Shown here in pieces: positions 1-62,003 of a stretch of DNA of 62,003 bases. Location of the stretch: the NCBI GenBank assembly GCA_013288145.1, contig JABDCJ010000001.1:1-62003 (forward strand). Reading direction: 5' to 3'. The stretch is from Nitrososphaerota archaeon (GTDB lineage Archaea; Thermoproteota; Nitrososphaeria; Nitrososphaerales; CADDZS01). A program made the position numbers and the translations under genes. Each line of letters begins with the position of its first letter. Positions within the stretch are counted from its first letter, which is position 1. The notes beneath the pieces were generated by a model, which saw only the letters and a program-made list of their open reading frames with translations, was not told the origin of the DNA and searched no databases.

Positions 1-381
1 GCATCTGCAGTATCAACAAACAGCGTGAAAATCGATGCGATGGTGACGGCCGACATTCACCGCGTCTTTCGCATGCCAGAGACATTGAACAACAAAACTG
101 GTCTCGTGAAAAGACGCTGCTCGGACATTTCTGGATTCGACCCATTTGTCGATGCGCTTGCTCTACCCGAGGAGAGCGATGAGATCTCGATCAAGGTTGA
201 CATGTGTCCGCAAATATCTTTGGGCGGGCGAAGCTTTGGTCCAATAACAAAGCCTGCAACAGCCAAGCTCCCGCTTTTTCTTGCAGTCTATCTGATATCT
301 CGCGGAGCGGCAAGAATGGAACAACCAGGTTCATCCGACCCGGCTGGCAAACGCGAAGAAAAACCAGTTTCAGCAAGTTAA
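1..381 (+). CDS. priS: DNA primase small (catalytic) subunit PriS, C-terminal part
   Basis: The open frame runs off the left edge, so only about the last 126 residues are seen. PriS makes the RNA/DNA primer for replication together with PriL. The stretch VTADIHRVFRMPETLNNKTG followed by LVKRRC is the conserved late PriS motif (D-x-R/H-x-x-R-x-P-x-S/T-L-x-x-K-TG). It is followed by the usual strand-rich end (FDPFVDALALP, then SFGPI and LPLFLAVYLISRG). It ends with a short polar tail at TAA 379-381. The next gene, a GINS subunit, starts 29 bases later in another frame, a pairing that fits a replication-initiation operon. Partial only because of the window edge. Confidence 0.85.
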   Translation, partial: ASAVSTNSVKIDAMVTADIHRVFRMPETLNNKTGLVKRRCSDISGFDPFVDALALPEESDEISIKVDMCPQISLGGRSFGPITKPATAKLPLFLAVYLISRGAARMEQPGSSDPAGKREEKPVSAS

Positions 382-410
382 ACATCGTCAGTGGTGCAAA
401 AAAAGCAAAC

Positions 411-974
411 TTGATCGACTCCATAGCTGACAAACTCAACCGGCTGCTTGAAGACGAGAACCGGACGAGAGAGCTCCTCAAGATAAGTCCCGCCACCTAT
501 CGCGACATTGCAGCCCACATCAAGACAATCAGATCAGAGAGCTCTGAAAGGGAGAAAAACCTCATTTCAGAGCTTAGCCTCGCGGAGAGGAGACTACTTT
601 CAGATATTGCGCTCAGGCTGATCGAGCTTCGGATCTCAAAATTTAGGCAGGATTCCGAATCTGATGTTACAAGTCTCGCTCCCGAAGAGAGATACATTGT
701 CGAGCCGCTGGTGCAGTCGAGGAAGAGGTTTGACAGGATTGGGCAGGCGATTCTGAACGGACAGACCGCAGAGCTCGAAAGAGTCAGCGAAGTCGTCAAG
801 CAAAAGTACGTGATAGTCAGATTCACCCAGCCATACTCGCCCATATCCGGGACTGATCTCGCTACATACGGCCCGTTTGAAGCAGAAGACGTAGCTATCC
901 TGCCTCTTGAAAATGCAAAAAGTCTAGCTAAGATCGGAATTATTGCGAGAAACTGGATCGAACCAGAGGAATGA
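411..974 (+). CDS. GINS complex subunit (Gins51/Gins15 type)
   Basis: About 187 residues from a TTG at 411, the first reasonable start after the priS stop. An open frame extends upstream to an ATG at 204, but that would overlap priS by about 178 bases and adds sequence unlike the family. GINS joins MCM and Cdc45/RecJ in the replicative helicase. The N-terminal two thirds is helical (IDSIADKLNRLLEDENRTR onward). The last 55 residues are the small beta-rich B domain, with the characteristic TYGPFEAEDVAILPLENA signature. The neighbouring priS and the downstream translation genes match a layout common in archaea. The start codon is the least certain part. Confidence 0.82.
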   Translation: MIDSIADKLNRLLEDENRTRELLKISPATYRDIAAHIKTIRSESSEREKNLISELSLAERRLLSDIALRLIELRISKFRQDSESDVTSLAPEERYIVEPLVQSRKRFDRIGQAILNGQTAELERVSEVVKQKYVIVRFTQPYSPISGTDLATYGPFEAEDVAILPLENAKSLAKIGIIARNWIEPEE

Positions 975-1099
975 AAGTGAGTTCTACTGTGCCGGGAAAG
1001 CCCATTGCACTAGATTAATAAAGCATGAGATCGTAGCTATAGTTCTTGCGCGGTTTTTCCGTGTAAGAACTGAATCGGACAAAAAGTGATATTAGAAAA

Positions 1100-1378
1100 A
1101 TGAAAATGGTTAAAGAAATGAGAACGTACTGTCCGCATGACAATAAGCATACCGTTCATACCGTGAGCATTTACAAAGCCGGAAAACAGCGCGCTACTGC
1201 TGTTGGCGCTCGGAGACATGAAGAAGATATTCACGGATACGGTGGACAAAAGTTCCCGAAACTCGTCAGGACCGCTAAAACTACGAAAAAACAGATTCTT
1301 CGTCTAAAGTGTAAAGAGTGCGGGAAGATTGTGACGAGGCTAGGCATACGACTGCGAAAACTAGAGATTGAGCAATAA
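1100..1378 (+). CDS. rpl44e: 50S ribosomal protein eL42 (L44e)
   Basis: 92 residues, normal length for archaeal eL42, which sits near the ribosomal E site. Family features are the TYCPHDNKHTVHTVSIYKAG start and the KTTKKQILRLKCKECGK zinc-ribbon end, then a basic RLGIRLRKLEI tail. The second half of the zinc site is intact (C71, C74). In the first half the expected C-x-x-C reads C11-P-H-D14, so one cysteine is an aspartate. It is the first gene of the eL42-eS27-aIF2alpha-Nop10 group. An A/T-rich TATA-like element (ttaataaag, about 1013-1021) lies upstream. Confidence 0.93.
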   Translation: MKMVKEMRTYCPHDNKHTVHTVSIYKAGKQRATAVGARRHEEDIHGYGGQKFPKLVRTAKTTKKQILRLKCKECGKIVTRLGIRLRKLEIEQ

Positions 1379-1400
1379 ACGTTAGGAAAAAAGGAGATTA

Positions 1401-1622
1401 TTGAAAATGGTAAAAAAAGAAAGAATTTTCATACCAAAACCGAAAAGCGAGTTCTTGTCTGGCATTTGCGTAAAGTGCGGCACTGAAAATGTGTTTTACT
1501 CAAATAGTGCGAAAGAGATCAAATGCAAGCAGTGTGGAGAAGTCTTGGCTTACAATACCGGCGGTAAGATAGAATACTCTGAAAGCCTCGGCGCTGAAGT
1601 AAAGCGTCTGGACTACACTTAG
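1401..1622 (+). CDS. rps27e: 30S ribosomal protein eS27
   Basis: About 73 residues from TTG 1401, or 71 from ATG 1407; the GGAG at 1393-1396 favours the ATG by spacing. eS27 is a small-subunit zinc-ribbon protein. The four-cysteine ribbon is complete: C-V-K-C then C-K-Q-C, followed by the GGK sequence typical of the family. It lies 22 bases after eL42 and is probably cotranscribed with it. No unusual residues were noted. Confidence 0.93.
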   Translation: MKMVKKERIFIPKPKSEFLSGICVKCGTENVFYSNSAKEIKCKQCGEVLAYNTGGKIEYSESLGAEVKRLDYT

Positions 1623-1723
1623 CGGAATTCGGTCAGAGTCGCCCTTCGTGAAATTCCCGCGAAACGTATTTACCTCTATTCCGCGACAAGATCTCGTCCT
1701 ACAAAGGAGTTTGTTTTCTATAT

Positions 1724-2539
1724 ATGACGATTGAAAATGCTCAGCCGGTGCAATCCATGCCTGATGATGGCGAGCTAGTGCTCGCTACAGTCAGGGAGAT
1801 CACCGCTCATGGAGTCTATGTTACACTGGACGAATATGGAAAATTACCGGCATTTCTTCACATAAGTGAAATTGCCACGGGCTGGGTAAGAGACATTGAA
1901 CGATACGCAAAACCTGGTCAAAAAATAGTTCTGAAAGTCATCAGGATCAACCGAGTAAGGAAGGAAATCGACCTGTCACTGAGGCAGGTCTCGGGCGAAG
2001 AAAGACGCGCGAAGATCATTGAAGTCAAAAAGACCGAAAAGGCAGCCACGATTTTAGATGCGTTGAAGGTTAAATTTGGGAACGACACCTCAGTGAGGAC
2101 TATCGTCGATTCCGTTCTGAATCAATATGACACGCTGTACGATGGTTTTGAGGACATTACCCGCCGGGGTCCCAAAGCCCTTCAAAAGCTTGGACTGGAT
2201 GTCATGCTGGCGGAACCTCTCGAAGAAGTCGTCAAAGATAAGATTTCGATCCCAATCGTCGAGGTGCGCGGCGTCATGGATATTCGAGTTAAAACTTCGA
2301 ACGGGATTGAGGTAATCAAGAGCGCTCTCCGCTCCGGTGAGGATGTGAAGACGTCTGGCGCTCAGGTCAAAGTGACTTATCTTGGAACTCCGAGGTACCG
2401 GCTCATCGTAAAAGCTGAGAACTACAAAGTCGCAGAAAGAGGTCTGCAGAGCGCGCTGGAACGAATCAAGACAATACTAGACAAGAGCAAAGGAAAATTC
2501 AGTTTCATAAGAGAGGAATCCCGCAAGCAGCTTGAATAA
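1724..2539 (+). CDS. Translation initiation factor aIF2 subunit alpha
   Basis: 271 residues, normal for the family. As part of the aIF2 heterotrimer it helps deliver Met-tRNAi to the small subunit. The N-terminal S1/OB domain covers about residues 14-88 (GVYVTLDEYGKLPAFLHISE, then KEIDLSLRQV). A helical middle and a C-terminal alpha/beta domain follow (VEVRGVMDIRVKTSNGIEVI). A good ribosome-binding site (aaaggag) lies about a dozen bases before the ATG. It overlaps nop10 by 8 bases at its 3' end, so the two are translationally coupled. Confidence 0.95.
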   Translation: MTIENAQPVQSMPDDGELVLATVREITAHGVYVTLDEYGKLPAFLHISEIATGWVRDIERYAKPGQKIVLKVIRINRVRKEIDLSLRQVSGEERRAKIIEVKKTEKAATILDALKVKFGNDTSVRTIVDSVLNQYDTLYDGFEDITRRGPKALQKLGLDVMLAEPLEEVVKDKISIPIVEVRGVMDIRVKTSNGIEVIKSALRSGEDVKTSGAQVKVTYLGTPRYRLIVKAENYKVAERGLQSALERIKTILDKSKGKFSFIREESRKQLE

Positions 2540-2711
2540 GCTCCTGCGAAAGTGCAAAGATTGTCAGAGATACACGCTTGAGACAAAGTGCCCGGGTTGC
2601 GGGTCAGAGGACGCTGTCTCTCCACATCCGCCACGATTCTCCCCGGACGACCGGTATCTGAGATACCGAGTTCATGCGCGTTACGAATCAGAGAAAAAAG
2701 CTGTTAGTTAG
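2532..2711 (+). CDS. nop10: Ribosome biogenesis protein Nop10 (H/ACA RNP component)
   Basis: A 59-residue gene that starts at a TTG inside the end of aIF2-alpha (8-base overlap). Nop10 binds Cbf5 in the H/ACA RNP that makes pseudouridines in rRNA. The zinc ribbon CKDCQRYTLETKCPGCG is complete (two C-x-x-C pairs). It is followed by the diagnostic PHPPRFSPDDRYLRYR segment. The length and the position directly after aIF2-alpha are the standard archaeal arrangement. The gene is short enough to be missed by automatic callers. Confidence 0.93.
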   Translation: MNKLLRKCKDCQRYTLETKCPGCGSEDAVSPHPPRFSPDDRYLRYRVHARYESEKKAVS

Positions 2712-2829
2712 AGCGATCTAATAAACGAAACCGTGGCGACTAGAATTGAAAAAGAAGGCTGTTATTGTTTAGAAAAAATTCCATGAGACAATTGTCAATG
2801 GAGACAACTGTCTCAGAATTTGCAGAAAC
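2712..2829. other. Intergenic segment with two short inverted repeats
   Basis: Between the convergent nop10 and the next minus-strand gene there is a perfect 10-base palindrome gacaattgtc (about 2787-2796). It is followed by gagacaactgtctc (about 2801-2814), a 6-base stem with a 2-base gap. The outer gagaca and tgtctc can also pair. This may act as a two-way terminator or a binding site; nothing else was seen. Confidence 0.35.
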
Positions 2830-3243
2830 CTACATCTGATTAATCATCGAATGTGCCGGTCTTTCGGCCAGCAAGACGACTGCAGTACTCCTTCCAGTCA
2901 CCTTGACGTGGAGTTTCGTCCCGGGCGTGATTATGGGGTGGTTCTTGTAGAATGGCTTTATGCCATCGATCCGGCCGACATCAACCCCCTGCCAGAGGTT
3001 GTGCATCTTGGATCTGTACATGCGCCCCTCATAATCTATTAGGACGATTGGTTCTCCTGGCTTTGGAAAGTATTGCCTGTACTCCTTTGGGATTCCGAGC
3101 CTGCCACCCTCGATCCACCAGTCCTTCACCTCGGTGTCGAATTCAACGGCCATTACCTGTTGAGTGTCCGACCCCGGGGCGTACGAGTTTGTTGGAGACG
3201 CTGATGACGTTTCGTTCAGATATCCGCTGTTGTCTATGCTCAT
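2830..3243 (-). CDS. Conserved-looking hypothetical protein, beta-rich
   Basis: 137 residues from ATG 3243. The first 30 residues are Ser/Thr/Asn-rich and probably unfolded. From residue 31 the sequence looks like a compact beta-barrel: alternating strands and turns such as GGRLGIPKEYRQYFPKPGEP, then a strand ending in a closing TKLHVKVTG. The 'G-R-L-x-I-P-K-E' start faintly recalls swapped-hairpin or pseudobarrel DNA-binding proteins, but no family is recognised. A TATA-like element (attaaatc on this strand, about 3278-3285) lies some 37 bases before the ATG, suggesting a near-leaderless mRNA and supporting the start. Function unknown. Confidence 0.6.
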   Translation of the reverse strand: MSIDNSGYLNETSSASPTNSYAPGSDTQQVMAVEFDTEVKDWWIEGGRLGIPKEYRQYFPKPGEPIVLIDYEGRMYRSKMHNLWQGVDVGRIDGIKPFYKNHPIITPGTKLHVKVTGRSTAVVLLAERPAHSMINQM

Positions 3244-3884
3244 GTAAAGATTCGGCCGGCCCTGTTGGCCGAGGGTGATTTAATCCTAGCTTTCTGTCAA
3301 AATGCATTGACTCACTTTACGCACTGGAAGCCGGCCCAGCTAAAGAGTTCTGTACCATTTTTATCTCTCTCATTGACTTGCAATCGTCAATTGTTTTTGA
3401 TTCGAAATCAGTGCGAGCTCGACTTTAGGTTGTTCAGAGTTGTGCGTCTGGCTGCCTAAAATAGAAGTGTTAGCTATATCGAAAGTGGATACTAAAAGAT
3501 CCCGGTATAGTTTGAAAGTTTAGTACAAATCATACATGATTAGGCCCTTTTTGGTGAAGTACCAATAACTGCGATCAGGCTGATTTCCTTGTCAACTTAT
3601 CTAAATCAAGTTGCAAAGTTACCATAGCGAAAATCTGTCAAAATTCCAATAATTTCGACGATTTACCGGACGCTTTGGTCCGGAGCCTTTAATCCCGGAA
3701 GGAGCAGAATTTTGTCTTCCATGTAGACGATCCCATTTTGTTAGGGCACATCAGCGAAATTGACTGATGATTGCCGAGAATTGGCTTAGCCCGAGAGACT
3801 TATTCTGAATAATTTGCTTTTCAGATTCTACTAGAAAAAAAAGGAGATAGTTGCCGGATGTTCTTCTCCCGGACACTTGCTCGT
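3244..3884. other. 641-base gene-free region
   Basis: No convincing gene was found on either strand; short open frames here lack ribosome-binding sites and recognisable sequence. The region holds a perfect 6-base-stem hairpin, ccggac/gtccgg (3666-3683), and a TGATGA at about 3764-3769. It also holds the promoter of the 2830-3243 gene and probably the terminator of the surface-protein gene that ends at 3885. A small RNA is possible but not supported well enough to call. Confidence 0.5.
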
Positions 3885-5093
3885 TTATTTTTTCCGAAGT
3901 GCTAGAATAGCAGCCGCTATCGATATAATTACCGCCACGAGAATCCCGGCTTCAAGCACCAATCCATTCGATGACGAGGAAGACTGCGAGATCACAGTCG
4001 TTACCGCAGGCTGAGTAGCAGTCACCGTGACAACCGATGGCGGCGAGACTTGAGATTGTGGAGTGCCGGATGAAGCGGCCTTCCCTTGCTCTTGAGCTGC
4101 TACACCGGCAGGAATTGCTGAAGGCGTGTTTGCAATTGTGCCTTGCGATCCCGCTCCCTGGACTCCAGGAACCGCAACTGATGACGCGCTGGAAGCAACT
4201 CCTTGTGGGTACGCCCAATAGTTCTGCTGCTGAGCTCTCAACGTAATACTTGTTTGCTGTTGGAATGGCGGAATCAGCAGTGCCGAGCCAGCTAAGCCAA
4301 GGTAGGTGGGCTGCCAGTATACAGTTACGTTCACTGGTTCACCTGCTACAGTAACTTGCGTTGTGACCTGACTCTGTGGAAGGTTAACCGGCAGCCAGCT
4401 CCAGACTGTTACATCCAGAGGTACATTGGGTACCGTTAGAGTTGCCATGCCGTCGTTGCCTGTCTGATTATACATCATCAAAGTAGATCCCGGATAATAC
4501 CAATAACCTGCTCCAAGAGGAGATGCATAGACAGTAGCGCCCTGTGCGGCAGTTCCATTCACGTATTTTGCCTGGATTGTTATCTGCGACGTTGTTATGC
4601 TACTCAGCTCTGAGGTTGATATGTTGAGAGTCTTTGCAGAATTTACTTGGCTCTGGAGATACCCGTACTCCTGCTGGTAACCATAGTACCCTTTTGGAAG
4701 GATGGCTGCCGAGCCAGAAGACGATGGAGCGCCAGCTGCACCAGAGTAGGCAACCGGCGGATATACTCCGTACCCGCTGGTAGAACTAGCGATGGCGGCG
4801 AAGAGGTAATTTCCGGTAGGCAATTCAAACGAAAAAGCTGGATACGAACTTTGCGAGGTTGCTATTACTCCTCCTGTTGAATTGTAAACCGTCATGGAGA
4901 ACTGGTTCAGGCTCGAGTTCTGGGGAGTTACGAAAATCTGAACGTTGTTGAAAGTTGGATTAGAAGCAGTAGCCCCAAACGCCAAAGTCAACTCTGGCGC
5001 GAAAAGCCCCAGTCCAACCACCATGATAGTCAGTGACAGTACCGATATTCTAGTTGCAATCGTCATTCTTGTCTTCGATATTTGCGGACTCAT
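3885..5093 (-). CDS. Secreted or cell-surface protein with C-terminal membrane anchor
   Basis: About 402 residues from ATG 5093 (an ATG at 5132 is also open). An N-terminal signal helix (ISVLSLTIMVVGLGLFA) is followed by about 330 residues rich in Ser, Thr, Gln, Tyr and N-x-S/T sites, predicted to lie outside the cell. A Thr/Ser/Val-rich stalk and a C-terminal anchor helix (GILVAVIISIAAAILAL) end in RKK. The beta-rich middle may hold two immunoglobulin-like or carboxypeptidase-regulatory-like modules (ITIQAKYVNGTAAQGATVYA looks like one). No enzyme motif was seen. Signal-anchored surface proteins of this kind are common in thaumarchaea; exact role unknown. Confidence 0.7.
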   Translation of the reverse strand: MSPQISKTRMTIATRISVLSLTIMVVGLGLFAPELTLAFGATASNPTFNNVQIFVTPQNSSLNQFSMTVYNSTGGVIATSQSSYPAFSFELPTGNYLFAAIASSTSGYGVYPPVAYSGAAGAPSSSGSAAILPKGYYGYQQEYGYLQSQVNSAKTLNISTSELSSITTSQITIQAKYVNGTAAQGATVYASPLGAGYWYYPGSTLMMYNQTGNDGMATLTVPNVPLDVTVWSWLPVNLPQSQVTTQVTVAGEPVNVTVYWQPTYLGLAGSALLIPPFQQQTSITLRAQQQNYWAYPQGVASSASSVAVPGVQGAGSQGTIANTPSAIPAGVAAQEQGKAASSGTPQSQVSPPSVVTVTATQPAVTTVISQSSSSSNGLVLEAGILVAVIISIAAAILALRKK

Positions 5094-5256
5094 ATTCTGC
5101 CTACACATCTCTCTACGTGGTAAGATAGGCACTCCGCCTTTAACCGTTAGGAATTGAACGAACGTTCTCCGGATCGGAACGAACTGTTTGGCTTTTCCGG
5201 ACGTGGTAAATGCTCAGATCTGGATATCTCGAATCTAGAGACACTAAACGCGAAAG

Positions 5257-6945
5257 CTACGAGAGCACACTGACGGGAGACATTGCATAGCCCGTGGCGC
5301 CGTTGGGAAATGTATCTGTGTTCTGCGAAGTCTGAACTGCTCCTGTCCCATCAGTTGCCCTCGCAAGTATAGTGTATGATCCTGTTTGAGTTGGTGACCA
5401 AGCATAGGCCCAAAGAGTCCAGGTATTGCTTGCCAGGGATTGCTTCAACGTTGCAGACTGCCAACTCTTCCCGTTGTCAGTACTCACCTCAACTTTGGAA
5501 ATACCTCGATCGCCGGCATACGCCACGCCTCCGAGCAAAATGGTTCCTTTGTTTTGAGACAGGCTAGATTGTGCTCCACCCACGGGGACTGTGATGAAAG
5601 CAACGGTCTGAACGTAACCGACATCTGACCAGCCGCGCGTCTGCCAGTAGCCTTGGTAGCTCGAGTTAACGAGCTGAACCTTCCTGACCCACTTTGCGCT
5701 CATCATTCCATAGAGTCCTGGTATAACTGCGCGCAAGGGATATCCATGCTTTTGGGGAAGCGAGACTCCGTTCATTTCATACGCCGCGATCGAATCGCTG
5801 TGCATTGCAGTCGCAAATGGAACAGCTACGCTGTAGCCATCAACGGAATAGAAAACAACATTCTGGGTTCCCTGCGGGACACCGCCAGCATCGGATAAAA
5901 GATCAGAGATTTTTACCCCGCCCCATTTTGCATTAGAGACGAGGTTGCCATTGATCAGGTTGCTGACACATTCGAACGTATTGTACTCAGTGGTCTTTGG
6001 CAGAGCTTGGAGCTGAGCGAGTGAATACGTCTTGCCGCTCCCGTTTACTCCGGCCACTTGAAGCGTCCATGTCGAAGCATCGACGGACGGATCAAAAATA
6101 TCGATCGCGACTCTATAGAAATTGTCGTTTGCAGTCACTTCCGAATCGACTAGGCCGGCGAGACGTGGATCATCGAAAATCGCGGGCGCCTGACCTAGAT
6201 TTATCGGAGTACCTACAGATGTAGAATTTGAAGAGCCGGGATTTTGAGGCGCAGTTGTAGAACCTGCTGTTAGTAGAGAATCAACACTTGTAACCATTAG
6301 GGCAAGCGCTGCTATTGCTACGCCTCCCTTTTCGATGAACGACCTGCGAGAGACAGCTTGCGACTCTCTGACTCTGGGGGCTGTTGAAGTGGAAACCGAA
6401 CTTCCGGCTTTACCTGCGACAAAAATTTTGGTATCACTGTATTCCCAAGATAGCACTATTCCATAAACAAAATTGGCAAGAAGAAGAGAAAGAGGGAATA
6501 GCCATATTGCGGTTGACGAGTTTCCAATTCCTGAAGAAATCCCGAAAAATGAAACGCCTACAGCCGGGAGAACTATGATACCAAAGAATAACCAGGGTAT
6601 CAGAGAGTAGATCAGGAATTTTTCAAACCGAGAGATTCCTCTCGAGAGCATCCGGGGCGCGTAATACTTCTCGAAAATAAGTGCAAAGACTCCGTAGATT
6701 ATAATCGCAATAAGAGTAGCTACGATCAGCCCCAGCTGACCGGCGAAATCTCCAAGAATCTGGACGGACGGTTCCTGCACCGATTCCGGAATTATTTTCA
6801 GAAATGCTTCAAGAGCAGACTCAGGGGGAAAGGGCGCGAGGCTCCCTAATCTCAGCACAAACAGAAAACCTAGCGAGACAATTCCGGCAAAAGCCCCCTT
6901 TTCAAGGGGGGCTAGGATACTCGATCCTCTGTTTCTAGATACCAA
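5257..6945 (-). CDS. Membrane-anchored molybdopterin-dependent oxidoreductase (sulfite oxidase/YedY family)
   Basis: 562 residues from a TTG start. Residues 1-170 contain about four membrane helices. A twin-arginine motif S199-R-R-S-F with a hydrophobic stretch follows, and then the molybdopterin domain (about 255-562). C326 in NTFECVSN fits the cysteine that coordinates molybdenum. The C-terminal part (GDRGISKVEVSTDNGKSW) is the dimerisation/immunoglobulin-like domain of sulfite oxidases. The enzyme domain should lie outside the membrane. Upstream (divided by 120 bases) is a winged-helix gene on the same strand. The substrate cannot be told; sulfite or a protein sulfoxide are candidates. A YedY enzyme normally lacks the four N-terminal helices, so the internal Tat motif is unusual. 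Confidence 0.85.
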   Translation of the reverse strand: MVSRNRGSSILAPLEKGAFAGIVSLGFLFVLRLGSLAPFPPESALEAFLKIIPESVQEPSVQILGDFAGQLGLIVATLIAIIIYGVFALIFEKYYAPRMLSRGISRFEKFLIYSLIPWLFFGIIVLPAVGVSFFGISSGIGNSSTAIWLFPLSLLLANFVYGIVLSWEYSDTKIFVAGKAGSSVSTSTAPRVRESQAVSRRSFIEKGGVAIAALALMVTSVDSLLTAGSTTAPQNPGSSNSTSVGTPINLGQAPAIFDDPRLAGLVDSEVTANDNFYRVAIDIFDPSVDASTWTLQVAGVNGSGKTYSLAQLQALPKTTEYNTFECVSNLINGNLVSNAKWGGVKISDLLSDAGGVPQGTQNVVFYSVDGYSVAVPFATAMHSDSIAAYEMNGVSLPQKHGYPLRAVIPGLYGMMSAKWVRKVQLVNSSYQGYWQTRGWSDVGYVQTVAFITVPVGGAQSSLSQNKGTILLGGVAYAGDRGISKVEVSTDNGKSWQSATLKQSLASNTWTLWAYAWSPTQTGSYTILARATDGTGAVQTSQNTDTFPNGATGYAMSPVSVLS

Positions 6946-7065
6946 AACAATTCAATCCTTTATCAATCCAATGCCTAAAAATCGAAAACTTCTCTTGAAA
7001 TGGGACCAAAGTCGCTTAAGGTTGCTCTTTCAGTTGAAGCAACCGCGGCGAATTTATCTAGTTTG

Positions 7066-7404
7066 TTACAAATCTTTTCCAGATTGCTCGGGCGATGAAC
7101 GCTCTAGAACCATGTTCAATTTCTTTGTAATCTCATCAAAGAGATCAAGGTGAGACTCTAGCCATGGAGAGAGAAAGTACGTTAGTCCGTAATGCTCTCC
7201 CTGAGATGTAACCAGGGCATTCTTCTTCAAAACCTCAATGTGGTGCTGTACTGAACGGTACTCCAGAGATAGCTTCGTTGCAAGCTGGTTCAAATTGCTA
7301 GGCCTGTTTCTTATCTCGTAGATTATCCTTGCGCGATTTTCCCCGCCCCGAGTACCACCGAGAAGGTACCACAACAGCCTCCTTAGCTCGGGATCGTCAG
7401 GCAT
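7066..7404 (-). CDS. ArsR-like winged-helix transcription regulator
   Basis: About 112 residues from ATG 7404; the frame stays open to 7530, but the extra 42 residues are basic/Ser-rich and unlike the family. The winged helix spans about residues 10-80 ([19 protein letters not shown], then [15 protein letters not shown]). The tail ([17 protein letters not shown]) is a form often seen in archaeal ArsR-type proteins. It lies upstream of the molybdopterin oxidoreductase on the same strand and diverges from a small membrane protein at 7549, so it may control either. Confidence 0.72.
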
Positions 7405-7548
7405 AATTTCATCTTGCAGTCCCGGAAAATCTTTACTTCGCGAGCTCCTTGATCTGAGGCTTAATACACTTTTAAGAGATGTTGAAAAACGGTTAAAGGC
7501 AAATTCCGAGTGGCGAAGAGTTTCAGCCAAGGATTCTGATACTTCACT

Positions 7549-7830
7549 TTGGAAGTAATGATGGAGATAGCAGTTGTTTTCGCAGTACTGAACTCCGCTA
7601 TACTTCTCTCTCTGATCGTGATTTACGGCAGGATTGCTGGCAAGACTCGGGCTTCGTACTCCATCGGACTGATGTTATTCGCGGTCTTCCTTTTGGCGCA
7701 AAATCTTGCGACAATCTATTCATACGTGGACATGGCTCCATTTTTCGAGCCGCAAGCGCTCCCATTTCTCTCCACAATTTCCGCACTTGAATTTGTGGGA
7801 TTACTCGTCCTCGCTCGAATAACTTTCTAG
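7549..7830 (+). CDS. Small three-helix membrane protein
   Basis: 93 residues from TTG 7549, or 90 from ATG 7558. Three membrane helices: [19 protein letters not shown], then [21 protein letters not shown], then [12 protein letters not shown], with a short basic loop (RIAGKTRAS) after the first. No catalytic residues. It is divergent from a winged-helix gene. The same helix-basic loop-helix-helix plan is seen in the proteins at 31937, 39432 and 45257, two of which overlap a winged-helix gene, so a sensor or partner role is possible. No known function. Confidence 0.6.
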
Positions 7831-8056
7831 GTAACAGATCGCGCTACGAGCTAAGCTGAATCAGACAAGTGTAAGCCCTGTGAATTGAATCCATAGTTTT
7901 CTATCGCGAAAGGTTAGTTACGTCAGACAAGAGATCTCGCGATTACTCAAAAAGTTGGAGATATCGTCCTTTTGAATTGAAAAAGTACTTTCTGTCAGAA
8001 TGAGACTTTTGGAACCAAGATGATAGGTACAGCATTCTGGGCTTTTTTCGCTGGGT

Positions 8057-8239
8057 TCAGAAATCCGTTGGGTGATAACAGCGGTAGCAGATCGCTGCTC
8101 CTTCGACAACTGTAAAGCTGGGACAAGTGTATCGAGGTCCCTTTTTGAAAACATAAGGAATCAAAAGTTTGCAGTTCTTGCAGACGACCTTCTCCTCCTG
8201 CAGCTTTTTCCGCATTTCTTCATCCATTGGTTTTATCAT
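8057..8239 (-). CDS. Small zinc-ribbon protein
   Basis: 60 residues. A C-x-x-C pair (CKNC, residues 20-23), a single cysteine near residue 39 (TCPSF) and a second pair (CYRC, 51-54) suggest a structural zinc site. The start overlaps the end of the upstream gene (8236-8670) by four bases, so the two are translationally coupled. An open frame on the same strand (7918-8154) overlaps it but lacks these features. Could be a ribosome- or RNA-binding accessory; role unknown. Confidence 0.6.
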   Translation of the reverse strand: MIKPMDEEMRKKLQEEKVVCKNCKLLIPYVFKKGPRYTCPSFTVVEGAAICYRCYHPTDF

Positions 8240-8670
8240 TCCAGTCTGAGAAGTACAGAATCTGATTCAACACTTGATCGGTCTTTCTTTTCTTCATTTA
8301 GGTTGCTTTTGTGGATCGAAAGGATCTTCGACGGCGATTTGATTTCAACTTCGCCCGACTTATCAATCGTTATCGAAATATTGCGCTCGAGAAAAATGGA
8401 GAAGCGAGCGTGAGCAAGACTGGTCGTAAAGTAAGTAACAGAACCGTCCCTGTCGACCTCGATCCTCCCGTTCCTGAACTTTGCCTCAAACACCTCGCCG
8501 GACATTGGATGGTAGATCTCCAAAGTCAATCGTTCCTCTTGATTAGCCGAACTCTGCTCTGCCGCCTTGCCGCTTTTTATTTCGAAATCCAAAATCGGCA
8601 TCGTGCCGTCCGCAACGAAATGATATTTCTTAGACTCGAGTACTTCTCGCTTAGGCGGGGCACTGGACAT
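8236..8670 (-). CDS. Hypothetical beta-rich protein
   Basis: 144 residues, ATG start. Predicted mostly beta strands: a segment YHFVADGTMPILDFEI, then LTLEIYHPMSGEVFEAKF, then TYFTTSLAHARFSIFLER. A charged, probably flexible C-terminus follows. No signal peptide and no known family. It is the first gene of a two-gene unit with the zinc-ribbon protein. The larger plus-strand frames here (8072-8413, 8311-8700) are shadows. Confidence 0.55.
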   Translation of the reverse strand: MSSAPPKREVLESKKYHFVADGTMPILDFEIKSGKAAEQSSANQEERLTLEIYHPMSGEVFEAKFRNGRIEVDRDGSVTYFTTSLAHARFSIFLERNISITIDKSGEVEIKSPSKILSIHKSNLNEEKKDRSSVESDSVLLRLE

Positions 8671-8801
8671 GAAGCGTCAAAATGTGCATTGCTGGTATAA
8701 GTTGATCTCAATCACGCGGTGATTTTCGTATTAGACCGATGCCCACGAGCCCAACAACTCTTATTATTTTTCTGAGGATTTTGCTATGAGGGATTACAAA
8801 G

Positions 8802-9794
8802 ATGCGGCTGGTAACTTTCGAAGAACCCCATTACAAGCGAGAGAGAGTTGGATTATGGATTGGAACCGATGACGTTGTTGATCTAAACTTTGCCAATGGC
8901 CGATTTCTTCAAGAGAACGGCGATGAATATCCGCAACCTTTCGCGGACGCATTCACTCCTCCTGATCTTGTGAAACTCTTGGAAGGCGGGAAAAAGTCGA
9001 TGGATGCAGCGAGGACCGCAATGAAGTTCGTAGAAGATGTGGGACCCTCCAAGATTTCCGGCCCCAAAGGAGAAGAGGCTGCTTTCAAATTCTCAAAGGT
9101 CCGAATACTAGCTCCAATTCCCCGTCCGGTCAAGATTATTCATACGGCCGGAAACTTTCGTGAGCACGCAAACGAGGGAACAGAATCTGGCTGGGAGTTT
9201 CCAATGCCACACTGGATCTCGTTTCTCAAGAGCCCTTCCACGATCATAGGAAACGAGGGAAAAGTAATCCATCCCAAATATACCAAAATGTTGGATCACG
9301 AGATTGAACTTGCCATAGTAATCGGAAAGAAGTCAAAGCATCTTACGAAAGAATCTGCCTGGGAGGCTATCGCAGGATTCACGGTATTCAACGACATTTC
9401 TGCAAGGGACATCCAGAGGGAAGAGATGAAGTCGGGTCTATTGAACTTCGGAAAAAACATGGATACGTTCGGCCTATTCGGACCTTGCTTTGTCCCAAAG
9501 GAGGACATCGGCGACGTACACAAATTGAAGATCGAGTGCAGGGTCAACGGGGATCCTAGGCAGGTCAGTAACACTGATCACCTTTCCGTTTCAGTTCCGG
9601 AAATAGTCTCTCACTATTCCTGGGTCACTCTCTATCCAGGTGATATAGTCACGACCGGTACCGTTTCGGGAGTTGCAGCATTCCGGAAAGATCCGGAAAA
9701 GTATTTCCTAAAACCTGGAGACGTTCTCGAATCAGAAATCGAAAACATCGGGGTTTTGCGAAATTACATCGTCGAAGAGGAAGGTACCTTCTAG
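8802..9794 (+). CDS. Fumarylacetoacetate hydrolase (FAH) family protein
   Basis: 330 residues, ATG start preceded by an A/T-rich promoter-like stretch (cttattattttt, about 8759-8770). The FAH fold is clear from about residue 95: ILAPIPRPVKIIHTAGNF, then the metal ligands in LDHEIELAIVIGKKS (E-x-E), FTVFNDISARDIQ and YPGDIVTTGTVSGV. Members hydrolyse or decarboxylate beta-diketo acids in aromatic and related catabolism (for example 2-oxo-hept-3-ene-dioate hydratase, acylpyruvase, oxaloacetate decarboxylase). The N-terminal 90 residues are typical of the archaeal/bacterial long form. The exact substrate is not decided by the sequence. Confidence 0.9.
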   Translation: MRLVTFEEPHYKRERVGLWIGTDDVVDLNFANGRFLQENGDEYPQPFADAFTPPDLVKLLEGGKKSMDAARTAMKFVEDVGPSKISGPKGEEAAFKFSKVRILAPIPRPVKIIHTAGNFREHANEGTESGWEFPMPHWISFLKSPSTIIGNEGKVIHPKYTKMLDHEIELAIVIGKKSKHLTKESAWEAIAGFTVFNDISARDIQREEMKSGLLNFGKNMDTFGLFGPCFVPKEDIGDVHKLKIECRVNGDPRQVSNTDHLSVSVPEIVSHYSWVTLYPGDIVTTGTVSGVAAFRKDPEKYFLKPGDVLESEIENIGVLRNYIVEEEGTF

Positions 9795-9847
9795 TCAATT
9801 TTTCCGAAGACTAAAGTAGCTTTCCTAAAATTAGCCATCGTAGAAAA

Positions 9848-11470
9848 ATGCCCGCGAAATCGAGGAAAACATCTGCGAAAAAGCCCAGACCGAGATCATC
9901 AAAGAATCCTGTAGTTTTGGTAGTTCTGGATGGGTGGGGAATCGCACATCCAGGCCGATTCAACTCGATAACTCTCGCGAAAAAGCCAAATTTCGATTCT
10001 ATTTCCAAAGAGTACGGCACGGCAGAAATCTGCGCTTCTGGTACTTGTGTCGGACTTACCGAAGGACAGATGGGCAATTCTGAAGTCGGCCACTTGACAA
10101 TCGGCGCGGGGAGAATAATTTTCCAGGATCTCATGCGGGTCTTTGACGAAATCAACTCCGGGAAACTGGCAAAGAACCAGAAGCTCGTTCGCGCCCTGAA
10201 GAGTTTGAAGAAGAGGAAAAATGCGACGCTTCACTTTCTCGGACTGCTCTCGAACGGTGGAGTGCACAGCCACATCGATCACCTGTTCGCGCTCCTCAAG
10301 ATAGCTCGCGACCTGGGAATTGAGAGGATCGTCGTCCATGTATTCCTCGACGGCAGGGACACTCCTCCCAGAAGCGGTATTGACTATCTCGCAGCGCTCA
10401 CCGGCTTTCTTTCCGATTTCAAGGACGCATATATCGGAACTGTTGGAGGCAGGTACTACGCGATGGACCGGGACAACCGGTGGGAGAGAATCAAGCTTGC
10501 TTACGACGCAATTGTTTATGGGGATGGGGAAAAGTTCGAGGATCCGCTCGCTTCGGTAAAACAATCGTACCAGAGGGGAGAAAACGACGAATTTGTCATA
10601 CCGATAGTGAATTCAAAGTACTCTGGAATGAACGACGGCGACCTTGCGATCTTTTTCAATTTCAGACCCGATCGAGCAAGACAGCTCAGCAGAGCTCTTA
10701 CAGCAAGTGCAAAGGATTTCGCGAACCTGTTTGATCGGAACGAGAAAAGACGGCCGAAGAAGCTGCAGTTGATTACGACCACGATCTACGACGAGAAGTT
10801 GAAGGGTCCGATTGCGCTAATTGGAAGAGAAATCGTGCGTGACACTCTCAGCAACGTATTGGAGAAAGAAAACCTGCGTCAACTAAGGGTTGCAGAGACT
10901 GAAAAGTACGCGCACGTCACCTACTTCTTCAATGGGCTGGTGGAGAAACCGAGGCGGTTTGAAGACAGAATTCTGATCCCTTCGCAAAAAGTCGAAACTT
11001 ATGACAAAAGTCCTGCGATGAGCGCAAGGGAAATTGCCGAGAATACGGTGAACTCTATCGCCTCTTCAAAGTACGCGTTCACCCTAGTGAATTTTGCCAA
11101 TGCCGATATGGTTGGACACTCCGGTATGGTCGAACCCACTGTGAAGGGAGTTGAGATGGTCGATGAATGTCTCGGCAAGGTAATAGGCGCATGGAAGGAA
11201 AAGCAGAACGAGCTGACTCTAATAATTACTGCAGATCATGGAAATGCAGAAAAGATGTTTGATCCCGCAACAGGACAGCCGCACACCGCCCACACTTCCA
11301 GCCCCGTCCCACTGGCATTAGTTTCTAAAAAATGGAGACTTGAGATTCCTGAGGGCTACCAGACGGGTCTCAGGGACCTATCTCCGACTATTCTTGAAAT
11401 AATGGGGTTGAAAAAACCAAAAGCAATGACTGGAGCTTCGCTGGCTCGATCTCGGTTAGATCCGGACTAG
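9848..11470 (+). CDS. gpmI: 2,3-bisphosphoglycerate-independent phosphoglycerate mutase
   Basis: 540 residues, near the 510-residue norm plus a basic N-terminal tail (KSRKTSAKKPRPRSSKN). The enzyme interconverts 3- and 2-phosphoglycerate using two Mn ions. Motifs in order: VVLVVLDGWGIA at the start of the alkaline-phosphatase-like domain, QMGNSEVGHLTIGAGR with the phosphoserine, SNGGVHSH, FLDGRDTPPRSG, FFNFRPDRARQ, then the C-terminal metal ligands in NFANADMVGHSG and ITADHGNAE with THTSSPVP-like ending. It is the GpmI type; many archaea use the unrelated-length ApgM. Its 3' end faces ftsZ across a shared terminator. Confidence 0.95.
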   Translation: MPAKSRKTSAKKPRPRSSKNPVVLVVLDGWGIAHPGRFNSITLAKKPNFDSISKEYGTAEICASGTCVGLTEGQMGNSEVGHLTIGAGRIIFQDLMRVFDEINSGKLAKNQKLVRALKSLKKRKNATLHFLGLLSNGGVHSHIDHLFALLKIARDLGIERIVVHVFLDGRDTPPRSGIDYLAALTGFLSDFKDAYIGTVGGRYYAMDRDNRWERIKLAYDAIVYGDGEKFEDPLASVKQSYQRGENDEFVIPIVNSKYSGMNDGDLAIFFNFRPDRARQLSRALTASAKDFANLFDRNEKRRPKKLQLITTTIYDEKLKGPIALIGREIVRDTLSNVLEKENLRQLRVAETEKYAHVTYFFNGLVEKPRRFEDRILIPSQKVETYDKSPAMSAREIAENTVNSIASSKYAFTLVNFANADMVGHSGMVEPTVKGVEMVDECLGKVIGAWKEKQNELTLIITADHGNAEKMFDPATGQPHTAHTSSPVPLALVSKKWRLEIPEGYQTGLRDLSPTILEIMGLKKPKAMTGASLARSRLDPD

Positions 11471-11526
11471 TAAAAAAAAGTAAAAGAGAGAAAAAGGGAT
11501 TACTAAATCCCTTTCTTCTTGTTTTT
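11471..11526. terminator. Two-way terminator between gpmI and ftsZ
   Basis: A perfect 9-base stem (aaagggatt 11493-11501 and aatcccttt 11506-11514) with a 4-base loop sits between the two converging stops. On the plus strand it is followed by T-rich sequence. On the minus strand the A-run at 11472-11495 gives a T-rich tail. Both genes end within about 25 bases, so one structure probably serves both. Confidence 0.7.
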
Positions 11527-12556
11527 AGTTCTTTGATCTGAGTAGTCTTCCTACTTTTCCTGGCTGCTCCGCGAGGAAGGTGCTTTCAACTCCGGTCAAT
11601 ACCAGCATGACTCGGACGCGTCCCTGAAGGCTGGGATCAACTCTTGCACCCCAGACAACTCGGGCTTTTGGTGGAAGAGATCTCGTGATCATTTCACCTG
11701 CTTGAGTAACTTCATCCAGAGTGATGTCGTCACCACCAGCAACGTGAATCAGCACACCGAATGCCTTTGTCGAGTCTTTGATGTCAAGGAGCTGTGCATC
11801 TAGTGCGGACTGGACTGCTCTTTCGATCCTGTCGTCACCGGAGGCTTCGCCGACACCCATCGCTGCAATTCCACGCTTCTCCATGATTGCTCTAAGGTCA
11901 GCAAAGTCAATGTTGATCAAACTTGCAGTTGTGATAGTCTCGGTAATTCCTTTCACAAACTCGCCGACGAGCTCGTTTGCAACGCCGAGCGCTTCCTTCA
12001 ACGGAAGGTCACCCGCGACTTTAGCGAGTTTGTTGTTGTCTATTACAACGACTGTGTCACAGTGGCTGCGCAGTTTCTCGAGACCATCCTTTGCATTATT
12101 GTAACGGAATCTTTCGACTGCGAACGGTAGAGTTACAACGCCGATCATTAAAGCACCTGAAGGCTTTAGGGCATTAGCAATAACCCAGGATGCTCCGGTT
12201 CCAGTTCCTCCTCCCATTCCGGTCGCAATGTAGATGATGTTTGAACCTGTCGTGTCTTTCTTGATCTGATCGATAGATTCTCGGGCAGCCTGCTCACCGC
12301 GTTCTGGATATCCACCGGCTCCCATTCCCTTCGTGCTTTTTTCACCTAGCAGGACCCTTCTGTCAGCTTTTACTATGCTCAAGTGGGTCGCGTCAGTGTT
12401 TGCAGCGATAAGTTTCGCGCCAGACACTCCGCCTTTCTTATCTTTGACCCACGAGACGATGTTGCAGCCTGCTCCGCCGACTCCGATGACGGAGACCTGT
12501 GGCCTCGCAGCGCGCATTATTGCCTCGATTTTTTCTGTCTCGAGCATTTCATCCAT
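11525..12556 (-). CDS. ftsZ: Tubulin/FtsZ-family GTPase
   Basis: About 343 residues from ATG 12556. The frame stays open to a TTG at 12604, but a TATA-like tatattg (12584-12590) and a second at 12619-12628 place the likely transcript start inside that extension. FtsZ-type GTPases form filaments in cell division or shape. Motifs: VIGVGGAGCN (T1), the T4 loop GMGGGTGTGAS, PFAVERFRYNNA, the T7-loop region INIDFADLRAIM, and a C-terminal domain to about residue 330. No long C-terminal tail or clear C-terminal peptide is seen. Many thaumarchaea carry an FtsZ homologue alongside CdvB proteins; whether it divides the cell here is unknown. Confidence 0.9.
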   Translation of the reverse strand: MDEMLETEKIEAIMRAARPQVSVIGVGGAGCNIVSWVKDKKGGVSGAKLIAANTDATHLSIVKADRRVLLGEKSTKGMGAGGYPERGEQAARESIDQIKKDTTGSNIIYIATGMGGGTGTGASWVIANALKPSGALMIGVVTLPFAVERFRYNNAKDGLEKLRSHCDTVVVIDNNKLAKVAGDLPLKEALGVANELVGEFVKGITETITTASLINIDFADLRAIMEKRGIAAMGVGEASGDDRIERAVQSALDAQLLDIKDSTKAFGVLIHVAGGDDITLDEVTQAGEMITRSLPPKARVVWGARVDPSLQGRVRVMLVLTGVESTFLAEQPGKVGRLLRSKN

Positions 12557-12758
12557 TTTCGACTGTGTATCAGTATCGTACGACAATATATGATCAAAGG
12601 GCAAAACAGTTGCCGGCCATTATACCCTTTGTGAAGTTCAAAAGAGGAAGCAGTAAACGAATTTTTGTGAGTGCTACTTTGATATTTAGGCGAAATCCGT
12701 ACTAGGAATTCTAGCTTGATCAGCCGGGGTATCTCGAATGCTTTCCGGATAGAAAGTT

Positions 12759-14147
12759 CTAAGATGGTTGAACCATCGTTCCGAGTCCGGGCGATGCAAA
12801 GCCTGCGCCGTCTTCATATGCAATCTGTCCACTGACCAGCGCGTACTTTACCCGACCGTTGACTTCCACGCCGTCGTATAGCACAGTCTCCCAGGCTTTG
12901 GTCTGAAGCTCGGAAGCCTTGATAGTCCAAGTTTGGTTCAGATCAACAATTGCTAGATCGGCATCGGACCCGGTTTGAATTGAACCCTTACTCGGAAAAA
13001 TTCCAAATCTCTTCGCAGCCGCAGTGGACGTAATCCTTGGAATATCACTAAGCTTCAACCTTCCTTTCATCACAAAGTTGAGAAGCAAAGGTAGTCGTGT
13101 TTCGACTCCTGGCGTTCCGGACGGCGCGGCGAAAATGTCATTCCAGCCTCGCTGCTTTTCAGAATTCGAGTGCGGCGCGTGATCGGTTGAGACCATATCA
13201 ATTTCGCCGGTTGCGAGAGAGCGAATCATCCGCTCGATATCTTCAGGATCTCTGGGTGGCGGATTGAATTTTGCATATGGTCCTTTCTTTTCCAGAATCT
13301 CTTTGGAAAAAATCATGTACTGCGGGCAGGTCTCGGATGTTACATCGATTCCACGTTGCTTTGCTTCTGAAAGTAGATCAACTGATCTTGCGGCACTTAC
13401 GTGTACGAAGTGGGTCTTCGCGTGCAAATATTCAGACAAGATCAAAGCATCAGATACGGCTTCCTCCTCTGTAAAATTCGGGCGGGAATCATAATGGGCG
13501 AGTGGATCTTTTCGTTTATCCTTCTTCATCTTTTCAGAAAGCAAGTTTACAGTAGAATCGCATTCTGCGTGTATGCAATGAACTCTGCTGGTTTTGTTTA
13601 CTTCCTCCATTGTTTGAAAGAGCTGTGCGGAGTTTGTCACAAATGTTCCAGCGTACTCTTTTTCCCTTTCTTTCGCAGGTGCGACCATGTACGTCTTAAA
13701 CGCGACAGCGCCTGCCTTTGAAAGTTCTGAGATTGAGCTCAAATTTTCGTGGCTTGCTCCTGCGATCAGACCGAAGTTGCAAACCGATTTGTTCTTCACT
13801 AATCTCGCCTTCTCGTTAAGGATTTCCGCCGTCGTGACTACAGGTTCAGTATTCGGCATATCAAACACAGTTGTCGTCCCTCCAGCAACTGCGCCTCGGG
13901 ATCCGGAAACAAAATCTTCCTTGTAGGTCTGCCCCGGATCGCGAAAGTGAACATGAGGATCGATTAAACCCGGCAGTATTACAAGGCCTTGCGCGCTGAT
14001 TGAATGTCCAGCTTTGCTGCTCGGGGTTTTTTCAATTGAAGAGATCTTCCCTTCGTTAACAAAAAGGTCACACTCGATAAGTTCTCCGTCCTCGTCTAAG
14101 ATCCTTCCGTTCCTGATCTGGAGATCGTGAGTACTTGAAGACGCCAG
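12759..14147 (-). CDS. Dihydroorotase/allantoinase-family amidohydrolase with non-standard start
   Basis: The intact frame runs from the stop at 12759 back to about 14220, but contains no ATG, GTG or TTG before the catalytic region. The family N-terminus (DLQIRNGRILDEDGELIE) is present. The best start is CTG 14147 or ATT 14150, with a GAGGGAT about ten bases upstream, giving about 462 residues, the family norm. The metal motif HVHFRDPGQ and GGTTTVFDMPNT, the lysine (carboxylated in the family) in FKTYM, the HAE and VHVSAA histidines, and STDHAPHS with the metal Asp are all there. ETCPQY is shared with allantoinases. It hydrolyses a cyclic amide; pyrimidine synthesis is the first guess. Confidence 0.83.
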   Translation of the reverse strand: MASSSTHDLQIRNGRILDEDGELIECDLFVNEGKISSIEKTPSSKAGHSISAQGLVILPGLIDPHVHFRDPGQTYKEDFVSGSRGAVAGGTTTVFDMPNTEPVVTTAEILNEKARLVKNKSVCNFGLIAGASHENLSSISELSKAGAVAFKTYMVAPAKEREKEYAGTFVTNSAQLFQTMEEVNKTSRVHCIHAECDSTVNLLSEKMKKDKRKDPLAHYDSRPNFTEEEAVSDALILSEYLHAKTHFVHVSAARSVDLLSEAKQRGIDVTSETCPQYMIFSKEILEKKGPYAKFNPPPRDPEDIERMIRSLATGEIDMVSTDHAPHSNSEKQRGWNDIFAAPSGTPGVETRLPLLLNFVMKGRLKLSDIPRITSTAAAKRFGIFPSKGSIQTGSDADLAIVDLNQTWTIKASELQTKAWETVLYDGVEVNGRVKYALVSGQIAYEDGAGFASPGLGTMVQPS

Positions 14148-14372
14148 AATGGGATCCCTCGAAGGTGTTGGAATATTGTGATGGCTTAGTCTAAAGAATT
14201 TGCCGCTCTTTACGCGAATTTAGAGCGTTATCACGGTTTACCCTTTCAGGACTTTATTGAAAAGTTGAAACTGCGGCTAAGGAGCATGAATCTATTAACC
14301 GGAAATTTCCCGGTCAAAATACGAACTGACCTTGGCGGCGAGCACTACCGAATCTAAACGCAATCAAATAGA

Positions 14373-14735
14373 TTAGGCTTTAACAATTAGCTCAAGAACG
14401 TTCTCTATTTTTTCAGTCGCAAACGACTCGTCACCGATCAATGAAGTAATTGCGAGCAAATTCTGCGCAACCTGTCTTCCCTTTAGTGTAAGTTTGAATT
14501 CCATTTTTCGCACAACTCCGTTTTCGGCAAGTTCCCGGGTGACTTGAGACTCTACCAGTCCGGTGTTTTGTAAGAGCATTTTTTCCTTGTTCCACGTAGA
14601 ACCGCTTATTCCTACGGCCTGAAGGATGTCCAGAGAAGCGACCTTACCACGCAACAACAAGGCTAACAAAATCTTCGACTGAATTTCAGAGAGTACGGGT
14701 TTTTGCATCTCGTCAGCGTCTTGGGTATTAGGCAA
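14373..14735 (-). CDS. Winged-helix DNA-binding protein, MarR-like
   Basis: 120 residues. The helix-turn-helix region is about 16-75 (IQSKILLALLLRGKVASLD, then SGSTWNKEKMLLQNTGLV). A strand-rich wing follows (RKMEFKLTLKGRQVAQNLLA) and then a C-terminal helix. It resembles the archaeal single-domain MarR/PadR kind, with no ligand domain. It stands alone, with its 3' end facing the upstream region of the dihydroorotase-like gene. Target unknown. Confidence 0.65.
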   Translation of the reverse strand: MPNTQDADEMQKPVLSEIQSKILLALLLRGKVASLDILQAVGISGSTWNKEKMLLQNTGLVESQVTRELAENGVVRKMEFKLTLKGRQVAQNLLAITSLIGDESFATEKIENVLELIVKA

Positions 14736-15048
14736 TAAACCTTTAGGCGGAATTATAGTTGGCCTGCATATTCAGGACGGCAGAATGCCATTCAATACAG
14801 AATTTCAGAAAATTTCTCCGGTTTAGGAAAAATTGTTTTTCTGAAAAAGTAGTATGAACGCAAAAAATCATTGATTCCGTTTGTTTCGACGGATATCTGA
14901 TTGATCAAGAGGAATGTCGGTGTTTTTGTAAATGAAGACCACATAAAGTACGAAATAAAAACAGGTTCCATTGTGAATGCGTACGAGCCCCTGAGCGCAC
15001 GGTTTCGTAGATTGATTAAATAACTGAAAAATAGCAAGCTTTTGTGCA
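14736..15048. promoter_or_regulatory. 313-base divergent promoter region
   Basis: This gap separates a minus-strand winged-helix gene from the plus-strand secreted protein. A TATA-like attgattaaataac at about 15011-15024 lies about 30 bases before the TTG at 15049, which fits a leaderless transcript. No gene was seen in the rest. Confidence 0.45.
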
Positions 15049-15834
15049 TTGTCCCGATCGAAGAACAGCAGAGACATCAGCGCGAGACGGCGCCGGAAGC
15101 AGGATAAGGGTCTTCCTTGGGCGTACATTCTTCCAGCAATAGCGGTAATAGCATTGATAATTGGCGCGATCTACATAGAGACGAGCCAGGGTCAGACGAC
15201 AACTGCGGTTTTGCTTTCCGGAAGCTTTCACTTTCCGTTTCAGTGTCTTGGGACCGAGGCTTTGTTTCTTCACATTCATCCGCATCTGAGTATTGTAATT
15301 AACGGAAAGAATGTTACGATTCCAGGTGGTATAGGAATTGAGAACGCCATACCGGAGGGATCGTCGAATTGGGGCGAAGTCTACGGCGGAGGATCGAGTT
15401 CCTGTTTTGAGCCAGTTCACACCCACGATGCGTCCGGGTTGATTCACATCGAATCTCCCACTAACCAGAACTATACACTTGGAGACTTTTTCAATATCTG
15501 GAATCAGACATATACTTACGCGCTTGTTAACGGAACAAAGCATCCTATCGTTTTCAACAGCAATGACATTCTAGGTTTTACAACAAACAGCACGTACAAA
15601 CTTGTGGTACTTGTTGATGGCAAGCCATCAACTAGTTTCGGAAGTATTGTCTTGAACGCGCTGGATTATTGCGGGCCATCTATCACGAGCACCAAGTCAG
15701 CGTGCTACCCTACGGATTGGAGCACGCAGACTAATAGTGGAGGAATTCCCGCGTGGAACGGCCAGCTTACAGGCTATCCTTACGGGACCGGTCACACAAT
15801 TGTAATTGAATACGGCCCGGCTTCACAAGTGTAA
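15049..15834 (+). CDS. Membrane-anchored exported protein with His-rich domain
   Basis: 261 residues from TTG. A very basic N-terminus (SARRRRKQDKG) and one membrane helix (AYILPAIAVIALIIGAIYI) anchor an exported domain. That domain has the clustered histidines of a repeating family: LFLHIHPHLSIVINGK, then FEPVHTHDASGLIHIES, then TLGDFFNIWNQTY. Similar sequences occur in archaea and bacteria without a settled function. The histidines, plus cysteines near the middle and end (CLG, SSCFEP, DYCGPS, SACYP), suggest metal binding, perhaps copper. It is followed two bases later by the convergent tatA. Confidence 0.68.
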   Translation: MSRSKNSRDISARRRRKQDKGLPWAYILPAIAVIALIIGAIYIETSQGQTTTAVLLSGSFHFPFQCLGTEALFLHIHPHLSIVINGKNVTIPGGIGIENAIPEGSSNWGEVYGGGSSSCFEPVHTHDASGLIHIESPTNQNYTLGDFFNIWNQTYTYALVNGTKHPIVFNSNDILGFTTNSTYKLVVLVDGKPSTSFGSIVLNALDYCGPSITSTKSACYPTDWSTQTNSGGIPAWNGQLTGYPYGTGHTIVIEYGPASQV

Positions 15835-15835
15835 A

Positions 15836-16192
15836 CTAATCTTTAACTTTCGAAGCAAGCTCAGAAGCAATCTGGGATCTTGATTTCCCGCGTGTATCAA
15901 TCCCCTCGTTTCTCGCTGCAATAAGCAACGGATCGCTTTCAGGAATTATGTCATTTGCCGCTGGCTGCGGCGAAGGTTGCATCACTTGATCTGTTGATCC
16001 CTTCATGCGGATCGGATTCTGCACATTATTGATTTCGGAGTTTATCGTGTCAGCCAAGCCTTTGCTAGCTTGATCGAACTCCCTTCTCGCCCTTCCGAGC
16101 GATCGAGCGAGTTCGGGAATCTTGTTGCTACCGAATACCAGGATGCCTAGCCCGATAATCAAAACCCAGACTACGGGATCGTCCCACGCCAT
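15836..16192 (-). CDS. tatA: Twin-arginine translocase subunit TatA
   Basis: 118 residues, ATG start. The N-terminal membrane helix (VVWVLIIGLGILVFGSNKIPEL) and the following amphipathic helix (ARSLGRARREFDQASKGL) with the F-G-x-x-K-x-P hinge are diagnostic. TatA forms the pore that moves folded proteins, such as Rieske and molybdopterin proteins. The C-terminal 45 residues are an extension: a Gln/Pro linker and then a small helical segment (LIAARNEGIDTRGKSRSQI) resembling a SAP/helical-hairpin motif. Several Tat-type proteins lie in this window. The start is 4 bases from that of the divergent gene at 16197. Confidence 0.9.
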   Translation of the reverse strand: MAWDDPVVWVLIIGLGILVFGSNKIPELARSLGRARREFDQASKGLADTINSEINNVQNPIRMKGSTDQVMQPSPQPAANDIIPESDPLLIAARNEGIDTRGKSRSQIASELASKVKD

Positions 16193-16196
16193 ATGA

Positions 16197-16604
16197 TTGG
16201 TTTCACTCTTCCGGAATGTAAGAATTGGTATCGGTAATTATTTACGCGTAACTCCCGAGCGACACTTATCTACAAGAGGCCGAAGATGGAAATTTGCTGC
16301 ATTCAATTTGGGTTTGCTGTTAGAGAAAATCGACGCTTACGTTGAGGGGCTGAAGAAGGGTGGGAAGGAACCCATGAACTATGCTACTCAGATCAGGATA
16401 ATGAAAGACGAAATTGACGAAGCCGATCGCGAAAAGGCAAGGTCCTATTTGATCGCACTCAAGCTCATGCTGGATAACAGCGTCGAAAATCGAGATATAA
16501 TCAAAGCGATATGTACGAGGATGGCGAAATCCTACGAACGAGTTTTACCTCTTTACATGATAGCAAATGAAACGATGGAAACATTCCTTCCAAACGAGCC
16601 CTGA
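16197..16604 (+). CDS. Hypothetical helical protein
   Basis: 135 residues from TTG 16197; in-frame TTGs at 16308 and 16314 are alternatives, because a start at 16197 lies only 4 bases from the divergent tatA start. The sequence is mainly helical (LLLEKIDAYVEGLKKGGK, then DEADREKARSYLIALKLML) without membrane segments. It begins with a basic stretch. The next gene (16643) follows 38 bases later on the same strand and codes for a membrane protein. Role unknown. Confidence 0.55.
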   Translation: MVSLFRNVRIGIGNYLRVTPERHLSTRGRRWKFAAFNLGLLLEKIDAYVEGLKKGGKEPMNYATQIRIMKDEIDEADREKARSYLIALKLMLDNSVENRDIIKAICTRMAKSYERVLPLYMIANETMETFLPNEP

Positions 16605-16642
16605 CCGCGCGCTTTTTTCGAAAAACCGGGCGGTGCTTCAAG

Positions 16643-17089
16643 TTGCCCGAAAGAGATCTTTCGCAATATCCAGAAGTTATCGAGTTTGAAGGCATCGGAA
16701 ACGTTTCGCTACTTCAGATTCACATTATCGCTGGCTCCGTCGTAGTATTGGGAGTAGTTTTTGCAATACTGGCTCCGCCCGGAGGTTACGTAGCTCTCGC
16801 GCTTTTCATAATAATCGCTACTGTCTACGATCTGGTTTTTATCAGGAAATCGCAAAAGCCGGTCAGGATTAAGCTTTTCCTCAGAACTGATCCGGTTCAG
16901 GCGATGCTGGGGGAAGCCAAGATCGGAGAAATCAAATCAGGTACTCTCGTTATGAATATGGAGAAAGATAACGAGCTTGGTTACAGGGCAGCTCCGAACA
17001 GACAAATCTCGATCTGGATTTTTGATTCAACCGAAGACGCGGAGACTGTAGCAAAAAGGTTACTTGAATACCTTCCCAGAGAAGCCTGA
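16643..17089 (+). CDS. Small membrane protein with cytoplasmic domain
   Basis: 148 residues from TTG. Two adjacent membrane helices (IHIIAGSVVVLGVVFAILA, then GYVALALFIIIATVYDLVF) are followed by about 80 soluble residues with beta strands (GEIKSGTLVMNMEKDN, then ISIWIFDSTEDAETVAKRL). No family was recognised. It shares a strand with the helical protein before it and the DUF1028 gene after it. Confidence 0.6.
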   Translation: MPERDLSQYPEVIEFEGIGNVSLLQIHIIAGSVVVLGVVFAILAPPGGYVALALFIIIATVYDLVFIRKSQKPVRIKLFLRTDPVQAMLGEAKIGEIKSGTLVMNMEKDNELGYRAAPNRQISIWIFDSTEDAETVAKRLLEYLPREA

Positions 17090-17152
17090 TTCTCCAGAAT
17101 TCAAAACTTATAGTCGAACATCTTCGAAAAAATTCCACGTGAATTCACATCA

Positions 17153-18046
17153 TTGACCTATTCTATTGTCGCAAGAGATCCTTTGACCGGCGAGCTTGGT
17201 GTTGCCGTACAGTCGCACTACTTCTCCGTCGGCGCTGTTGTGACTTGGGCGAGATCGGGGGTCGGGGCAGTTGCTACTCAATCGATGGCCGAACCAAGCT
17301 ACGGCCCGCTGGGTTTGGATCTGATGGCTTCGGGCAAGGCATCGAGTGAGGCCTTGGAATCGCTATTGAAAACCGATCTGAGAGCAGATACGCGTCAGGT
17401 CGGGATGGTTGACTCTCAAGGAAATATTGGAGTTCACACCGGCTCTAGATGCATTGATTTCGCCGGCCATGTAAAGGGAGATCAATTTAGCTGCCAGGCT
17501 AATTTGATGAGCAACAACACGATCTGGGGAGCTATGGACAATGAATACAGAAATCGGAAAGATCTAGAGCTTCCCGAAAGACTCGTTGCAACCCTTGAAG
17601 CTGCTGAAGCTGCGGGAGGCGACGCGAGGGGAAAACAGTCCGCAGCACTGCTCGTGGTATCATCCAAACTTTACGCTAATCCATGGATGGGCAAGGTTAT
17701 GGAATTGCGGGTCGAGGATTCAATGGAGCCCCTTCCAGAATTGAAAAGGCTCGTCAAGATTAGGCGTGCATACGATTGGGTGGACAAGGGGGACGATTTG
17801 TTTGGACAGGGTAAGATCGAGGACGCTATGCGCGCTTATCGGAGGGGACAGGAACTGGCACCGGACAACGAAGAGATCAGCTTTTGGGTCGGAACAACCC
17901 TGATGGGTTCGCAGCCGACACTGTCCGAAGGGATTAACATCATCCGCGACATCTTCGCGAAAAACAGAAACTGGAAAAACGTGGCGAAAAGTCTCTTGGA
18001 GAAGGGTTACCTTCCCAAAGATAATCCCATCAGAGAATTGCTCTAA
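17153..18046 (+). CDS. DUF1028 (Ntn-hydrolase-like) protein
   Basis: 297 residues. The start TTG at 17153 gives TYSIVARDPLTGELGVAVQS, the family's signature N-terminus. This family has an N-terminal nucleophile hydrolase fold of unknown substrate; Thr/Ser processing cannot be judged. Other blocks include GVGAVATQSMAEPSYGPLG and GDARGKQSAALLVVS. A C-terminal stretch (about 205-297) looks like helical TPR-type repeats (AMRAYRRGQELAPDNEEIS), the usual add-on. It ends overlapping a convergent RidA gene by 4 bases, which may reflect a shared role. Confidence 0.85.
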   Translation: MTYSIVARDPLTGELGVAVQSHYFSVGAVVTWARSGVGAVATQSMAEPSYGPLGLDLMASGKASSEALESLLKTDLRADTRQVGMVDSQGNIGVHTGSRCIDFAGHVKGDQFSCQANLMSNNTIWGAMDNEYRNRKDLELPERLVATLEAAEAAGGDARGKQSAALLVVSSKLYANPWMGKVMELRVEDSMEPLPELKRLVKIRRAYDWVDKGDDLFGQGKIEDAMRAYRRGQELAPDNEEISFWVGTTLMGSQPTLSEGINIIRDIFAKNRNWKNVAKSLLEKGYLPKDNPIRELL

Positions 18047-18444
18047 GTATTACCAGTGTCCGGGATTATCGCGTCTACCTCGACTTCGATTAACATTTCT
18101 TTCGACACGAGTGCATTCACCTGAACCATCGTAGCGGCCGGCCTAATGTCGTGGAAGAATTCGTTGTGGGCTTTCGATACTTCCATGGATTGAGAGATAT
18201 CAGTAACAAACATTCTCGTTCGCACCACATCATTCATGCTTGAACCCGCCTGCTTCAGCGCGACCTCTATTTTCTCCAAGATGTACTTCGTCTGGAGATA
18301 AGCGTCGCCGACACCATGAACCTTTCCTTCGGTGTCTGAGGCTGTTGTCCCTGCAACGAAAACGTTTTGACCCACGCGGACTGCTCGCGAATAACCGGCT
18401 AATGCTTCGTAAGGTGACCCGCTTGAAATGTTGCGCCTTGGCAT
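18043..18444 (-). CDS. RidA/YjgF-family enamine/imine deaminase
   Basis: 133 residues, family length about 130. RidA proteins hydrolyse reactive enamine/imine intermediates made by PLP enzymes. Visible markers: SRAVRVGQNVFVAGTTA, VVRTRMFVTDI, and the RPAATMVQVNAL...IEVEVDAI end, with the conserved arginine and glutamate. It forms trimers in the family. Convergent with and slightly overlapping the DUF1028 gene. A branched-chain aminotransferase occurs farther along in the window. Confidence 0.9.
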   Translation of the reverse strand: MPRRNISSGSPYEALAGYSRAVRVGQNVFVAGTTASDTEGKVHGVGDAYLQTKYILEKIEVALKQAGSSMNDVVRTRMFVTDISQSMEVSKAHNEFFHDIRPAATMVQVNALVSKEMLIEVEVDAIIPDTGNT

Positions 18445-18567
18445 GAACGTAATCGCTCCTTGTTAACGCTCTTTTGTTTTACTCTAGGAGCGAGTTTTTT
18501 GCAGTGCATTACTTTCACGCTCAAAGTTTTAATTTGGCAAAAATAGTGAGCTTTCCTGATTACACCT

Positions 18568-19521
18568 GTGGCCAAAACCACAATCTATTTTGTCACAGAC
18601 GTTCACGGCTCGGACAGATGTTTTCGAAAGTTTCTGAATGCGGGCAAGTTTTACCAAGCCCAAGTCCTAATCCTGGGCGGGGACATTACCGGGAAGATGA
18701 TCATTCCAATCGTGAAGCAGACGGATGGTACCTGGACTTCGCCCGGATTCGGTCAGGAAATGAAATTAAAGTCACAGAAAGATGTTGATGACGCTGTAAA
18801 ATCCTTCCGGGATTCTGGCACGTATCCGTTCATGACCGAGAGGAAGGAGTACGAGGAGCTCCAGGCAAATCCAGAAGCGGTAAAGAAGCTTTTTACAAAG
18901 ACTATGGTCGACAACGTAGCCCGTTGGATGGATCTTGCCGAGGAAAGGCTGAAGGGAACGGGAATCAGATGCTACGTCTCTCCCGGCAATGATGACGAGT
19001 TTGAAATCGATACCGCCCTAAACTCGGCGAAATACGTCATCAATCCTGAAGAAAAAGTTGTAATGGTAGACGATGAGCACGAAATGATAACACTTGGCTA
19101 TGCAAACCACACGCCGTGGAACAGCCCGAGAGAAGCCGACGAGGATGTTCTTGAAAAGAAAATTGAGGCAATGGCGTCAAAGGTTAGCGACATGAAGAAG
19201 ACCATATTCAATTTGCACGTTCCGCCAATCAATACCATTCTCGATCAGGCTCCGAAGCTTGATGCGACCCTTAAACCCGTAACCTCGGGCGGTCAGCTCC
19301 AGATGACCTCGGCGGGAAGTACCGCGACGAGGAAAATGCTGGAAAAATACCAGCCGCTAGTCGGGATGCACGGTCATATCCATGAATCCAAGGGTGCTGT
19401 CAAGATCGGCAAGACGATGTGCTTCAATCCAGGCAGCGAGTATGGCTCGGGAATTCTGAAGGGTCTGCTCTGTCAACTGGACGGCGAAAAAATAAAGTCC
19501 CACCTTCTGGTGTCAGGTTAG
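18568..19521 (+). CDS. Metallophosphoesterase (calcineurin-like)
   Basis: 317 residues from GTG. The metal-binding motifs are in order: DVHGS (residues 11-15), GGDITG (about 38-43), GNDDE (about 139), HVPP (about 217) and GHIHES (about 273). This is the calcineurin-like phosphoesterase fold, which acts on phosphodiesters or nucleotides with two metal ions. The substrate is undetermined. The following D-hydroxyacid dehydrogenase is on the same strand about 60 bases away. Confidence 0.88.
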   Translation: MAKTTIYFVTDVHGSDRCFRKFLNAGKFYQAQVLILGGDITGKMIIPIVKQTDGTWTSPGFGQEMKLKSQKDVDDAVKSFRDSGTYPFMTERKEYEELQANPEAVKKLFTKTMVDNVARWMDLAEERLKGTGIRCYVSPGNDDEFEIDTALNSAKYVINPEEKVVMVDDEHEMITLGYANHTPWNSPREADEDVLEKKIEAMASKVSDMKKTIFNLHVPPINTILDQAPKLDATLKPVTSGGQLQMTSAGSTATRKMLEKYQPLVGMHGHIHESKGAVKIGKTMCFNPGSEYGSGILKGLLCQLDGEKIKSHLLVSG

Positions 19522-19584
19522 TTTTACTCGTTTCTTTCTTCAACAAACCCGACTACTGTGAATTGATTATCGGGCGATCCAGAA

Positions 19585-20616
19585 ATGGCTGAAAACGTTT
19601 CAGAGTCTAACAAAATAATCCTAAGTACCCGCGCATTATCAGCTAAAGCAGAGACACTTCTAACTCAGGTGACTCAAGGAAAATACCGAACGAAACTATC
19701 TTCGGAATCCATCGCAGACGGAGATCGTGAACGGGTCGAGGTAATTTTGCTCGACACGGCAAGAAGCGAAGAGCTGTCTGTACTTCTCCCGGAGAATCTT
19801 TCTAGGTTTCCGAACCTCAAACTGATTCAATCAACCCGGGCTGGAGTCGATGTTTTGAGATTTGAAGACATTCCTGAACGGGTAATAATCTGCGGAAACA
19901 TCGGTGCGTACGGAGACCAGATAGCCGAACACGTTTTCGGAATGGTTCTCTACTTTGCAAGAAACATTGGAGTGTCAAATGCAGCTCTATCGAAAGGCGA
20001 GTGGCAGGTTCCGGATTCAATGTTTCTCAGAGGAAAGAATATTTTGGTCGTAGGCGCCGGAGGCATCGGAGAACCAGTTGGACGACTTGCGAACTCTTTT
20101 GGCATGCAAACGGTAGGTGTCAACAGTACAGGCAGGTCTGTGCCGGGCTTTGAGACAGTCGTGGGTCAGGACAAGATTGATGATTCCCTTATGAATGCAG
20201 ACGTTGTCGTGATTGCGCTTCCGCTCACTGTCAAGACTTTCCATCTGTTTGACAAGGCAAGGCTGAACAAGATGAAGAGGACTGCCATACTTGTGAATGT
20301 GGCACGGGGCTACATCATAGATGAGCGGGCGCTCTATCAGCATTTGAAAAATAATCCCAATTTCAAATCCGGCCTGGACGTCTGGTGGCACTATCCTAAA
20401 AAGGGTGAAAAATTTGCCCAGAAATACCCGTTTCTGGAGCTACCCAATTTCGTGGGTACTCCGCACGATTCCGGCATTGTTCCGGAAACAGAGGAGATTG
20501 CCTTGCTCAGCGCAATCGAGAACATAGGACGATTTGAGAGAGGAGAGAAGCTGAAAGGTGTAATGAACCGAAATGACTATCTGGGGCTGAAGGAGCTCAT
20601 CTCGCGCGCAGGCTAG
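19585..20616 (+). CDS. D-isomer-specific 2-hydroxyacid dehydrogenase family protein
   Basis: 343 residues. The NAD-binding Rossmann loop is VVGAGGIGEPVG (about 153). Further markers: IALPLTVKTFHLFD, NVARGYIIDERAL and the C-terminal GTPHDSG with the catalytic histidine. These enzymes reduce 2-keto acids to D-hydroxyacids or act on phosphoglycerate or formate. The substrate is not evident. It is the middle of a three-gene plus-strand run (phosphoesterase, this, membrane protein). Confidence 0.88.
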   Translation: MAENVSESNKIILSTRALSAKAETLLTQVTQGKYRTKLSSESIADGDRERVEVILLDTARSEELSVLLPENLSRFPNLKLIQSTRAGVDVLRFEDIPERVIICGNIGAYGDQIAEHVFGMVLYFARNIGVSNAALSKGEWQVPDSMFLRGKNILVVGAGGIGEPVGRLANSFGMQTVGVNSTGRSVPGFETVVGQDKIDDSLMNADVVVIALPLTVKTFHLFDKARLNKMKRTAILVNVARGYIIDERALYQHLKNNPNFKSGLDVWWHYPKKGEKFAQKYPFLELPNFVGTPHDSGIVPETEEIALLSAIENIGRFERGEKLKGVMNRNDYLGLKELISRAG

Positions 20617-20635
20617 TCAAAGTAGGAGAAATAGG

Positions 20636-21307
20636 TTGGCCGACAAAAAGACAGATCCAAAGCAACTTGCAACGCTTGTTAGTCTGCTGGATGGATACGC
20701 AGCACTTTCGGTTTCGGATCCGGCGAGGATCAAGAAGATCGCGAAAAGCTACTCTGAAGACGATCCTGAGATAAAGGGAGCTTGGAGAGATATTTCAAAA
20801 GACGTGGATGAAATCTCCACGCTGCCATCTGAATCGGCAGCGATAGTGAAACAATCCAAAAGGCTTGCAATTCTAAGGCCGCTCATGATGTTCCTGCCGC
20901 TGATTGTTCTGACATTTTACTATGTTCTTTTAGGCGCGCGAATACTCAGCCGGCTTGGCTCGTATGGAGCTTATGCTTTTCTAGGCATTTTCGTCGCGGC
21001 GTACCTGTTGAGTTTCCTAGTTTACTTTTCTTTGAACAAGAAACTATCGAGAACTGTCAACGACTATTATGATAAACACATGGGTGAGATTGCAAGGCAG
21101 AGGAGACATATCAAGACTGTGAATCAGAGACTTATTGACAGGCTTGCTCAGATCGTTAGATCAGATGACAGGGATCCGATCAAGTACAAGTTTTCCCTTT
21201 TCCACAACGACTATGCCAACATCAACGTGATTTCTGAGGATAAAAATTCAGTATATACAGTTACGGTCAAGGGAAAGTCACTGCGAAAAGAACAACAAAC
21301 ACAATAG
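20636..21307 (+). CDS. Membrane protein of unknown function
   Basis: 223 residues from TTG, 19 bases after the dehydrogenase stop. Residues 1-75 are soluble and helical. Two membrane helices follow (LMMFLPLIVLTFYYVLLG, then AYAFLGIFVAAYLLSFLVYF). The rest is a charged helical segment (KKLSRTVNDYYDKHMGEIAR) and a beta-rich end (KNSVYTVTVKGKS). The cytoplasmic position of the ends cannot be judged. Role unknown; co-operon with the dehydrogenase is likely. Confidence 0.6.
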   Translation: MADKKTDPKQLATLVSLLDGYAALSVSDPARIKKIAKSYSEDDPEIKGAWRDISKDVDEISTLPSESAAIVKQSKRLAILRPLMMFLPLIVLTFYYVLLGARILSRLGSYGAYAFLGIFVAAYLLSFLVYFSLNKKLSRTVNDYYDKHMGEIARQRRHIKTVNQRLIDRLAQIVRSDDRDPIKYKFSLFHNDYANINVISEDKNSVYTVTVKGKSLRKEQQTQ

Positions 21308-21359
21308 TTTCTGTAGCTATACTCGACGCCGGGCCGTTGCCCTAACTCTGAACCTTTGA

Positions 21360-21740
21360 TCAGTAGACCGCATCAGACTTGGTGTCTTGTTTCTTTCGTT
21401 CGATCTTCAGCTCTTGCTCCTCGGCAAAATGAACTCCTTTGTGGAACGCGTATCCAAGAAAAGGTCCGAAAAGAATACCAGCGGCGGTTATTAGAGTCCC
21501 AATTGAGACGAATGCCATGATTGCGATGAAAATCTTCGACCAGAAATTCGGGGGAGAATTAGGCGGACCTTGAGCTGTGGCCACCATTGACATAAAGTAA
21601 AACGAGTCAATCCAGCTCCAACCTGTAAGGTACTCTGTACCCACCGTTCCGACGATCATTACTACCAATATAGCTGTAAGAGCATACAGGCCTCTCCTGC
21701 CTATCGGCGATAAAGGATGGTTTAGAATTCTCGATTTCAA
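21360..21740 (-). CDS. Two-helix pore-like membrane protein (potassium-channel-like)
   Basis: 126 residues from TTG 21740. Helix 1 (LYALTAILVVMIVGTVGTEYL) leads into a re-entrant pore-type segment WSWIDSFYFMSMVATAQGPP, and then helix 2 (IAIMAFVSIGTLITAAGILFG). This matches the pore module of potassium channels (W-x-x-x-D-S/A-F/Y-Y-F). The filter T-V-G-Y-G, however, is A-T-A-Q-G-P, so selectivity should differ. The end is charged and cytoplasmic. A TATA-like element lies about 50 bases upstream. A separate cyclic-nucleotide-binding protein lies 130 bases upstream on the same strand. Confidence 0.65.
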   Translation of the reverse strand: MKSRILNHPLSPIGRRGLYALTAILVVMIVGTVGTEYLTGWSWIDSFYFMSMVATAQGPPNSPPNFWSKIFIAIMAFVSIGTLITAAGILFGPFLGYAFHKGVHFAEEQELKIERKKQDTKSDAVY

Positions 21741-21870
21741 TGTGGATAACCCACGTTATTCTTCAGATACAGAGCTTCAGGTCAAAATATAAGCCGTACA
21801 TCAGCTTGCTCAAGACTTTAGGGATAAGAGCGAGCGATATTTGATAGTTCTCTAAGTATTATAAAAAAGA

Positions 21871-22320
21871 CTAGTTCAGTGCGCTGAGCTTCTGGTCGGC
21901 TTCTCGCAACCGCCTCGCAAGCTCCCTCATGACTGGAACCGCGAGTTTGGGCTGCGTTTCTAAGAAGCCACTCCAGACCCAAGCGGTCATGATCAAACAT
22001 CTTGTGGGTTCAAGAGCTTCAATAGTGGCAGATCTGGGCTGTTTATCCAGGATTGAGAGTTCTCCGAAGAATTGACCCTTCCCAAGTTTTGCTATGGACT
22101 TTCCAGCCTTTTTCACATCCACGTTACCATCGACGATCAGATAAAATGACACTCCTTTACTTCCTTCCTCTTCAATCACCTTGCCGGTCTCAAATGTCCT
22201 CTGAACGAACGAATGCGACATTGTCTTGAGCTCTTTCTTCGACATCCCCGAGAAAATCGGAACGTTTTGCAACATGTTAACGACTTCATTTTCCTCTTTT
22301 CGATCGAGTGACAGTTTCAT
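21871..22320 (-). CDS. Cyclic-nucleotide-binding domain protein
   Basis: 149 residues. One CNBD/CRP-type beta-barrel with the phosphate-binding cassette FGELSILDKQPRSATIEA, including its Glu and Arg, plus flanking helices. There is no DNA-binding helix-turn-helix, so it is not a CRP-type regulator. It may bind cAMP or cGMP and signal by protein contact. A TATA-like cttaaatag (about 22350-22357) some 30 bases before the ATG suggests a leaderless mRNA. The pore-like gene at 21360 follows on the same strand, which makes a split cyclic-nucleotide-gated channel a working idea. Confidence 0.85.
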   Translation of the reverse strand: MKLSLDRKEENEVVNMLQNVPIFSGMSKKELKTMSHSFVQRTFETGKVIEEEGSKGVSFYLIVDGNVDVKKAGKSIAKLGKGQFFGELSILDKQPRSATIEALEPTRCLIMTAWVWSGFLETQPKLAVPVMRELARRLREADQKLSALN

Positions 22321-22508
22321 TGGTATTGGGCAGATGAAGCATTTTGCGAACTATTTAAGCAGTAAGAGACCACTCCGAGAATTTTTCAAAACATTTGCGT
22401 TGAATTAAGCTACGTGTGCCGAAATGATATACATCGAGCGGTTAGAATTGTTGCAACATTAAAGAATCAGCTCAAATCTGTATATCACCTGCAGGGGGCT
22501 TTTGACAG

Positions 22509-23363
22509 TTGCAAGCGGGCTTACTATCCGGAAAAACAAGCATGGTGACCGGGGCAAACTCTGGAATCGGGTTTATGATTTCAAGAGACCTGGCCGAAAT
22601 AGGATCAAACGTCATAATGGTTTGTAGAGATTCTTCAAAGGGCGAAGTGGCTAGGAGAGAGATTGTGGAACGAACAGGGAATAAGTCCGTTGAATTGATG
22701 ATTTGCGATCTTTCATCGTTGGCCTCGGTAAGAGATTTGGCTCAAAGATTCAAGGAGACCCACAATCGGCTCCACGAACTAGTGAACAATGCTGGCGTGA
22801 TAATGGGAAAGAGGGTTGTTACTGCCGACGATATGGAGACGACATTTGAGGTAAACTATCTGTCGCATTTTCTGCTTACGTTGTTATTACTTGATACGCT
22901 AAAAGCGTCCGCTCCCTCTAGGATCGTGAACGTGAGCTCAAGCGCGCACTACAGTGGCAGGATGGTCTTTGACGACTTGCAAGAGGAGAAGAACTACAGT
23001 GCTATGCGCTCCTACTGCCAATCCAAACTCGCTCAAGTCCTATTCACCCACGAACTGGCGAGAAAACTCGAAGGAACGAGAGTAACCGTGAACGCTGTCC
23101 ATCCTGGAGTTGTGCGAACAAGATGGGGTGACGAGGGGGGTGCTGTCGGAATCGGGATAAGGATCGCCAGACCCTTCATGCTCAGTCCAGAAAAAGGAGC
23201 AGAGACTCCTTTCTACGTCGCCGCCTCACCTGACGTCGAGGGAAAAACTGGGAAATACTGGGAGAAAAAGAAAGAAAAGAATTCTTCAGAAGAATCCTAC
23301 AACGACAACGAATCTCGACTGCTCTGGGTAGTTAGCACTAAACTTGCAGGAATAGATGCCTAA
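22509..23363 (+). CDS. Short-chain dehydrogenase/reductase (retinol-dehydrogenase-like)
   Basis: 284 residues from TTG. Nucleotide-binding TGANSGIG (about 14-21), NNAGVIMG (about 92), the serine in NVSSSAH and the catalytic YCQSK, with the NAVHPGVVRT block after it. The ending fits the WW-oxidoreductase/retinol-dehydrogenase-like SDRs. It reduces a carbonyl with NADPH or NADH; substrate unknown. Next to a CruF-like carotenoid gene on the opposite strand, a link to carotenoid or lipid modification is possible but not shown. Confidence 0.88.
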   Translation: MQAGLLSGKTSMVTGANSGIGFMISRDLAEIGSNVIMVCRDSSKGEVARREIVERTGNKSVELMICDLSSLASVRDLAQRFKETHNRLHELVNNAGVIMGKRVVTADDMETTFEVNYLSHFLLTLLLLDTLKASAPSRIVNVSSSAHYSGRMVFDDLQEEKNYSAMRSYCQSKLAQVLFTHELARKLEGTRVTVNAVHPGVVRTRWGDEGGAVGIGIRIARPFMLSPEKGAETPFYVAASPDVEGKTGKYWEKKKEKNSSEESYNDNESRLLWVVSTKLAGIDA

Positions 23364-23374
23364 TACGAGAGGGT

Positions 23375-23620
23375 CTATCTCTTTTTTTCACGAAGCCTTA
23401 TCGTCGCAAGTATCGATATGCATATCACCGGAAAAGTTATTCCCAGCGCATAGCCGACGCTTGCAGAGTCGGTAGTAAACGGCCTAATCGGATCTCCGTT
23501 AGCGAGAACGATAAGCCATAGGACAATGGAAGCTAAAGCTCCAAGGATGACTATGATCGAGCCGGCAATCTTCTCACTTCTTGCCCTAACTTCTTGTTCG
23601 GTCTCTCTCGGAAGCGTCAT
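23375..23620 (-). CDS. Small two-helix membrane protein
   Basis: 81 residues with two membrane helices (IAGSIIVILGALASIVLWLIV, then YALGITFPVICISILATI) and a basic end (RLREKKR). It lies five bases downstream of the CruF-like gene on the same strand, so the two are probably cotranscribed. Role unknown. Confidence 0.6.
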   Translation of the reverse strand: MTLPRETEQEVRARSEKIAGSIIVILGALASIVLWLIVLANGDPIRPFTTDSASVGYALGITFPVICISILATIRLREKKR

Positions 23621-23625
23621 TTTTC

Positions 23626-24315
23626 TTATAGCACCATCGAAGCTGCTTTGATGAGAAAAATCGCAAAGATCTCAAAAACAAGCATTCTGAACAAGAAACC
23701 GGTCGCCCGCTTGCCCATACTTACAGAGGTAACATTTTCCCTGATCGAAAAGAGTTTCGATTCTACGGCACTCAAAACCCGGATCTTTCTAAAATAGATG
23801 ACGGTATTCCAGATTATGATATCGTATAGGAAGATCATCAGAAACCAGCCAACGTAGTTGTAAAGTGGAATTCCCATGATGCTTAGCGATGGACCGATCC
23901 AAACCCAGAGCTTGTTGGAGGAAGCAATAGGATCAATCATGAGATCGAGGTCAACTGCAAAAAATCCTGCTAGCACAGCCCCCGCAACCGTCTTCGATCT
24001 AGGGAGAAGCACATCATGAAACACTATGAACGACGAAGCCGAAACAATGAACCATCCCATTTCAATCCAAAGCGGTACAATTCCTATCCAAACAAAGTAA
24101 CCTTGATACCCTGGGAAAAGCGAGCCGGCGAAGGAAGAGTAAGAATATGAACCGGTGGATATTCCGAGCGTCTCAAGAGGAGTAGTCCACACGATTGAAC
24201 CGAGCAAAAAGAACGAAGCCACGGTCCACCCGTACCTTTTCTTCAAGCCGAAGAAAACGAGTCCAGCGATTAGAAAGGCTCCTAATTCGGCGATTACCGC
24301 AGCGACTATTATCAA
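23626..24315 (-). CDS. Carotenoid biosynthesis protein, CruF/DUF422-like
   Basis: 229 residues with about seven membrane helices. The motif set VDLDLMIDPIASSNKLWVW, GIPLYNYVGWFLM and LYDIIIWN fits the DUF422 (CruF, bisanhydrobacterioruberin hydratase) family, which adds water to C50 or other carotenoids. Assignment to hydratase activity is by family only. Its neighbour, a small membrane protein, follows directly. The divergent SDR nearby could also act on isoprenoids. Confidence 0.72.
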   Translation of the reverse strand: MIIVAAVIAELGAFLIAGLVFFGLKKRYGWTVASFFLLGSIVWTTPLETLGISTGSYSYSSFAGSLFPGYQGYFVWIGIVPLWIEMGWFIVSASSFIVFHDVLLPRSKTVAGAVLAGFFAVDLDLMIDPIASSNKLWVWIGPSLSIMGIPLYNYVGWFLMIFLYDIIIWNTVIYFRKIRVLSAVESKLFSIRENVTSVSMGKRATGFLFRMLVFEIFAIFLIKAASMVL

Positions 24316-24506
24316 TATTTTTCTCGCTTTTCTTGTCCGGAAAGCCGCGGATATTCTGTTCGTATCTAATCGCTTATCTCGATTGATTCGACACAGATTG
24401 CGGGCTGGATCCAGAATACGATTTGCAGAGATTTTCTATAAATTAAAAATGTAGCCCCGGTCTGGAGCAGGGTTCATGGTGACTTCTTTAGAAGTCGAAA
24501 CGTAGT

Positions 24507-25025
24507 TTACTTTGTGAAATAGAGCGCCATAAAATAAAATGCGTAGGCCCCGATAAAACTGCCACCCATTTGAGCTGATGAGCCACCGGCGGTAAAACCC
24601 GAGGCCACAAAGCTTAGACCGCCAATTGCTGCTGAGATAATCATGATGGAGCCAAGTATAGTCATTAACCGCACACTAGTTTTTTTGGACCAGGCAAATG
24701 CCAGCGCAATCGTGATCAACGAGAGAATCAATAGCAAGAAACCTTCCGCAGCGTGCCAGATCAATATTGGCCCGTAGCTGAGGATTCTGGGAATTAGCGC
24801 GCTGAGAGAGAAGGGAATAGTGGAGGCAGAACTAGTCGTAACAAACAGGTTTGTGGTATCGCCAAACCAGCCCTGAACAGTGAGAATTACGAGTACCACT
24901 ACCATCAGAATCCTCAATCTGTGAACCGACTGGATCGTCTGTTTTTGAACTAGAGGATCAGTAATCGACTTATCAGATTCTGAATCAGTTCTCAATCTCC
25001 ATGCCAACTCTTCCAAATTGCACAC
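24507..25025 (-). CDS. Four-helix membrane protein
   Basis: 172 residues from GTG. Helices: LRILMVVVLVILTVQGWFGD, then ILIWHAAEGFLLLILSLITI, then VRLMTILGSIMIISAAIGGL, then FIGAYAFYFMALYFTK. One histidine lies in the second helix (IWHAAEG). It resembles small thaumarchaeal membrane proteins of unknown function. It is divergent from the Lrp-like regulator 22 bases away, so the regulator may control it. Confidence 0.55.
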   Translation of the reverse strand: MCNLEELAWRLRTDSESDKSITDPLVQKQTIQSVHRLRILMVVVLVILTVQGWFGDTTNLFVTTSSASTIPFSLSALIPRILSYGPILIWHAAEGFLLLILSLITIALAFAWSKKTSVRLMTILGSIMIISAAIGGLSFVASGFTAGGSSAQMGGSFIGAYAFYFMALYFTK

Positions 25026-25047
25026 ACCAATTTTTTTCTTCGGCGAT

Positions 25048-26055
25048 ATTATGATAATGCCTAAGAGCTCTAGGAATCAAGACATAATGACTCGGGTATT
25101 GTCTACTTTCCCAAATCCAAAGTTGAAGCAACGGACCCCTGGACTTACCGTTCGTATTCTAAAGGAACTAACGAGTCCGTCTTCCTTTCAGTGGAATTTC
25201 AGAGAGTCGTATGCGAGTCTAGCAAAAAGAGTCGGGGCAGACGAGGAAACAGTCCGTCTCACTCTGAAGAGAGCGGTGGAAGAAGGTGCTGTGAAAGGAT
25301 GGCGTATTGTTGTAAATCCGCATCTTTTCGGACAACAACTTAGGGGACTCCAACTGGACGTTGACAATGAGGAGAGAAAAACCGAGGCCATTTCCCAGCT
25401 CAAGCTGGTTGAGGGAGTTTTGTTGATATTGGATTTTCATGGCAAAGGGATGCGCATAGCCTTCTACTATTCGAACGACAATGCATTGGATCGAAAAGTA
25501 AAACTGATCAAATCCCTATGCCGGTTTAACGGAGATGTTCCACACTGGTACACAGATCTTCCGGTACCTGAAATGCGTCTCCGACCGATTGACTGGAGTA
25601 TCCTTCAGATTTTGTTGAAGGATCCGAGGATGGAGATTCTGCCTATTGCACAAAAACTGGGAGTATCGACCAGAACAGTTAGCAGGCGATTAAGATTGAT
25701 GACGGAGAGCCACGTTGCATATCTTATCCCAGTTCGTGATGTCCGAAAATCTCGTGGAGTTCTAGTCTGCTATCTGGTAACCTGTTCAACAGAGGGGCAG
25801 AGATTAGTTGAATCAGAGATTGCTGCAAGAGGACATCAAGTCGACTTTGTATATTCGTCTCTAAGAAACCACTTCTTGATAACGATTCTAGCAGACAATC
25901 TTGCATATGCCGAGGATCTCCTATCTCTCGTTAGAAGCATCAAAGGAGTCTCGAAGACAAGGATGGACATCATGAAAGAATTCATTTTTGTCGACGATTG
26001 GCTTGATGAGACGGTTCAGAGCATTATTTCAAACTCGGGATACTCGCCGGCTTGA
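25048..26055 (+). CDS. Two-headed Lrp/AsnC-like regulator
   Basis: About 335 residues from ATG 25048 (the frame stays open to a TTG at 25018). Two helix-turn-helix units are seen: about residues 45-85 (SYASLAKRVGADEETVRLTL) and about 185-225 (LPIAQKLGVSTRTVSRRL). Each is followed by a strand/helix segment like a small ligand-binding domain. Paired HTH proteins of this kind are typical of thaumarchaea. It diverges from a four-helix membrane protein and overlaps a convergent PPK2 gene by 32 bases. Confidence 0.75.
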   Translation: MMIMPKSSRNQDIMTRVLSTFPNPKLKQRTPGLTVRILKELTSPSSFQWNFRESYASLAKRVGADEETVRLTLKRAVEEGAVKGWRIVVNPHLFGQQLRGLQLDVDNEERKTEAISQLKLVEGVLLILDFHGKGMRIAFYYSNDNALDRKVKLIKSLCRFNGDVPHWYTDLPVPEMRLRPIDWSILQILLKDPRMEILPIAQKLGVSTRTVSRRLRLMTESHVAYLIPVRDVRKSRGVLVCYLVTCSTEGQRLVESEIAARGHQVDFVYSSLRNHFLITILADNLAYAEDLLSLVRSIKGVSKTRMDIMKEFIFVDDWLDETVQSIISNSGYSPA

Positions 26056-26845
26056 TGTTTTTTGGCAGCTTCGGATATTCCATTTTGAACCTCTCGAGAG
26101 TATCAACGATTACAGACGAGACAATAAGGTCCCGGAGCCATCTGTGATTTGACGGCACGGCATACCAGGGCGATTCTTCAGTGCTAGTGGTATTCAGTAC
26201 AGCTTCGTAAGCCTTCATGTAGTCATTCCAATATTTTCTTTCGACCAAATCGTCCGAACTAAACTTCCATTCTTTCGATGGATCCGCGAGCCGCTGCTCT
26301 ATTCGTCTCTTTTGCTCCTCGGAATCGATGTGTAGAAAGAATTTCAGTATAGCGATATTTTCTTCGTTTAGTAGGCTTTCAAATTCATTTATCTCCTGAT
26401 ATCGCTTCTCCCAAACTAATTTTGGGACAATATTGTGAACGCGTTCAACTAGCACACCTTCGTAGTGACTACGGTTGAATACAACAATTTCGCCGTCTCC
26501 TGGAATCTGCTTGTATGCGCGCCAGAGAAACCCGTGCTCCCTTTCCTCTTCTGAAGGCTGCCGGAAGTGGGCGACTCGAACTCCGGAAGGATTCACTCCT
26601 TCGAATATACGACGAATTACCCCGTCTTTCCCGGCAGTGTTCATCGCCTGCAGTAGTATCAGGAGCTTATGCTTGTGCTCCGCATAGAGCATCTCTTGCA
26701 AGCTGTCCAGTTTCTTCGTTAATTTTTTCGTCTCGCTTTTCGAGCTGCTTTTTTTAAGATCGGCACTGGACTCACCGTCAGGGTCGAGGGATTCTATCTT
26801 GATACTCTGTCCAGGTTTTATCCGGTATCGGTTGGTATCAATCAT
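26024..26845 (-). CDS. ppk2: Polyphosphate kinase 2 family protein
   Basis: About 273 residues from ATG 26845; the frame runs upstream to an ATG at 26908 with an unlikely Phe/Ser-rich addition. PPK2 uses polyphosphate to phosphorylate nucleotides. The Walker A region is ILLQAMNTAGKDGVIRR. Other family blocks: GVRVAHFRQPSEEEREHGF, FNRSHYEGVLVERVH and the lid DPSKEWKFSSDDLVERKYW. It is a single-domain class I/III-type. The 3' ends of this and the regulator overlap by 32 bases, which leaves little room for a terminator. It sits near the CoA-transferase on the same strand. Confidence 0.88.
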   Translation of the reverse strand: MIDTNRYRIKPGQSIKIESLDPDGESSADLKKSSSKSETKKLTKKLDSLQEMLYAEHKHKLLILLQAMNTAGKDGVIRRIFEGVNPSGVRVAHFRQPSEEEREHGFLWRAYKQIPGDGEIVVFNRSHYEGVLVERVHNIVPKLVWEKRYQEINEFESLLNEENIAILKFFLHIDSEEQKRRIEQRLADPSKEWKFSSDDLVERKYWNDYMKAYEAVLNTTSTEESPWYAVPSNHRWLRDLIVSSVIVDTLERFKMEYPKLPKNIKPASIPSLK

Positions 26846-26933
26846 CTGGGATGCTTGCTCTAAAATGCTGAGAAGGATCGAATGATAAGAATTGCTAAAA
26901 AAATACACGGATAAGAAAATGGGACGTCCAGGT

Positions 26934-28586
26934 CTAAGCTGAAAAAACGAGTTTCCGAAGATTCATTTTCTCTCTGAGGAATATCGATTTTTCCATTGTT
27001 TTCAGACTAGTGCTTATCTTCGGTGCAAACTCCATTTTTCGTAACACTTGTTTTTCAAGATCGACTCCGGGTGCAATCTCTTCAAGCATGACGCCCTCAC
27101 GGGTCAACCGAAAAACTGCTCTCTCAGTAACATACAAAATCTCCTTATCATGCTTGATAGCTTCCTTGCCGCTGAAGAACACTCTATAGACGGAATGGAC
27201 GAATTTGGACACCGGACCATCCTCGATTATTTTCAGTTCTCCCTCCTCGATTTTCATTTTACTCAGACCCGCAGTAAAAGCTCCGGAAAAGAACGTCCTC
27301 GGCGCTCCTCCCGCAATCACCGGGAAACCTCCAGGGCCGTATATTCTGCCAGGAAGCATCGACGGATTTACGCTTCCCCCTTCGTCGATCTGAAGGAACC
27401 CCAATGAGGCAGCATCGATTACTCCTCCCTCAAAATTGGAAAACATATCGGGCATCGTTGATAGCGCAAAGGGACTGAAAGCGAGACCAAAATCTGCGCC
27501 CGAAAGAGCAATCCCACCCCATGGTCCAGATTCGAGTACTGTCAGTATGCAGTCCATTAGATCCTCCTCGGCTGCGACCGCCGAGACTAGCGCGGGAATG
27601 CCCACACCGAGATTTACGAGAACCGGCGATTGTTTCTCCTCAAGGATCTTGATCAGCTCCAGAAGTACCCTGCGAGCTATAATTTTCTCAAATTCTTGCT
27701 CGACTGGAGGCAAAATATCTTGAATAACCTCCATTGTAACTGGCTGAATTACTCTGTACGATATTCTCGGATCATATTCAAAAGTCCCTCCCTGCCAGTG
27801 ATGCTGCTTAGGGGAAATGACGAAGCAGTCTACCAACGGAGACGGGACATCAACCTCCCTTGGGTTCATTGTCCCGGATTTAGTTATCCACCTCACTTGG
27901 GCTATTACGAAACCCGGTTCCGGGCGCGCTTTGGTTGCCTGGGAAATATTCAACACAGTGCCTCGGACACCTTCATCTTCCATCGAAAGATTTCCTCTCT
28001 CGTCTGAAACACTCGCCCTTATGAGGGCGAAATGCGGTTTTGGGGCGTGGTAGAAAAGGAACTCCTCACCCTCGATGTGAATTAAGTCAACCTTGCACGT
28101 CATTTTCTCGGTTGCTTTCGAATTCATGGCTCCTCCCTCTCTCCTTGGATCGAGCAACGTGTCGATTCCTATGTTTGTTACGAGACCGGGTCTTCCCGAG
28201 GCGATCTCTCGAAACCAGTAACTCACGACTCCGATGGGCCAGCTGTAGGTCTCAAACAAATTTGCTTCTACTGCTTTTTGGGTCCAGGGCGAAAATCCTA
28301 GGAAAGGAATCAAAAGACCCTGAAGAAAATCTTCGTTTCTTTCTTTGACTATTTTCTCGCTCACGAGATCCAGTGCTCTTCCCGATATCGCGGGCAGGGA
28401 TTCACAGATCATGAACAGATTTCTTGGGTGACCTGTTTTCTGAAAGCGTTCGAACAGATTCAAAATAAGATGTTCAGGCGTTGCGGCCATGTTGAACCCG
28501 GAGACAGCAACACTGGAAGAGTCCTTCACAAAAGAAAGCGCTTCATCCACCCCAGCCAGTTTGTTTGGTAAGGTTTTCAGAGTCAT
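26934..28586 (-). CDS. Acyl-CoA:acetate/3-oxoacid CoA-transferase (family I)
   Basis: About 550 residues from ATG 28586 (a GTG at 28595 is also possible). The alpha and beta subunits are fused into one chain, as in propionate/acetate CoA-transferases. The catalytic glutamate is in TVLESGPWGG. Others: VAVSGFNMAATPEHL at the start, PVLVNLGVGIPALVSA, then SNFEGGVIDAASLGFLQID and GPGGFPVIAGG. It moves CoA between short-chain acyl groups, as in 3-oxoacid use or fermentation. The exact acid is unknown. Its promoter region faces a small gene at 28749. Confidence 0.83.
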   Translation of the reverse strand: MTLKTLPNKLAGVDEALSFVKDSSSVAVSGFNMAATPEHLILNLFERFQKTGHPRNLFMICESLPAISGRALDLVSEKIVKERNEDFLQGLLIPFLGFSPWTQKAVEANLFETYSWPIGVVSYWFREIASGRPGLVTNIGIDTLLDPRREGGAMNSKATEKMTCKVDLIHIEGEEFLFYHAPKPHFALIRASVSDERGNLSMEDEGVRGTVLNISQATKARPEPGFVIAQVRWITKSGTMNPREVDVPSPLVDCFVISPKQHHWQGGTFEYDPRISYRVIQPVTMEVIQDILPPVEQEFEKIIARRVLLELIKILEEKQSPVLVNLGVGIPALVSAVAAEEDLMDCILTVLESGPWGGIALSGADFGLAFSPFALSTMPDMFSNFEGGVIDAASLGFLQIDEGGSVNPSMLPGRIYGPGGFPVIAGGAPRTFFSGAFTAGLSKMKIEEGELKIIEDGPVSKFVHSVYRVFFSGKEAIKHDKEILYVTERAVFRLTREGVMLEEIAPGVDLEKQVLRKMEFAPKISTSLKTMEKSIFLREKMNLRKLVFSA

Positions 28587-28748
28587 ACCAATCACAGGTC
28601 CAAATCTGGCAAGAATGTTATTCTTTCCGTCATTTAAGATCGTGCACTGTTTACCGGTAACTCACTTTTGGCAGGACGTTCTGGCTATTTTAGCACCATT
28701 AACAGCGAGAGAATTCGTAAATACCGCGTTTCACATTTGCCAGCCTCG

Positions 28749-29027
28749 ATGGAAACCATGTCAAAGCCTGTGGAATCGGAAAGGAATATCTTTGAGGGTC
28801 TGATAACGGCGCTCGCTAACAAACAATCGCAGGTCGATCTCACGTTCAACAGGACTAGTCTGAGATTTCCTGGAACTTCAGTAGGGATGGAAATAAACGG
28901 CACGATCAGCCTGGTCGTTCACATGAGGGAACTTACCGATGAAGAAAAGCAAGTGCTTGCCTCAAAAAATGTGGCAAACATATCAGCAACTACGCCCGAG
29001 AAAGATCAGTTCTCGCCTCTCAAATGA
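28749..29027 (+). CDS. Small hypothetical protein, strand-rich
   Basis: About 92 residues from ATG 28749 (earlier starts at 28668 would add an unlikely Ser/Arg-rich part). Predicted strands include a pair VDLTFNRTSLRFPG and ISLVVHMRELTDEEKQVL. It overlaps the end of a minus-strand gene (29020-29421) by 8 bases. No motif recognised. Confidence 0.4.
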   Translation: METMSKPVESERNIFEGLITALANKQSQVDLTFNRTSLRFPGTSVGMEINGTISLVVHMRELTDEEKQVLASKNVANISATTPEKDQFSPLK

Positions 29028-29421
29028 GTTTAGAAATTTTCGGGAGCATTAGAGGATTAAACCAGACGAACCCGAAAAGAGGAGAGACTCCGCTTCCAAT
29101 TGCTATCAGTGGATCTTTTCCCTCGAAAATCCTGACTCCCCAACCTTCGCGTTGAAGGCTCTGGGCGAGACCAGTCGCCTGTTTGATCGTTTGTATGACG
29201 CCCTTGTCTGCATTTACAGTTTCAATTAAATCGGCAAAATGCAGTCCGGATTCTTGGAAGCCTCTCATTTCTATCGCAACTTTCTTGCTATCTGAATCTA
29301 CTTTCATAAACGGAAAATTGTTAACGCTTACAGTGATGGTTCCCGATTCAAAGCTGGAAAGTAGACGAGCGAGCACATTGTGGTCCTCTTGATCTAATTC
29401 GGTATCCTTTGGTGTTTTCAA
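29020..29421 (-). CDS. Hypothetical protein
   Basis: 133 residues. N-terminal helical part, then strands (TITVSVNNFPFMKV, then KVAIEMRGFQESG) and a helical end (IQTIKQATGLAQSLQREGW). The order is faintly like the opposing small gene, though too weak to call homology. No membrane segment and no known family. Confidence 0.5.
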   Translation of the reverse strand: MKTPKDTELDQEDHNVLARLLSSFESGTITVSVNNFPFMKVDSDSKKVAIEMRGFQESGLHFADLIETVNADKGVIQTIKQATGLAQSLQREGWGVRIFEGKDPLIAIGSGVSPLFGFVWFNPLMLPKISKLI

Positions 29422-29716
29422 TACAGATTCAGGATTTCTGCCACCAATTAGATTAGGCTTGACAAATAAATTTGAGTGGCGCGTTTAGATGGAGATCGGT
29501 CTGGCCAAAGTTCGAGCTCGTTTGTTTCATAGCTTTTTATGATATGCTTAATTGTCGATTGTTTACCCGTTATCCTCGGTTTGTCTGACCGCGGTTTTAT
29601 GAGGAACTTCGATGTTTCACCCCAGATTCTTCTAACCCGAAATAATCAAAGTAGAAGTCTATCTAAGAATACACCGTGAATTGGTCAAATGAACGAGAAA
29701 AAAGGCGGTATGACCT
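29422..29716. other. 295-base gap with promoter for the M48 protease
   Basis: No gene is supported. A TATA-like agctttttatgat (about 29530-29542) and a short 12-codon open frame (MNEKKGG...) running into the TTG of the protease gene are the only points noted. The in-frame TGA at about 29711 rules out a longer protease. Confidence 0.35.
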
Positions 29717-31192
29717 TTGGCAGTTGAATCGATTCCCGTAAAGAACGTGCTGATTCAGGAGAATATTCTAGAAGCGGCGGTTGCAGGTCTTGCAGAAGCG
29801 ATCGAAAGATACTATATCAATCCTAACGCGCCACTGGTTGAAATAGGTTCGTATCGAAGAGTCGATTTCGGAAACACAATTGAGCTTTCGTGGAAAATAA
29901 GGTACCCATATGAATCACTTTTCATTCCTCTCTCCATTGTTCTTTCCATCAGTCAGGAACGGGTACGGCTAAGCTTTCCAGACCTTGACAAAAGCAACTC
30001 CGGACAAATGAGGGCTTCTTCGAAGGTAATAGATGATGTTCAAAGCATCGTTTGGCAATATCTACAGAACACAAAACTTAGCAGTCTTTACTTTGTTATC
30101 GGAGGAAAAGAGGAAGAACACTCAGAAGCGCCTGGAGAGCGCAATTCGGTTTTGAGAAACATCCTCAAAAGACTATTCTCCGGCAACACAGCGAACATCT
30201 TTCTGACGTTTCTTTTCTTCAGCTTCGTATTATTTTTCATTATTGGAATCTATACAGTGTTTGTGCTGATCGTTTTCCAGGCGGTATACCTTGTTTTTTC
30301 CGATAGGATCGCTTTGAATCTGGGCAACGTTCATCCAACAGCTGAGAGACCGCTGGTTACTATAGTCAGCGTTCGATCAAATAGAGAAACTCTAAGAGCA
30401 TTGTCCAGTTATGGAAAAAAGATTCTTCCTGAGATTCGAGCGGAAATATCGAAGTCAATCGAGATTCCGACGACCTCAACTGAGAGGATTTACGTAAAGA
30501 CAACCGTTCTGCAAATTCTATCAAATCATGGTGTTAAAGCTGGTCTGAATGACGTCGACATTAAGACACGGAACGTTTACGGCATTGTCCAAAGGGTTGC
30601 GGCGAAATTCCATCGCGATCCGCCAAGAATCGTGATCGCAAACAGTCTCGTTTCTAACGCGGCTGCAACGGGCATCTCGACGAGACACTCTTCCATAATG
30701 ATCACAGCTGGATCGTTGGAAGATCTTAATGAAGAGGAGCTTGAATCAGTGATCGGACACGAGCTCGGGCATATCAAAGGGCACGATCCGATCATACTGT
30801 TCGCTATTACTTCATTCGAGTTATTTGGACGGTTTTACATATGGTTCCCGCTTTTCCTCTTCCAGCCAATTCTTTACTTCGTCGTAGCGTTCGGCGTTAT
30901 ATTTGCGGTGGGAAAAGTCCTAGAAACCAGAGCCGATACCGAATCCGCATTAGTACTTGGAAATCCTCAATGGATGGCATCAGCATTGACGAAGATTGGT
31001 CTCAGGCAGCTTTACCATGAAAAATACAGCCCCGTTGCAAAGGTGTTAGACTGGTTCCAGTTCGATCCTCACCCTCCTATTTACTTCCGCGTGAAAAGGA
31101 TGTCAGAATTCAAACCCAGCGAAAGCTTGGCTCGGCACGCGTTTCTGCTTTCCTTGCGGGACTGCATCAAGGGATTCTTTTCGGCTTTCTAG
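29717..31192 (+). CDS. M48-family membrane metalloprotease (HtpX-like)
   Basis: 491 residues from TTG (an in-frame TGA is six bases upstream). The zinc motif is HELGHIKGHD, with E...D context further on (RADTESALVLG). Two or three membrane helices flank the active site (FLTFLFFSFVLFFIIGIYTVF near 165, and FVVAFGVIFAVG later). The N-terminal about 165 residues are a soluble extra domain not seen in bacterial HtpX. It degrades misfolded membrane proteins in the family. The start is supported by a weak ribosome-binding site (aggcgg). Confidence 0.83.
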   Translation: MAVESIPVKNVLIQENILEAAVAGLAEAIERYYINPNAPLVEIGSYRRVDFGNTIELSWKIRYPYESLFIPLSIVLSISQERVRLSFPDLDKSNSGQMRASSKVIDDVQSIVWQYLQNTKLSSLYFVIGGKEEEHSEAPGERNSVLRNILKRLFSGNTANIFLTFLFFSFVLFFIIGIYTVFVLIVFQAVYLVFSDRIALNLGNVHPTAERPLVTIVSVRSNRETLRALSSYGKKILPEIRAEISKSIEIPTTSTERIYVKTTVLQILSNHGVKAGLNDVDIKTRNVYGIVQRVAAKFHRDPPRIVIANSLVSNAAATGISTRHSSIMITAGSLEDLNEEELESVIGHELGHIKGHDPIILFAITSFELFGRFYIWFPLFLFQPILYFVVAFGVIFAVGKVLETRADTESALVLGNPQWMASALTKIGLRQLYHEKYSPVAKVLDWFQFDPHPPIYFRVKRMSEFKPSESLARHAFLLSLRDCIKGFFSAF

Positions 31193-31307
31193 ACTAGACC
31201 TCGAAAAGATCAAATTTCTAATTGCAATCAGACCACAGTTTCGTGCTATCTCGCAAGTTGTCGATGGAATTAAGAAGACAAAAAATTCCTGATTTGAGGT
31301 CCATGAA

Positions 31308-31787
31308 ATGAGCTTTGAGGAGACTCTGAACAGTGCTGGCGGTTTCAAGGGGCTTTTCGCCAAGATCAAAGATCAGGGACTGAGCGTTGAGGCTGAGTTA
31401 GAAAGTTTTCTGAAAAACGAAAGCGGTTTGTTTTCTATCGCCGGTTTTAGTGTCAAGAAGGTCGGACATCGTTACGCAGAATTAACTTTTCCATTTTCTC
31501 AACAAATCGCAAGGCATGGGGGGATTGTGCACGGAGGCATAATTTCATTTGCCCTGGATAATGTCGGGGGTATGGCCGTCATGACGGAAAACACTGGAAT
31601 TGACCAAGTAACTCTGGAGCTCAAAATTAATTTCCTCGAACCGTTGCGAAAGGAACCTTACGTTGCGAAGGGAACAGTTTTGCGCCACGGTCGAATCACG
31701 TCCGTAGCGGAGGCAGAAATACGCGATGGCGACGATAAGCTTTGCGCGAAGGCTCTTGGGACTTGGTACATGATTCACTCAAGGTAA
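31308..31787 (+). CDS. PaaI-type thioesterase (hotdog fold)
   Basis: 159 residues. The core HGGIVHGGIISFALDNVGGMAVM is the hotdog signature, with the catalytic Asp and the G-G-x-x region. A thioesterase of the PaaI group hydrolyses phenylacetyl- or acyl-CoAs. The N-terminal 50 residues are helical and extra. The substrate cannot be told. Confidence 0.8.
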   Translation: MSFEETLNSAGGFKGLFAKIKDQGLSVEAELESFLKNESGLFSIAGFSVKKVGHRYAELTFPFSQQIARHGGIVHGGIISFALDNVGGMAVMTENTGIDQVTLELKINFLEPLRKEPYVAKGTVLRHGRITSVAEAEIRDGDDKLCAKALGTWYMIHSR

Positions 31788-31936
31788 CGCACCGGGCTTC
31801 GTCAGCGATCCTTTGATTCACTCCTTCCTGAAACAAATTTTTCTTTCACGGTATCGTCATTACTTAGTTTTTCAAAAAAATTCTGAATTGGAAAGCGAGC
31901 TCTTAAAATAGCAGCAAGATGTTTTGGTGAAAATAA

Positions 31937-32302
31937 TTGGCTTCGAGCATTGGCTTTACGAACAATTTTAGTATAGCCATAGATTTGACTTCGTTAATTG
32001 TAATTCTGATGATAGCGTTTTACTCGATCAGATTACTCCTTATTATGAAGCAGGGAACTCTCCAAAAGAGTTGGAGATATGTTTCCATAGGATCATTCAT
32101 GTTTGTGTTCGGCGTCTTGCTATTTGCGTTAGTTGCCGCATTGCCCGGTCTTCAAATGCCTTTTTTCGTCTTTAATCTGGGAGGGCTGGCTATGATTGCT
32201 GGCGGCGTATTCTTGATGCTGGGATTGAGAGTTCAATACAAGATTTTTCACATTAGGCTCTCCTACGAAAAAATGCAAGAGCGAACTAGCGATCTTACAT
32301 GA
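31937..32302 (+). CDS. Small three-helix membrane protein
   Basis: 121 residues from TTG. Helices: LIVILMIAFYSIRLLLIM, then YVSIGSFMFVFGVLLFALVAAL, then LGGLAMIAGGVFLMLGLRV. A basic, probably cytoplasmic end follows. It has the helix-basic loop-helix-helix plan of the proteins at 7549, 39432 and 45257, but no winged-helix gene overlaps it. The next gene (32356) is on the same strand. Confidence 0.55.
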   Translation: MASSIGFTNNFSIAIDLTSLIVILMIAFYSIRLLLIMKQGTLQKSWRYVSIGSFMFVFGVLLFALVAALPGLQMPFFVFNLGGLAMIAGGVFLMLGLRVQYKIFHIRLSYEKMQERTSDLT

Positions 32303-32355
32303 TGGAAATTCCTCGGAGATATTTTACGACCAATATTGAATGAGTCGTTTGTTGT

Positions 32356-32688
32356 TTGAACGTCCTGCCATTCAACCAGAGGGTCCTGGACTGCATTACC
32401 CGATCCATCGATACAAAGTACGGTGAGGGCGTAAGGCAAGTTCTTTTCTGGAAGTTTCAGGATCTCACGAAGCTCCCGGTGCGAGATATTCCTAAGAAAC
32501 CCGAATTGTTTGTTGACTGTATGAAACAAATTTTTGGGACAGGGTCAAGTTCCATCGAGAGAGCCATGGTCGAGGAGATGTGTAACGAATTCAAAATTGT
32601 AGTTCATGGGGAGCCCAGTTTTGTAAAGGCCGTCGAAGTTGCAAAATCGAAAAGATTGAAGGAAGACTTGACGGACGGTCAGAGCTGA
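32356..32688 (+). CDS. Small soluble protein, NitrOD5/DUF3227-like
   Basis: 110 residues from TTG, 53 bases after the membrane protein. The order (VLDCITRSIDTKYGEGVRQV, then PKKPELFVDCMKQIFGTGSS) recalls the small helical 'Nitrosopumilus output domain' family often found attached to sensors in thaumarchaea. This is by general resemblance, not a search. It may be the output half of a sensor with the membrane protein upstream. Confidence 0.4.
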   Translation: MNVLPFNQRVLDCITRSIDTKYGEGVRQVLFWKFQDLTKLPVRDIPKKPELFVDCMKQIFGTGSSSIERAMVEEMCNEFKIVVHGEPSFVKAVEVAKSKRLKEDLTDGQS

Positions 32689-32705
32689 TCAGCGGGCTCG
32701 CGAGA

Positions 32706-32891
32706 TCACATCTCATAGGACGGTCTCACAACCTTATTGACGGTGTGATCAAAGTACCTTTGTCTGCGGCCTTGCCATTTTTTCTGAGTTACATCTCTGA
32801 CAAGAGACGGGGTTAGCAATGAAAATGTCCCTTGATTCCATACAATCTTTTGCTCTACTTGTAATTGTCCAAAATCTGATAGCCCCCTCAT
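32706..32891 (-). CDS. Possible small basic protein
   Basis: 61 residues, ATG start, overlapping no other gene. Rich in Arg, Gln and aromatic residues (KKWQGRRQRYFDHTVNK). No family and no strong ribosome-binding site. It fills most of the gap between two well-supported genes; equally likely to be non-coding. Confidence 0.25.
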   Translation of the reverse strand: MRGLSDFGQLQVEQKIVWNQGTFSLLTPSLVRDVTQKKWQGRRQRYFDHTVNKVVRPSYEM

Positions 32892-32921
32892 TTTAACAAC
32901 TGAAAGACGCGTAAATGCGTT

Positions 32922-33407
32922 TTACCGCTTGTATCCGATTTTCCTAAGAAAATTGCGCCGGTCATCAGCATCGGAATCAGTTTCAATCCCGAGAGGCGAG
33001 CTGCCATCTATCACCCCGAGGATCCCTGTGCCTTGCTCACTTTGAGCGATAATCACTTGGACAGAATTCGCAGTTGCACAAAATATCTGGCAAACCTCGC
33101 TCAAGTTCTTCAACGAATTAAGAACATTGATCGGAAAGGCACCGCGAATGTATGTTACGAAAGAATGGCCCGCACCTATCTCCAGGGCATGTTTTGCGGC
33201 AAGTGCTTTCAGATCATCATTGGTCCCGTCGCAGCGTACCAGTCTGGGTCCGGAAGCCTCACAAAAAGCGACTCCAAACAGAATTCCTGGAACAGAGCTG
33301 ACCAAAGACTCGTAGATATCCTCAACGGACTTTATGAAATGAGATTGACCAATGATTATGTTGGCGCCTTCAGGTACATCGACTTGAATTAGTTTCATTT
33401 CGAGCAT
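32922..33407 (-). CDS. Adenosine-specific kinase family protein (DUF355)
   Basis: About 161 residues from ATG 33407; the long frame reaching 33704 is only an upstream extension. It matches the archaeal family annotated as adenosine-specific kinase throughout: GANIIIGQSHFIKSVED, PGILFGVAFCEASGPRLVRC, ALEIGAGHSFVTYIRGAFPI, NVLNSLKNLSEVCQIFCATA and EQGTGILGVIDG. The biochemical role is not firmly settled for the family. The start is divergent from the CbsA-like gene 224 bases away. Confidence 0.9.
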   Translation of the reverse strand: MLEMKLIQVDVPEGANIIIGQSHFIKSVEDIYESLVSSVPGILFGVAFCEASGPRLVRCDGTNDDLKALAAKHALEIGAGHSFVTYIRGAFPINVLNSLKNLSEVCQIFCATANSVQVIIAQSEQGTGILGVIDGSSPLGIETDSDADDRRNFLRKIGYKR

Positions 33408-33595
33408 TAGATGCACTTCCAAAGTTATGCTAGAACTGGTCTTACAATATCTTTCGATAGGCTTGGATCGTGAACTTCCCGTTTTCGCGCAAAAATACGA
33501 GATACTGAAATCTGAAGTCTCGTGGGAAATGAATGGTTCGAAAAATAATGTAACTCTTATAACGGTCAGGTAATTCCCAGCTTTGGTAATCGTGT

Positions 33596-33610
33596 TACGC
33601 TTTATAATCG
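33596..33610 (+). promoter_or_regulatory. TATA element for the cbsA-like operon
   Basis: The A/T box ctttataatc (centre about 33603) lies 28 bases before the ATG at 33631, the distance expected for a near-leaderless archaeal mRNA. This favours 33631 over the longer upstream frame. Confidence 0.5.
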
Positions 33611-33630
33611 GGGCTTGGAACCACGATTTC

Positions 33631-34803
33631 ATGAAAAATACTTGGTTCTCGGAGACACCCAAATCACGTTCGAATAGCGGGATATTGTGCGCTCTTGCAA
33701 CCATAATTCTACTTTTAGCTTTGCCCCCGGCATTGCTTCAACTCGGAGTCTCGGCCGACGCGCAGACCAATTTTCCAAGTATCATTTCTTACCGCGTGAG
33801 CGGAGCTCCGAACTATTCATTGCCAGCGAGCGAATCGTTCTGGAGTTCAATTAACTGGACAAGTGTGCCCCTCGCGGCGTCAGTCTCGCCTGGAGGAGGA
33901 CACACTCCGAGTATGCTGGTAAAGTCTGCAAACACTGGTTTTGATGTCTATATGTTGTTCCAATGGAATGACACGGCTGGTCCATCTTTTCTCTCGGATA
34001 CGGAAGTTTACCGAGCAGCAAATGGGTCGCTTGTGCCGCTTTCACCCGGTCTAACAGGAAATGTCACACAATTATATTACAATTCCTCGTATTATTACCC
34101 AGACAGAGCCGCGATGCTGTGGTTTGTCGCAAACCAATCTGAACAGCAAACTTCTCCGAGGATGATGCTTGGTACCAATGGCGCAATTACGGGAGGCGCT
34201 GCTGAGATTTGGCACTGGCAATCAAACCCTACGGACAACAGCCCAAATGATACTGGGTATCCGGGAGGCTATACTGACCCTTCGGGGAAGGCAATTTATC
34301 CCCCTGACAATCTGACATTTGCTGAAGACGATTATACCAATACCTCGGGCTTCTATGTGGTCGGAGGTAGTTTCAACACATCAAGTCCGAATCTCGATCC
34401 ATATGCCGATCCATTCATCGTGCATGCTGCCAGTGCTTATTCATTCGTTAATAAGACTTGGACAGTGGAAATGGTCCGGAGTTTTACAACGATTGACGCA
34501 GCATCACGATATCGAGTACAACTAGCCACTGGGTCTTCCTACTATATTGCTCTCGCAGTCTGGCAGGGACGTATGGGCGAATCTTCAGATTTCAAGTCTG
34601 TTTCTCTATGGTACAATCTTACGGTCTCCGAAAAGCCCGCTTCCTCTCATGCCTCCTTGAGTACGACCTCCACTACCTCAGTTCTAGGTCAGGTCTCGAC
34701 TCCTCTTGCGATCGCAGTCGCGACCGGTGTTTTGATTGCCGGATTGGTAATCGGTACCGTCCTGAGATCATCTGGGCCAAGTGCGAACAAGAAAATGAGT
34801 TGA
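33631..34803 (+). CDS. CbsA-like exported haem protein (ethylbenzene dehydrogenase gamma-type)
   Basis: About 390 residues from ATG 33631. N-terminal signal helix (ILCALATIILLLALPPALLQL), an extracellular domain with many N-x-S/T sites, and a C-terminal anchor (LAIAVATGVLIAGLVIGTV). The GGAAEIWHWQSNP element is typical of the haem-binding EB_dh family, to which the Sulfolobus cytochrome b558/566 subunit CbsA belongs. It overlaps the Rieske gene by one base, and cytochrome b follows, as in the Sulfolobales cbsA-cbsB-soxL-soxN locus, but without a recognised CbsB. It likely accepts electrons on the outer face. Confidence 0.75.
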   Translation: MKNTWFSETPKSRSNSGILCALATIILLLALPPALLQLGVSADAQTNFPSIISYRVSGAPNYSLPASESFWSSINWTSVPLAASVSPGGGHTPSMLVKSANTGFDVYMLFQWNDTAGPSFLSDTEVYRAANGSLVPLSPGLTGNVTQLYYNSSYYYPDRAAMLWFVANQSEQQTSPRMMLGTNGAITGGAAEIWHWQSNPTDNSPNDTGYPGGYTDPSGKAIYPPDNLTFAEDDYTNTSGFYVVGGSFNTSSPNLDPYADPFIVHAASAYSFVNKTWTVEMVRSFTTIDAASRYRVQLATGSSYYIALAVWQGRMGESSDFKSVSLWYNLTVSEKPASSHASLSTTSTTSVLGQVSTPLAIAVATGVLIAGLVIGTVLRSSGPSANKKMS

Positions 34804-35465
34804 TGATGAAATTGGATGAGAAAAATCTAGTCGAAGGCGCTCCCGAAAACCAAACCCCCAATGACGAATCTCGAAGGAACTTTCTGAAAATATCTGTTGT
34901 GCTTTCTGCGATCCTTGCGGCGGGCGGAATCGCGGCAGTTACCAAATCTGTAACCAATAGAGCGCAGACCTCGGAAGGAGCCTCTTCGACACCGAACACG
35001 TTTCCAAAAGTCAAAATCGCCACTCTTAGCTCCCTTGCAGTGGACCAGGTAGTGAGTTTTAATTATCCTCTGGATAACGAGCCGAATATCCTGATAAAAT
35101 TAGGGCAAAAGGCGTCGGGAGGCGTTGGTCCTGATCAGGATATAGTAGCCTTCAGTCAGCTCTGCCAGCACCTCGGCTGCGACTACGCATATCTGGCTCC
35201 GGGGACATCACCAAAGTGCGATTCGAGCTACAAGGCTCAGGGACCTGAAGGATACTGCTGCTGCCATGGTAGCATTTACGATTTCACTAATGCAGGGAAA
35301 GTTCTCGGCGGACCGGCTTCGCGCCCGGTTCCTCAAGTGATTTTGGAAGTTGACGCAAAAGACGACATTTACGCGAAAGGGATGAGTCCACCTGCGATTT
35401 TCGGTCACAGCACGGGCTCACAAGATGTCACAAACGATTTGCAGGGCGGAAATGTTGTGAGTTGA
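34803..35465 (+). CDS. Rieske iron-sulfur protein 1 (SoxL-like)
   Basis: About 220 residues. The start ATG at 34803 overlaps the CbsA stop (A of TGA). A Tat motif S-R-R-N-F-L-K and a membrane helix follow (VVLSAILAAGGIAAVT). The Rieske box is LCQHLGCDY and GYCCCHGSIYDF, providing two Cys and two His for the 2Fe-2S cluster plus disulfide cysteines. It should move electrons from quinol, at cytochrome b, to CbsA or another acceptor. Five bases separate it from cytochrome b. Confidence 0.93.
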   Translation: MMKLDEKNLVEGAPENQTPNDESRRNFLKISVVLSAILAAGGIAAVTKSVTNRAQTSEGASSTPNTFPKVKIATLSSLAVDQVVSFNYPLDNEPNILIKLGQKASGGVGPDQDIVAFSQLCQHLGCDYAYLAPGTSPKCDSSYKAQGPEGYCCCHGSIYDFTNAGKVLGGPASRPVPQVILEVDAKDDIYAKGMSPPAIFGHSTGSQDVTNDLQGGNVVS

Positions 35466-35470
35466 GATAG

Positions 35471-36988
35471 ATGGAAAAACCAGTTGAGAGCGAAAGACCC
35501 GAGAAGCGCCAAAATGCCATTGCGAGGCTAGCATCTTGGTTTGATTCAAGACTCGGCTTATCCTACCCGTTTTTACGGTCAGTCCCTGCTTATTCGATAA
35601 ATCCCTTCTATTGGCTTGGGGCACTTACCGTGGTTGCATTTGTAATCCAAGGAATAACTGGAGTGATCATGATGCTATACTACGTTCCAGATCCTACAAC
35701 TGCTTTTTCTTCGACTCTGTACATTTTTCAAAAGGTCTCCTACGGTCGATTTCTCGAAACTATTCACCTTTACACCGCATACGCTATGATAATGCTGGCG
35801 TTCATGCACATGATGCGGGGCTACTTCGTTTCGGTGTACAAGAAACCGCGGGAGTTGATGTGGATTGTCGGAATGGGAATGGGTTTCGTAACGCTGGGGT
35901 TCGGGTTCACTGGCTACCTGCTTCCATGGACCGTAGTTTCAAAATCTGCAACAGATGTGGGAATTGGCATGATTGATGCGCTTCCTCCGCCGATTTCGAA
36001 TCTGATCAGTTTTCTTGTTATTGGAGCAGGCGGGGATGCAACTGAAATTCTACGATTTTACGACCTCCACGTCGTGGTCTTGCCCGCCGTTTTGCTTGTC
36101 CTTCTGGCTTTGAAAATGTACATGCTTGAAGCGAATGGAATCTCAGAGCCGGTTACGGGAAAAGAGATAACTCCAGAAAAGAAGAAACTGATTCCAATAT
36201 TTCCAGACGTGTCACTCTACCTGCTAGAGCTAGCTGCTATCTTCGGATCGGGAATGCTTTTGATTGCCGCAGCTTTCCCACTTAACTTACCACCGCAGTT
36301 CACACCACAACTTGCCGCACAATCAACTCCCCAGCCCGATTGGTATTTCCTTTGGATCTATCAGATCCTCAAGATTTCGGTATTTGAAGGTGCAGGTTTG
36401 CCTATAGCCTTGACGTTGGTTACTCTCATTTTCGTCATCCTCGTCCTTCTACCTTTCATAGACCGAGGTCCCGATAAGAGGATAGCAAAGAGACCTCTTT
36501 TTGTTACCCTTGGAATTATCTTCGTCGCAGAGGTCGCCGCTCTTGCTTATTGGGGTCTGATCACTCCAGGCCAGATCATACCAGTAGAGCAGGCAGTACT
36601 AGTCCTCGGCGGGCTCGCATTGGTGATTGCTGTAGTTTCGCTCGGCTTGTTCAGATTGATCTCGTCAAGGGCAAACAAACGTTTGCCAACAGTGCAAGGA
36701 CCAAAAATCATGAGAGCGGCAGAAATATGGAATGGGGTAGCGTTCACGATTTGCGCTGCATTCGGCGCTCTGACGATTGGCGGTACTATCAACTCAGCTG
36801 TCGCGCTTTTACTGAATGGTTTCGATCAGGCTAATGTCATCAACTTTCTCTCTTCCTTAGCGTTCCTCTCCGTATGTGTGGTTGGAACCACTTACCTGAT
36901 TTATCGTTCGGACCTGAGAACCGGAATGATCAAGAGAAGAGTGCGTGCTTTCGAAGTTGGATGGAAAGTTAGTATGGAGGATGACTAG
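35471..36988 (+). CDS. Cytochrome b subunit (SoxN/b6-like)
   Basis: 505 residues, about 11 membrane helices. It oxidises quinol with its Rieske partner. Helix B carries H99 and H113 with b6-like spacing; KKPRELMWIVG and GFTGYLLPW follow. Helix D has H200, but the second ligand position, 15 residues on, is K215 where b6-type proteins have His. The Qo motif is PDWYFLWIYQILK. The C-terminal third (about 390-505) is extra membrane sequence. The last bases overlap the start of the small membrane gene at 36981. Confidence 0.93.
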   Translation: MEKPVESERPEKRQNAIARLASWFDSRLGLSYPFLRSVPAYSINPFYWLGALTVVAFVIQGITGVIMMLYYVPDPTTAFSSTLYIFQKVSYGRFLETIHLYTAYAMIMLAFMHMMRGYFVSVYKKPRELMWIVGMGMGFVTLGFGFTGYLLPWTVVSKSATDVGIGMIDALPPPISNLISFLVIGAGGDATEILRFYDLHVVVLPAVLLVLLALKMYMLEANGISEPVTGKEITPEKKKLIPIFPDVSLYLLELAAIFGSGMLLIAAAFPLNLPPQFTPQLAAQSTPQPDWYFLWIYQILKISVFEGAGLPIALTLVTLIFVILVLLPFIDRGPDKRIAKRPLFVTLGIIFVAEVAALAYWGLITPGQIIPVEQAVLVLGGLALVIAVVSLGLFRLISSRANKRLPTVQGPKIMRAAEIWNGVAFTICAAFGALTIGGTINSAVALLLNGFDQANVINFLSSLAFLSVCVVGTTYLIYRSDLRTGMIKRRVRAFEVGWKVSMEDD

Positions 36989-37256
36989 AGAGACCGTGGT
37001 TCCGGCACGACGAGTCGTAATTCTGCTACTTTTGCTACAAGCGGTCACAACTTTGTTTCTTTGGACATTGGATGCCCTAAATGAAATCAGTGAGGGTGTT
37101 TTCGCTCTATTTCTCGCAGCAGACCTGGTCGCGTTTGCCATGATATCATATCTCTATCGTCACGAAAGGGAAGACGTGAACCCGAGCCGGACTTGGATTG
37201 CTGTCGGTGGGGCGCTCATAGTGGTATTGCTAATCACGAGCCTTATGCTAACTTAG
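36981..37256 (+). CDS. Small three-helix membrane protein after cytochrome b
   Basis: About 91 residues; ATG 36981 overlaps the cytochrome b stop by 8 bases. Helices: VVILLLLLQAVTTLFLW, then VFALFLAADLVAFAMISYL, then WIAVGGALIVVLLITSL. In the Sulfolobales the equivalent place holds OdsN; a relation is possible but not shown. It overlaps the convergent Rieske-2 gene by four bases. Confidence 0.6.
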   Translation: MTRETVVPARRVVILLLLLQAVTTLFLWTLDALNEISEGVFALFLAADLVAFAMISYLYRHEREDVNPSRTWIAVGGALIVVLLITSLMLT

Positions 37257-37768
37257 TTGATTTGACTGTTTCCAACGTAGAGGTTGGTGCCCTGTACTAA
37301 TACTGAGTACTCGGGCAGAGGTATAGGAGGAGGACCACCTTCGACATTTCCATTGCTTGCACTGAAAGTTCCATCGTGGCAGGGGCAGTAAATAACCGAA
37401 TTTTGATACTGCACGGTGCAGGGTCTGTGCGTGCATGTAGCACTAAACGCCTTCCATTGACCTCCGATGCTCACAAGTAATGAACTGCCAAAGGTCGGAT
37501 GTGAAAAATACGCATATGTTTTTCCTGATAGCTGGCTGAGCGAGGCAATCAGCGAATAACCACTAGGAACCGCTACAGAGCTAGATTGTGAGGTTCCATT
37601 GGCGACGGTGCTGCCCTGAATACTCGTGGATTGCTGAATTGTAGCTTGAACAAGTTCGGAATTTTGACTTTTCTGAACAAGGCTGCCTAACTCAAGTAAG
37701 CCGGCCGCGGCGGTACCTACCAAAGCAGCAGTGACAACAAAACTACGAATGAACTCTCTTCGGTTCAT
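37253..37768 (-). CDS. Rieske iron-sulfur protein 2
   Basis: 171 residues. The Tat signal N-R-R-E-F-I-R and a helix (VVTAALVGTAAAGLLEL) are followed by a Ser/Gln/Thr linker. The Rieske domain has CTHRPC and CPCHDGTFSASNG, then GGPPPIPLPEYSV. It is short, near the minimum. Its ATG overlaps the stop of the bis-histidine membrane cytochrome at 37768 by one base, so the two are translated as a pair. Confidence 0.93.
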   Translation of the reverse strand: MNRREFIRSFVVTAALVGTAAAGLLELGSLVQKSQNSELVQATIQQSTSIQGSTVANGTSQSSSVAVPSGYSLIASLSQLSGKTYAYFSHPTFGSSLLVSIGGQWKAFSATCTHRPCTVQYQNSVIYCPCHDGTFSASNGNVEGGPPPIPLPEYSVLVQGTNLYVGNSQIN

Positions 37769-38271
37769 TACTTTGCAACAAGCCTCCGAGGACGCTCCGG
37801 GAGTGTGATTTCTTTCAGGATCTTCTTTGCATGACCCCAGGCTCTTTGAGAGACGAGAATTGAGGTAATTCCCAAAATTATCAAACCAAGATAAAGGGGA
37901 ATGTTAGACCCGGAACTTACGGCGTGTATAACCATCATCGAAATCGCTGCAAATGAAAGCGAGCCGTGATAGAATAAGCTGTCCCGGTACCTTTCCAGGA
38001 AAGCGGTTCCGGTGAGCCACACAACCACCGCCTCGGCGGTTGCAGCATAACCGAGAATGACGGCTAGAGTAATAGGATACGAAACAAAATAAGCCACATG
38101 CAAAACCAAGAACAGGCCGCCCAGTGCAGAAAAAGTGATGTGAATTTTTCTAAGCAAGTTTAGATTTCTGGTATGCTTGAGTACCTGCTTTCGCAACAAA
38201 ATGAATATTGCTGTGAAACCAATGAAAAACAGCGCGAGGAGACCAAAAATATCTCCTAATAGAAAATCCAT
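37768..38271 (-). CDS. Compact membrane cytochrome b with four haem-ligand histidines
   Basis: 167 residues, five membrane helices, ATG start. Two helices each carry a pair of histidines 14 apart: H44 and H58 (IHITFSALGGLFLVLH), then H102 and H116 (YHGSLSFAAISMMVIH). This is the four-helix, two-haem ligand pattern of b-type cytochromes and of ferric-reductase-like/YedZ proteins. The neighbour is Rieske-2. No known short cytochrome of this exact kind was recognised. The end is basic (PERPRRLVAK). Confidence 0.72.
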   Translation of the reverse strand: MDFLLGDIFGLLALFFIGFTAIFILLRKQVLKHTRNLNLLRKIHITFSALGGLFLVLHVAYFVSYPITLAVILGYAATAEAVVVWLTGTAFLERYRDSLFYHGSLSFAAISMMVIHAVSSGSNIPLYLGLIILGITSILVSQRAWGHAKKILKEITLPERPRRLVAK

Positions 38272-38307
38272 GGCAGAACCTAGCTATTGTTTAACAAAAC
38301 GCCCTAA

Positions 38308-38586
38308 CTATCTTTCAAACAAATATTTCGACGAGTAAGAATCCACACCGCTGAAACCATGAACTTGAAAGTAAGATAAGAAATTTGTAACACCCGCACG
38401 AATTGGTGCAACCATGGCGTTCGATCCATCTGTATTCGCAGAGGGTGTTGTATTTAATTGAGGTCCGGAAATCGGGGTCGCTCCTGAGGATCTCACGCTA
38501 AAGGGATTCACTAGAAGTATCACGACCGCAAAAGCAAGAATTGTACAGAGTAGTACGATTGAGAGCGGAGTAAGCCTGTTTTTCAT
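38308..38586 (-). CDS. Membrane-anchored small protein upstream of the Rieske-2 operon
   Basis: About 92 residues from ATG 38586 (the frame stays open to 38619). One membrane helix (LSIVLLCTILAFAVVILLV) and a Ser/Thr/Asn-rich extracellular part ending in FLSYFQVHGFSGVDSYS. Two to three dozen bases separate it from the compact cytochrome, so it is probably the first gene of that operon. A structural or docking subunit is likely; no enzyme motif. Confidence 0.5.
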   Translation of the reverse strand: MKNRLTPLSIVLLCTILAFAVVILLVNPFSVRSSGATPISGPQLNTTPSANTDGSNAMVAPIRAGVTNFLSYFQVHGFSGVDSYSSKYLFER

Positions 38587-38619
38587 ACCCTCTTCCAGAG
38601 ACTCCCGCGACGAGGTCAC

Positions 38620-38916
38620 AACCCACCTTGTTAGTATATTACGCGTTTCCGAAATTCATCCGAAATCGTTTCAGATCTAAACGCCGAAATCCGGCTTGCT
38701 CTCTTTTATACAACCATTTGAGTATCCTTTGATTTTCTCGATTTTGATTTTTGTACTACAACAACATTTAGTCCTGGTGAGATCCCTAGGAACCTCGTGA
38801 TTTATTATACGAAATCCCAGAGCAGTTTGCTCAGAAAACAGTTATCTTACCTTGTTTTGATTGAATAAATCTGTCAGGGCGAGATCACGTCAACTCAAGT
38901 CAACACGAAAGACCAG
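38620..38916. promoter_or_regulatory. 297-base divergent promoter region
   Basis: Lies between the Rieske-2 operon (minus) and the winged-helix gene (plus). Several A/T-rich TATA-like boxes (for example gtgatttattatac, about 38797-38810) are seen. No coding sequence was found. Confidence 0.4.
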
Positions 38917-39435
38917 GTGCTTCTTTATATTAGAAATCACCCCGGCACACATCTCAGGCAGATCAAGAGGGATCTCGATATTTCCATGGGAGTTACGCAA
39001 TATCATTTGAGTTCCCTTGAAAGATCCCAGCAGATAATAGCTCGCAGAGGAGGGCTTTACAAGAGGTTCTATCTTGCGCTTGCTTTTGGCGAGCACCAAC
39101 AAGAGATCCTAGATGTACTTTCTCAGGAAACCGAACGTGATTTGATGCTTTTCCTAATTCAAAAGCCGTGGGCGACTCAAAAAGATCTATCGGAGTACGC
39201 CAGAATATCTCCGGGGACAATTAATTGGCATATGAAAAGATTGATTGCAGCAAAGTTGGTTTCAACGAAGCGCGCGGGCCAGTTTGTTATGTATTCGATT
39301 ACCGTGGATTCAGATGAAATCATTACTTTGCTGCGTAGTTATCATCCGAGCACCTGGGAAAAGTGGGCTGATAGGATTGCAAACGTTGTCAATGAGCTGT
39401 CAAATATCGAACCAGAAGGGGAGGAGAAATCATGA
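38917..39435 (+). CDS. Tandem winged-helix transcription regulator
   Basis: 172 residues from GTG. Two winged-helix domains: residues 4-55 (IRNHPGTHLRQIKRDLD, SMGVTQYHLSSLERSQQII) and about 66-125 (LMLFLIQKPWATQKDLSEYA, ISPGTINWHMKRLIAAKLV). A stop is a short way upstream in frame, and GTG is the only ordinary start. It overlaps the next gene by four bases (ATGA), so it is coupled to a small membrane protein. It probably regulates the neighbouring respiratory genes. Confidence 0.78.
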   Translation: MLLYIRNHPGTHLRQIKRDLDISMGVTQYHLSSLERSQQIIARRGGLYKRFYLALAFGEHQQEILDVLSQETERDLMLFLIQKPWATQKDLSEYARISPGTINWHMKRLIAAKLVSTKRAGQFVMYSITVDSDEIITLLRSYHPSTWEKWADRIANVVNELSNIEPEGEEKS

Positions 39436-39791
39436 TCGACTCGGGATCAATTTCAGGAATTGCTTTGAATCTGTTCTCAAACTTGGACATTGAAGGGGGC
39501 GCTGAACTTGCCCTAGATCTTGTGTCCGGAGTCTTTGCCTTCGTTTTGTTTGCAATAACGCTTTTCGCCTGGAGATTTCGGGGAAAACAACCCAGTCTCC
39601 TAATAGTTGCATTAGGTTTTCTTGCGTTCTTCTCGAAACAGCTCATTCAGATTCTACCATTAAATGATTGGCACAGCGACCTGTTCAAATCAGGAATGGA
39701 TTTTCTAACATTAGGCTTGTTTTTCATTGCTCTGGTTGTTAGACCGCAGCGCCGTGACAGAATTCCTGCGAGAGAGCCATCGACCGCCTAG
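39432..39791 (+). CDS. Small three-helix membrane protein coupled to winged-helix regulator
   Basis: 119 residues. Helices: LVSGVFAFVLFAITLFAW, then SLLIVALGFLAFFSKQLIQIL, then MDFLTLGLFFIALVVRP. The basic loop after the first (RFRGKQPS) is shared in plan with proteins at 7549 and 45257. The ATGA overlap with the regulator suggests a one-to-one pairing. Function unknown; a membrane sensor that holds the regulator is a reasonable idea. Confidence 0.65.
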   Translation: MIDSGSISGIALNLFSNLDIEGGAELALDLVSGVFAFVLFAITLFAWRFRGKQPSLLIVALGFLAFFSKQLIQILPLNDWHSDLFKSGMDFLTLGLFFIALVVRPQRRDRIPAREPSTA

Positions 39792-39829
39792 CTCTTTTAG
39801 GATCTTCATATTTCTCTCATTGAGATGGC

Positions 39830-40831
39830 CTAAACACACGGTCCCGATCCAACTACTTTTTCGGGAAATATGTTGCCGTTGGAATCGATGCGCAACTGAA
39901 TCGAAGGTAACTTTGTCTGCGCCGGCCCTCTCAGCACATTTCCGTTCAAATCGAACACGGAACCGTGACAGGGACAAAATAGGTCTCCATTCCCCGACTC
40001 GTACTGGCACACACAGCAAACGTGAGTACAAAGAAGGCTTATCGCGCTCACAGAACCGTCGCTCTTCTTCATTAGCATGTTTGTATACCCTTGCGATGGA
40101 TAATCAAAGTATTCAGGCACTCCGATCTGCAGCGAGTTAACGTTTGCAACAGCCCCTGATGGACCGGTGGATGTCGCACCTGAGGTTTGCGTATTACTTG
40201 GAGAATTACCTGAATCTTGTGAAGGACTTAGAGCGGTCCAGACTCCAAGCGCTGCTGCGACAACGAGAAGCGCGCCAATTGTACCGCCTATTTGTAGAAA
40301 GTCTCTCCTAGAATTCTTCATACCCATCTCAAAGTAACTATTCGCCTTTCTCTGCGAGATCAGACCCGAGACCGCTCTCGCCGAGTTTGCAAAGACAACG
40401 ATAACGAGCTGTGTTGCAAGGAGCGCATCAAAAGGCCACAATCCGAAAAGATAAATTGCAAAGGCAGAGGCAGAAAGATGATACTGTGGGGCAGTTGCGA
40501 TATCGGCAATTTGGAGGATAAACGTCAAAATAGCCCAACCGATGGTAGGCAAGATCACTCGCCTCTCAGAAAGTATGTTTGCGATCCCTAAGATTACATC
40601 AATAACGCATATTGCAACTAGTCCGTACGCGTGAGAGACGGCAAGTAACCAGAGAGATTTGTCAGTAGCAAGGAGATAGGCCCCAAGCGCTGCCGAGCCG
40701 AATAAGGCAATTCCGATCACAAGCTGTAATCGTGATAATCGTCGATTTACTTCCGCCTTCGATACTTTTGTTTTAGCCGTTGCTCCTTTCTGCGAAGAGG
40801 AATCCGAATCTCTTTTGCTCAAGCTTTTCAC
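39830..40831 (-). CDS. Rieske iron-sulfur protein 3 with N-terminal multi-helix domain
   Basis: 333 residues from GTG. Residues 1-30 are charged. About 35-160 form four membrane helices (for example LLAVSHAYGLVAICVIDVIL and ALLATQLVIVVFA). A Tat motif follows at S174-R-R-D-F-L-Q with a further helix. The Rieske domain has LLCTHVCCVCQY and LFCPCHGSVFDLNG. An internal ATG (M169 or M171) would give a normal Tat-only Rieske protein, but the upstream helices are in one open frame with no break. It stands apart from a cytochrome b gene. Confidence 0.88.
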   Translation of the reverse strand: MKSLSKRDSDSSSQKGATAKTKVSKAEVNRRLSRLQLVIGIALFGSAALGAYLLATDKSLWLLAVSHAYGLVAICVIDVILGIANILSERRVILPTIGWAILTFILQIADIATAPQYHLSASAFAIYLFGLWPFDALLATQLVIVVFANSARAVSGLISQRKANSYFEMGMKNSRRDFLQIGGTIGALLVVAAALGVWTALSPSQDSGNSPSNTQTSGATSTGPSGAVANVNSLQIGVPEYFDYPSQGYTNMLMKKSDGSVSAISLLCTHVCCVCQYESGNGDLFCPCHGSVFDLNGNVLRGPAQTKLPSIQLRIDSNGNIFPEKVVGSGPCV

Positions 40832-41003
40832 TTTGAATCAGACCATATACCATATTGGACAACTGATGGCCAAATGCAGTTCAAGGACCTTAACTGCCAG
40901 AGTACATGAGCGGATGTGGTTTTCATCGTCATATATCGCTTATAGTACACACTTGAAAGAGAAAAGGGATCGCTCTTCCATCGAATCAAACTCAGGAGGC
41001 AAA

Positions 41004-41090
41004 TTGACTCATCGGAGGGGAACGAAAGGACGGTTCAGCATGCCGGAGGAAACCAATAAACTCGAATTCAAAAAGCATGGTGAACCCTAA
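41004..41090 (+). CDS. Possible 28-residue basic peptide
   Basis: A perfect AGGAGG (40994-40999) precedes TTG 41004 by four bases. The frame THRRGTKGRFSMPEETNKLE... ends at TAA 41088-41090. The spacing is short, and the upstream frame reaches back to 40815 without features. It could be a leader peptide for the ZIP-like gene at 41123. Confidence 0.25.
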   Translation: MTHRRGTKGRFSMPEETNKLEFKKHGEP

Positions 41091-41122
41091 AATATGACGT
41101 ATGGCATATTTGTCTCAAACGC

Positions 41123-41872
41123 ATGGCCAGTCTTCTCACGATAGTTCTGTTTTCGACGGTGATGGGGCTGTCGATATTTCTTGCAATGCCCGTCGTTCTT
41201 CGGAGAGAAACCGGTGTCCTGAAGACTAAGTTTCTGAATGCGATCGCGATTGGTATCTTGATCTTTCTGATTGGGGACATCTTCTCGAATGTATCGCCCG
41301 ACCTCTATAACGGCAGCTATTTTGGTTACGGATCCTCGCTGCCGGCAGACGTGACATTTGCTATTGCATTCGGGTCGGGATTTCTAATCTTGTTTTTCTT
41401 GGGAAACCGAACTAGTTCAGGGCTAACCGCATCTCATTTGGCTCTGATCATAGCGTTTGGAATGGGGTTCCAAAACTTGACTGAAGGCCTCGTTTTCGGT
41501 TCGCTGGGGGTTACAGCTGGTTTGTCGGGTGCCGCTCTAGTGGTTTTGGTTGGTTTCATACTCCAAAATGTCACAGAGGGTTTTCCGATTGCATCTCCGT
41601 TCTTAGGGCGTACTGAAGGGAAATTCAGACAACTCGTGATTCTATTCTTGATTGGTGGATTGCCCACAATATTCGGAGGAGCTATAGGTTATTTCTACAA
41701 TGGATCAATTCTCGATGTAGCTTTCGATGGTGCAGCAATCGGAGCAATACTTTACGCCCTACTCCCAATGCTCCGAATGCTCTTCCGGGAGACTGACAGA
41801 ATATACTTGAGGGTAGGATATCTTGGCATTTTTCTTGGGTTCCTGATTGGTTTTCTAGTCAACTTGATCTAG
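41123..41872 (+). CDS. ZIP-family-like metal transporter
   Basis: 249 residues, about eight membrane helices. Two ZIP signatures: QNLTEG (residues 117-122) and QNVTEGFPIAS (148-158). These match the H-N-x-P-E-G of ZupT/ZIP transporters, but both histidines are glutamine and both prolines are threonine. It would carry divalent metals across the membrane. Loss of the His suggests altered metal choice. Its upstream region may hold a small leader peptide. Confidence 0.8.
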   Translation: MASLLTIVLFSTVMGLSIFLAMPVVLRRETGVLKTKFLNAIAIGILIFLIGDIFSNVSPDLYNGSYFGYGSSLPADVTFAIAFGSGFLILFFLGNRTSSGLTASHLALIIAFGMGFQNLTEGLVFGSLGVTAGLSGAALVVLVGFILQNVTEGFPIASPFLGRTEGKFRQLVILFLIGGLPTIFGGAIGYFYNGSILDVAFDGAAIGAILYALLPMLRMLFRETDRIYLRVGYLGIFLGFLIGFLVNLI

Positions 41873-42001
41873 ATTAGGAATGTACTCTTTTGATGAACCG
41901 ATGAGTGCCGACGAGGGGCGACTGGTTCTTGAGTTGGATGATTGTCTTCTCTACATAAATACTAAATGAAAGTCCATTATTCAGATGTTGGAGGAATTTG
42001 G

Positions 42002-42103
42002 ATGACGCGCGTCAGTCGGAGGTTAACATCGGCGAGGTCAGGAGTTGTTTACGAAATGAACATGCCGGAAGATTTGAAAGCACTTCTCGGATTCAATGCT
42101 TGA
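42002..42103 (+). CDS. Small 33-residue protein ahead of the CBS/zinc-finger gene
   Basis: A perfect GGAGG (41990-41994) lies seven bases before ATG 42002, giving MTRVSRRLTSARSGVVYEMN and more, to TGA 42101-42103. It ends 16 bases before the CBS gene, so the two would be one operon. A TATA-like ataaatac (about 41956-41963) is upstream. The sequence is basic at the front and acidic after. Function unknown. Confidence 0.5.
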   Translation: MTRVSRRLTSARSGVVYEMNMPEDLKALLGFNA

Positions 42104-42119
42104 AGGGAGTTATAGGAAT

Positions 42120-42668
42120 ATGTCTGAACTTGAAATTGCAATCAACGATCCAGTTTCGAAATTTATCCAGAAACCAATTTTGCTTCCCGCAAATGATTCC
42201 GTGGAGGACGCTGCAAAGCTCATGCTGGACCGAAAGATTGGCGAGGTCATTGTGACCCTGAACAATGAGGCTGTGGGCATTGTTACTGAATGGGATATTA
42301 TATCTCGGGTCGTCGCCCAGGGAAAAGATCCCGGGAAAACAACACTCCAGGAGGTAATGTCTGCACCTGTTCTTTCTGTTACACCAAGTTTGAAGGCTGG
42401 GGAAGCAATCAAACTGATGTCCCGCAACAAACACAGAAGACTGTTGGTAAAGGAAGGAAGCAAATTGCTTGGGGTGATAACTTTGAGCCAGGTTGTCGGG
42501 AGCTCGCGAGAAAACACAATCACTCTTCCGCTCTTGGAGCCAGCTTCAGGATCGCGCTGTCCTTACTGCGGATCGATTTTGAGAGACCGAGATGAATTAT
42601 CGTCCCACATCGATAGAGTTCACGTTCGCGAAGAGATTCTGAGAGGTGCTCACGGACCTAATCCTTGA
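42120..42668 (+). CDS. CBS-domain pair with C-terminal C2H2 zinc finger
   Basis: About 182 residues from ATG 42120. Two CBS motifs (about 15-70 and 80-140: IGEVIVTLNNEAVGIVTEWD, and KHRRLLVKEGSKLLGVITLSQ) bind adenosine nucleotides. A C2H2 finger ends the protein (CPYCGSILRDRDELSSHIDRVH in form C-x2-C-x12-H-x4-H). This could let nucleotide level control binding to DNA, RNA or protein. A UspA gene follows. Confidence 0.85.
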   Translation: MSELEIAINDPVSKFIQKPILLPANDSVEDAAKLMLDRKIGEVIVTLNNEAVGIVTEWDIISRVVAQGKDPGKTTLQEVMSAPVLSVTPSLKAGEAIKLMSRNKHRRLLVKEGSKLLGVITLSQVVGSSRENTITLPLLEPASGSRCPYCGSILRDRDELSSHIDRVHVREEILRGAHGPNP

Positions 42669-42772
42669 TCTGGCTAGTGCAACAGCGACCTAGTTCAAAG
42701 GATCATTTTACGGTTGTTCTAACACAATCTTATTACTTCGAGAACGGTTACGCTCTTAGTGAGTACATCCAA

Positions 42773-43249
42773 ATGTCTAACGAAACAACGCAGCTATTGC
42801 CGCTGAAAAAAGTTCTGGTTGCAACCGACGGTTCAAAGAACGCAGACAGAGCGGTTGAAGCATCAGTTCAGATAGCAAAAGAGTTCAATGCTGAACTTAT
42901 CGTGTTGAGCGTTGTCATGGATTTGATACCTCCCGTCTATTCACCCATTGGCGTCGACGTACCCGTTATCGATTATAGTGCTTATCTGACAAGAGCCGAA
43001 GACGATGCGAAAAAGATTGCCGCGGACGCCGCAATAAAGGGGGAAAAGGAATCTGTTAAGGCTAGGTCAGTTGTCATGAGAAGCGTAACGTCGATTGCGG
43101 AGGCAATTCTTGCCGAAGCTTCGAAAGAGAATGTGAATGTGATAGTGGTCGGAACAAGAGGCCTCGGCGGATTTAAGAAGTTGTTACTAGGTAGCGTTTC
43201 GAGTGCTGTCATAGATCATTCTCTATGCTCTGTTCTGGTGGTTAGGTAG
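42773..43249 (+). CDS. Universal stress protein (UspA family)
   Basis: About 158 residues from ATG 42773; the frame stays open to 42665 without family sequence. The ATP-binding motif IVVGTRGLGGFKKLLLGSVS (G-x2-G-x9-G-S) is clear. It is the common archaeal single-domain UspA. Together with two CBS proteins it forms a stress/energy group. Confidence 0.92.
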   Translation: MSNETTQLLPLKKVLVATDGSKNADRAVEASVQIAKEFNAELIVLSVVMDLIPPVYSPIGVDVPVIDYSAYLTRAEDDAKKIAADAAIKGEKESVKARSVVMRSVTSIAEAILAEASKENVNVIVVGTRGLGGFKKLLLGSVSSAVIDHSLCSVLVVR

Positions 43250-43326
43250 CGCCAAAAAATTCCAAACTTTGACCTGTTCAGATTCAGGCAAATTTGGTAT
43301 TTGGAGCTACTATTGAATTGCTAAAT

Positions 43327-44487
43327 CTATTCTGTTAGATCGGATTTCCTGATAGTCTTATCTCGCCCTTTCTCGTGGTCAGGTTTTCTGTCGTGTTTCC
43401 CCGCGATTCTCTTTACCCAAGAATCGATTTCAGCAAATATCTTTGATAGATCATATCCAGAGGCCTTATAGCTCTCATGCCACTCCAAAGCATCGATAAA
43501 CACTTGGACTTGATGTAGCATCGTATTCGAATTTACTTGTTTATTTTTGATGATTGCTCGCGCCTCTGTAACGGTGGGATCCATTGTCTGGAGCAATTTT
43601 ACCGTGCCGGTAAATTTGGCTGATACTAGCTCGGCCTCCATTGGATTCTCAGGCAGACCGACAATTGAGGCTGGGATATTGGAATCTTTTTCTTGAATAG
43701 GAAGCAGCTTGAGAAAGTCCCTGAAAGTTACTATTCCGCTCACAATTCCATTCTCGATAAGAACAGAATAGTTAGTCGATTTGTCAAGCATGTTTGCAAT
43801 AACTTTCGCAGGGGAATCCTTCGTATCATTTACCGTAGTTTCAACGGGTGCAAGACTCGAAGCCGGATTTCCGTATCGGCCGCCATTGTCAGTGCCGCCC
43901 TTGGAATCTCTATCTGGCGAATCTGTCAGATAACTGAAGACAACGGCATCAGAAGTTATGACGCTGTCCAATTTCGCGTTCTTCAGTATGGGAATCTGAT
44001 CTATTCTCCTTCTCATCATGAGACTTCTTGCCTTTCCGATCTCGTCTTCATATTGGAGACATATTGGATCCGGGGTCATGATCTTCTCGACTGAGCCGAT
44101 GGTCATGTTCATTTCTTTCATTCTTCTGGTAATGGCTGGTGAGGTTATTTTCCCGACCAACTTACCTTTCTCGAAAACAGGGAGCGCTCTGATCTTATTC
44201 TCAAACATCAATCGAGCTGCGTAAAGCACTGAATCGCCGGAATTCAGCCTGGGGACTGCAAGCATTACTTTGGAGACCTTCGTCGCGACAATGTCTTCAG
44301 CATCCAGAAGTTCCCGGAACGTGACAATACTCGTTCGATCATTGTCTTCAACGAATGCTTCGAAGGCCTTGGACTTTTTCAATGCGCCGATCAACTTGGA
44401 CACCGACTCATAGGATGAGACTGTGGTGGCAGGTTCTACGAAATCAGAAACGGACAGAGATTCAAAGTGGACGGACAAAAAAATCAA
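43327..44487 (-). CDS. Four-CBS protein with C-terminal HPF-like segment
   Basis: 386 residues, ATG start. CBS-type motifs fill about residues 10-265 in two pairs (for example AARLMFENKIRALPVFEKGK, IDQIPILKNAKLDSVITSD). From about 280 the sequence changes to a strand/helix order (VSAKFTGTVKLLQTMDPTVT, then HQVQVFIDALEWHESYKASG, then DLSKIFAEIDSWVKRIAGKH) resembling RaiA/HPF ribosome-hibernation factors. It ends in a basic tail. CBS-type ribosome-hibernation proteins have been described in archaea, so a role linking nucleotide level to ribosome silencing is possible. The HPF part is inference. Confidence 0.7.
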   Translation of the reverse strand: MIFLSVHFESLSVSDFVEPATTVSSYESVSKLIGALKKSKAFEAFVEDNDRTSIVTFRELLDAEDIVATKVSKVMLAVPRLNSGDSVLYAARLMFENKIRALPVFEKGKLVGKITSPAITRRMKEMNMTIGSVEKIMTPDPICLQYEDEIGKARSLMMRRRIDQIPILKNAKLDSVITSDAVVFSYLTDSPDRDSKGGTDNGGRYGNPASSLAPVETTVNDTKDSPAKVIANMLDKSTNYSVLIENGIVSGIVTFRDFLKLLPIQEKDSNIPASIVGLPENPMEAELVSAKFTGTVKLLQTMDPTVTEARAIIKNKQVNSNTMLHQVQVFIDALEWHESYKASGYDLSKIFAEIDSWVKRIAGKHDRKPDHEKGRDKTIRKSDLTE

Positions 44488-44903
44488 AAGCAGATTGCCA
44501 TGGCCTGCTATTTAAGAAGCAAGGAAAAATTGGGCAGTGTAAAGAGGTGTATCCCCTTCCGGATAGAGATATTTGGGAAGAGACTTTCTCCCGATTATTG
44601 ATTTCATGAGAATACCGGCATGCTAGTCTGGTTAGAGCACAATTGGTTTCGATTTTACGCGGGAGGAACCCCGAGACGAATTTACCGACCTGTATTCTTT
44701 TTCTTGAAGTTGGGGCTGCCGAAAACTTTGATGAATCTAGCAATAACCAAAAAACACAAACAACCCTAAGTGATCTAGACCGTGATAGCCTACTTTCTAG
44801 GGAGTTCGCGTTCCTAGTTCTCAACTTTGAGAATCGGGCTATTGCTTAATACTTTGTTCAAAATGGTAAGGGTGCAAAGTTTTCTCAATGTCGGGAAAAA
44901 CAA
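44488..44903. other. 416-base gene-free region
   Basis: Divergent from the four-CBS gene. Open frames here (for example 44643-44849) show no family sequence or ribosome-binding site. A tRNA-like string tagtctggttagagcac (about 44624-44640) was checked; no acceptor stem or T-loop follows it. Confidence 0.45.
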
Positions 44904-45260
44904 ATGAGGATAACAGGTCAGCAAGTCCGGGACGCTCTAATTAGGGCGCTTGCCGACGACTATTCGAGAAAGATTCTCTTGAGCACATTAGACAAAGCAA
45001 GATCCGTCGAGGAGCTGAGCCATTCGCTATTGATTCCAATAAGTACGGCTTATCGACGGGTAAACGAGATGAAGGATGTCGGACTGCTCACCGTAGAAAA
45101 GACGATCATTACCGACGAGGGTAAGAAATTCGAACTATACAGAAGTTCTTTCAAGGGAATAAACTTGCAGCTTGAAAAGGGCGATCTAGTCGTGGACGTC
45201 GAGCTGAATGAAGATGTTGCTACCAGGCTATCTCGGCTATGGGCATCTCTTAGGTCGTGA
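44904..45260 (+). CDS. ArsR-like winged-helix regulator
   Basis: 118 residues from ATG. The HTH is at about 10-60 (ALADDYSRKILLSTLDKARS, then PISTAYRRVNEMKDVGLLT). A wing and a strand-rich dimer part follow. This is a frequent archaeal form. It overlaps the small membrane gene at 45257 by four bases and looks to be translationally coupled to it. Confidence 0.78.
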   Translation: MRITGQQVRDALIRALADDYSRKILLSTLDKARSVEELSHSLLIPISTAYRRVNEMKDVGLLTVEKTIITDEGKKFELYRSSFKGINLQLEKGDLVVDVELNEDVATRLSRLWASLRS

Positions 45261-45547
45261 GAATTATGGAATTTACTCTTGATATTCTCAGAGTGTTTCA
45301 AATTGCAATATTAATTCTGGGCGCGGTTGTTGTATACTACTCCCAGAAAGGGTACAGAAAAACTAGGAGCAAATCCTTGCTCTTCCTCGCGCTGGGTTTC
45401 ACCTTTGTCACCATAGGAGCCGCCCTAGCAGGTTTGTTTTTCGAATTTTTCAATTTCGACTTGACCGTAGTAGAGACCATAGAAGCTGCCGCTGAAGTAA
45501 TAGGATTCTCTTTGATAGTCTACTCGATTGTTGGATCGAAGGACTGA
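45257..45547 (+). CDS. Small three-helix membrane protein coupled to winged-helix regulator
   Basis: 96 residues from GTG 45257 (or ATG 45266). Helices: FQIAILILGAVVVYYSQKG, then SLLFLALGFTFVTIGAALAGLFF, then EAAAEVIGFSLIVYSIVG. The same plan and coupling as 39432. The second copy in the window strengthens the idea of a conserved module. Confidence 0.65.
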   Translation: MRIMEFTLDILRVFQIAILILGAVVVYYSQKGYRKTRSKSLLFLALGFTFVTIGAALAGLFFEFFNFDLTVVETIEAAAEVIGFSLIVYSIVGSKD

Positions 45548-45983
45548 ATCAAAAAGACCCAATCCTTTTTGTAATAGCCTTAAAACCGACCCCCCTAGCG
45601 CAACCCCACGCGCGTGCGTGAAATCGTAATCCGATGAGTTCCACTAAGAGCCCTCAGTTGAACTATTTGTATTATACAAGCTAGCTTGTATTGTACATAT
45701 TTCTTGCATTGCTTTATTATTCCATTTTCGGTGCGATCGCGCAGTGGCGCACTTTTCTGTAAAGCAGAGCTTGAAACGAGCTCTGTTTGCAGTTGGAAGG
45801 CGATTGCAAGTTTCAAGCCCTGCGAATCTTGCCCGGTACACTAGATGAAAAAATTACTTTTCCATTCTATATTAGCGAGGTACAGAAAGATCGGTCCAGC
45901 CTTCTAGACCTCTATTCGTGAGTCAGGGCTTTACTAAAGGCAGTTTTGTTTTTATCAACAGGAATACAGTATTCAATCAGAAA
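45548..45983. promoter_or_regulatory. 436-base gap with an 18-base palindrome
   Basis: A perfect palindrome atacaagctagcttgtat occupies 45674-45691. A hairpin (cagagct...agctctg) lies farther on, around 45763-45785. No gene was seen. Either could be an operator or RNA structure for the branched-chain aminotransferase downstream. Confidence 0.45.
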
Positions 45984-46946
45984 ATGAAGAGAAGCGATTC
46001 CGACTCTGGGAAATCTTTCAAAGAGAACCTCTTTGTCTACGTCGACGGCCGGCTGATGCCTAAATCCATGGCAACGGTGTCCGTTTTCGATCACGGTCTC
46101 CTTTACGGCGACGGTGTGTTCGAGGGGATTCGAGCCTACAACGGGGTCGTCTTCAAGCTGAAAGAGCATATCGAACGATTATATGAGTCCGCAAATTACA
46201 TCCGGCTAGTAATTCCAATTGAAAAAAATGCAATGATGAATGCGGTTTTAGAGACGCTACGGAAAAATAACCTCAAAGATGCCTACATCAGGCTGCTTGT
46301 TACGCGAGGCGTTGGAGACCTGGGTCTGAATCCGACGATCTGCAAACAGCCTTCAATTGTTGTCATAACAGAACCAACTTCGCCGTCCAAGGATCCGAGA
46401 ACCGATGCTATCGGGAAGGCTACGGTGATTTCCTCTATTCGTCGCGATCCGGTTGACGCGACATCGCACGAGGTAAAGTCTCTGAACTACATGAACAGCA
46501 TACTTGCCCGGTGGGAAGCGATAGAGGCCGGTGTCGACGAGGCAATAATGCTCGATACTCGGGGATTTGTCTCCGAAGCGACGGCAGAAAACGTGTTCAT
46601 CGTTCGTAAAGGACTGATCGCCACTCCATCTACAAGTTCTGCAATTCTACACGGCGTAACGAGGCAGAAAGTAATTGAAATAGCAGCCGATTTAGGCTAC
46701 GAAGTCAGCGAGAGGGAGATCACTCCTTTCGAATTGATCAACGCTGACGAGGTCTTTCTAACGGGAACTCTAGCCGAGATAGTCCCTGTAATTCGGGTAA
46801 ACGGAAGAGTGATCGGCTCGGGAAAGGTCGGGCAAGTTACTGCGAGAATCTACGGCGAATTTGTAAAAGTAAGAAGCAACCAGAGCGAAGGTACGATAAT
46901 TTTCTCCAGAGTTCAGAGCGCCGAGATAAAAACCAGAAAGAACTGA
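45984..46946 (+). CDS. ilvE: Branched-chain amino acid aminotransferase
   Basis: About 320 residues from ATG 45984 (the frame is open to 45918). PLP class IV fold. Features: YGDGVFEGIRAYNG, RLLVTRGVGDLGLNP, and the lysine region EVKSLNYMNSILA with the PLP Lys. It makes Val/Leu/Ile from their keto acids using glutamate. The C-terminal 25 residues are an extra tail. It precedes the str operon without sharing it. Confidence 0.93.
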   Translation: MKRSDSDSGKSFKENLFVYVDGRLMPKSMATVSVFDHGLLYGDGVFEGIRAYNGVVFKLKEHIERLYESANYIRLVIPIEKNAMMNAVLETLRKNNLKDAYIRLLVTRGVGDLGLNPTICKQPSIVVITEPTSPSKDPRTDAIGKATVISSIRRDPVDATSHEVKSLNYMNSILARWEAIEAGVDEAIMLDTRGFVSEATAENVFIVRKGLIATPSTSSAILHGVTRQKVIEIAADLGYEVSEREITPFELINADEVFLTGTLAEIVPVIRVNGRVIGSGKVGQVTARIYGEFVKVRSNQSEGTIIFSRVQSAEIKTRKN

Positions 46947-47019
46947 TCCGATTCCATCGAATCGTCGCTGACACGCGATTCTCACGAAAGCTCGGTGTTA
47001 ACGCCAAGATTCCATGCAC

Positions 47020-47035
47020 AATACGTATATACCGA
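47020..47035 (+). promoter_or_regulatory. TATA element for the rpoH-rpoB-rpoA operon
   Basis: The box cgtatatac (about 47025-47032) lies some 75 bases before the GTG of rpoH, giving a leader of about 50 bases. This is the likely main promoter of the str operon. Confidence 0.5.
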
Positions 47036-47104
47036 TCACCTTCAAGATCTTGAGATATCCGTTTTCTACCGTAGGGTATCTTACCGAAGAGAGCGTATTT
47101 TATC

Positions 47105-47380
47105 GTGGTTAAGAAAAATAAGAAAGATGAAATTTTAGAGGGCGAAGTAAAAGTAACAGACCACGTGCTTGTTCCAAAGCACGAGATTCTCTCAGAAGAA
47201 GAAAAGAAAGAGATTCTAACTAGTTTTAACGCGACGGAAGAGCAATTTCCATTTCTTTTCTTGAACGATCCGGTTGTTAGGGAAATCGGAGCGAAACCTG
47301 GCGATATGGTACGGATCAGCCGGATAAGTGATACCGCGGGAGAAACTACGTACTACAGATTTGTTGTAGAATCGGTGTAA
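47105..47380 (+). CDS. rpoH: RNA polymerase subunit H
   Basis: 91 residues from GTG. The archaeal Rpb5-like C-terminal domain: VPKHEILSEEEKKEILTSFN, then DPVVREIGAKPGDMVRISR. It is the first gene of the operon, 10 bases before rpoB, the standard archaeal order. A lysine-rich N-terminal 20 residues is extra. Confidence 0.95.
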   Translation: MVKKNKKDEILEGEVKVTDHVLVPKHEILSEEEKKEILTSFNATEEQFPFLFLNDPVVREIGAKPGDMVRISRISDTAGETTYYRFVVESV

Positions 47381-47390
47381 TAGTAAAAAA

Positions 47391-50300
47391 ATGCAAAAAG
47401 AAATTACAAGTTATGACGCCTGGCCAGTGCTCCAGGATATTTTGAATCGTGAAGGCGTAGCAAGGCAGCATCTGAACTCGTACAATGAGTTCATCCAGCG
47501 TGGGCTGCAGAGCATCGTGGATGAAATTGGCTCGATAGACATCGAGACTGTAGGTACGCCCTACAAGGTAAAGTTTGGCAAGGTAAAGCTGAAACTGCCG
47601 CGCGTTGTGGAGATTGATGGCTCGGTCAGCAATATTCTTCCTCTCGAAGCAAGGTTGAGGAACCTTTCGTATGCTTCGCCGATTTTCATCGACATGACCG
47701 TTGAGGAAGATGGCATCGTAAGAGAATCTCAGGAGCAGCACATCGGCGACCTGCCGGTCATGGTAAAGTCAGACAGGTGCATGCTTGCAACGATGAACCC
47801 TCAGCAGCTCGTGGAGGTTGGCGAAGATCCGAAAGATCCCGGAGGTTACTTCATCATCAACGGTTCAGAAAGAGTAATCGTTGGATTAGAAGATCTATCT
47901 CCGAACAAGATCCTCGTTGATGTCGATAAAGTCGGAGGACTTACAAATTACAAGGCAAAAGTTTACTCTTCGATTGTGGGTTACAGGGCAAAGCTTGAGC
48001 TGACTCTAAAACAGGATGAATCTATCAGCGTAAAACTTCCAAGTTCGCCGGTCGATCTCCCCCTAATCATTGTTATGCGGGCGCTCGGACTGGAGACCGA
48101 CAAAGAAATTGCAGACGCCATTTCCCTAAAGCCGGAAATTCAGGACCGCCTCGAAGTCTCGTTTGAAAAAGCATCCGAAGCAAAGACTCCGAAAGACGCT
48201 TTGATGTACATCGGCAACCGCGTCGCACACGGCATGCTTGATGAGTTCAGGCTGAGGCGTGCAGAGTCTGTTCTCGATTGGGGTCTTTTGCCGCACTTGG
48301 GCAAGACAAGGGACGACAGGTACGACAAGGCAATCTTTCTCGGGGAAGCAGTTTGCAAGCTCGCCGAGCTCAGAATTGGGTTACTAGATTCAGATGACAA
48401 AGACCACTACGGTAACAAGGTAATCAAATTTGCAGGGCAGATGATTGCGGATCTATTCAGGACCGCATTCAGAAACCTCGCGCGAGACATGAAGTACCAG
48501 TTAGAGCGTACCGGGCAAAGGCGCGGGTTGAACGTCGTCGGAGCCGCTATCAGACCGGGAATTATTACAGACAAACTGAACAATGCAATTGCGACCGGGA
48601 ATTGGGGCAGAGGCAAGGTCGGTGTAACCCAGCTTCTCGATCGCACTAACTATCTCTCAACTCTATCTCACCTTCGAAGAATTCAGTCGCCCCTTTCAAG
48701 GAGCCAGCCAAACTTTGAAGCGAGAGACCTCCACGCTACTCACTTTGGCAGAATTTGCCCCAGCGAGACACCAGAAGGATCTAACTGCGGTCTGGTCAAA
48801 AACTTGGCACTTTCTGCGCTGATATCTGTCAGTGTTCCTTCGGCCCAGGTAGTTGCAAAGCTATACGATCTAGGCGTCAAGCCGTTCAAGGAAGCAGACG
48901 AAAAGATCAAGATGGATGGTTGCAGGGTTTTCGTCGAGGGCAGATTCGTCGGTTTCGTTAGAGACGGCGAGCTGCTCGCAAGGTCATTCAGAAAGCTCAG
49001 GCGCGAAGGTCAGATACACCCGCACGCTGGAATAGCATACTTCCCGGCGATCAAGAACGGTGGAATAAACAGAATTTTCATATCCACAAACTCGGGCAGG
49101 GTTCTTCGCCCGCTGATTATCTGCGAAGGCGGCCGCCCACTTTTAGCTCCTGAAATGATCAAGAGGATCGAAGCGGGTCAGCTCAACTGGCGAGATCTCG
49201 TTCAGATGGGCGTCATTGAACTGATTGACGCAAACGAGGAAGAGAACTCTCTGATTGCGATCGACTTTCCGCACCTCGCTGAGAGAAATACCCATCTTGA
49301 AATGTACCCCTCTTCGATTCTGGGAATTGCAGCCTCAATCATCCCATATCCAGAGCACAACCAGTCTCCGAGAAATACATACGAATCTGCGATGGCGAAG
49401 CAATCACTAGGCTTCCCGACTCCAACCTATCCATTCAGTACTTACGTCAGGGAGCACCTGCTAGTACATCCTCAACCACCTCTTGTCAAGACAAAGTCTA
49501 CTTCACTTCTGAGCTTAGACGAGAGGCCGACCGGGCAGAATGCAGTTGTGGCAGTTCTATCGTTTGAGGGCTACAACATCGAAGACGCAATCATTTTCAA
49601 CAAATCAGCCATTGACCGAGGATTTGCAAGATCGATCTTTTACAGGCTGTACGAGGCAGAAGCAAAGCAATACCTCGGCGGAATGAAAGACACGTTTGAG
49701 GTGCCGAGGGCAGATGCAAACATCCGCGGATACCGTGGAGAGAAATATTACCGACTTATCGAGTCAGACGGTGTAGTTATGCACGAAGCACAGGTGACCG
49801 GTGGCGATGTGATCATCGGACGGACGAGCCCGCCAAGGTTTATGGAAGAGTACAAAGAGTTCGAGGTCAAAGGTCCTTACAGAAGGGACACCTCCATCGG
49901 AGTTAGGGCGAGCGAGAACGGTGTTGTCGATGCAGTCTTCCTCACTGAAAATGAAGAAGGCGGGAAGATGTACAAGGTTCGCGTCAGAGACATGCGCATT
50001 CCGGAGATTGGCGACAAATTCGCGTCTAGACACGGACAGAAAGGGGTCATCGGCCTCGTCGTAAACCAGGAAGACATGCCTTACACCGAAGACGGAGTCG
50101 TTCCTGATGTTATCATCAACCCCCATGCATTTCCGTCGCGTATGACCGCGGGTCAGTTCATCGAGTCACTTGCTGGAAAGGCAGCCGCTTTGAGAGGAAG
50201 ACCGGTAGACGGAACTGCATTCACCGGCGAAACTGCCGCTTCACTTGAAGAAACCTTGAGGAACAACGGCTTTGCAGGGACAGGTAGAGAAGTAATGTAC

Positions 50301-50747
50301 GATGGCAGGACCGGCAAGAAATTTGCGGCGGACGTGTACCTCGGTGTCGTGTTCTACCAGAAGCTTCACCACATGGTCGCTGACAAGATTCACGCGCGAG
50401 CTCGCGGACAGGTCCAGATGCTGACAAAGCAACCAACCGAGGGAAGGGCAAGGGGAGGAGGTCTCAGGTTCGGAGAAATGGAACGAGACTGTCTGATTGC
50501 CTACGGAGCATCCATGGTTCTGAAAGATCGTCTTCTTGACGAGGCGGACAGGACCGAAGTTCACGTTTGCGAAAAATGTGGATTAATCGCGTACTTTGAT
50601 GCAAAGCAACGGAAGTACGTTTGCAGGGTCGACGGAGACACGGCGCGAATCTCGACAGTGGTTATCGCGTACGCATTCAAACTATTGCTGCAAGAGATGA
50701 TGAGTCTCAACATTGCACCCCGATTGCAGCTCAAGGACAAAGTCTGA
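47391..50747 (+). CDS. rpoB: RNA polymerase subunit B (single chain)
   Basis: 1118 residues, unsplit. Blocks: INGSERVIVGLEDLSPNKI, SETPEGSNCGLVKNL, FEGYNIEDAIIFNKSAIDRG, GDKFASRHGQKGVIG and the C-terminal EGRARGGGLRFGEMERDCL. The C-terminal zinc site has C1060-x2-C1063 and C1078, but the expected fourth cysteine is D1081 (CRVD). Catalytic-core subunit with RpoA. Confidence 0.97.
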   Translation: MQKEITSYDAWPVLQDILNREGVARQHLNSYNEFIQRGLQSIVDEIGSIDIETVGTPYKVKFGKVKLKLPRVVEIDGSVSNILPLEARLRNLSYASPIFIDMTVEEDGIVRESQEQHIGDLPVMVKSDRCMLATMNPQQLVEVGEDPKDPGGYFIINGSERVIVGLEDLSPNKILVDVDKVGGLTNYKAKVYSSIVGYRAKLELTLKQDESISVKLPSSPVDLPLIIVMRALGLETDKEIADAISLKPEIQDRLEVSFEKASEAKTPKDALMYIGNRVAHGMLDEFRLRRAESVLDWGLLPHLGKTRDDRYDKAIFLGEAVCKLAELRIGLLDSDDKDHYGNKVIKFAGQMIADLFRTAFRNLARDMKYQLERTGQRRGLNVVGAAIRPGIITDKLNNAIATGNWGRGKVGVTQLLDRTNYLSTLSHLRRIQSPLSRSQPNFEARDLHATHFGRICPSETPEGSNCGLVKNLALSALISVSVPSAQVVAKLYDLGVKPFKEADEKIKMDGCRVFVEGRFVGFVRDGELLARSFRKLRREGQIHPHAGIAYFPAIKNGGINRIFISTNSGRVLRPLIICEGGRPLLAPEMIKRIEAGQLNWRDLVQMGVIELIDANEEENSLIAIDFPHLAERNTHLEMYPSSILGIAASIIPYPEHNQSPRNTYESAMAKQSLGFPTPTYPFSTYVREHLLVHPQPPLVKTKSTSLLSLDERPTGQNAVVAVLSFEGYNIEDAIIFNKSAIDRGFARSIFYRLYEAEAKQYLGGMKDTFEVPRADANIRGYRGEKYYRLIESDGVVMHEAQVTGGDVIIGRTSPPRFMEEYKEFEVKGPYRRDTSIGVRASENGVVDAVFLTENEEGGKMYKVRVRDMRIPEIGDKFASRHGQKGVIGLVVNQEDMPYTEDGVVPDVIINPHAFPSRMTAGQFIESLAGKAAALRGRPVDGTAFTGETAASLEETLRNNGFAGTGREVMYDGRTGKKFAADVYLGVVFYQKLHHMVADKIHARARGQVQMLTKQPTEGRARGGGLRFGEMERDCLIAYGASMVLKDRLLDEADRTEVHVCEKCGLIAYFDAKQRKYVCRVDGDTARISTVVIAYAFKLLLQEMMSLNIAPRLQLKDKV

Positions 50748-50771
50748 GATAGAAAAAAAGAGATAAGAAAA

Positions 50772-53700
50772 ATGTCATTAGAAGAATCGATAAAGGCAGT
50801 CGGCGGGATCAGATTTGCGTTCCTGTCCCCGAGTGAAATAAGAAAGTACAGTGTTGCTGAAATCACAGCGCCGGAAACTTACGACGAAGACGGCATGCCG
50901 GTGCAGGGAGGATTGATGGATAACCGTCTCGGAACTCTTGAGCCGGGGCAAAAATGCGCAACTTGTGGTAACACCGCTCCCAAATGTCCTGGACACTTCG
51001 GACACGTCGAGCTTGCAGAACCAGTGATCCACATCGCGTTCGTTGATGAAGTACACAAGCTCCTCATTTCCACCTGCAGAGCATGCGGAAGACTTCGCTT
51101 GTCGGAAGAAGACATCGCCGAGTACCGCAAGAGATTGGACGAAAGATCTTCTTCGTCTCCAATGCTCATCGAGATTATCTCAAGAGAAATCCTAGCCAAG
51201 GTGAAAAAAGCAAAGGAATGTTTCCACTGCGGACGCGGACAATACGAAATCGAATTCACAAAACCAACAGTATTCCACGAGATCACTGAAACCGGAGGAG
51301 CAACCAGACTTCTGCCAGTTGCTATTAGAGAAAGACTGGAGAGGATCACTAGTGACGACCTAAAACTCCTGGGCTATGATCCTACAAGCGCTCGGCCTGA
51401 ATGGCTCATTCTACAGGTACTTCCGGTTCCGCCGGTAGCTGTCAGACCGTCAATTACACTCGAATCTGGAATCAGATCGGAAGATGACCTTACACACAAG
51501 ATCGTAGACATTCTCAGGGTAAATCAGAGGGTGCGAGAAAGCAAAGAATCGGGAACTCCGCCGCTAATTGTCCAAGACCTTGTTGACCTATTACAGTACC
51601 ACGTGACGACATACTTTGACAACGAAGTTTCGGGCATTCCACAGGCTCATCACAGAAGCGGACGTCCTTTGAAGACGATCAGCCAGAGGCTAAAAGGAAA
51701 AGAAGGAAGGTTCAGAGGCAGTCTATCCGGGAAAAGAGTTGACTTTTCCAGCCGAACTGTAATCTCGCCGGATCCTTCACTGGATATTTCTGAGGTGGGG
51801 ATACCATTCGAAGTTGCCCGCAAACTGACCATTCCTGAGAAAACGTCTCCATGGAACGCCGAATTTCTGAAGAAGCTGATTTTGAACGGACCGTTCAGAC
51901 ATCCAGGGGCCAATTACATTATCCGGCCGGACGGAATAAAGATCAGGCTGGATTACGTCACAGATCTCCAGATGCACGCAGATTCTCTTGCTCCCGGCTT
52001 TATCGTGGAGAGACATTTGATCGACGGGGACATTGTCATATTCAACAGGCAGCCATCACTTCACAGGATGTCAGTTATGGCACACTACGTGAAAGTACTG
52101 CCGTATAGGACATTCCGACTTCACCCAGCAGTATGTCCTCCGTACAACTCCGACTTTGACGGCGACGAAATGAATCTCCACGTACCTCAAAGTGAGGAAG
52201 CGCGGTCGGAAGCTCTCACTTTAATGAGAGTCCAAGATCAGATTCTATCTCCAAGGTATGGCGGTCCGATCATTGGAGGCATTAGGGACTTTCTCACGGT
52301 CGCGTATCTTTTGACGAAAGAAGGGACATATCTCGGGAAAGAAGAGTTCACAAATCTTGCTGTCGCGGGAGGGTATCCTCCGAAGTCAGACCTTCCAAAG
52401 CCGGAAAAGACAGATCCTGTGCCACTATACTCAGGAAAGCAGCTCTTCTCGCTGTTTTTGCCGAAGGACTTTAACTACGTCCTCGTTTCGAAATGGGAAA
52501 AGAGCTCTAGGGGAGCTGGGAAAGACGTTGTAATCAAAAACGGTGTCCTTCTTAGCGGGGTTATTGACCGAGCCGCGATTGGTGCTGAGGAATCCGATTC
52601 AATCCTCCATAGAATTGCAAAAGACTACGGAACTGACGAAGCGCGAAACTTTCTCAATTCTATTTTGAGAGTGCTCAAAGCATTCATTACTCGCTCCGGC
52701 TTCAGCTACGGATTCGATGAACTCGAACTACCGGAAGAAGCACGAAACAAGATCTCGGAAACTCTAGACGACTCGTACGCAAGAGTGGCTGAGCTAAATA
52801 CTCAGTACGAAAACGGGACCTTACCTGAAACTAGAGGACTCTCACCCGAGAATGCTCTGGAATTCTATGTTGCAAACGAGCTATCGAGGGCCAGAGAAAA
52901 AGCGGGCAGGATTGCAGACAAGTCTTTCTCGCCGACGAACGCTGGGATCATCATGGCTCGAACTGGGGCAAGAGGATCAACCCTCAATCTGGGTCAAATG
53001 ACAGCAGCTCTAGGACAGCAGTCAGTTAGAGGCAAGAGAATCGAAAAGGGATACTTGAGCCGGGCACTGCCTCACTTTCCGAATCACGACCCGAGTCCAA
53101 ACGCAAGGGGATTTGTCAGATCAAATTATCGCGACGGGTTGAACCCAATAGAGTTCTTCTTCCACGCTATGGGAGGACGTGAAGGGCTTGTCGACACGGC
53201 GGTCAGAACGCAGCAGAGCGGTTACATGCAGAGACGACTGGTAAACGCACTCGAACATCTAAAGGTCGAGTACGACCTAACTGTCAGAGATCCGAATGGC
53301 AACATCATCCAGTTCAAGTACGGCGAAGACGGAATCGACCCAGCTAAAAGTGACCACGGTCGGGCTGTTAACCTTGAACGACTGGTCGATACTGTTGCCC
53401 TAAGCTCGGATGCCAACAAGGCAGCTGCAGAAAGTACGATCGAGAGGACTGTAGAGAAATACTCGGCCCATTTGAATCCAAGGTTACGAACGGACCTTCT
53501 TGAGGCTCTGCGAGGATCGAAACTCGATCCAAAGTCCGTGGAGAAAGTTTGCGAAAGAGTCGCAGAACTCGTGAAGAAAGGGACAGTCGAGCCTGGAGAA
53601 GCTTCGGGAATTGTCGCGGCACAATCAATTGGTGAACCTGGAACTCAGATGACACTCAGGACATTCCACTTTGCGGGTGTCAAGGAAAGGGACGTTACAC

Positions 53701-54563
53701 TCGGTCTACCCCGTCTGATAGAACTAGTCGACGCAAGAAAACAGCCGGCAACTCCATCCATGGACGTATTTCTGGACGAGGAAACCAAAAAGTCAAATGA
53801 AAAAGCGATCAAGGTCGCAAACCAGATCAGATTCACAAAGGTTGGAAATGTCATATCGAAATCCGAAGTCGATCCTTCGGGCGAGATCTATCTTTTCGTG
53901 AGCCCCGAAAAAATGGAAGAACGACAGGTCGAGCTCTCGGACATCACAGCTGCAATTGAATCTCCAAAACGCGAAGTTTCCGTGGATGAAGCAAGCAAGG
54001 TGATCACAATCAAGATCGACGTCGACTTTGCATCGCTCCACATTCACAAAAATAAAATCCTCAACCAAAAGGTAAAGGGAATTCCGGGAATCGATCGTGT
54101 CACTGTAGTAAAGGAAGGCGAGGAGTGGAAGATTCAAACCTCGGGTTCGAACCTCCAGAAGGTCAGAGCAATCGAGGGAGTCGACAAGTCAAGGACTACG
54201 ACAAACAACATCTTCGAAATTTACCAGGCTCTTGGAATCGAAGCTGCCAGAGCTGCTTTGGTCAGAGAGATCATTAGCACGCTGGAAGAACAGGGATTGG
54301 AAGTCGATATCAGGCACATCTACCTGGTCGCAGACCTTATGACTAGCAAGGGCTTTCTGCAGCAGATCGGACGGCACGGTGTTGCAGGGACAAAGACGAG
54401 CGTTCTCGCTAGAGCGGCTTTCGAAATCACTGTCCCGACTCTCGCCGAGGCAGCAGTAAGGGGCGAAACAGAAGATCTCCGGGGAGTCACGGAAAATGTC
54501 ATAGTGGGTCTTCCGATCCCGGTGGGAACTGGAATGATAGACGTCTTCATGCGAGGAGTGTAG
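50772..54563 (+). CDS. rpoA: RNA polymerase subunit A, A' and A'' fused
   Basis: 1263 residues in one frame. The N-terminal zinc motif CATCGNTAPKCPGHFGH, the catalytic Mg-binding NSDFDGDEMN (D461, D463, D465) and the bridge/trigger region (QMTLRTFHFAG, near 960-980) are in one chain. Most archaea split this gene into A' and A''; a fused form is typical of thaumarchaea and a few other lineages. Spacing of 24 bases after rpoB. Confidence 0.97.
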   Translation: MSLEESIKAVGGIRFAFLSPSEIRKYSVAEITAPETYDEDGMPVQGGLMDNRLGTLEPGQKCATCGNTAPKCPGHFGHVELAEPVIHIAFVDEVHKLLISTCRACGRLRLSEEDIAEYRKRLDERSSSSPMLIEIISREILAKVKKAKECFHCGRGQYEIEFTKPTVFHEITETGGATRLLPVAIRERLERITSDDLKLLGYDPTSARPEWLILQVLPVPPVAVRPSITLESGIRSEDDLTHKIVDILRVNQRVRESKESGTPPLIVQDLVDLLQYHVTTYFDNEVSGIPQAHHRSGRPLKTISQRLKGKEGRFRGSLSGKRVDFSSRTVISPDPSLDISEVGIPFEVARKLTIPEKTSPWNAEFLKKLILNGPFRHPGANYIIRPDGIKIRLDYVTDLQMHADSLAPGFIVERHLIDGDIVIFNRQPSLHRMSVMAHYVKVLPYRTFRLHPAVCPPYNSDFDGDEMNLHVPQSEEARSEALTLMRVQDQILSPRYGGPIIGGIRDFLTVAYLLTKEGTYLGKEEFTNLAVAGGYPPKSDLPKPEKTDPVPLYSGKQLFSLFLPKDFNYVLVSKWEKSSRGAGKDVVIKNGVLLSGVIDRAAIGAEESDSILHRIAKDYGTDEARNFLNSILRVLKAFITRSGFSYGFDELELPEEARNKISETLDDSYARVAELNTQYENGTLPETRGLSPENALEFYVANELSRAREKAGRIADKSFSPTNAGIIMARTGARGSTLNLGQMTAALGQQSVRGKRIEKGYLSRALPHFPNHDPSPNARGFVRSNYRDGLNPIEFFFHAMGGREGLVDTAVRTQQSGYMQRRLVNALEHLKVEYDLTVRDPNGNIIQFKYGEDGIDPAKSDHGRAVNLERLVDTVALSSDANKAAAESTIERTVEKYSAHLNPRLRTDLLEALRGSKLDPKSVEKVCERVAELVKKGTVEPGEASGIVAAQSIGEPGTQMTLRTFHFAGVKERDVTLGLPRLIELVDARKQPATPSMDVFLDEETKKSNEKAIKVANQIRFTKVGNVISKSEVDPSGEIYLFVSPEKMEERQVELSDITAAIESPKREVSVDEASKVITIKIDVDFASLHIHKNKILNQKVKGIPGIDRVTVVKEGEEWKIQTSGSNLQKVRAIEGVDKSRTTTNNIFEIYQALGIEAARAALVREIISTLEEQGLEVDIRHIYLVADLMTSKGFLQQIGRHGVAGTKTSVLARAAFEITVPTLAEAAVRGETEDLRGVTENVIVGLPIPVGTGMIDVFMRGV

Positions 54564-54575
54564 GTGGCGAAGTAA

Positions 54576-55163
54576 ATGCCTGAGCATCTAGATCTCGAAA
54601 AGCAGCTAAAGCTCGTTTCAAAGACGGGCACTTACGTGGTTGGTAGAAGAGAAGTCTCAAACTCACTGAAAGGAAGCAAGCTTCTTGTGTGGTCGGCGTC
54701 AGCGAACCTCCCGCAGAATATCTTGGACGAAGCGAGAAACCTTTCCGTGCCTGCGATCAAGTTTGCAGGCAACCCGGTTGAACTCGGAAGAGCCTGCGGG
54801 ATACCCTTCAGAGTCTCTGTAATTGCTCTAAAGTCCACTGGGGACGCGGACCTTACTCCGTTCACAAAATCCTCCGATTACCACTCTGGCGTTATTGTTG
54901 CTGAGCCGAAACAGGAACCAAGAATGGAAGCAAAATCAAAGGACGAGACGGAAGCCAAGCCCAAACGGGAAACAAAAAAGAAAGATAGCGAAGAAAAGCC
55001 AAAGAAGGCTTCAAAGAAGTCCGCGGCTGGCGACGAAGAAAAGAAGTCACGCAAGAAAGCTGATCCTGAAAAAACTGTCTCAAAGAAGGATGCGGACGAA
55101 GAGCCAAAGCAGAAAAAGGTAGCCAAAAAGAAGAAAAAATCCGATGTTGAGGAAGAGGAATAG
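54576..55163 (+). CDS. rpl30e: Ribosomal protein eL30 with long charged C-terminal tail
   Basis: 195 residues. The first 105 or so match eL30/L7Ae-type: LVSKTGTYVVGRREVSNSLK, then KLLVWSASANLPQNILDEAR, then AIKFAGNPVELGRACGIPFR. The remaining about 85 residues are Lys/Glu-rich repeats (KPKRETKKKD, KKASKKSA, EEPKQKKVAKKKKKS). The usual protein ends near 105. Between rpoA and nusA, the standard place. The stop codon lies inside a 22-base palindrome. Confidence 0.88.
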   Translation: MPEHLDLEKQLKLVSKTGTYVVGRREVSNSLKGSKLLVWSASANLPQNILDEARNLSVPAIKFAGNPVELGRACGIPFRVSVIALKSTGDADLTPFTKSSDYHSGVIVAEPKQEPRMEAKSKDETEAKPKRETKKKDSEEKPKKASKKSAAGDEEKKSRKKADPEKTVSKKDADEEPKQKKVAKKKKKSDVEEEE

Positions 55164-55175
55164 TACTATTCCTCT
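55154..55175. terminator. 22-base perfect palindrome at the eL30 stop
   Basis: The 22 bases from 55154 to 55175 read the same on both strands (around the tagtacta centre) and include the TAG at 55161-55163. It can form a tight hairpin or bind a dimeric protein. It lies 57 bases before nusA, so it may limit read-through or shape translation. Confidence 0.4.
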
Positions 55176-55231
55176 GACCGTCTTCAGCTCGCAAGTTCAA
55201 GTTCAATGGGATTTCTTCCTGTTAAGAAGAC

Positions 55232-55711
55232 GTGCGCAAACAAGGTTCCATTGTTTCTAAGTTGAACGATAACAGGATCAAACTAACTTCCGAGGAGCTA
55301 GGGTTGATGTCCCTCTTCCAGAATATTTCTGGGGCGACAGCGCGGGATTGCGTGATCGACTCCAAAGTAGAGAGGGTTATCTTTGTTGTTAACCGTGGCG
55401 AAATGGGTCTTGCGATCGGCAGGTCTGGAGAGACGATCAAGAAAGTTCAGAAGGCCATCGGAAAGCAAATAGAACTCGTGGAGTGGTCTGACGATGCAAA
55501 GCAGTTCGTCTTGAACTCGCTCAATCCACAGCTCGTGACCGAGGTTCGGGTCTCCGAAAAGCCGGATGGATCTAAAACCGTAACGGTTGTGGTGGATGAG
55601 AAAAAGAAGGGCGCAGTTCTGGGAAAGGGCGGCCGAAATGCCGAGAAAGCAAGGCTTCTTGCACGTAGGTATTTCTCAATTGAGACGATACACATAGTGG
55701 CGTCGCAGTAG
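55232..55711 (+). CDS. nusA: Transcription factor NusA-like KH protein
   Basis: 159 residues from GTG (TTG 55262 is another start). Two KH-type RNA-binding motifs: MGLAIGRSGETIKKVQKAIG and KGAVLGKGGRNAEKARLLA. Archaeal NusA homologues consist only of the KH part, and lie in the str operon. Role in transcription elongation/termination or rRNA processing. Confidence 0.92.
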   Translation: MRKQGSIVSKLNDNRIKLTSEELGLMSLFQNISGATARDCVIDSKVERVIFVVNRGEMGLAIGRSGETIKKVQKAIGKQIELVEWSDDAKQFVLNSLNPQLVTEVRVSEKPDGSKTVTVVVDEKKKGAVLGKGGRNAEKARLLARRYFSIETIHIVASQ

Positions 55712-55721
55712 ACTCGCAAAT

Positions 55722-55736
55722 ACGTTTTTATAAGAT
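55722..55736 (+). promoter_or_regulatory. TATA element for uS12
   Basis: The box tttttataag (centre about 55729) lies 29 bases before TTG 55758. This implies a leaderless transcript for uS12-uS7 in addition to read-through from upstream. Confidence 0.5.
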
Positions 55737-55757
55737 TCAGAGAGTTTAGTTGCTACT

Positions 55758-56201
55758 TTGAGCAAGTCCAAGTCTCCAAATGGAGAGTTTGCTGCGAGAA
55801 AGCAGGCTCAGAAAAGACAGCGACTTCGCTGGTCGGACAAATACTACAAACGACGAATGCTGATGCTTGACAAAAAGGCTGATCCGCTGGAGGGCGCGCC
55901 GCAGGCAAGGGGTATTGTATTGGAGAAGATCGGCATAGAGTCTAAGCAGCCAAACTCTGCTATACGAAAATGCGTTAGGGTTCAGCTTGTAAAGAATGGA
56001 AAGCAAATTACTGCTTTTCTCCCGGGTGATGGCGCGCTAAATTTCATAGATGAACACGACGAAGTAGGAATCCAGGGAATCGGTGGTTCAACCGGCGGTG
56101 CGATGGGAGATATTCCGGGTGTCAGGTTTGAAGTTTACAAAGTTAATGACGTTTCTCTGAATGAATTAGTCTACGGACGAAAGGAAAAACCGCGGAGGTA
56201 A
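55758..56201 (+). CDS. rps12: 30S ribosomal protein uS12
   Basis: 147 residues from TTG. The decoding-site loop [15 protein letters not shown] and the [16 protein letters not shown] signature are clear. Archaeal length. uS7 follows seven bases later. Confidence 0.97.
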
Positions 56202-56208
56202 ATAGCGA

Positions 56209-56805
56209 TTGCCAGAACCAAAGCTCTTGCTTTTTGAAAAATGGGATGTCGCCGGAATCAAGATTAACGACGCCGGCCTGCAAAGGACGATTTCGCTGAA
56301 ACCTTCTATCGCTGTCACTTCAATGGGAAGACACGAACACAAGAAGTTTGGAAAGCTTGAGGTAAACATCATCGAGCGGCTCGCCAATAACATCATGCAC
56401 TTTGGAAAAAAATACGCAAAGAATGCAGGACGGATGGGTGGGAAAAAACAGCGGGCGCTGAAGATAGTAGCTTCAGTGTTGGATATCATTTCGCTGAAGA
56501 CGGGACAGAATCCAATCGAAGTAGTGGTTAGGGCGGTTGAGAATTCATCGCCTAACGAAGATACCACGCGAATAGCATACGGAGGAGTCGTCTATCACGT
56601 TGCAGTTGACATTGCTCCCAGCCGGCGGGTTGATCTCGCGTTGAGGTTTATTTCGGAAGGTTTGAGAGAAGCGGCTTTTTCTTCACCTCAGAGCGTTGAA
56701 GAGATTCTCGCGGACGAAATTATCAAGGCTGCAAACAACGATACCAACAGCTTTGCAATCAAGAAAAAGAACGAACAAGAACGGATCGCAATGTCGTCGC
56801 GTTAG
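56209..56805 (+). CDS. rps7: 30S ribosomal protein uS7
   Basis: 198 residues from TTG. Blocks: KKYAKNAGRMGGKKQRALKI, VVRAVENSSPNEDTTRIAYG and the C-terminal SPQSVEEILADEIIKAANND. Normal archaeal length. Co-operon with uS12; a terminator follows. Confidence 0.97.
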   Translation: MPEPKLLLFEKWDVAGIKINDAGLQRTISLKPSIAVTSMGRHEHKKFGKLEVNIIERLANNIMHFGKKYAKNAGRMGGKKQRALKIVASVLDIISLKTGQNPIEVVVRAVENSSPNEDTTRIAYGGVVYHVAVDIAPSRRVDLALRFISEGLREAAFSSPQSVEEILADEIIKAANNDTNSFAIKKKNEQERIAMSSR

Positions 56806-56823
56806 GACAATAAGATTACTTTC

Positions 56824-56851
56824 GAGAGAATTTTTTCTCTCATCACTTTTT
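56824..56851 (+). terminator. Terminator after rps7
   Basis: Stem gagagaa (56824-56830) and ttctctc (56835-56841) with a four-base loop, then a T-rich run (cacttttt). It separates uS7 from the EF1A promoter. Confidence 0.6.
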
Positions 56852-56876
56852 CAAATTCTCAGTGTAAACTGAAAGC

Positions 56877-56893
56877 GGAAAAGGTTTAAAACA
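56877..56893 (+). promoter_or_regulatory. BRE/TATA promoter of EF1A
   Basis: cggaaaagg then gtttaaaac (TATA centre about 56888) fits the archaeal BRE/TATA consensus. It lies about 49 bases before the EF1A ATG, so a leader of around 23 bases is expected. Confidence 0.65.
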
Positions 56894-56936
56894 TGTTGGC
56901 CGCAATTAGGGCCTTATCCAAGGACGAGTATCGAAA

Positions 56937-58268
56937 ATGGCAGAAAAGCCTCACTTGAATCTCATTGTAACGGGACACGTTGACCACGGTAAGTCAACAA
57001 CTATGGGTCACTTTTTGTTCGATATGGGAGCTGTTGATCAGCGAACCATCGACGAGTTTGCAAAAGAATCTGAAAAGACTGGAAAGGGTGACACTTTCAA
57101 GTATGCATGGGTTATGGACAGCCTGAAGGATGAAAGGGAACGAGGAGTCACAATTGACCTTGCATTTCAAAAATTTGAAACTCAAAAGTATAATTTCACT
57201 CTGATTGATGCACCAGGCCACCGCGATTTCATAAAGAACATGATTACCGGCGCATCGGAAGCAGACTGCGCAGTAGTCCTTGTCTCTGGTAAACCAGGAG
57301 AAACTGAAGTCGGTACGGGATCTGGAGGTCAGACTAGGGAACACGCCTTCCTTCTGAAGACTCTGGGAGTTAACCAGGTCGTTTGTTGCATCAACAAGAT
57401 GGACGATCCGATCATCGGTTACAAAGAAGCACGTTATACCGAAGTAAAGGGTGAAATGGAAAAGCTGCTAAAGACCGTCGGTTTCAACATTGCCAAGATT
57501 CGCTTCATCCCGGTGTCCGGATGGCAGGGTGACAACCTTGTCAAGAAGAGCACGAACATGCCCTGGTACAAGGGTCCAACTCTAAAGGAAGCTCTTGACG
57601 AGTTCGAGCCGCCACCGAAACCAACTGAGAAACCTCTGCGAATGCCTCTACAGGACGTTTACTCAATTACTGGTGTAGGTACTGTCCCAGTAGGCAGGAT
57701 TGAAACCGGTAAAATGAAGATCGGTGATCAGGTCATCGTAATGCCTGAGGGACTGATAGGTGAAGTCAAGACAATCGAGTCGCACCACGTTCAGATGCAA
57801 GAGGCAGTCTCTGGCGACAACATTGGTGTCAACTTGAGAGGTATCGGCAAGGGTGAAATAAAGCGTGGTTCTGTTCTAGGTCCTTCTAACAACCCGCCAT
57901 CAATAGCAAGAGCGTTTAGGGCGCAAATCATCGTCGTCCATCACCCAACTGCAATCGCAGCAGGATACACCCCAGTATTGCATGCTCACACTGCCCAGGT
58001 CGCAGCCACTATTACAGAAATCGAATCAAAGATAGATCCTAGGACTGGACAGCCTACTGAAGAAAAACCTAAGTCGATCAAGACCGGCGACTCTGCGATC
58101 ATCATAATAAAGCCGCTCAGACCCCTATGCATTGAGACCTTCAAAGAATATCCGGAGCTTGGACGCTTCGCGCTAAGAGACATGGGAACAACTATCGCTG
58201 CGGGAGTTGTCCGCGAAATCACCGAAAAGGGAACTGCTGAAACGGCAAAAGCTGTCGCCAAAGCTTAG
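56937..58268 (+). CDS. tuf: Translation elongation factor 1-alpha
   Basis: 443 residues. The GTPase motifs are GHVDHGKST, DAPGHRDF and NKMD, followed by the beta-barrel domains 2 and 3. It delivers aminoacyl-tRNA to the ribosome. It has its own strong promoter and a terminator. Confidence 0.97.
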   Translation: MAEKPHLNLIVTGHVDHGKSTTMGHFLFDMGAVDQRTIDEFAKESEKTGKGDTFKYAWVMDSLKDERERGVTIDLAFQKFETQKYNFTLIDAPGHRDFIKNMITGASEADCAVVLVSGKPGETEVGTGSGGQTREHAFLLKTLGVNQVVCCINKMDDPIIGYKEARYTEVKGEMEKLLKTVGFNIAKIRFIPVSGWQGDNLVKKSTNMPWYKGPTLKEALDEFEPPPKPTEKPLRMPLQDVYSITGVGTVPVGRIETGKMKIGDQVIVMPEGLIGEVKTIESHHVQMQEAVSGDNIGVNLRGIGKGEIKRGSVLGPSNNPPSIARAFRAQIIVVHHPTAIAAGYTPVLHAHTAQVAATITEIESKIDPRTGQPTEEKPKSIKTGDSAIIIIKPLRPLCIETFKEYPELGRFALRDMGTTIAAGVVREITEKGTAETAKAVAKA

Positions 58269-58270
58269 AT

Positions 58271-58326
58271 TTTCTCGAGTTTTTTCTAACTTCTCGAGAA
58301 AGTCGACCCCTCCTACTCTTTTTTTG
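58271..58326 (+). terminator. Terminator after EF1A
   Basis: Perfect 9-base stem tttctcgag (58271-58279) and ctcgagaaa (58293-58301), then T-rich sequence ending in a run of T (58316-58325). Confidence 0.7.
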
Positions 58327-58636
58327 TTGCTAAACAAATTGTGTAGGGTAGGATCTGATTCGATTCGGACTTCGAATCAGGGTTGAGATTAGATGGTCTT
58401 GTCCCTAGTCGAAGTCCAGTTCTGGAAGATCGTTACAGAGATCGATTAAGACCCTTAATCTCGGGTACGGATTGTGTTTTCCATAACAAAATCGGGTACA
58501 CTCTGTTCTCTTTCTTGGCCAAGCATGAATTTCGTCGTTCAAGTAATTGAACAAGGCGGGTAGCCGTTGAACGTACCGTTCAAGTCCGCTGTTTCTAATA
58601 TGATCGGGGACTTTGTTGAAAACTCAAGTGAACCGA
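58327..58636. promoter_or_regulatory. 310-base upstream region with hairpin and four GTTCAA half-sites
   Basis: A perfect 8-base stem ctgattcg/cgaatcag lies at 58355-58380. Further on, GTTCAA-N4-TTGAAC (58537-58552) and TTGAAC-N5-GTTCAA (58567-58583) form two facing inverted repeats near the DUF4382 gene. No gene was seen. Confidence 0.5.
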
Positions 58637-60193
58637 ATGTCTACGAAAACCAAAGTAATCGTATCGGGCGCAGTCGCAGCAATAATTGCGATAGCGCTGA
58701 TCGGCGCAGTCGTGTTCACGCCTGGAATCGTGAACAGGAGTTCATCCTCCACTACGGTAATAGGTGGTTCCAGCAGCGTGAGCACATCAATTCAAGGCTC
58801 CAGCAGTTCTTCGAGTTATTCCGCGGGTTCGGGCGGCTCGGGGACTATGGCAGTTTTGATGACTGACCCACCAACTGTACCGACAGGCGTAACAGCAGTA
58901 TACATCACATACAGCGATGTCCAAGTCCACTTTGCCAACGCGGGCAATCAGACTGGTTGGACTGATCTCGGGGTCTCTGGCAAGATCAATCTGATGAGCA
59001 TCGTAAACGAGAGCCAGACCATTGCATCGACCAACATCACATCCGGTAAGTTCAACGGAATAAGATTCAATGTAACGTCGGCGGTTGTAACCTTCCAGGG
59101 TACAAACTATACAGCGGATCTAGTGTACCAGGAGCACACACTATACGTCTGGATACCGGGCGGAATAGTAGTCTCGAATGGTCAGACCACCGGAGCAATG
59201 ATTGACCTAGCCCCAACAGTGCTACTTCTCGGGAACACGACGAATCCCACGTTTGCCTTCATTCCAGCGGCAACTGCATACACTCTGCCAGCAAACTCGA
59301 TCTCAAATCATCCACACGTCGGTGACAGAGATGACTGGAAGAACAAGGACTCGACAGGAGCGTGGTTCCAGACAAGGTTCCAGCTGACGGGAGCTAGTCT
59401 AACCCTGAACTCGCTGAGCGTCAGTGTCCTAAATACCGGCAACGCGACCGTGATCTTCCACATGATCGCACTAACTACCACAACCACACCGAGCGGCGGA
59501 TGGGTACCAAACACTGCAATCGGAGCGATCTCAAAAACTTCAGAGTTCTTCATAATCGCACCAAATGGAACTCTCTATCCACTCGTTTCATCGAACCGCG
59601 AGGGAGCTGAGCAGACTCTGGCACTTTCGGGATTTGCACTTGCTCCAGGAGACAGCGCGACATTCAACTTCAACGGAAAAATGCTGATTGGAGCACTAGC
59701 TCTGCTGCAGGGACATACGCCAACTCAGAGTATCGCTATTGGACAGAAATACATCGTAACAGTTCTGGGTAGCGGCCAGCACGCTCAGACAGCAGTGTAT
59801 GCGAGCGCAACAAGCACCACTTCGATATCCTCAACGCTGACCACTAGTAAGAGCACAACAAGTGCACCTACCACAACATCCAGCAGTGCCACAAGCTCTT
59901 CAACTACATCATCTCCATCTTCAACCAGCTCGACCTCAACCATCACAAGTACTTCCACTATGACAACCACCAGTACTGCAACCTCCACGAGTACTGCGAC
60001 ATCCACCAGTAGTGCGACATCCACAGGCACTTCTACATCAACTACCACTGCCACTTCGACCAGTCCTTCAACGACGACCTCAAGCGGTACCTCGACAAGT
60101 TCGGGTAGCAGTTCGACCACTTCGGGATCGTCAACGACAGGAACATCAACGAGTACAACCACTGCAACATCAACAACTACCTCATCAGCCTAG
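58637..60193 (+). CDS. Secreted DUF4382-like protein with Ser/Thr-rich tail
   Basis: About 518 residues from ATG 58637. A signal/anchor helix (VIVSGAVAAIIAIALIGAVVF) is followed by a Ser/Gly-rich linker. A beta-rich domain follows (MAVLMTDPPTVPTGVTAVYI, then TSGKFNGIRFNVTSAVVTF) of the DUF4382 kind. About 200 further residues precede the last 130, which are almost all Ser and Thr, likely glycosylated. The protein lacks a C-terminal anchor helix, so attachment would be through the N-terminal helix. Likely a cell-surface protein. Confidence 0.75.
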   Translation: MSTKTKVIVSGAVAAIIAIALIGAVVFTPGIVNRSSSSTTVIGGSSSVSTSIQGSSSSSSYSAGSGGSGTMAVLMTDPPTVPTGVTAVYITYSDVQVHFANAGNQTGWTDLGVSGKINLMSIVNESQTIASTNITSGKFNGIRFNVTSAVVTFQGTNYTADLVYQEHTLYVWIPGGIVVSNGQTTGAMIDLAPTVLLLGNTTNPTFAFIPAATAYTLPANSISNHPHVGDRDDWKNKDSTGAWFQTRFQLTGASLTLNSLSVSVLNTGNATVIFHMIALTTTTTPSGGWVPNTAIGAISKTSEFFIIAPNGTLYPLVSSNREGAEQTLALSGFALAPGDSATFNFNGKMLIGALALLQGHTPTQSIAIGQKYIVTVLGSGQHAQTAVYASATSTTSISSTLTTSKSTTSAPTTTSSSATSSSTTSSPSSTSSTSTITSTSTMTTTSTATSTSTATSTSSATSTGTSTSTTTATSTSPSTTTSSGTSTSSGSSSTTSGSSTTGTSTSTTTATSTTTSSA

Positions 60194-60216
60194 AAACGAA
60201 AAGGCCGGAAACTATA

Positions 60217-60258
60217 GGATTGCGAACAACAACGCAATCCCTCTTCCTTTCTTTTCTA
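60217..60258 (+). terminator. Terminator after the DUF4382 gene
   Basis: Perfect 8-base stem ggattgcg (60217-60224) and cgcaatcc (60233-60240) with an eight-base loop, then a T/C-rich tail. Confidence 0.65.
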
Positions 60259-60289
60259 AACCACAATGCGTAATTTGCAAAGTATCGGA

Positions 60290-61255
60290 TCAATCATTGC
60301 ACGAGAGCTCTTGAACAACTTCCATCCAGGCATCGCGAACATTCTTCGCGTTGTAACCACCTCCTCCCATCGCAAGAATCTTACCCCCGCAAATTCTATG
60401 CGAAAGATCGTGCAATTTTCTAGAGGCGTAGGCGTGAGCTTCCGAACTATAGTTTAGGTGAGTCAGCGGATCTCCTCGAAGACCATCGGCGCCGCATTGA
60501 AGGAAAATTATTTCCGGCTCTGATGCTTCTATGAAATTCAGCACTCTTTCGAATCCCTGAAAGAAAGTATCATCTCCCGAACTCGGAGGGAGTGGAATGT
60601 TGAGTTTGGTTCCAGCGGCAGCTCCAATCCCAGTCTCCTCAGCCGATCCGGTGCCCGGATAAAGGAACCTTCCGTCTTCATGGATATCTCCAATGATGAC
60701 CCGAGGATCCTCTTCGAAACCGTAATAGACACCATCACCGTGATGGCCATCTATATCGACATACGCAATTCTAGACATACCATCCGCGAGACTTTTTGCT
60801 ATTCCAACGGCAGCGTCATTGAAGACACAAAATCCGCCAGCCCTATCTTTCCTGGCGTGGTGAAGCCCGCCAACAGGATTGAAGAAATGGTCGAGTTCCC
60901 CCGTGGAGATTTTCTTCAGACCGGCGAGAGTGCTACCAACAGTATACAACGAGGCTTCGTATACTCCGTGAAATGCAGGCGTATCTCCGTAATCGAGAAA
61001 ACCTTCACCGGATTGGGACTTGTTCCTAACGAAATCCACGTACTCTTGTTTGTGAAATAGAGTCAGATCATTTACAGTACATTGGGTCGGCCGATAGATT
61101 TCCACGCCATCTCGCTTGCTCAAGGTATCGAAGAAGAGCTTCGTTCGGTTGTTGTTTAGCGGATGTCCACCGGGGAATGAATAAAGCTCTGATTCGGGAC
61201 CAAAAGCTACTCCCAATTTGCATTTGACTTTCGAGCTGTCTTCTTTCAATAGCAT
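60290..61255 (-). CDS. Histone deacetylase/acetoin utilisation family protein
   Basis: 321 residues. The zinc-dependent deacetylase motifs GGLHHARKDRAGGFCVFND and YVDIDGHHGDGV, plus AMGGGGYN and the Asp in LQCGADGLRGDP, are complete. It removes acetyl groups from lysines or small molecules. Its ATG overlaps the end of the broken cyclase gene upstream, so both were once coupled. Confidence 0.92.
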   Translation of the reverse strand: MLLKEDSSKVKCKLGVAFGPESELYSFPGGHPLNNNRTKLFFDTLSKRDGVEIYRPTQCTVNDLTLFHKQEYVDFVRNKSQSGEGFLDYGDTPAFHGVYEASLYTVGSTLAGLKKISTGELDHFFNPVGGLHHARKDRAGGFCVFNDAAVGIAKSLADGMSRIAYVDIDGHHGDGVYYGFEEDPRVIIGDIHEDGRFLYPGTGSAEETGIGAAAGTKLNIPLPPSSGDDTFFQGFERVLNFIEASEPEIIFLQCGADGLRGDPLTHLNYSSEAHAYASRKLHDLSHRICGGKILAMGGGGYNAKNVRDAWMEVVQELSCND

Positions 61256-61917
61256 GTTTCACGGACTTGTTCAATCGGAACGGCAATCGATCTGCTGGGC
61301 CAGCCGTCTCCACCCTTCAGCTTGAGAGGTAAACAGATGAAAAGTATTCGGCGACCCTAAACCGCTTCAGCTCTTTGGAAGGTGGCTCAATTAGGAAGAC
61401 TCCATCTGCGAAGAGTATTTTGCATGCGGGTGCGGTCTTTTCATGAATTTTTCTATCCTCAGAAAATCAATTCCAAATGCCCTGATTTTCCTGTTTACGA
61501 AATACTGGGCCCCATCCAGTCATACCTAAGATTCGTATCCGGATCGCCCCAATAGTCTCTCGAACCTGTATAGCAGAGCAAGAAATCTCCTTCGATTTCG
61601 CAGTTTCTAATTTCGTTTTCAGATCGTCCGCATCGATGCCAGATCCAATTTGCTTTGCGGAGAAATCCAAAACGACCGCTTCTCCCTACAAGACTTATCA
61701 CTGGGATCGGATCGATCCTTATTCCATCAGGGATAAAGTGGACCGGAGCATCCATGTGAGTGCCGGTGTGCGATCCGTGCGTCATTCGGGTAAGGTTTAC
61801 GCTATTCTTCGCAAGGCTTGCCGCAGGCTCGAATTTAGGAAAGGGATCACCTGGATAAACAGGCATTCCGTTTTCAAGAGTTTGCGTAAGATCTACTGCC
61901 TTCTCAAACTGTACATT
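61246..61917 (-). pseudogene. Cyclase/kynurenine formamidase-family gene, frameshifted
   Basis: The conserved family sequence is spread over all three frames. From the start: FEKAVDLTQTLENGMPVYPG, then LTRMTHGSHTGTHMDAPVHF with the metal motif, in one frame to about 61678. VVLDFSAKQIGSGIDADDLK is in a second frame. EGDFLLCYTGSRDYWGD returns to the first to about 61500. YFVNRKIRAFGIDFLRIEKF, then CKILFADGVFLIEPPSKELK, then CLPLKLKGGDGWPSRSIAV are again shifted. At least five lesions, near 61912, 61675, 61590, 61508, 61448 and 61340. Real decay, or a poor-quality read region at the end of the window. Confidence 0.83.
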
Positions 61918-62003
61918 CAGAATAACAGTATCACCAGATCAGAAATGACAGTGTTAGCTTTTCCCCGCGGAGTTGAGTTAAGACTAAATAGGCATAGCGA
62001 CAG
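61918..62003. other. Right edge, upstream of the cyclase pseudogene
   Basis: Short A/T-containing stretch with a TATA-like element (ctatttagtctt on the minus strand, about 61983-61994). No gene seen. Confidence 0.3.

Follow-up and report, generated by a model that had tools for sequence, protein, structure and literature searches.

Rieske proteins of respiratory membranes are usually seen as partners in bifurcating quinol oxidation. Complexes of the bc1/b6f kind combine a two-haem four-helix cytochrome core with a Rieske protein that bears a twin-arginine motif, and an operon of this kind lies at 33583-37256 of the DNA studied here, a window of 62,003 nucleotides (the whole stretch that was analysed). 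Facing it on the other strand, we find a gene pair that shares this combination but differs in its dimensions: the membrane protein is one third as long, it has no Qo motif, its ligand helices are predicted to run in the opposite direction, and the Rieske protein lacks the Leu, Ser and Tyr that mark high-potential members.

Other described systems stand closer in layout. In MsrQ/YedZ-MsrP, as at this locus, a small membrane haem protein without a flavin domain adjoins an exported redox partner, and we infer a similar feed from the quinone pool here; MsrP, however, is a molybdenum enzyme, whereas the partner here is a Rieske protein. According to a survey of ferric reductase domains (FRD), Arg replaces the first haem His in YedZ/STEAP proteins, and most short ferric reductase forms are without the inner haem ligands, few keeping all four (PMC3591440). 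Unlike YedZ/STEAP as described there, the protein reported here keeps all four haem His, has five helices and gives no match to PF01794. In that survey, Rieske is one of the domains listed as occurring in fusion with a ferric reductase domain (model M4, Zhang et al. 2013, PMC3591440). Model M4 thus resembles our locus in joining a ferric-reductase-type domain to a Rieske domain, but it is a single fused protein, inferred to be bacterial and with a recognisable FRD, whereas here two coupled archaeal genes are found and no recognisable FRD profile. Sco3746-type Sec/Tat proteins, in which haem b helices are fused to a molybdenum domain, likewise have a haem membrane part that serves a Tat-exported domain (PMC5449189); they differ from our locus, which is archaeal and has the haem part as a separate gene.

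An initial annotation of this DNA had suggested that the novelty would lie in the Rieske partner. In view of the FRD-Rieske fusions in print (PMC3591440), this was too strong and the combination itself is not new. What appears to be new is that an archaeal lineage conserves it in a minimal form, split into two coupled genes and with all four His retained.

Layout of the locus

The locus and the operon that faces it comprise the following features.

37253-37768 (-): Rieske [2Fe-2S] protein, 171 aa, with an N-terminal twin-arginine motif, box I CTHRPC and box II CPCHDGTFS
37768-38271 (-): membrane protein, 167 aa, five-helix, predicted two-haem (bis-His/bis-His) cytochrome
38140-38142 (H44), 38098-38100 (H58), 37966-37968 (H102), 37924-37926 (H116), all (-): ligand codons of the 167-aa protein
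38308-38586 (-): small anchored protein, one predicted membrane anchor and a Ser/Thr/Pro-rich tail
33583-37256 (+): facing operon of an EB_dh protein, a Rieske protein, a cytochrome b with PDWY and a small three-helix protein; its 3' end meets the 3' end of the minus-strand operon
35471-36988 (+): full-length cytochrome b of the facing operon, 505 aa

Upon re-check, the coordinates and lengths that the initial annotation gave for the three genes of the minus-strand operon (37253-38586) were correct. So was its description of a one-base coupling, the sequence TAATG at 37768 being common to the membrane protein and Rieske genes, and of an operon led by the small anchored protein at 38308-38586(-). 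The latter has 92 aa from its ATG, and an upstream GTG at 38619 would make it 103 aa; many of the open reading frame starts are the longest possible. Rfam and tRNA scans of the 62,003-nt window returned no match.

Four conserved histidines in an unnamed archaeal family

A protein search with the 167-aa protein (E <= 0.01) found 122 relatives, of which 120 are listed. The four listed relatives with an organism named in the source are all Thaumarchaeota, and the rest carry no organism. Among the 120 listed relatives, window included, H44 and H58 are each present in 120/120, H102 in 118/119 and H116 in 119/120. The two other His of the protein are poorly kept in the same alignment (H33 in 10/119, H147 in 69/118). 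As only H44, H58, H102 and H116 are thus constrained, the pattern does not arise by chance, and the two His pairs that had been read as a ligand pattern in the window are conserved in at least 118 of 119-120 aligned listed relatives. R41, P66, L92, Y75, G74 and G88 are also found in 120/120; G74 and G88 lie 14 apart on the third helix.

The AlphaFold model of the protein (mean pLDDT 77.5, pTM 0.64) has five long helices, three of which are also called by a crude hydropathy scan. It places H44/H58 within helix 37-61 and H102/H116 within helix 96-119, at matching heights. Judged from these sequence features, the 167-aa protein is predicted to be a two-haem four-helix membrane cytochrome; this small membrane protein of soil archaea of the thaumarchaeal kind probably holds two haems, and it is a member of an unnamed archaeal family.

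Predicted direction of the ligand helices

In which direction do the two ligand helices cross the membrane? We counted Lys and Arg (K+R) in the loops of 134 of 141 sequences, setting apart seven long stand-alone ones and keeping in the stand-alone L047 and L048. The mean K+R per loop is 6.13 after TM1, 0.01 after TM2, 2.01 after TM3, 0.01 after TM4 and 3.50 at the C-terminus; before TM1 there is none in 124/134 sequences. By the positive-inside rule, these loop charges place the N-terminus outside and let helices 2 and 4 run from inside to outside. The charge pattern thus predicts the orientation of ferric reductase/NOX proteins, opposite to that of cytochrome b. Taken together with the positions of the His in the AlphaFold helices, the inner haem should be held by H44-H102 and the outer haem by H58-H116.

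As a control, we applied the count to 49 cytochrome b proteins of the group. Here the 45 residues that precede helix A contain 5.84 K+R; the A-B loop (23 residues) has 1.08, the B-C loop (8 residues) 1.94 and the C-D loop (46 residues) 2.33. These charges let helix B run from outside to inside, the reverse of the 167-aa family, and this is the known orientation of cytochrome b helix B. The asymmetry is weaker in the seven long stand-alone relatives (K+R 1.14 after TM3, 0.86 after TM4), and an automatic whole-protein count on the window's own cytochrome b, with helices miscalled, came out the wrong way (13 vs 25). We therefore confine the charge argument to the first loops. SpNOX, as described in PMC11564096, has inner and outer haem His pairs on helices running from inside to outside, and the 167-aa protein is predicted to be alike.

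Profile and fold comparisons

To which branch of membrane cytochromes does the family belong? The initial annotation had proposed a profile search against cytochrome b, ferric-reductase-like and YedZ families, and this search places the 167-aa protein in no curated family. The protein reaches no Pfam or NCBIfam family cut-off; it gives no match at E <= 1 to cytochrome b (PF00033, which is also absent from the families of the 24 members of alignment A1), to Ferric_reduct (PF01794) or to PF01292, and with DUF4405 (PF14358) it scores 13.9 bits, below the cut-off of 26.7. Weak matches occur among the 24 members of alignment A1, to DUF4405 in 10/24 (best E 0.0075), to Ferric_reduct in 7/24 (best E 0.016) and to Ni_hydr_CYTB (PF01292) in 6/24 (best E 4.4e-4). 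With hhalign on trimmed alignments, the best result is a weak local match to PF01292 cytochromes over 67 columns (P 2.1e-4); cytochrome b comes behind it with 23 columns (P 0.042), and against archaeal FRD proteins there was no meaningful match (22 columns, P 0.099). A PDB sequence search with the family profile returned a SecY chain at E 0.86 and nothing else.

The fold is equally mixed. All Foldseek matches of the 167-aa model are weak (best E 0.13), and cytochrome b561, b6, SpNOX and designed two-haem bundles resemble it alike. Among the matches listed, CcmF, a designed bundle, TRPML2 and ligand-binding bundles reach VIA scores at least as high as those of the cytochromes; as unrelated helical bundles tie with cytochromes by this measure, the fold does not decide the branch.

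Features of the protein itself point in different directions. Like cytochrome b, it has two His on each of two helices with 13-14 residues between them, but the Qo motif PEWY and the C-terminal helices are absent from its 167 residues, and in a scan of ten neighbouring proteins a C-terminal cytochrome b domain was found in the facing 505-aa cytochrome b only. The ferric reductase domain has six helices, and the model has five long ones. The His pattern, which the initial annotation had noted is also found in YedZ-type proteins, turned out to be a poor match to these: the first haem ligand is His in 120/120 listed relatives and Arg in YedZ/STEAP (PMC3591440). With the helix direction pointing to ferric reductase/NOX, the profile weakly to PF01292 and the fold being mixed, we file the family under no named one. 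The small succinate dehydrogenase membrane subunits L095-L099 have weak Ferric_reduct matches and a similar length; by eye, their neighbours are of the SDH type, and we did not count them to this family.

The Rieske partner

That the partner is a Rieske protein is confirmed by its match to PF00355 (40 bits, cut-off 20.3, E 3.7e-10) and by its CTHRPC/CPCH cluster ligands. A twin-arginine motif of the RR(E/K/D)(F/L) kind stands near the start of 18/18 partners, in L044 only in the frame upstream of the called start. All 17 partners parsed by a two-box pattern have Gly or Ala for the bc-type Ser and Phe for the Tyr, and none of them has the Leu of box I (CTHL/CTHLGC); in the remaining partner (L002), both disulphide Cys are lost. 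In contrast, the facing Rieske protein (34803-35465) has CQHLGC and CHGSIYD.

In the yeast Rieske protein, loss of Ser and Tyr lowers the potential by about 130 and 65 mV, and one anammox Rieske protein without the Tyr, with Ser kept, has +335 mV (both from PMC12954380). As this last example shows, the potential is not readable from the residues alone; with this known exception to the rule, the partner is predicted to be of low potential.

Conservation of the pair and its distribution

Is the Rieske gene a constant neighbour of the family? We examined 28 full-length genomic copies, leaving out L017 and L029, cut by contig ends, and the Ruminococcus match L008; G417 and G410, near-copies of others, are among the 28. 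A Rieske gene lies directly downstream on the same strand in 19/28 copies. A conserved neighbouring Rieske gene, whose absence in relatives had been named as what would speak against the pair, is thus found. In one of the 19 (L002) a larger Rieske adjoins the haem protein and the small Rieske stands at the cluster end. No Rieske was seen in the fetched flank of 9/28 copies, one of them with only 406 bases downstream, and 7 of these 9 are extended at the N-terminus, possibly by one more helix. These seven stand-alone paralogues (L039, L043, L045, L050, L055, L056 and L057) are 190-254 aa long as called.

A tree of 27 copies, of which 18 are paired (window included) and 9 stand-alone, separates the two groups by one branch with weak support (48/37). 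Pairwise distances of the Rieske and membrane proteins correlate over 18 pairs (r 0.545, 0/5000 permutations as high), which shared ancestry alone can produce.

A scan with one genome per species (84,980 species), in which a member is seen only if it fits one of two short patterns and some can thus be missed, found eight loci. Six of them have archaeal titles (one is Candidatus Gagatemarchaeum stordalenia), L002 is titled Deltaproteobacteria, and the eighth is a weak match in Ruminococcus. This Ruminococcus match (L008; 35% over 98 query residues, E 8e-5) we did not accept because of its weakness. L002 (palsa_1115) carries a complete archaeal-type cluster, which may reflect a misfiled bin or a transfer. 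The family is present in 16/400 genomes in the class, 22/201 in the order and 1/398 drawn from the phylum, where the single positive is the centre genome of the draw; from these counts it looks narrow and archaeal. On the genomes sampled, the family looks confined to a narrow archaeal lineage, the absences being soft as completeness of the genomes is not given. The plasmid collection held no match to it.

Full cytochrome b is found in 21/22 genomes with the family, and haem-copper oxidase in 19/22. In this sense, the pair is indeed separate from the larger cytochrome b operon, as the initial annotation had it; its remark that full cytochrome b proteins are more than twice as long also stands, the facing one being three times the length of the 167-aa protein. 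In the open-access literature, with subscription papers mostly outside its reach, we found nothing on Rieske/cytochrome b in group 1.1c or non-ammonia Thaumarchaeota, and the word Rieske is absent from the main text of the genome paper on the Candidatus Gagatemarchaeum family (PMC10640624). In another member of the class, a single 490-aa protein (L125, G025) joins a PF01292 cytochrome to a Rieske domain, which is the same idea in fused form.

The wider gene cluster

Upstream of the operon lie further genes, some of which recur at other loci.

38917-39435 (+): winged-helix regulator with an HVO_0163-type HTH
39432-39791 (+): three-helix membrane protein, overlapping the end of the regulator gene
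39830-40831 (-): second Rieske protein, 333 aa, with four predicted helices followed by a twin-arginine helix
41123-41872 (+): ZIP-like membrane protein, below the Pfam cut-off, with QN..EG for the HN..EG of relatives; a loose neighbour

Neighbours were counted at 17 relative loci, G417 and G410 being left out and some flanks being short. A counterpart of the small anchored protein lies near the pair in 13/17, the regulator beside it in 5/17 (L002, L006, L038, L041, L049), the second Rieske in the same cluster in 4/17 (L001, L002, L038, L049) and a ZIP-like gene, with matches above the cut-off, in 3/17 (L002, L051, L054), in addition to the window. At L038 the regulator, membrane partner, small protein, haem protein, Rieske and second Rieske genes follow one another on one strand. 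No acceptor or donor gene recurs: no family occurs in more than 6/18 loci once the pair, the small protein and frames that overlap are set aside.

Relatives of the small anchored protein consist of one hydrophobic helix and a Ser/Pro/Gly-rich tail. Most of them have Asp or His clusters in the tail; the window's tail is not His/Asp-rich. HHHH occurs in the outer tails at L001 (2646-2939), L002 (10565-10915) and L038 (3982-4278), and others have Asp-rich ends, possibly binding metal.

The second Rieske has mostly CTHVCC and CPCHGSxF as its boxes. Its N-terminal part has invariant D57, H67, D78, Q107, D110 and Q141 in 32 aligned members, and arsenite oxidase small subunits are nearest to its Rieske domain by fold. 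It is a lineage family resembling dual Sec/Tat Rieske proteins; compared by layout only, its four helices followed by a Tat helix are arranged as in the five-helix Kitasatospora Rieske (PMC5449189).

A proposed transmembrane relay and its alternatives

We propose, with about even confidence, that the pair is a compact transmembrane electron relay that works in series, like MsrQ, and leads outward to the exported Rieske protein. Helices 2 and 4 of the five-helix protein would hold two stacked b haems between them, one towards the cytoplasm, bound by H44 and H102, and one towards the outside, bound by H58 and H116. The Rieske protein would fold in the cytoplasm, be exported by Tat and be held outside by its N-terminal anchor, adjoining the outer haem in a physical complex, with the small anchored protein as an accessory outer subunit. 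Electrons would most likely enter the inner haem from the quinol pool or from a cytosolic donor and pass to the outer haem, then to the low-potential Rieske and on to an extracytoplasmic acceptor. Such transfer in series would be that of MsrQ to MsrP and not the bifurcated Qo chemistry of cytochrome bc complexes.

The initial annotation had proposed a minimal quinol-oxidising or electron-transfer complex. The two-haem pattern, the Rieske partner and the gene pairing are supported, while quinol oxidation of the bc kind is at odds with the opposite helix direction, the missing PEWY and C-terminal part and the Rieske without Leu, Ser and Tyr. A cut-down cytochrome bc-type quinol oxidase, in which the Rieske and two-haem proteins bifurcate quinol electrons, is the first alternative. 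The ligand helices, however, are predicted to run opposite to those of cytochrome b, there is no PEWY/PDWY in the 167 residues (the facing cytochrome b has PDWY), the Leu of CTHLGC is present in 0/17 parsed partners (the facing Rieske has CQHLGC), and 21/22 of the family genomes already have a full cytochrome b. On these four grounds we consider the bc-type reading unlikely. The predicted FRD-like helix direction would also suit a surface ferric or cupric reductase that reduces metal outside, with the metal bound by the His/Asp-rich tail of the small protein and taken up through the ZIP-like neighbour. Elsewhere among organisms, ferric reductases work together with ZIP carriers, and the Asp- or His-rich tails of most relatives, the HHHH at L001, L002 and L038 and the ZIP matches above cut-off at L002, L051 and L054 count for this reading. 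Yet a ZIP-like gene is seen in only 4/18 loci with the window, L051 and L054 being close relatives in the tree; in the window the ZIP match is below cut-off, the ZIP His is replaced by Gln and the tail of the small protein is not rich in His or Asp; and metal reduction would need no Rieske. Metal reduction at the surface therefore seems improbable to us.

Electrons might instead flow in reverse, from an outside donor or the second Rieske via the Rieske and the haems to quinone, or the pair might sense redox state and signal to the regulator. The regulator and its membrane partner in the clusters of the window, L002, L006, L038, L041 and L049, and the two Rieske proteins per cluster in the window, L001, L002, L038 and L049, would fit this, but in 12/17 relative loci no regulator was seen in the fetched flank (some flanks being short) and no donor enzyme recurs, so that we give reverse flow or sensing a small chance. 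Returning to the outward relay in series, a bolder version of it, which we regard as rather doubtful, is that a reversed two-haem bundle and a low-potential Rieske in series form a third kind of Rieske/cytochrome b machine, restricted to one archaeal lineage, with the Rieske as outer terminal carrier and operating in parallel to a full cytochrome b complex. If the relay is true, the pair would offer a naturally occurring and very small system in which to study how electrons cross a membrane to a Rieske cluster. It would also be an extra branch of the respiratory chain in uncultured soil archaea, Candidatus Gagatemarchaeum being among the relatives.

The facing cytochrome b operon

The facing operon presumably recalls the CbsA/SoxL/SoxN cluster of Sulfolobus. 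The NCBIfam models of SoxC and SoxL2 score far below their cut-offs with it, and its Rieske protein is above the cut-off of the NCBIfam model of the arsenite oxidase small subunit. In its cytochrome b, Lys (K215) stands in place of the second helix-D haem-ligand His, and no report of Lys as a helix-D haem ligand in such cytochrome b was found in the literature searched. Over 50 aligned rows of the archaeal group, window included, this position is Lys in 25, His in 24 and Gly in 1, the last a poorly aligned partial sequence (L086).
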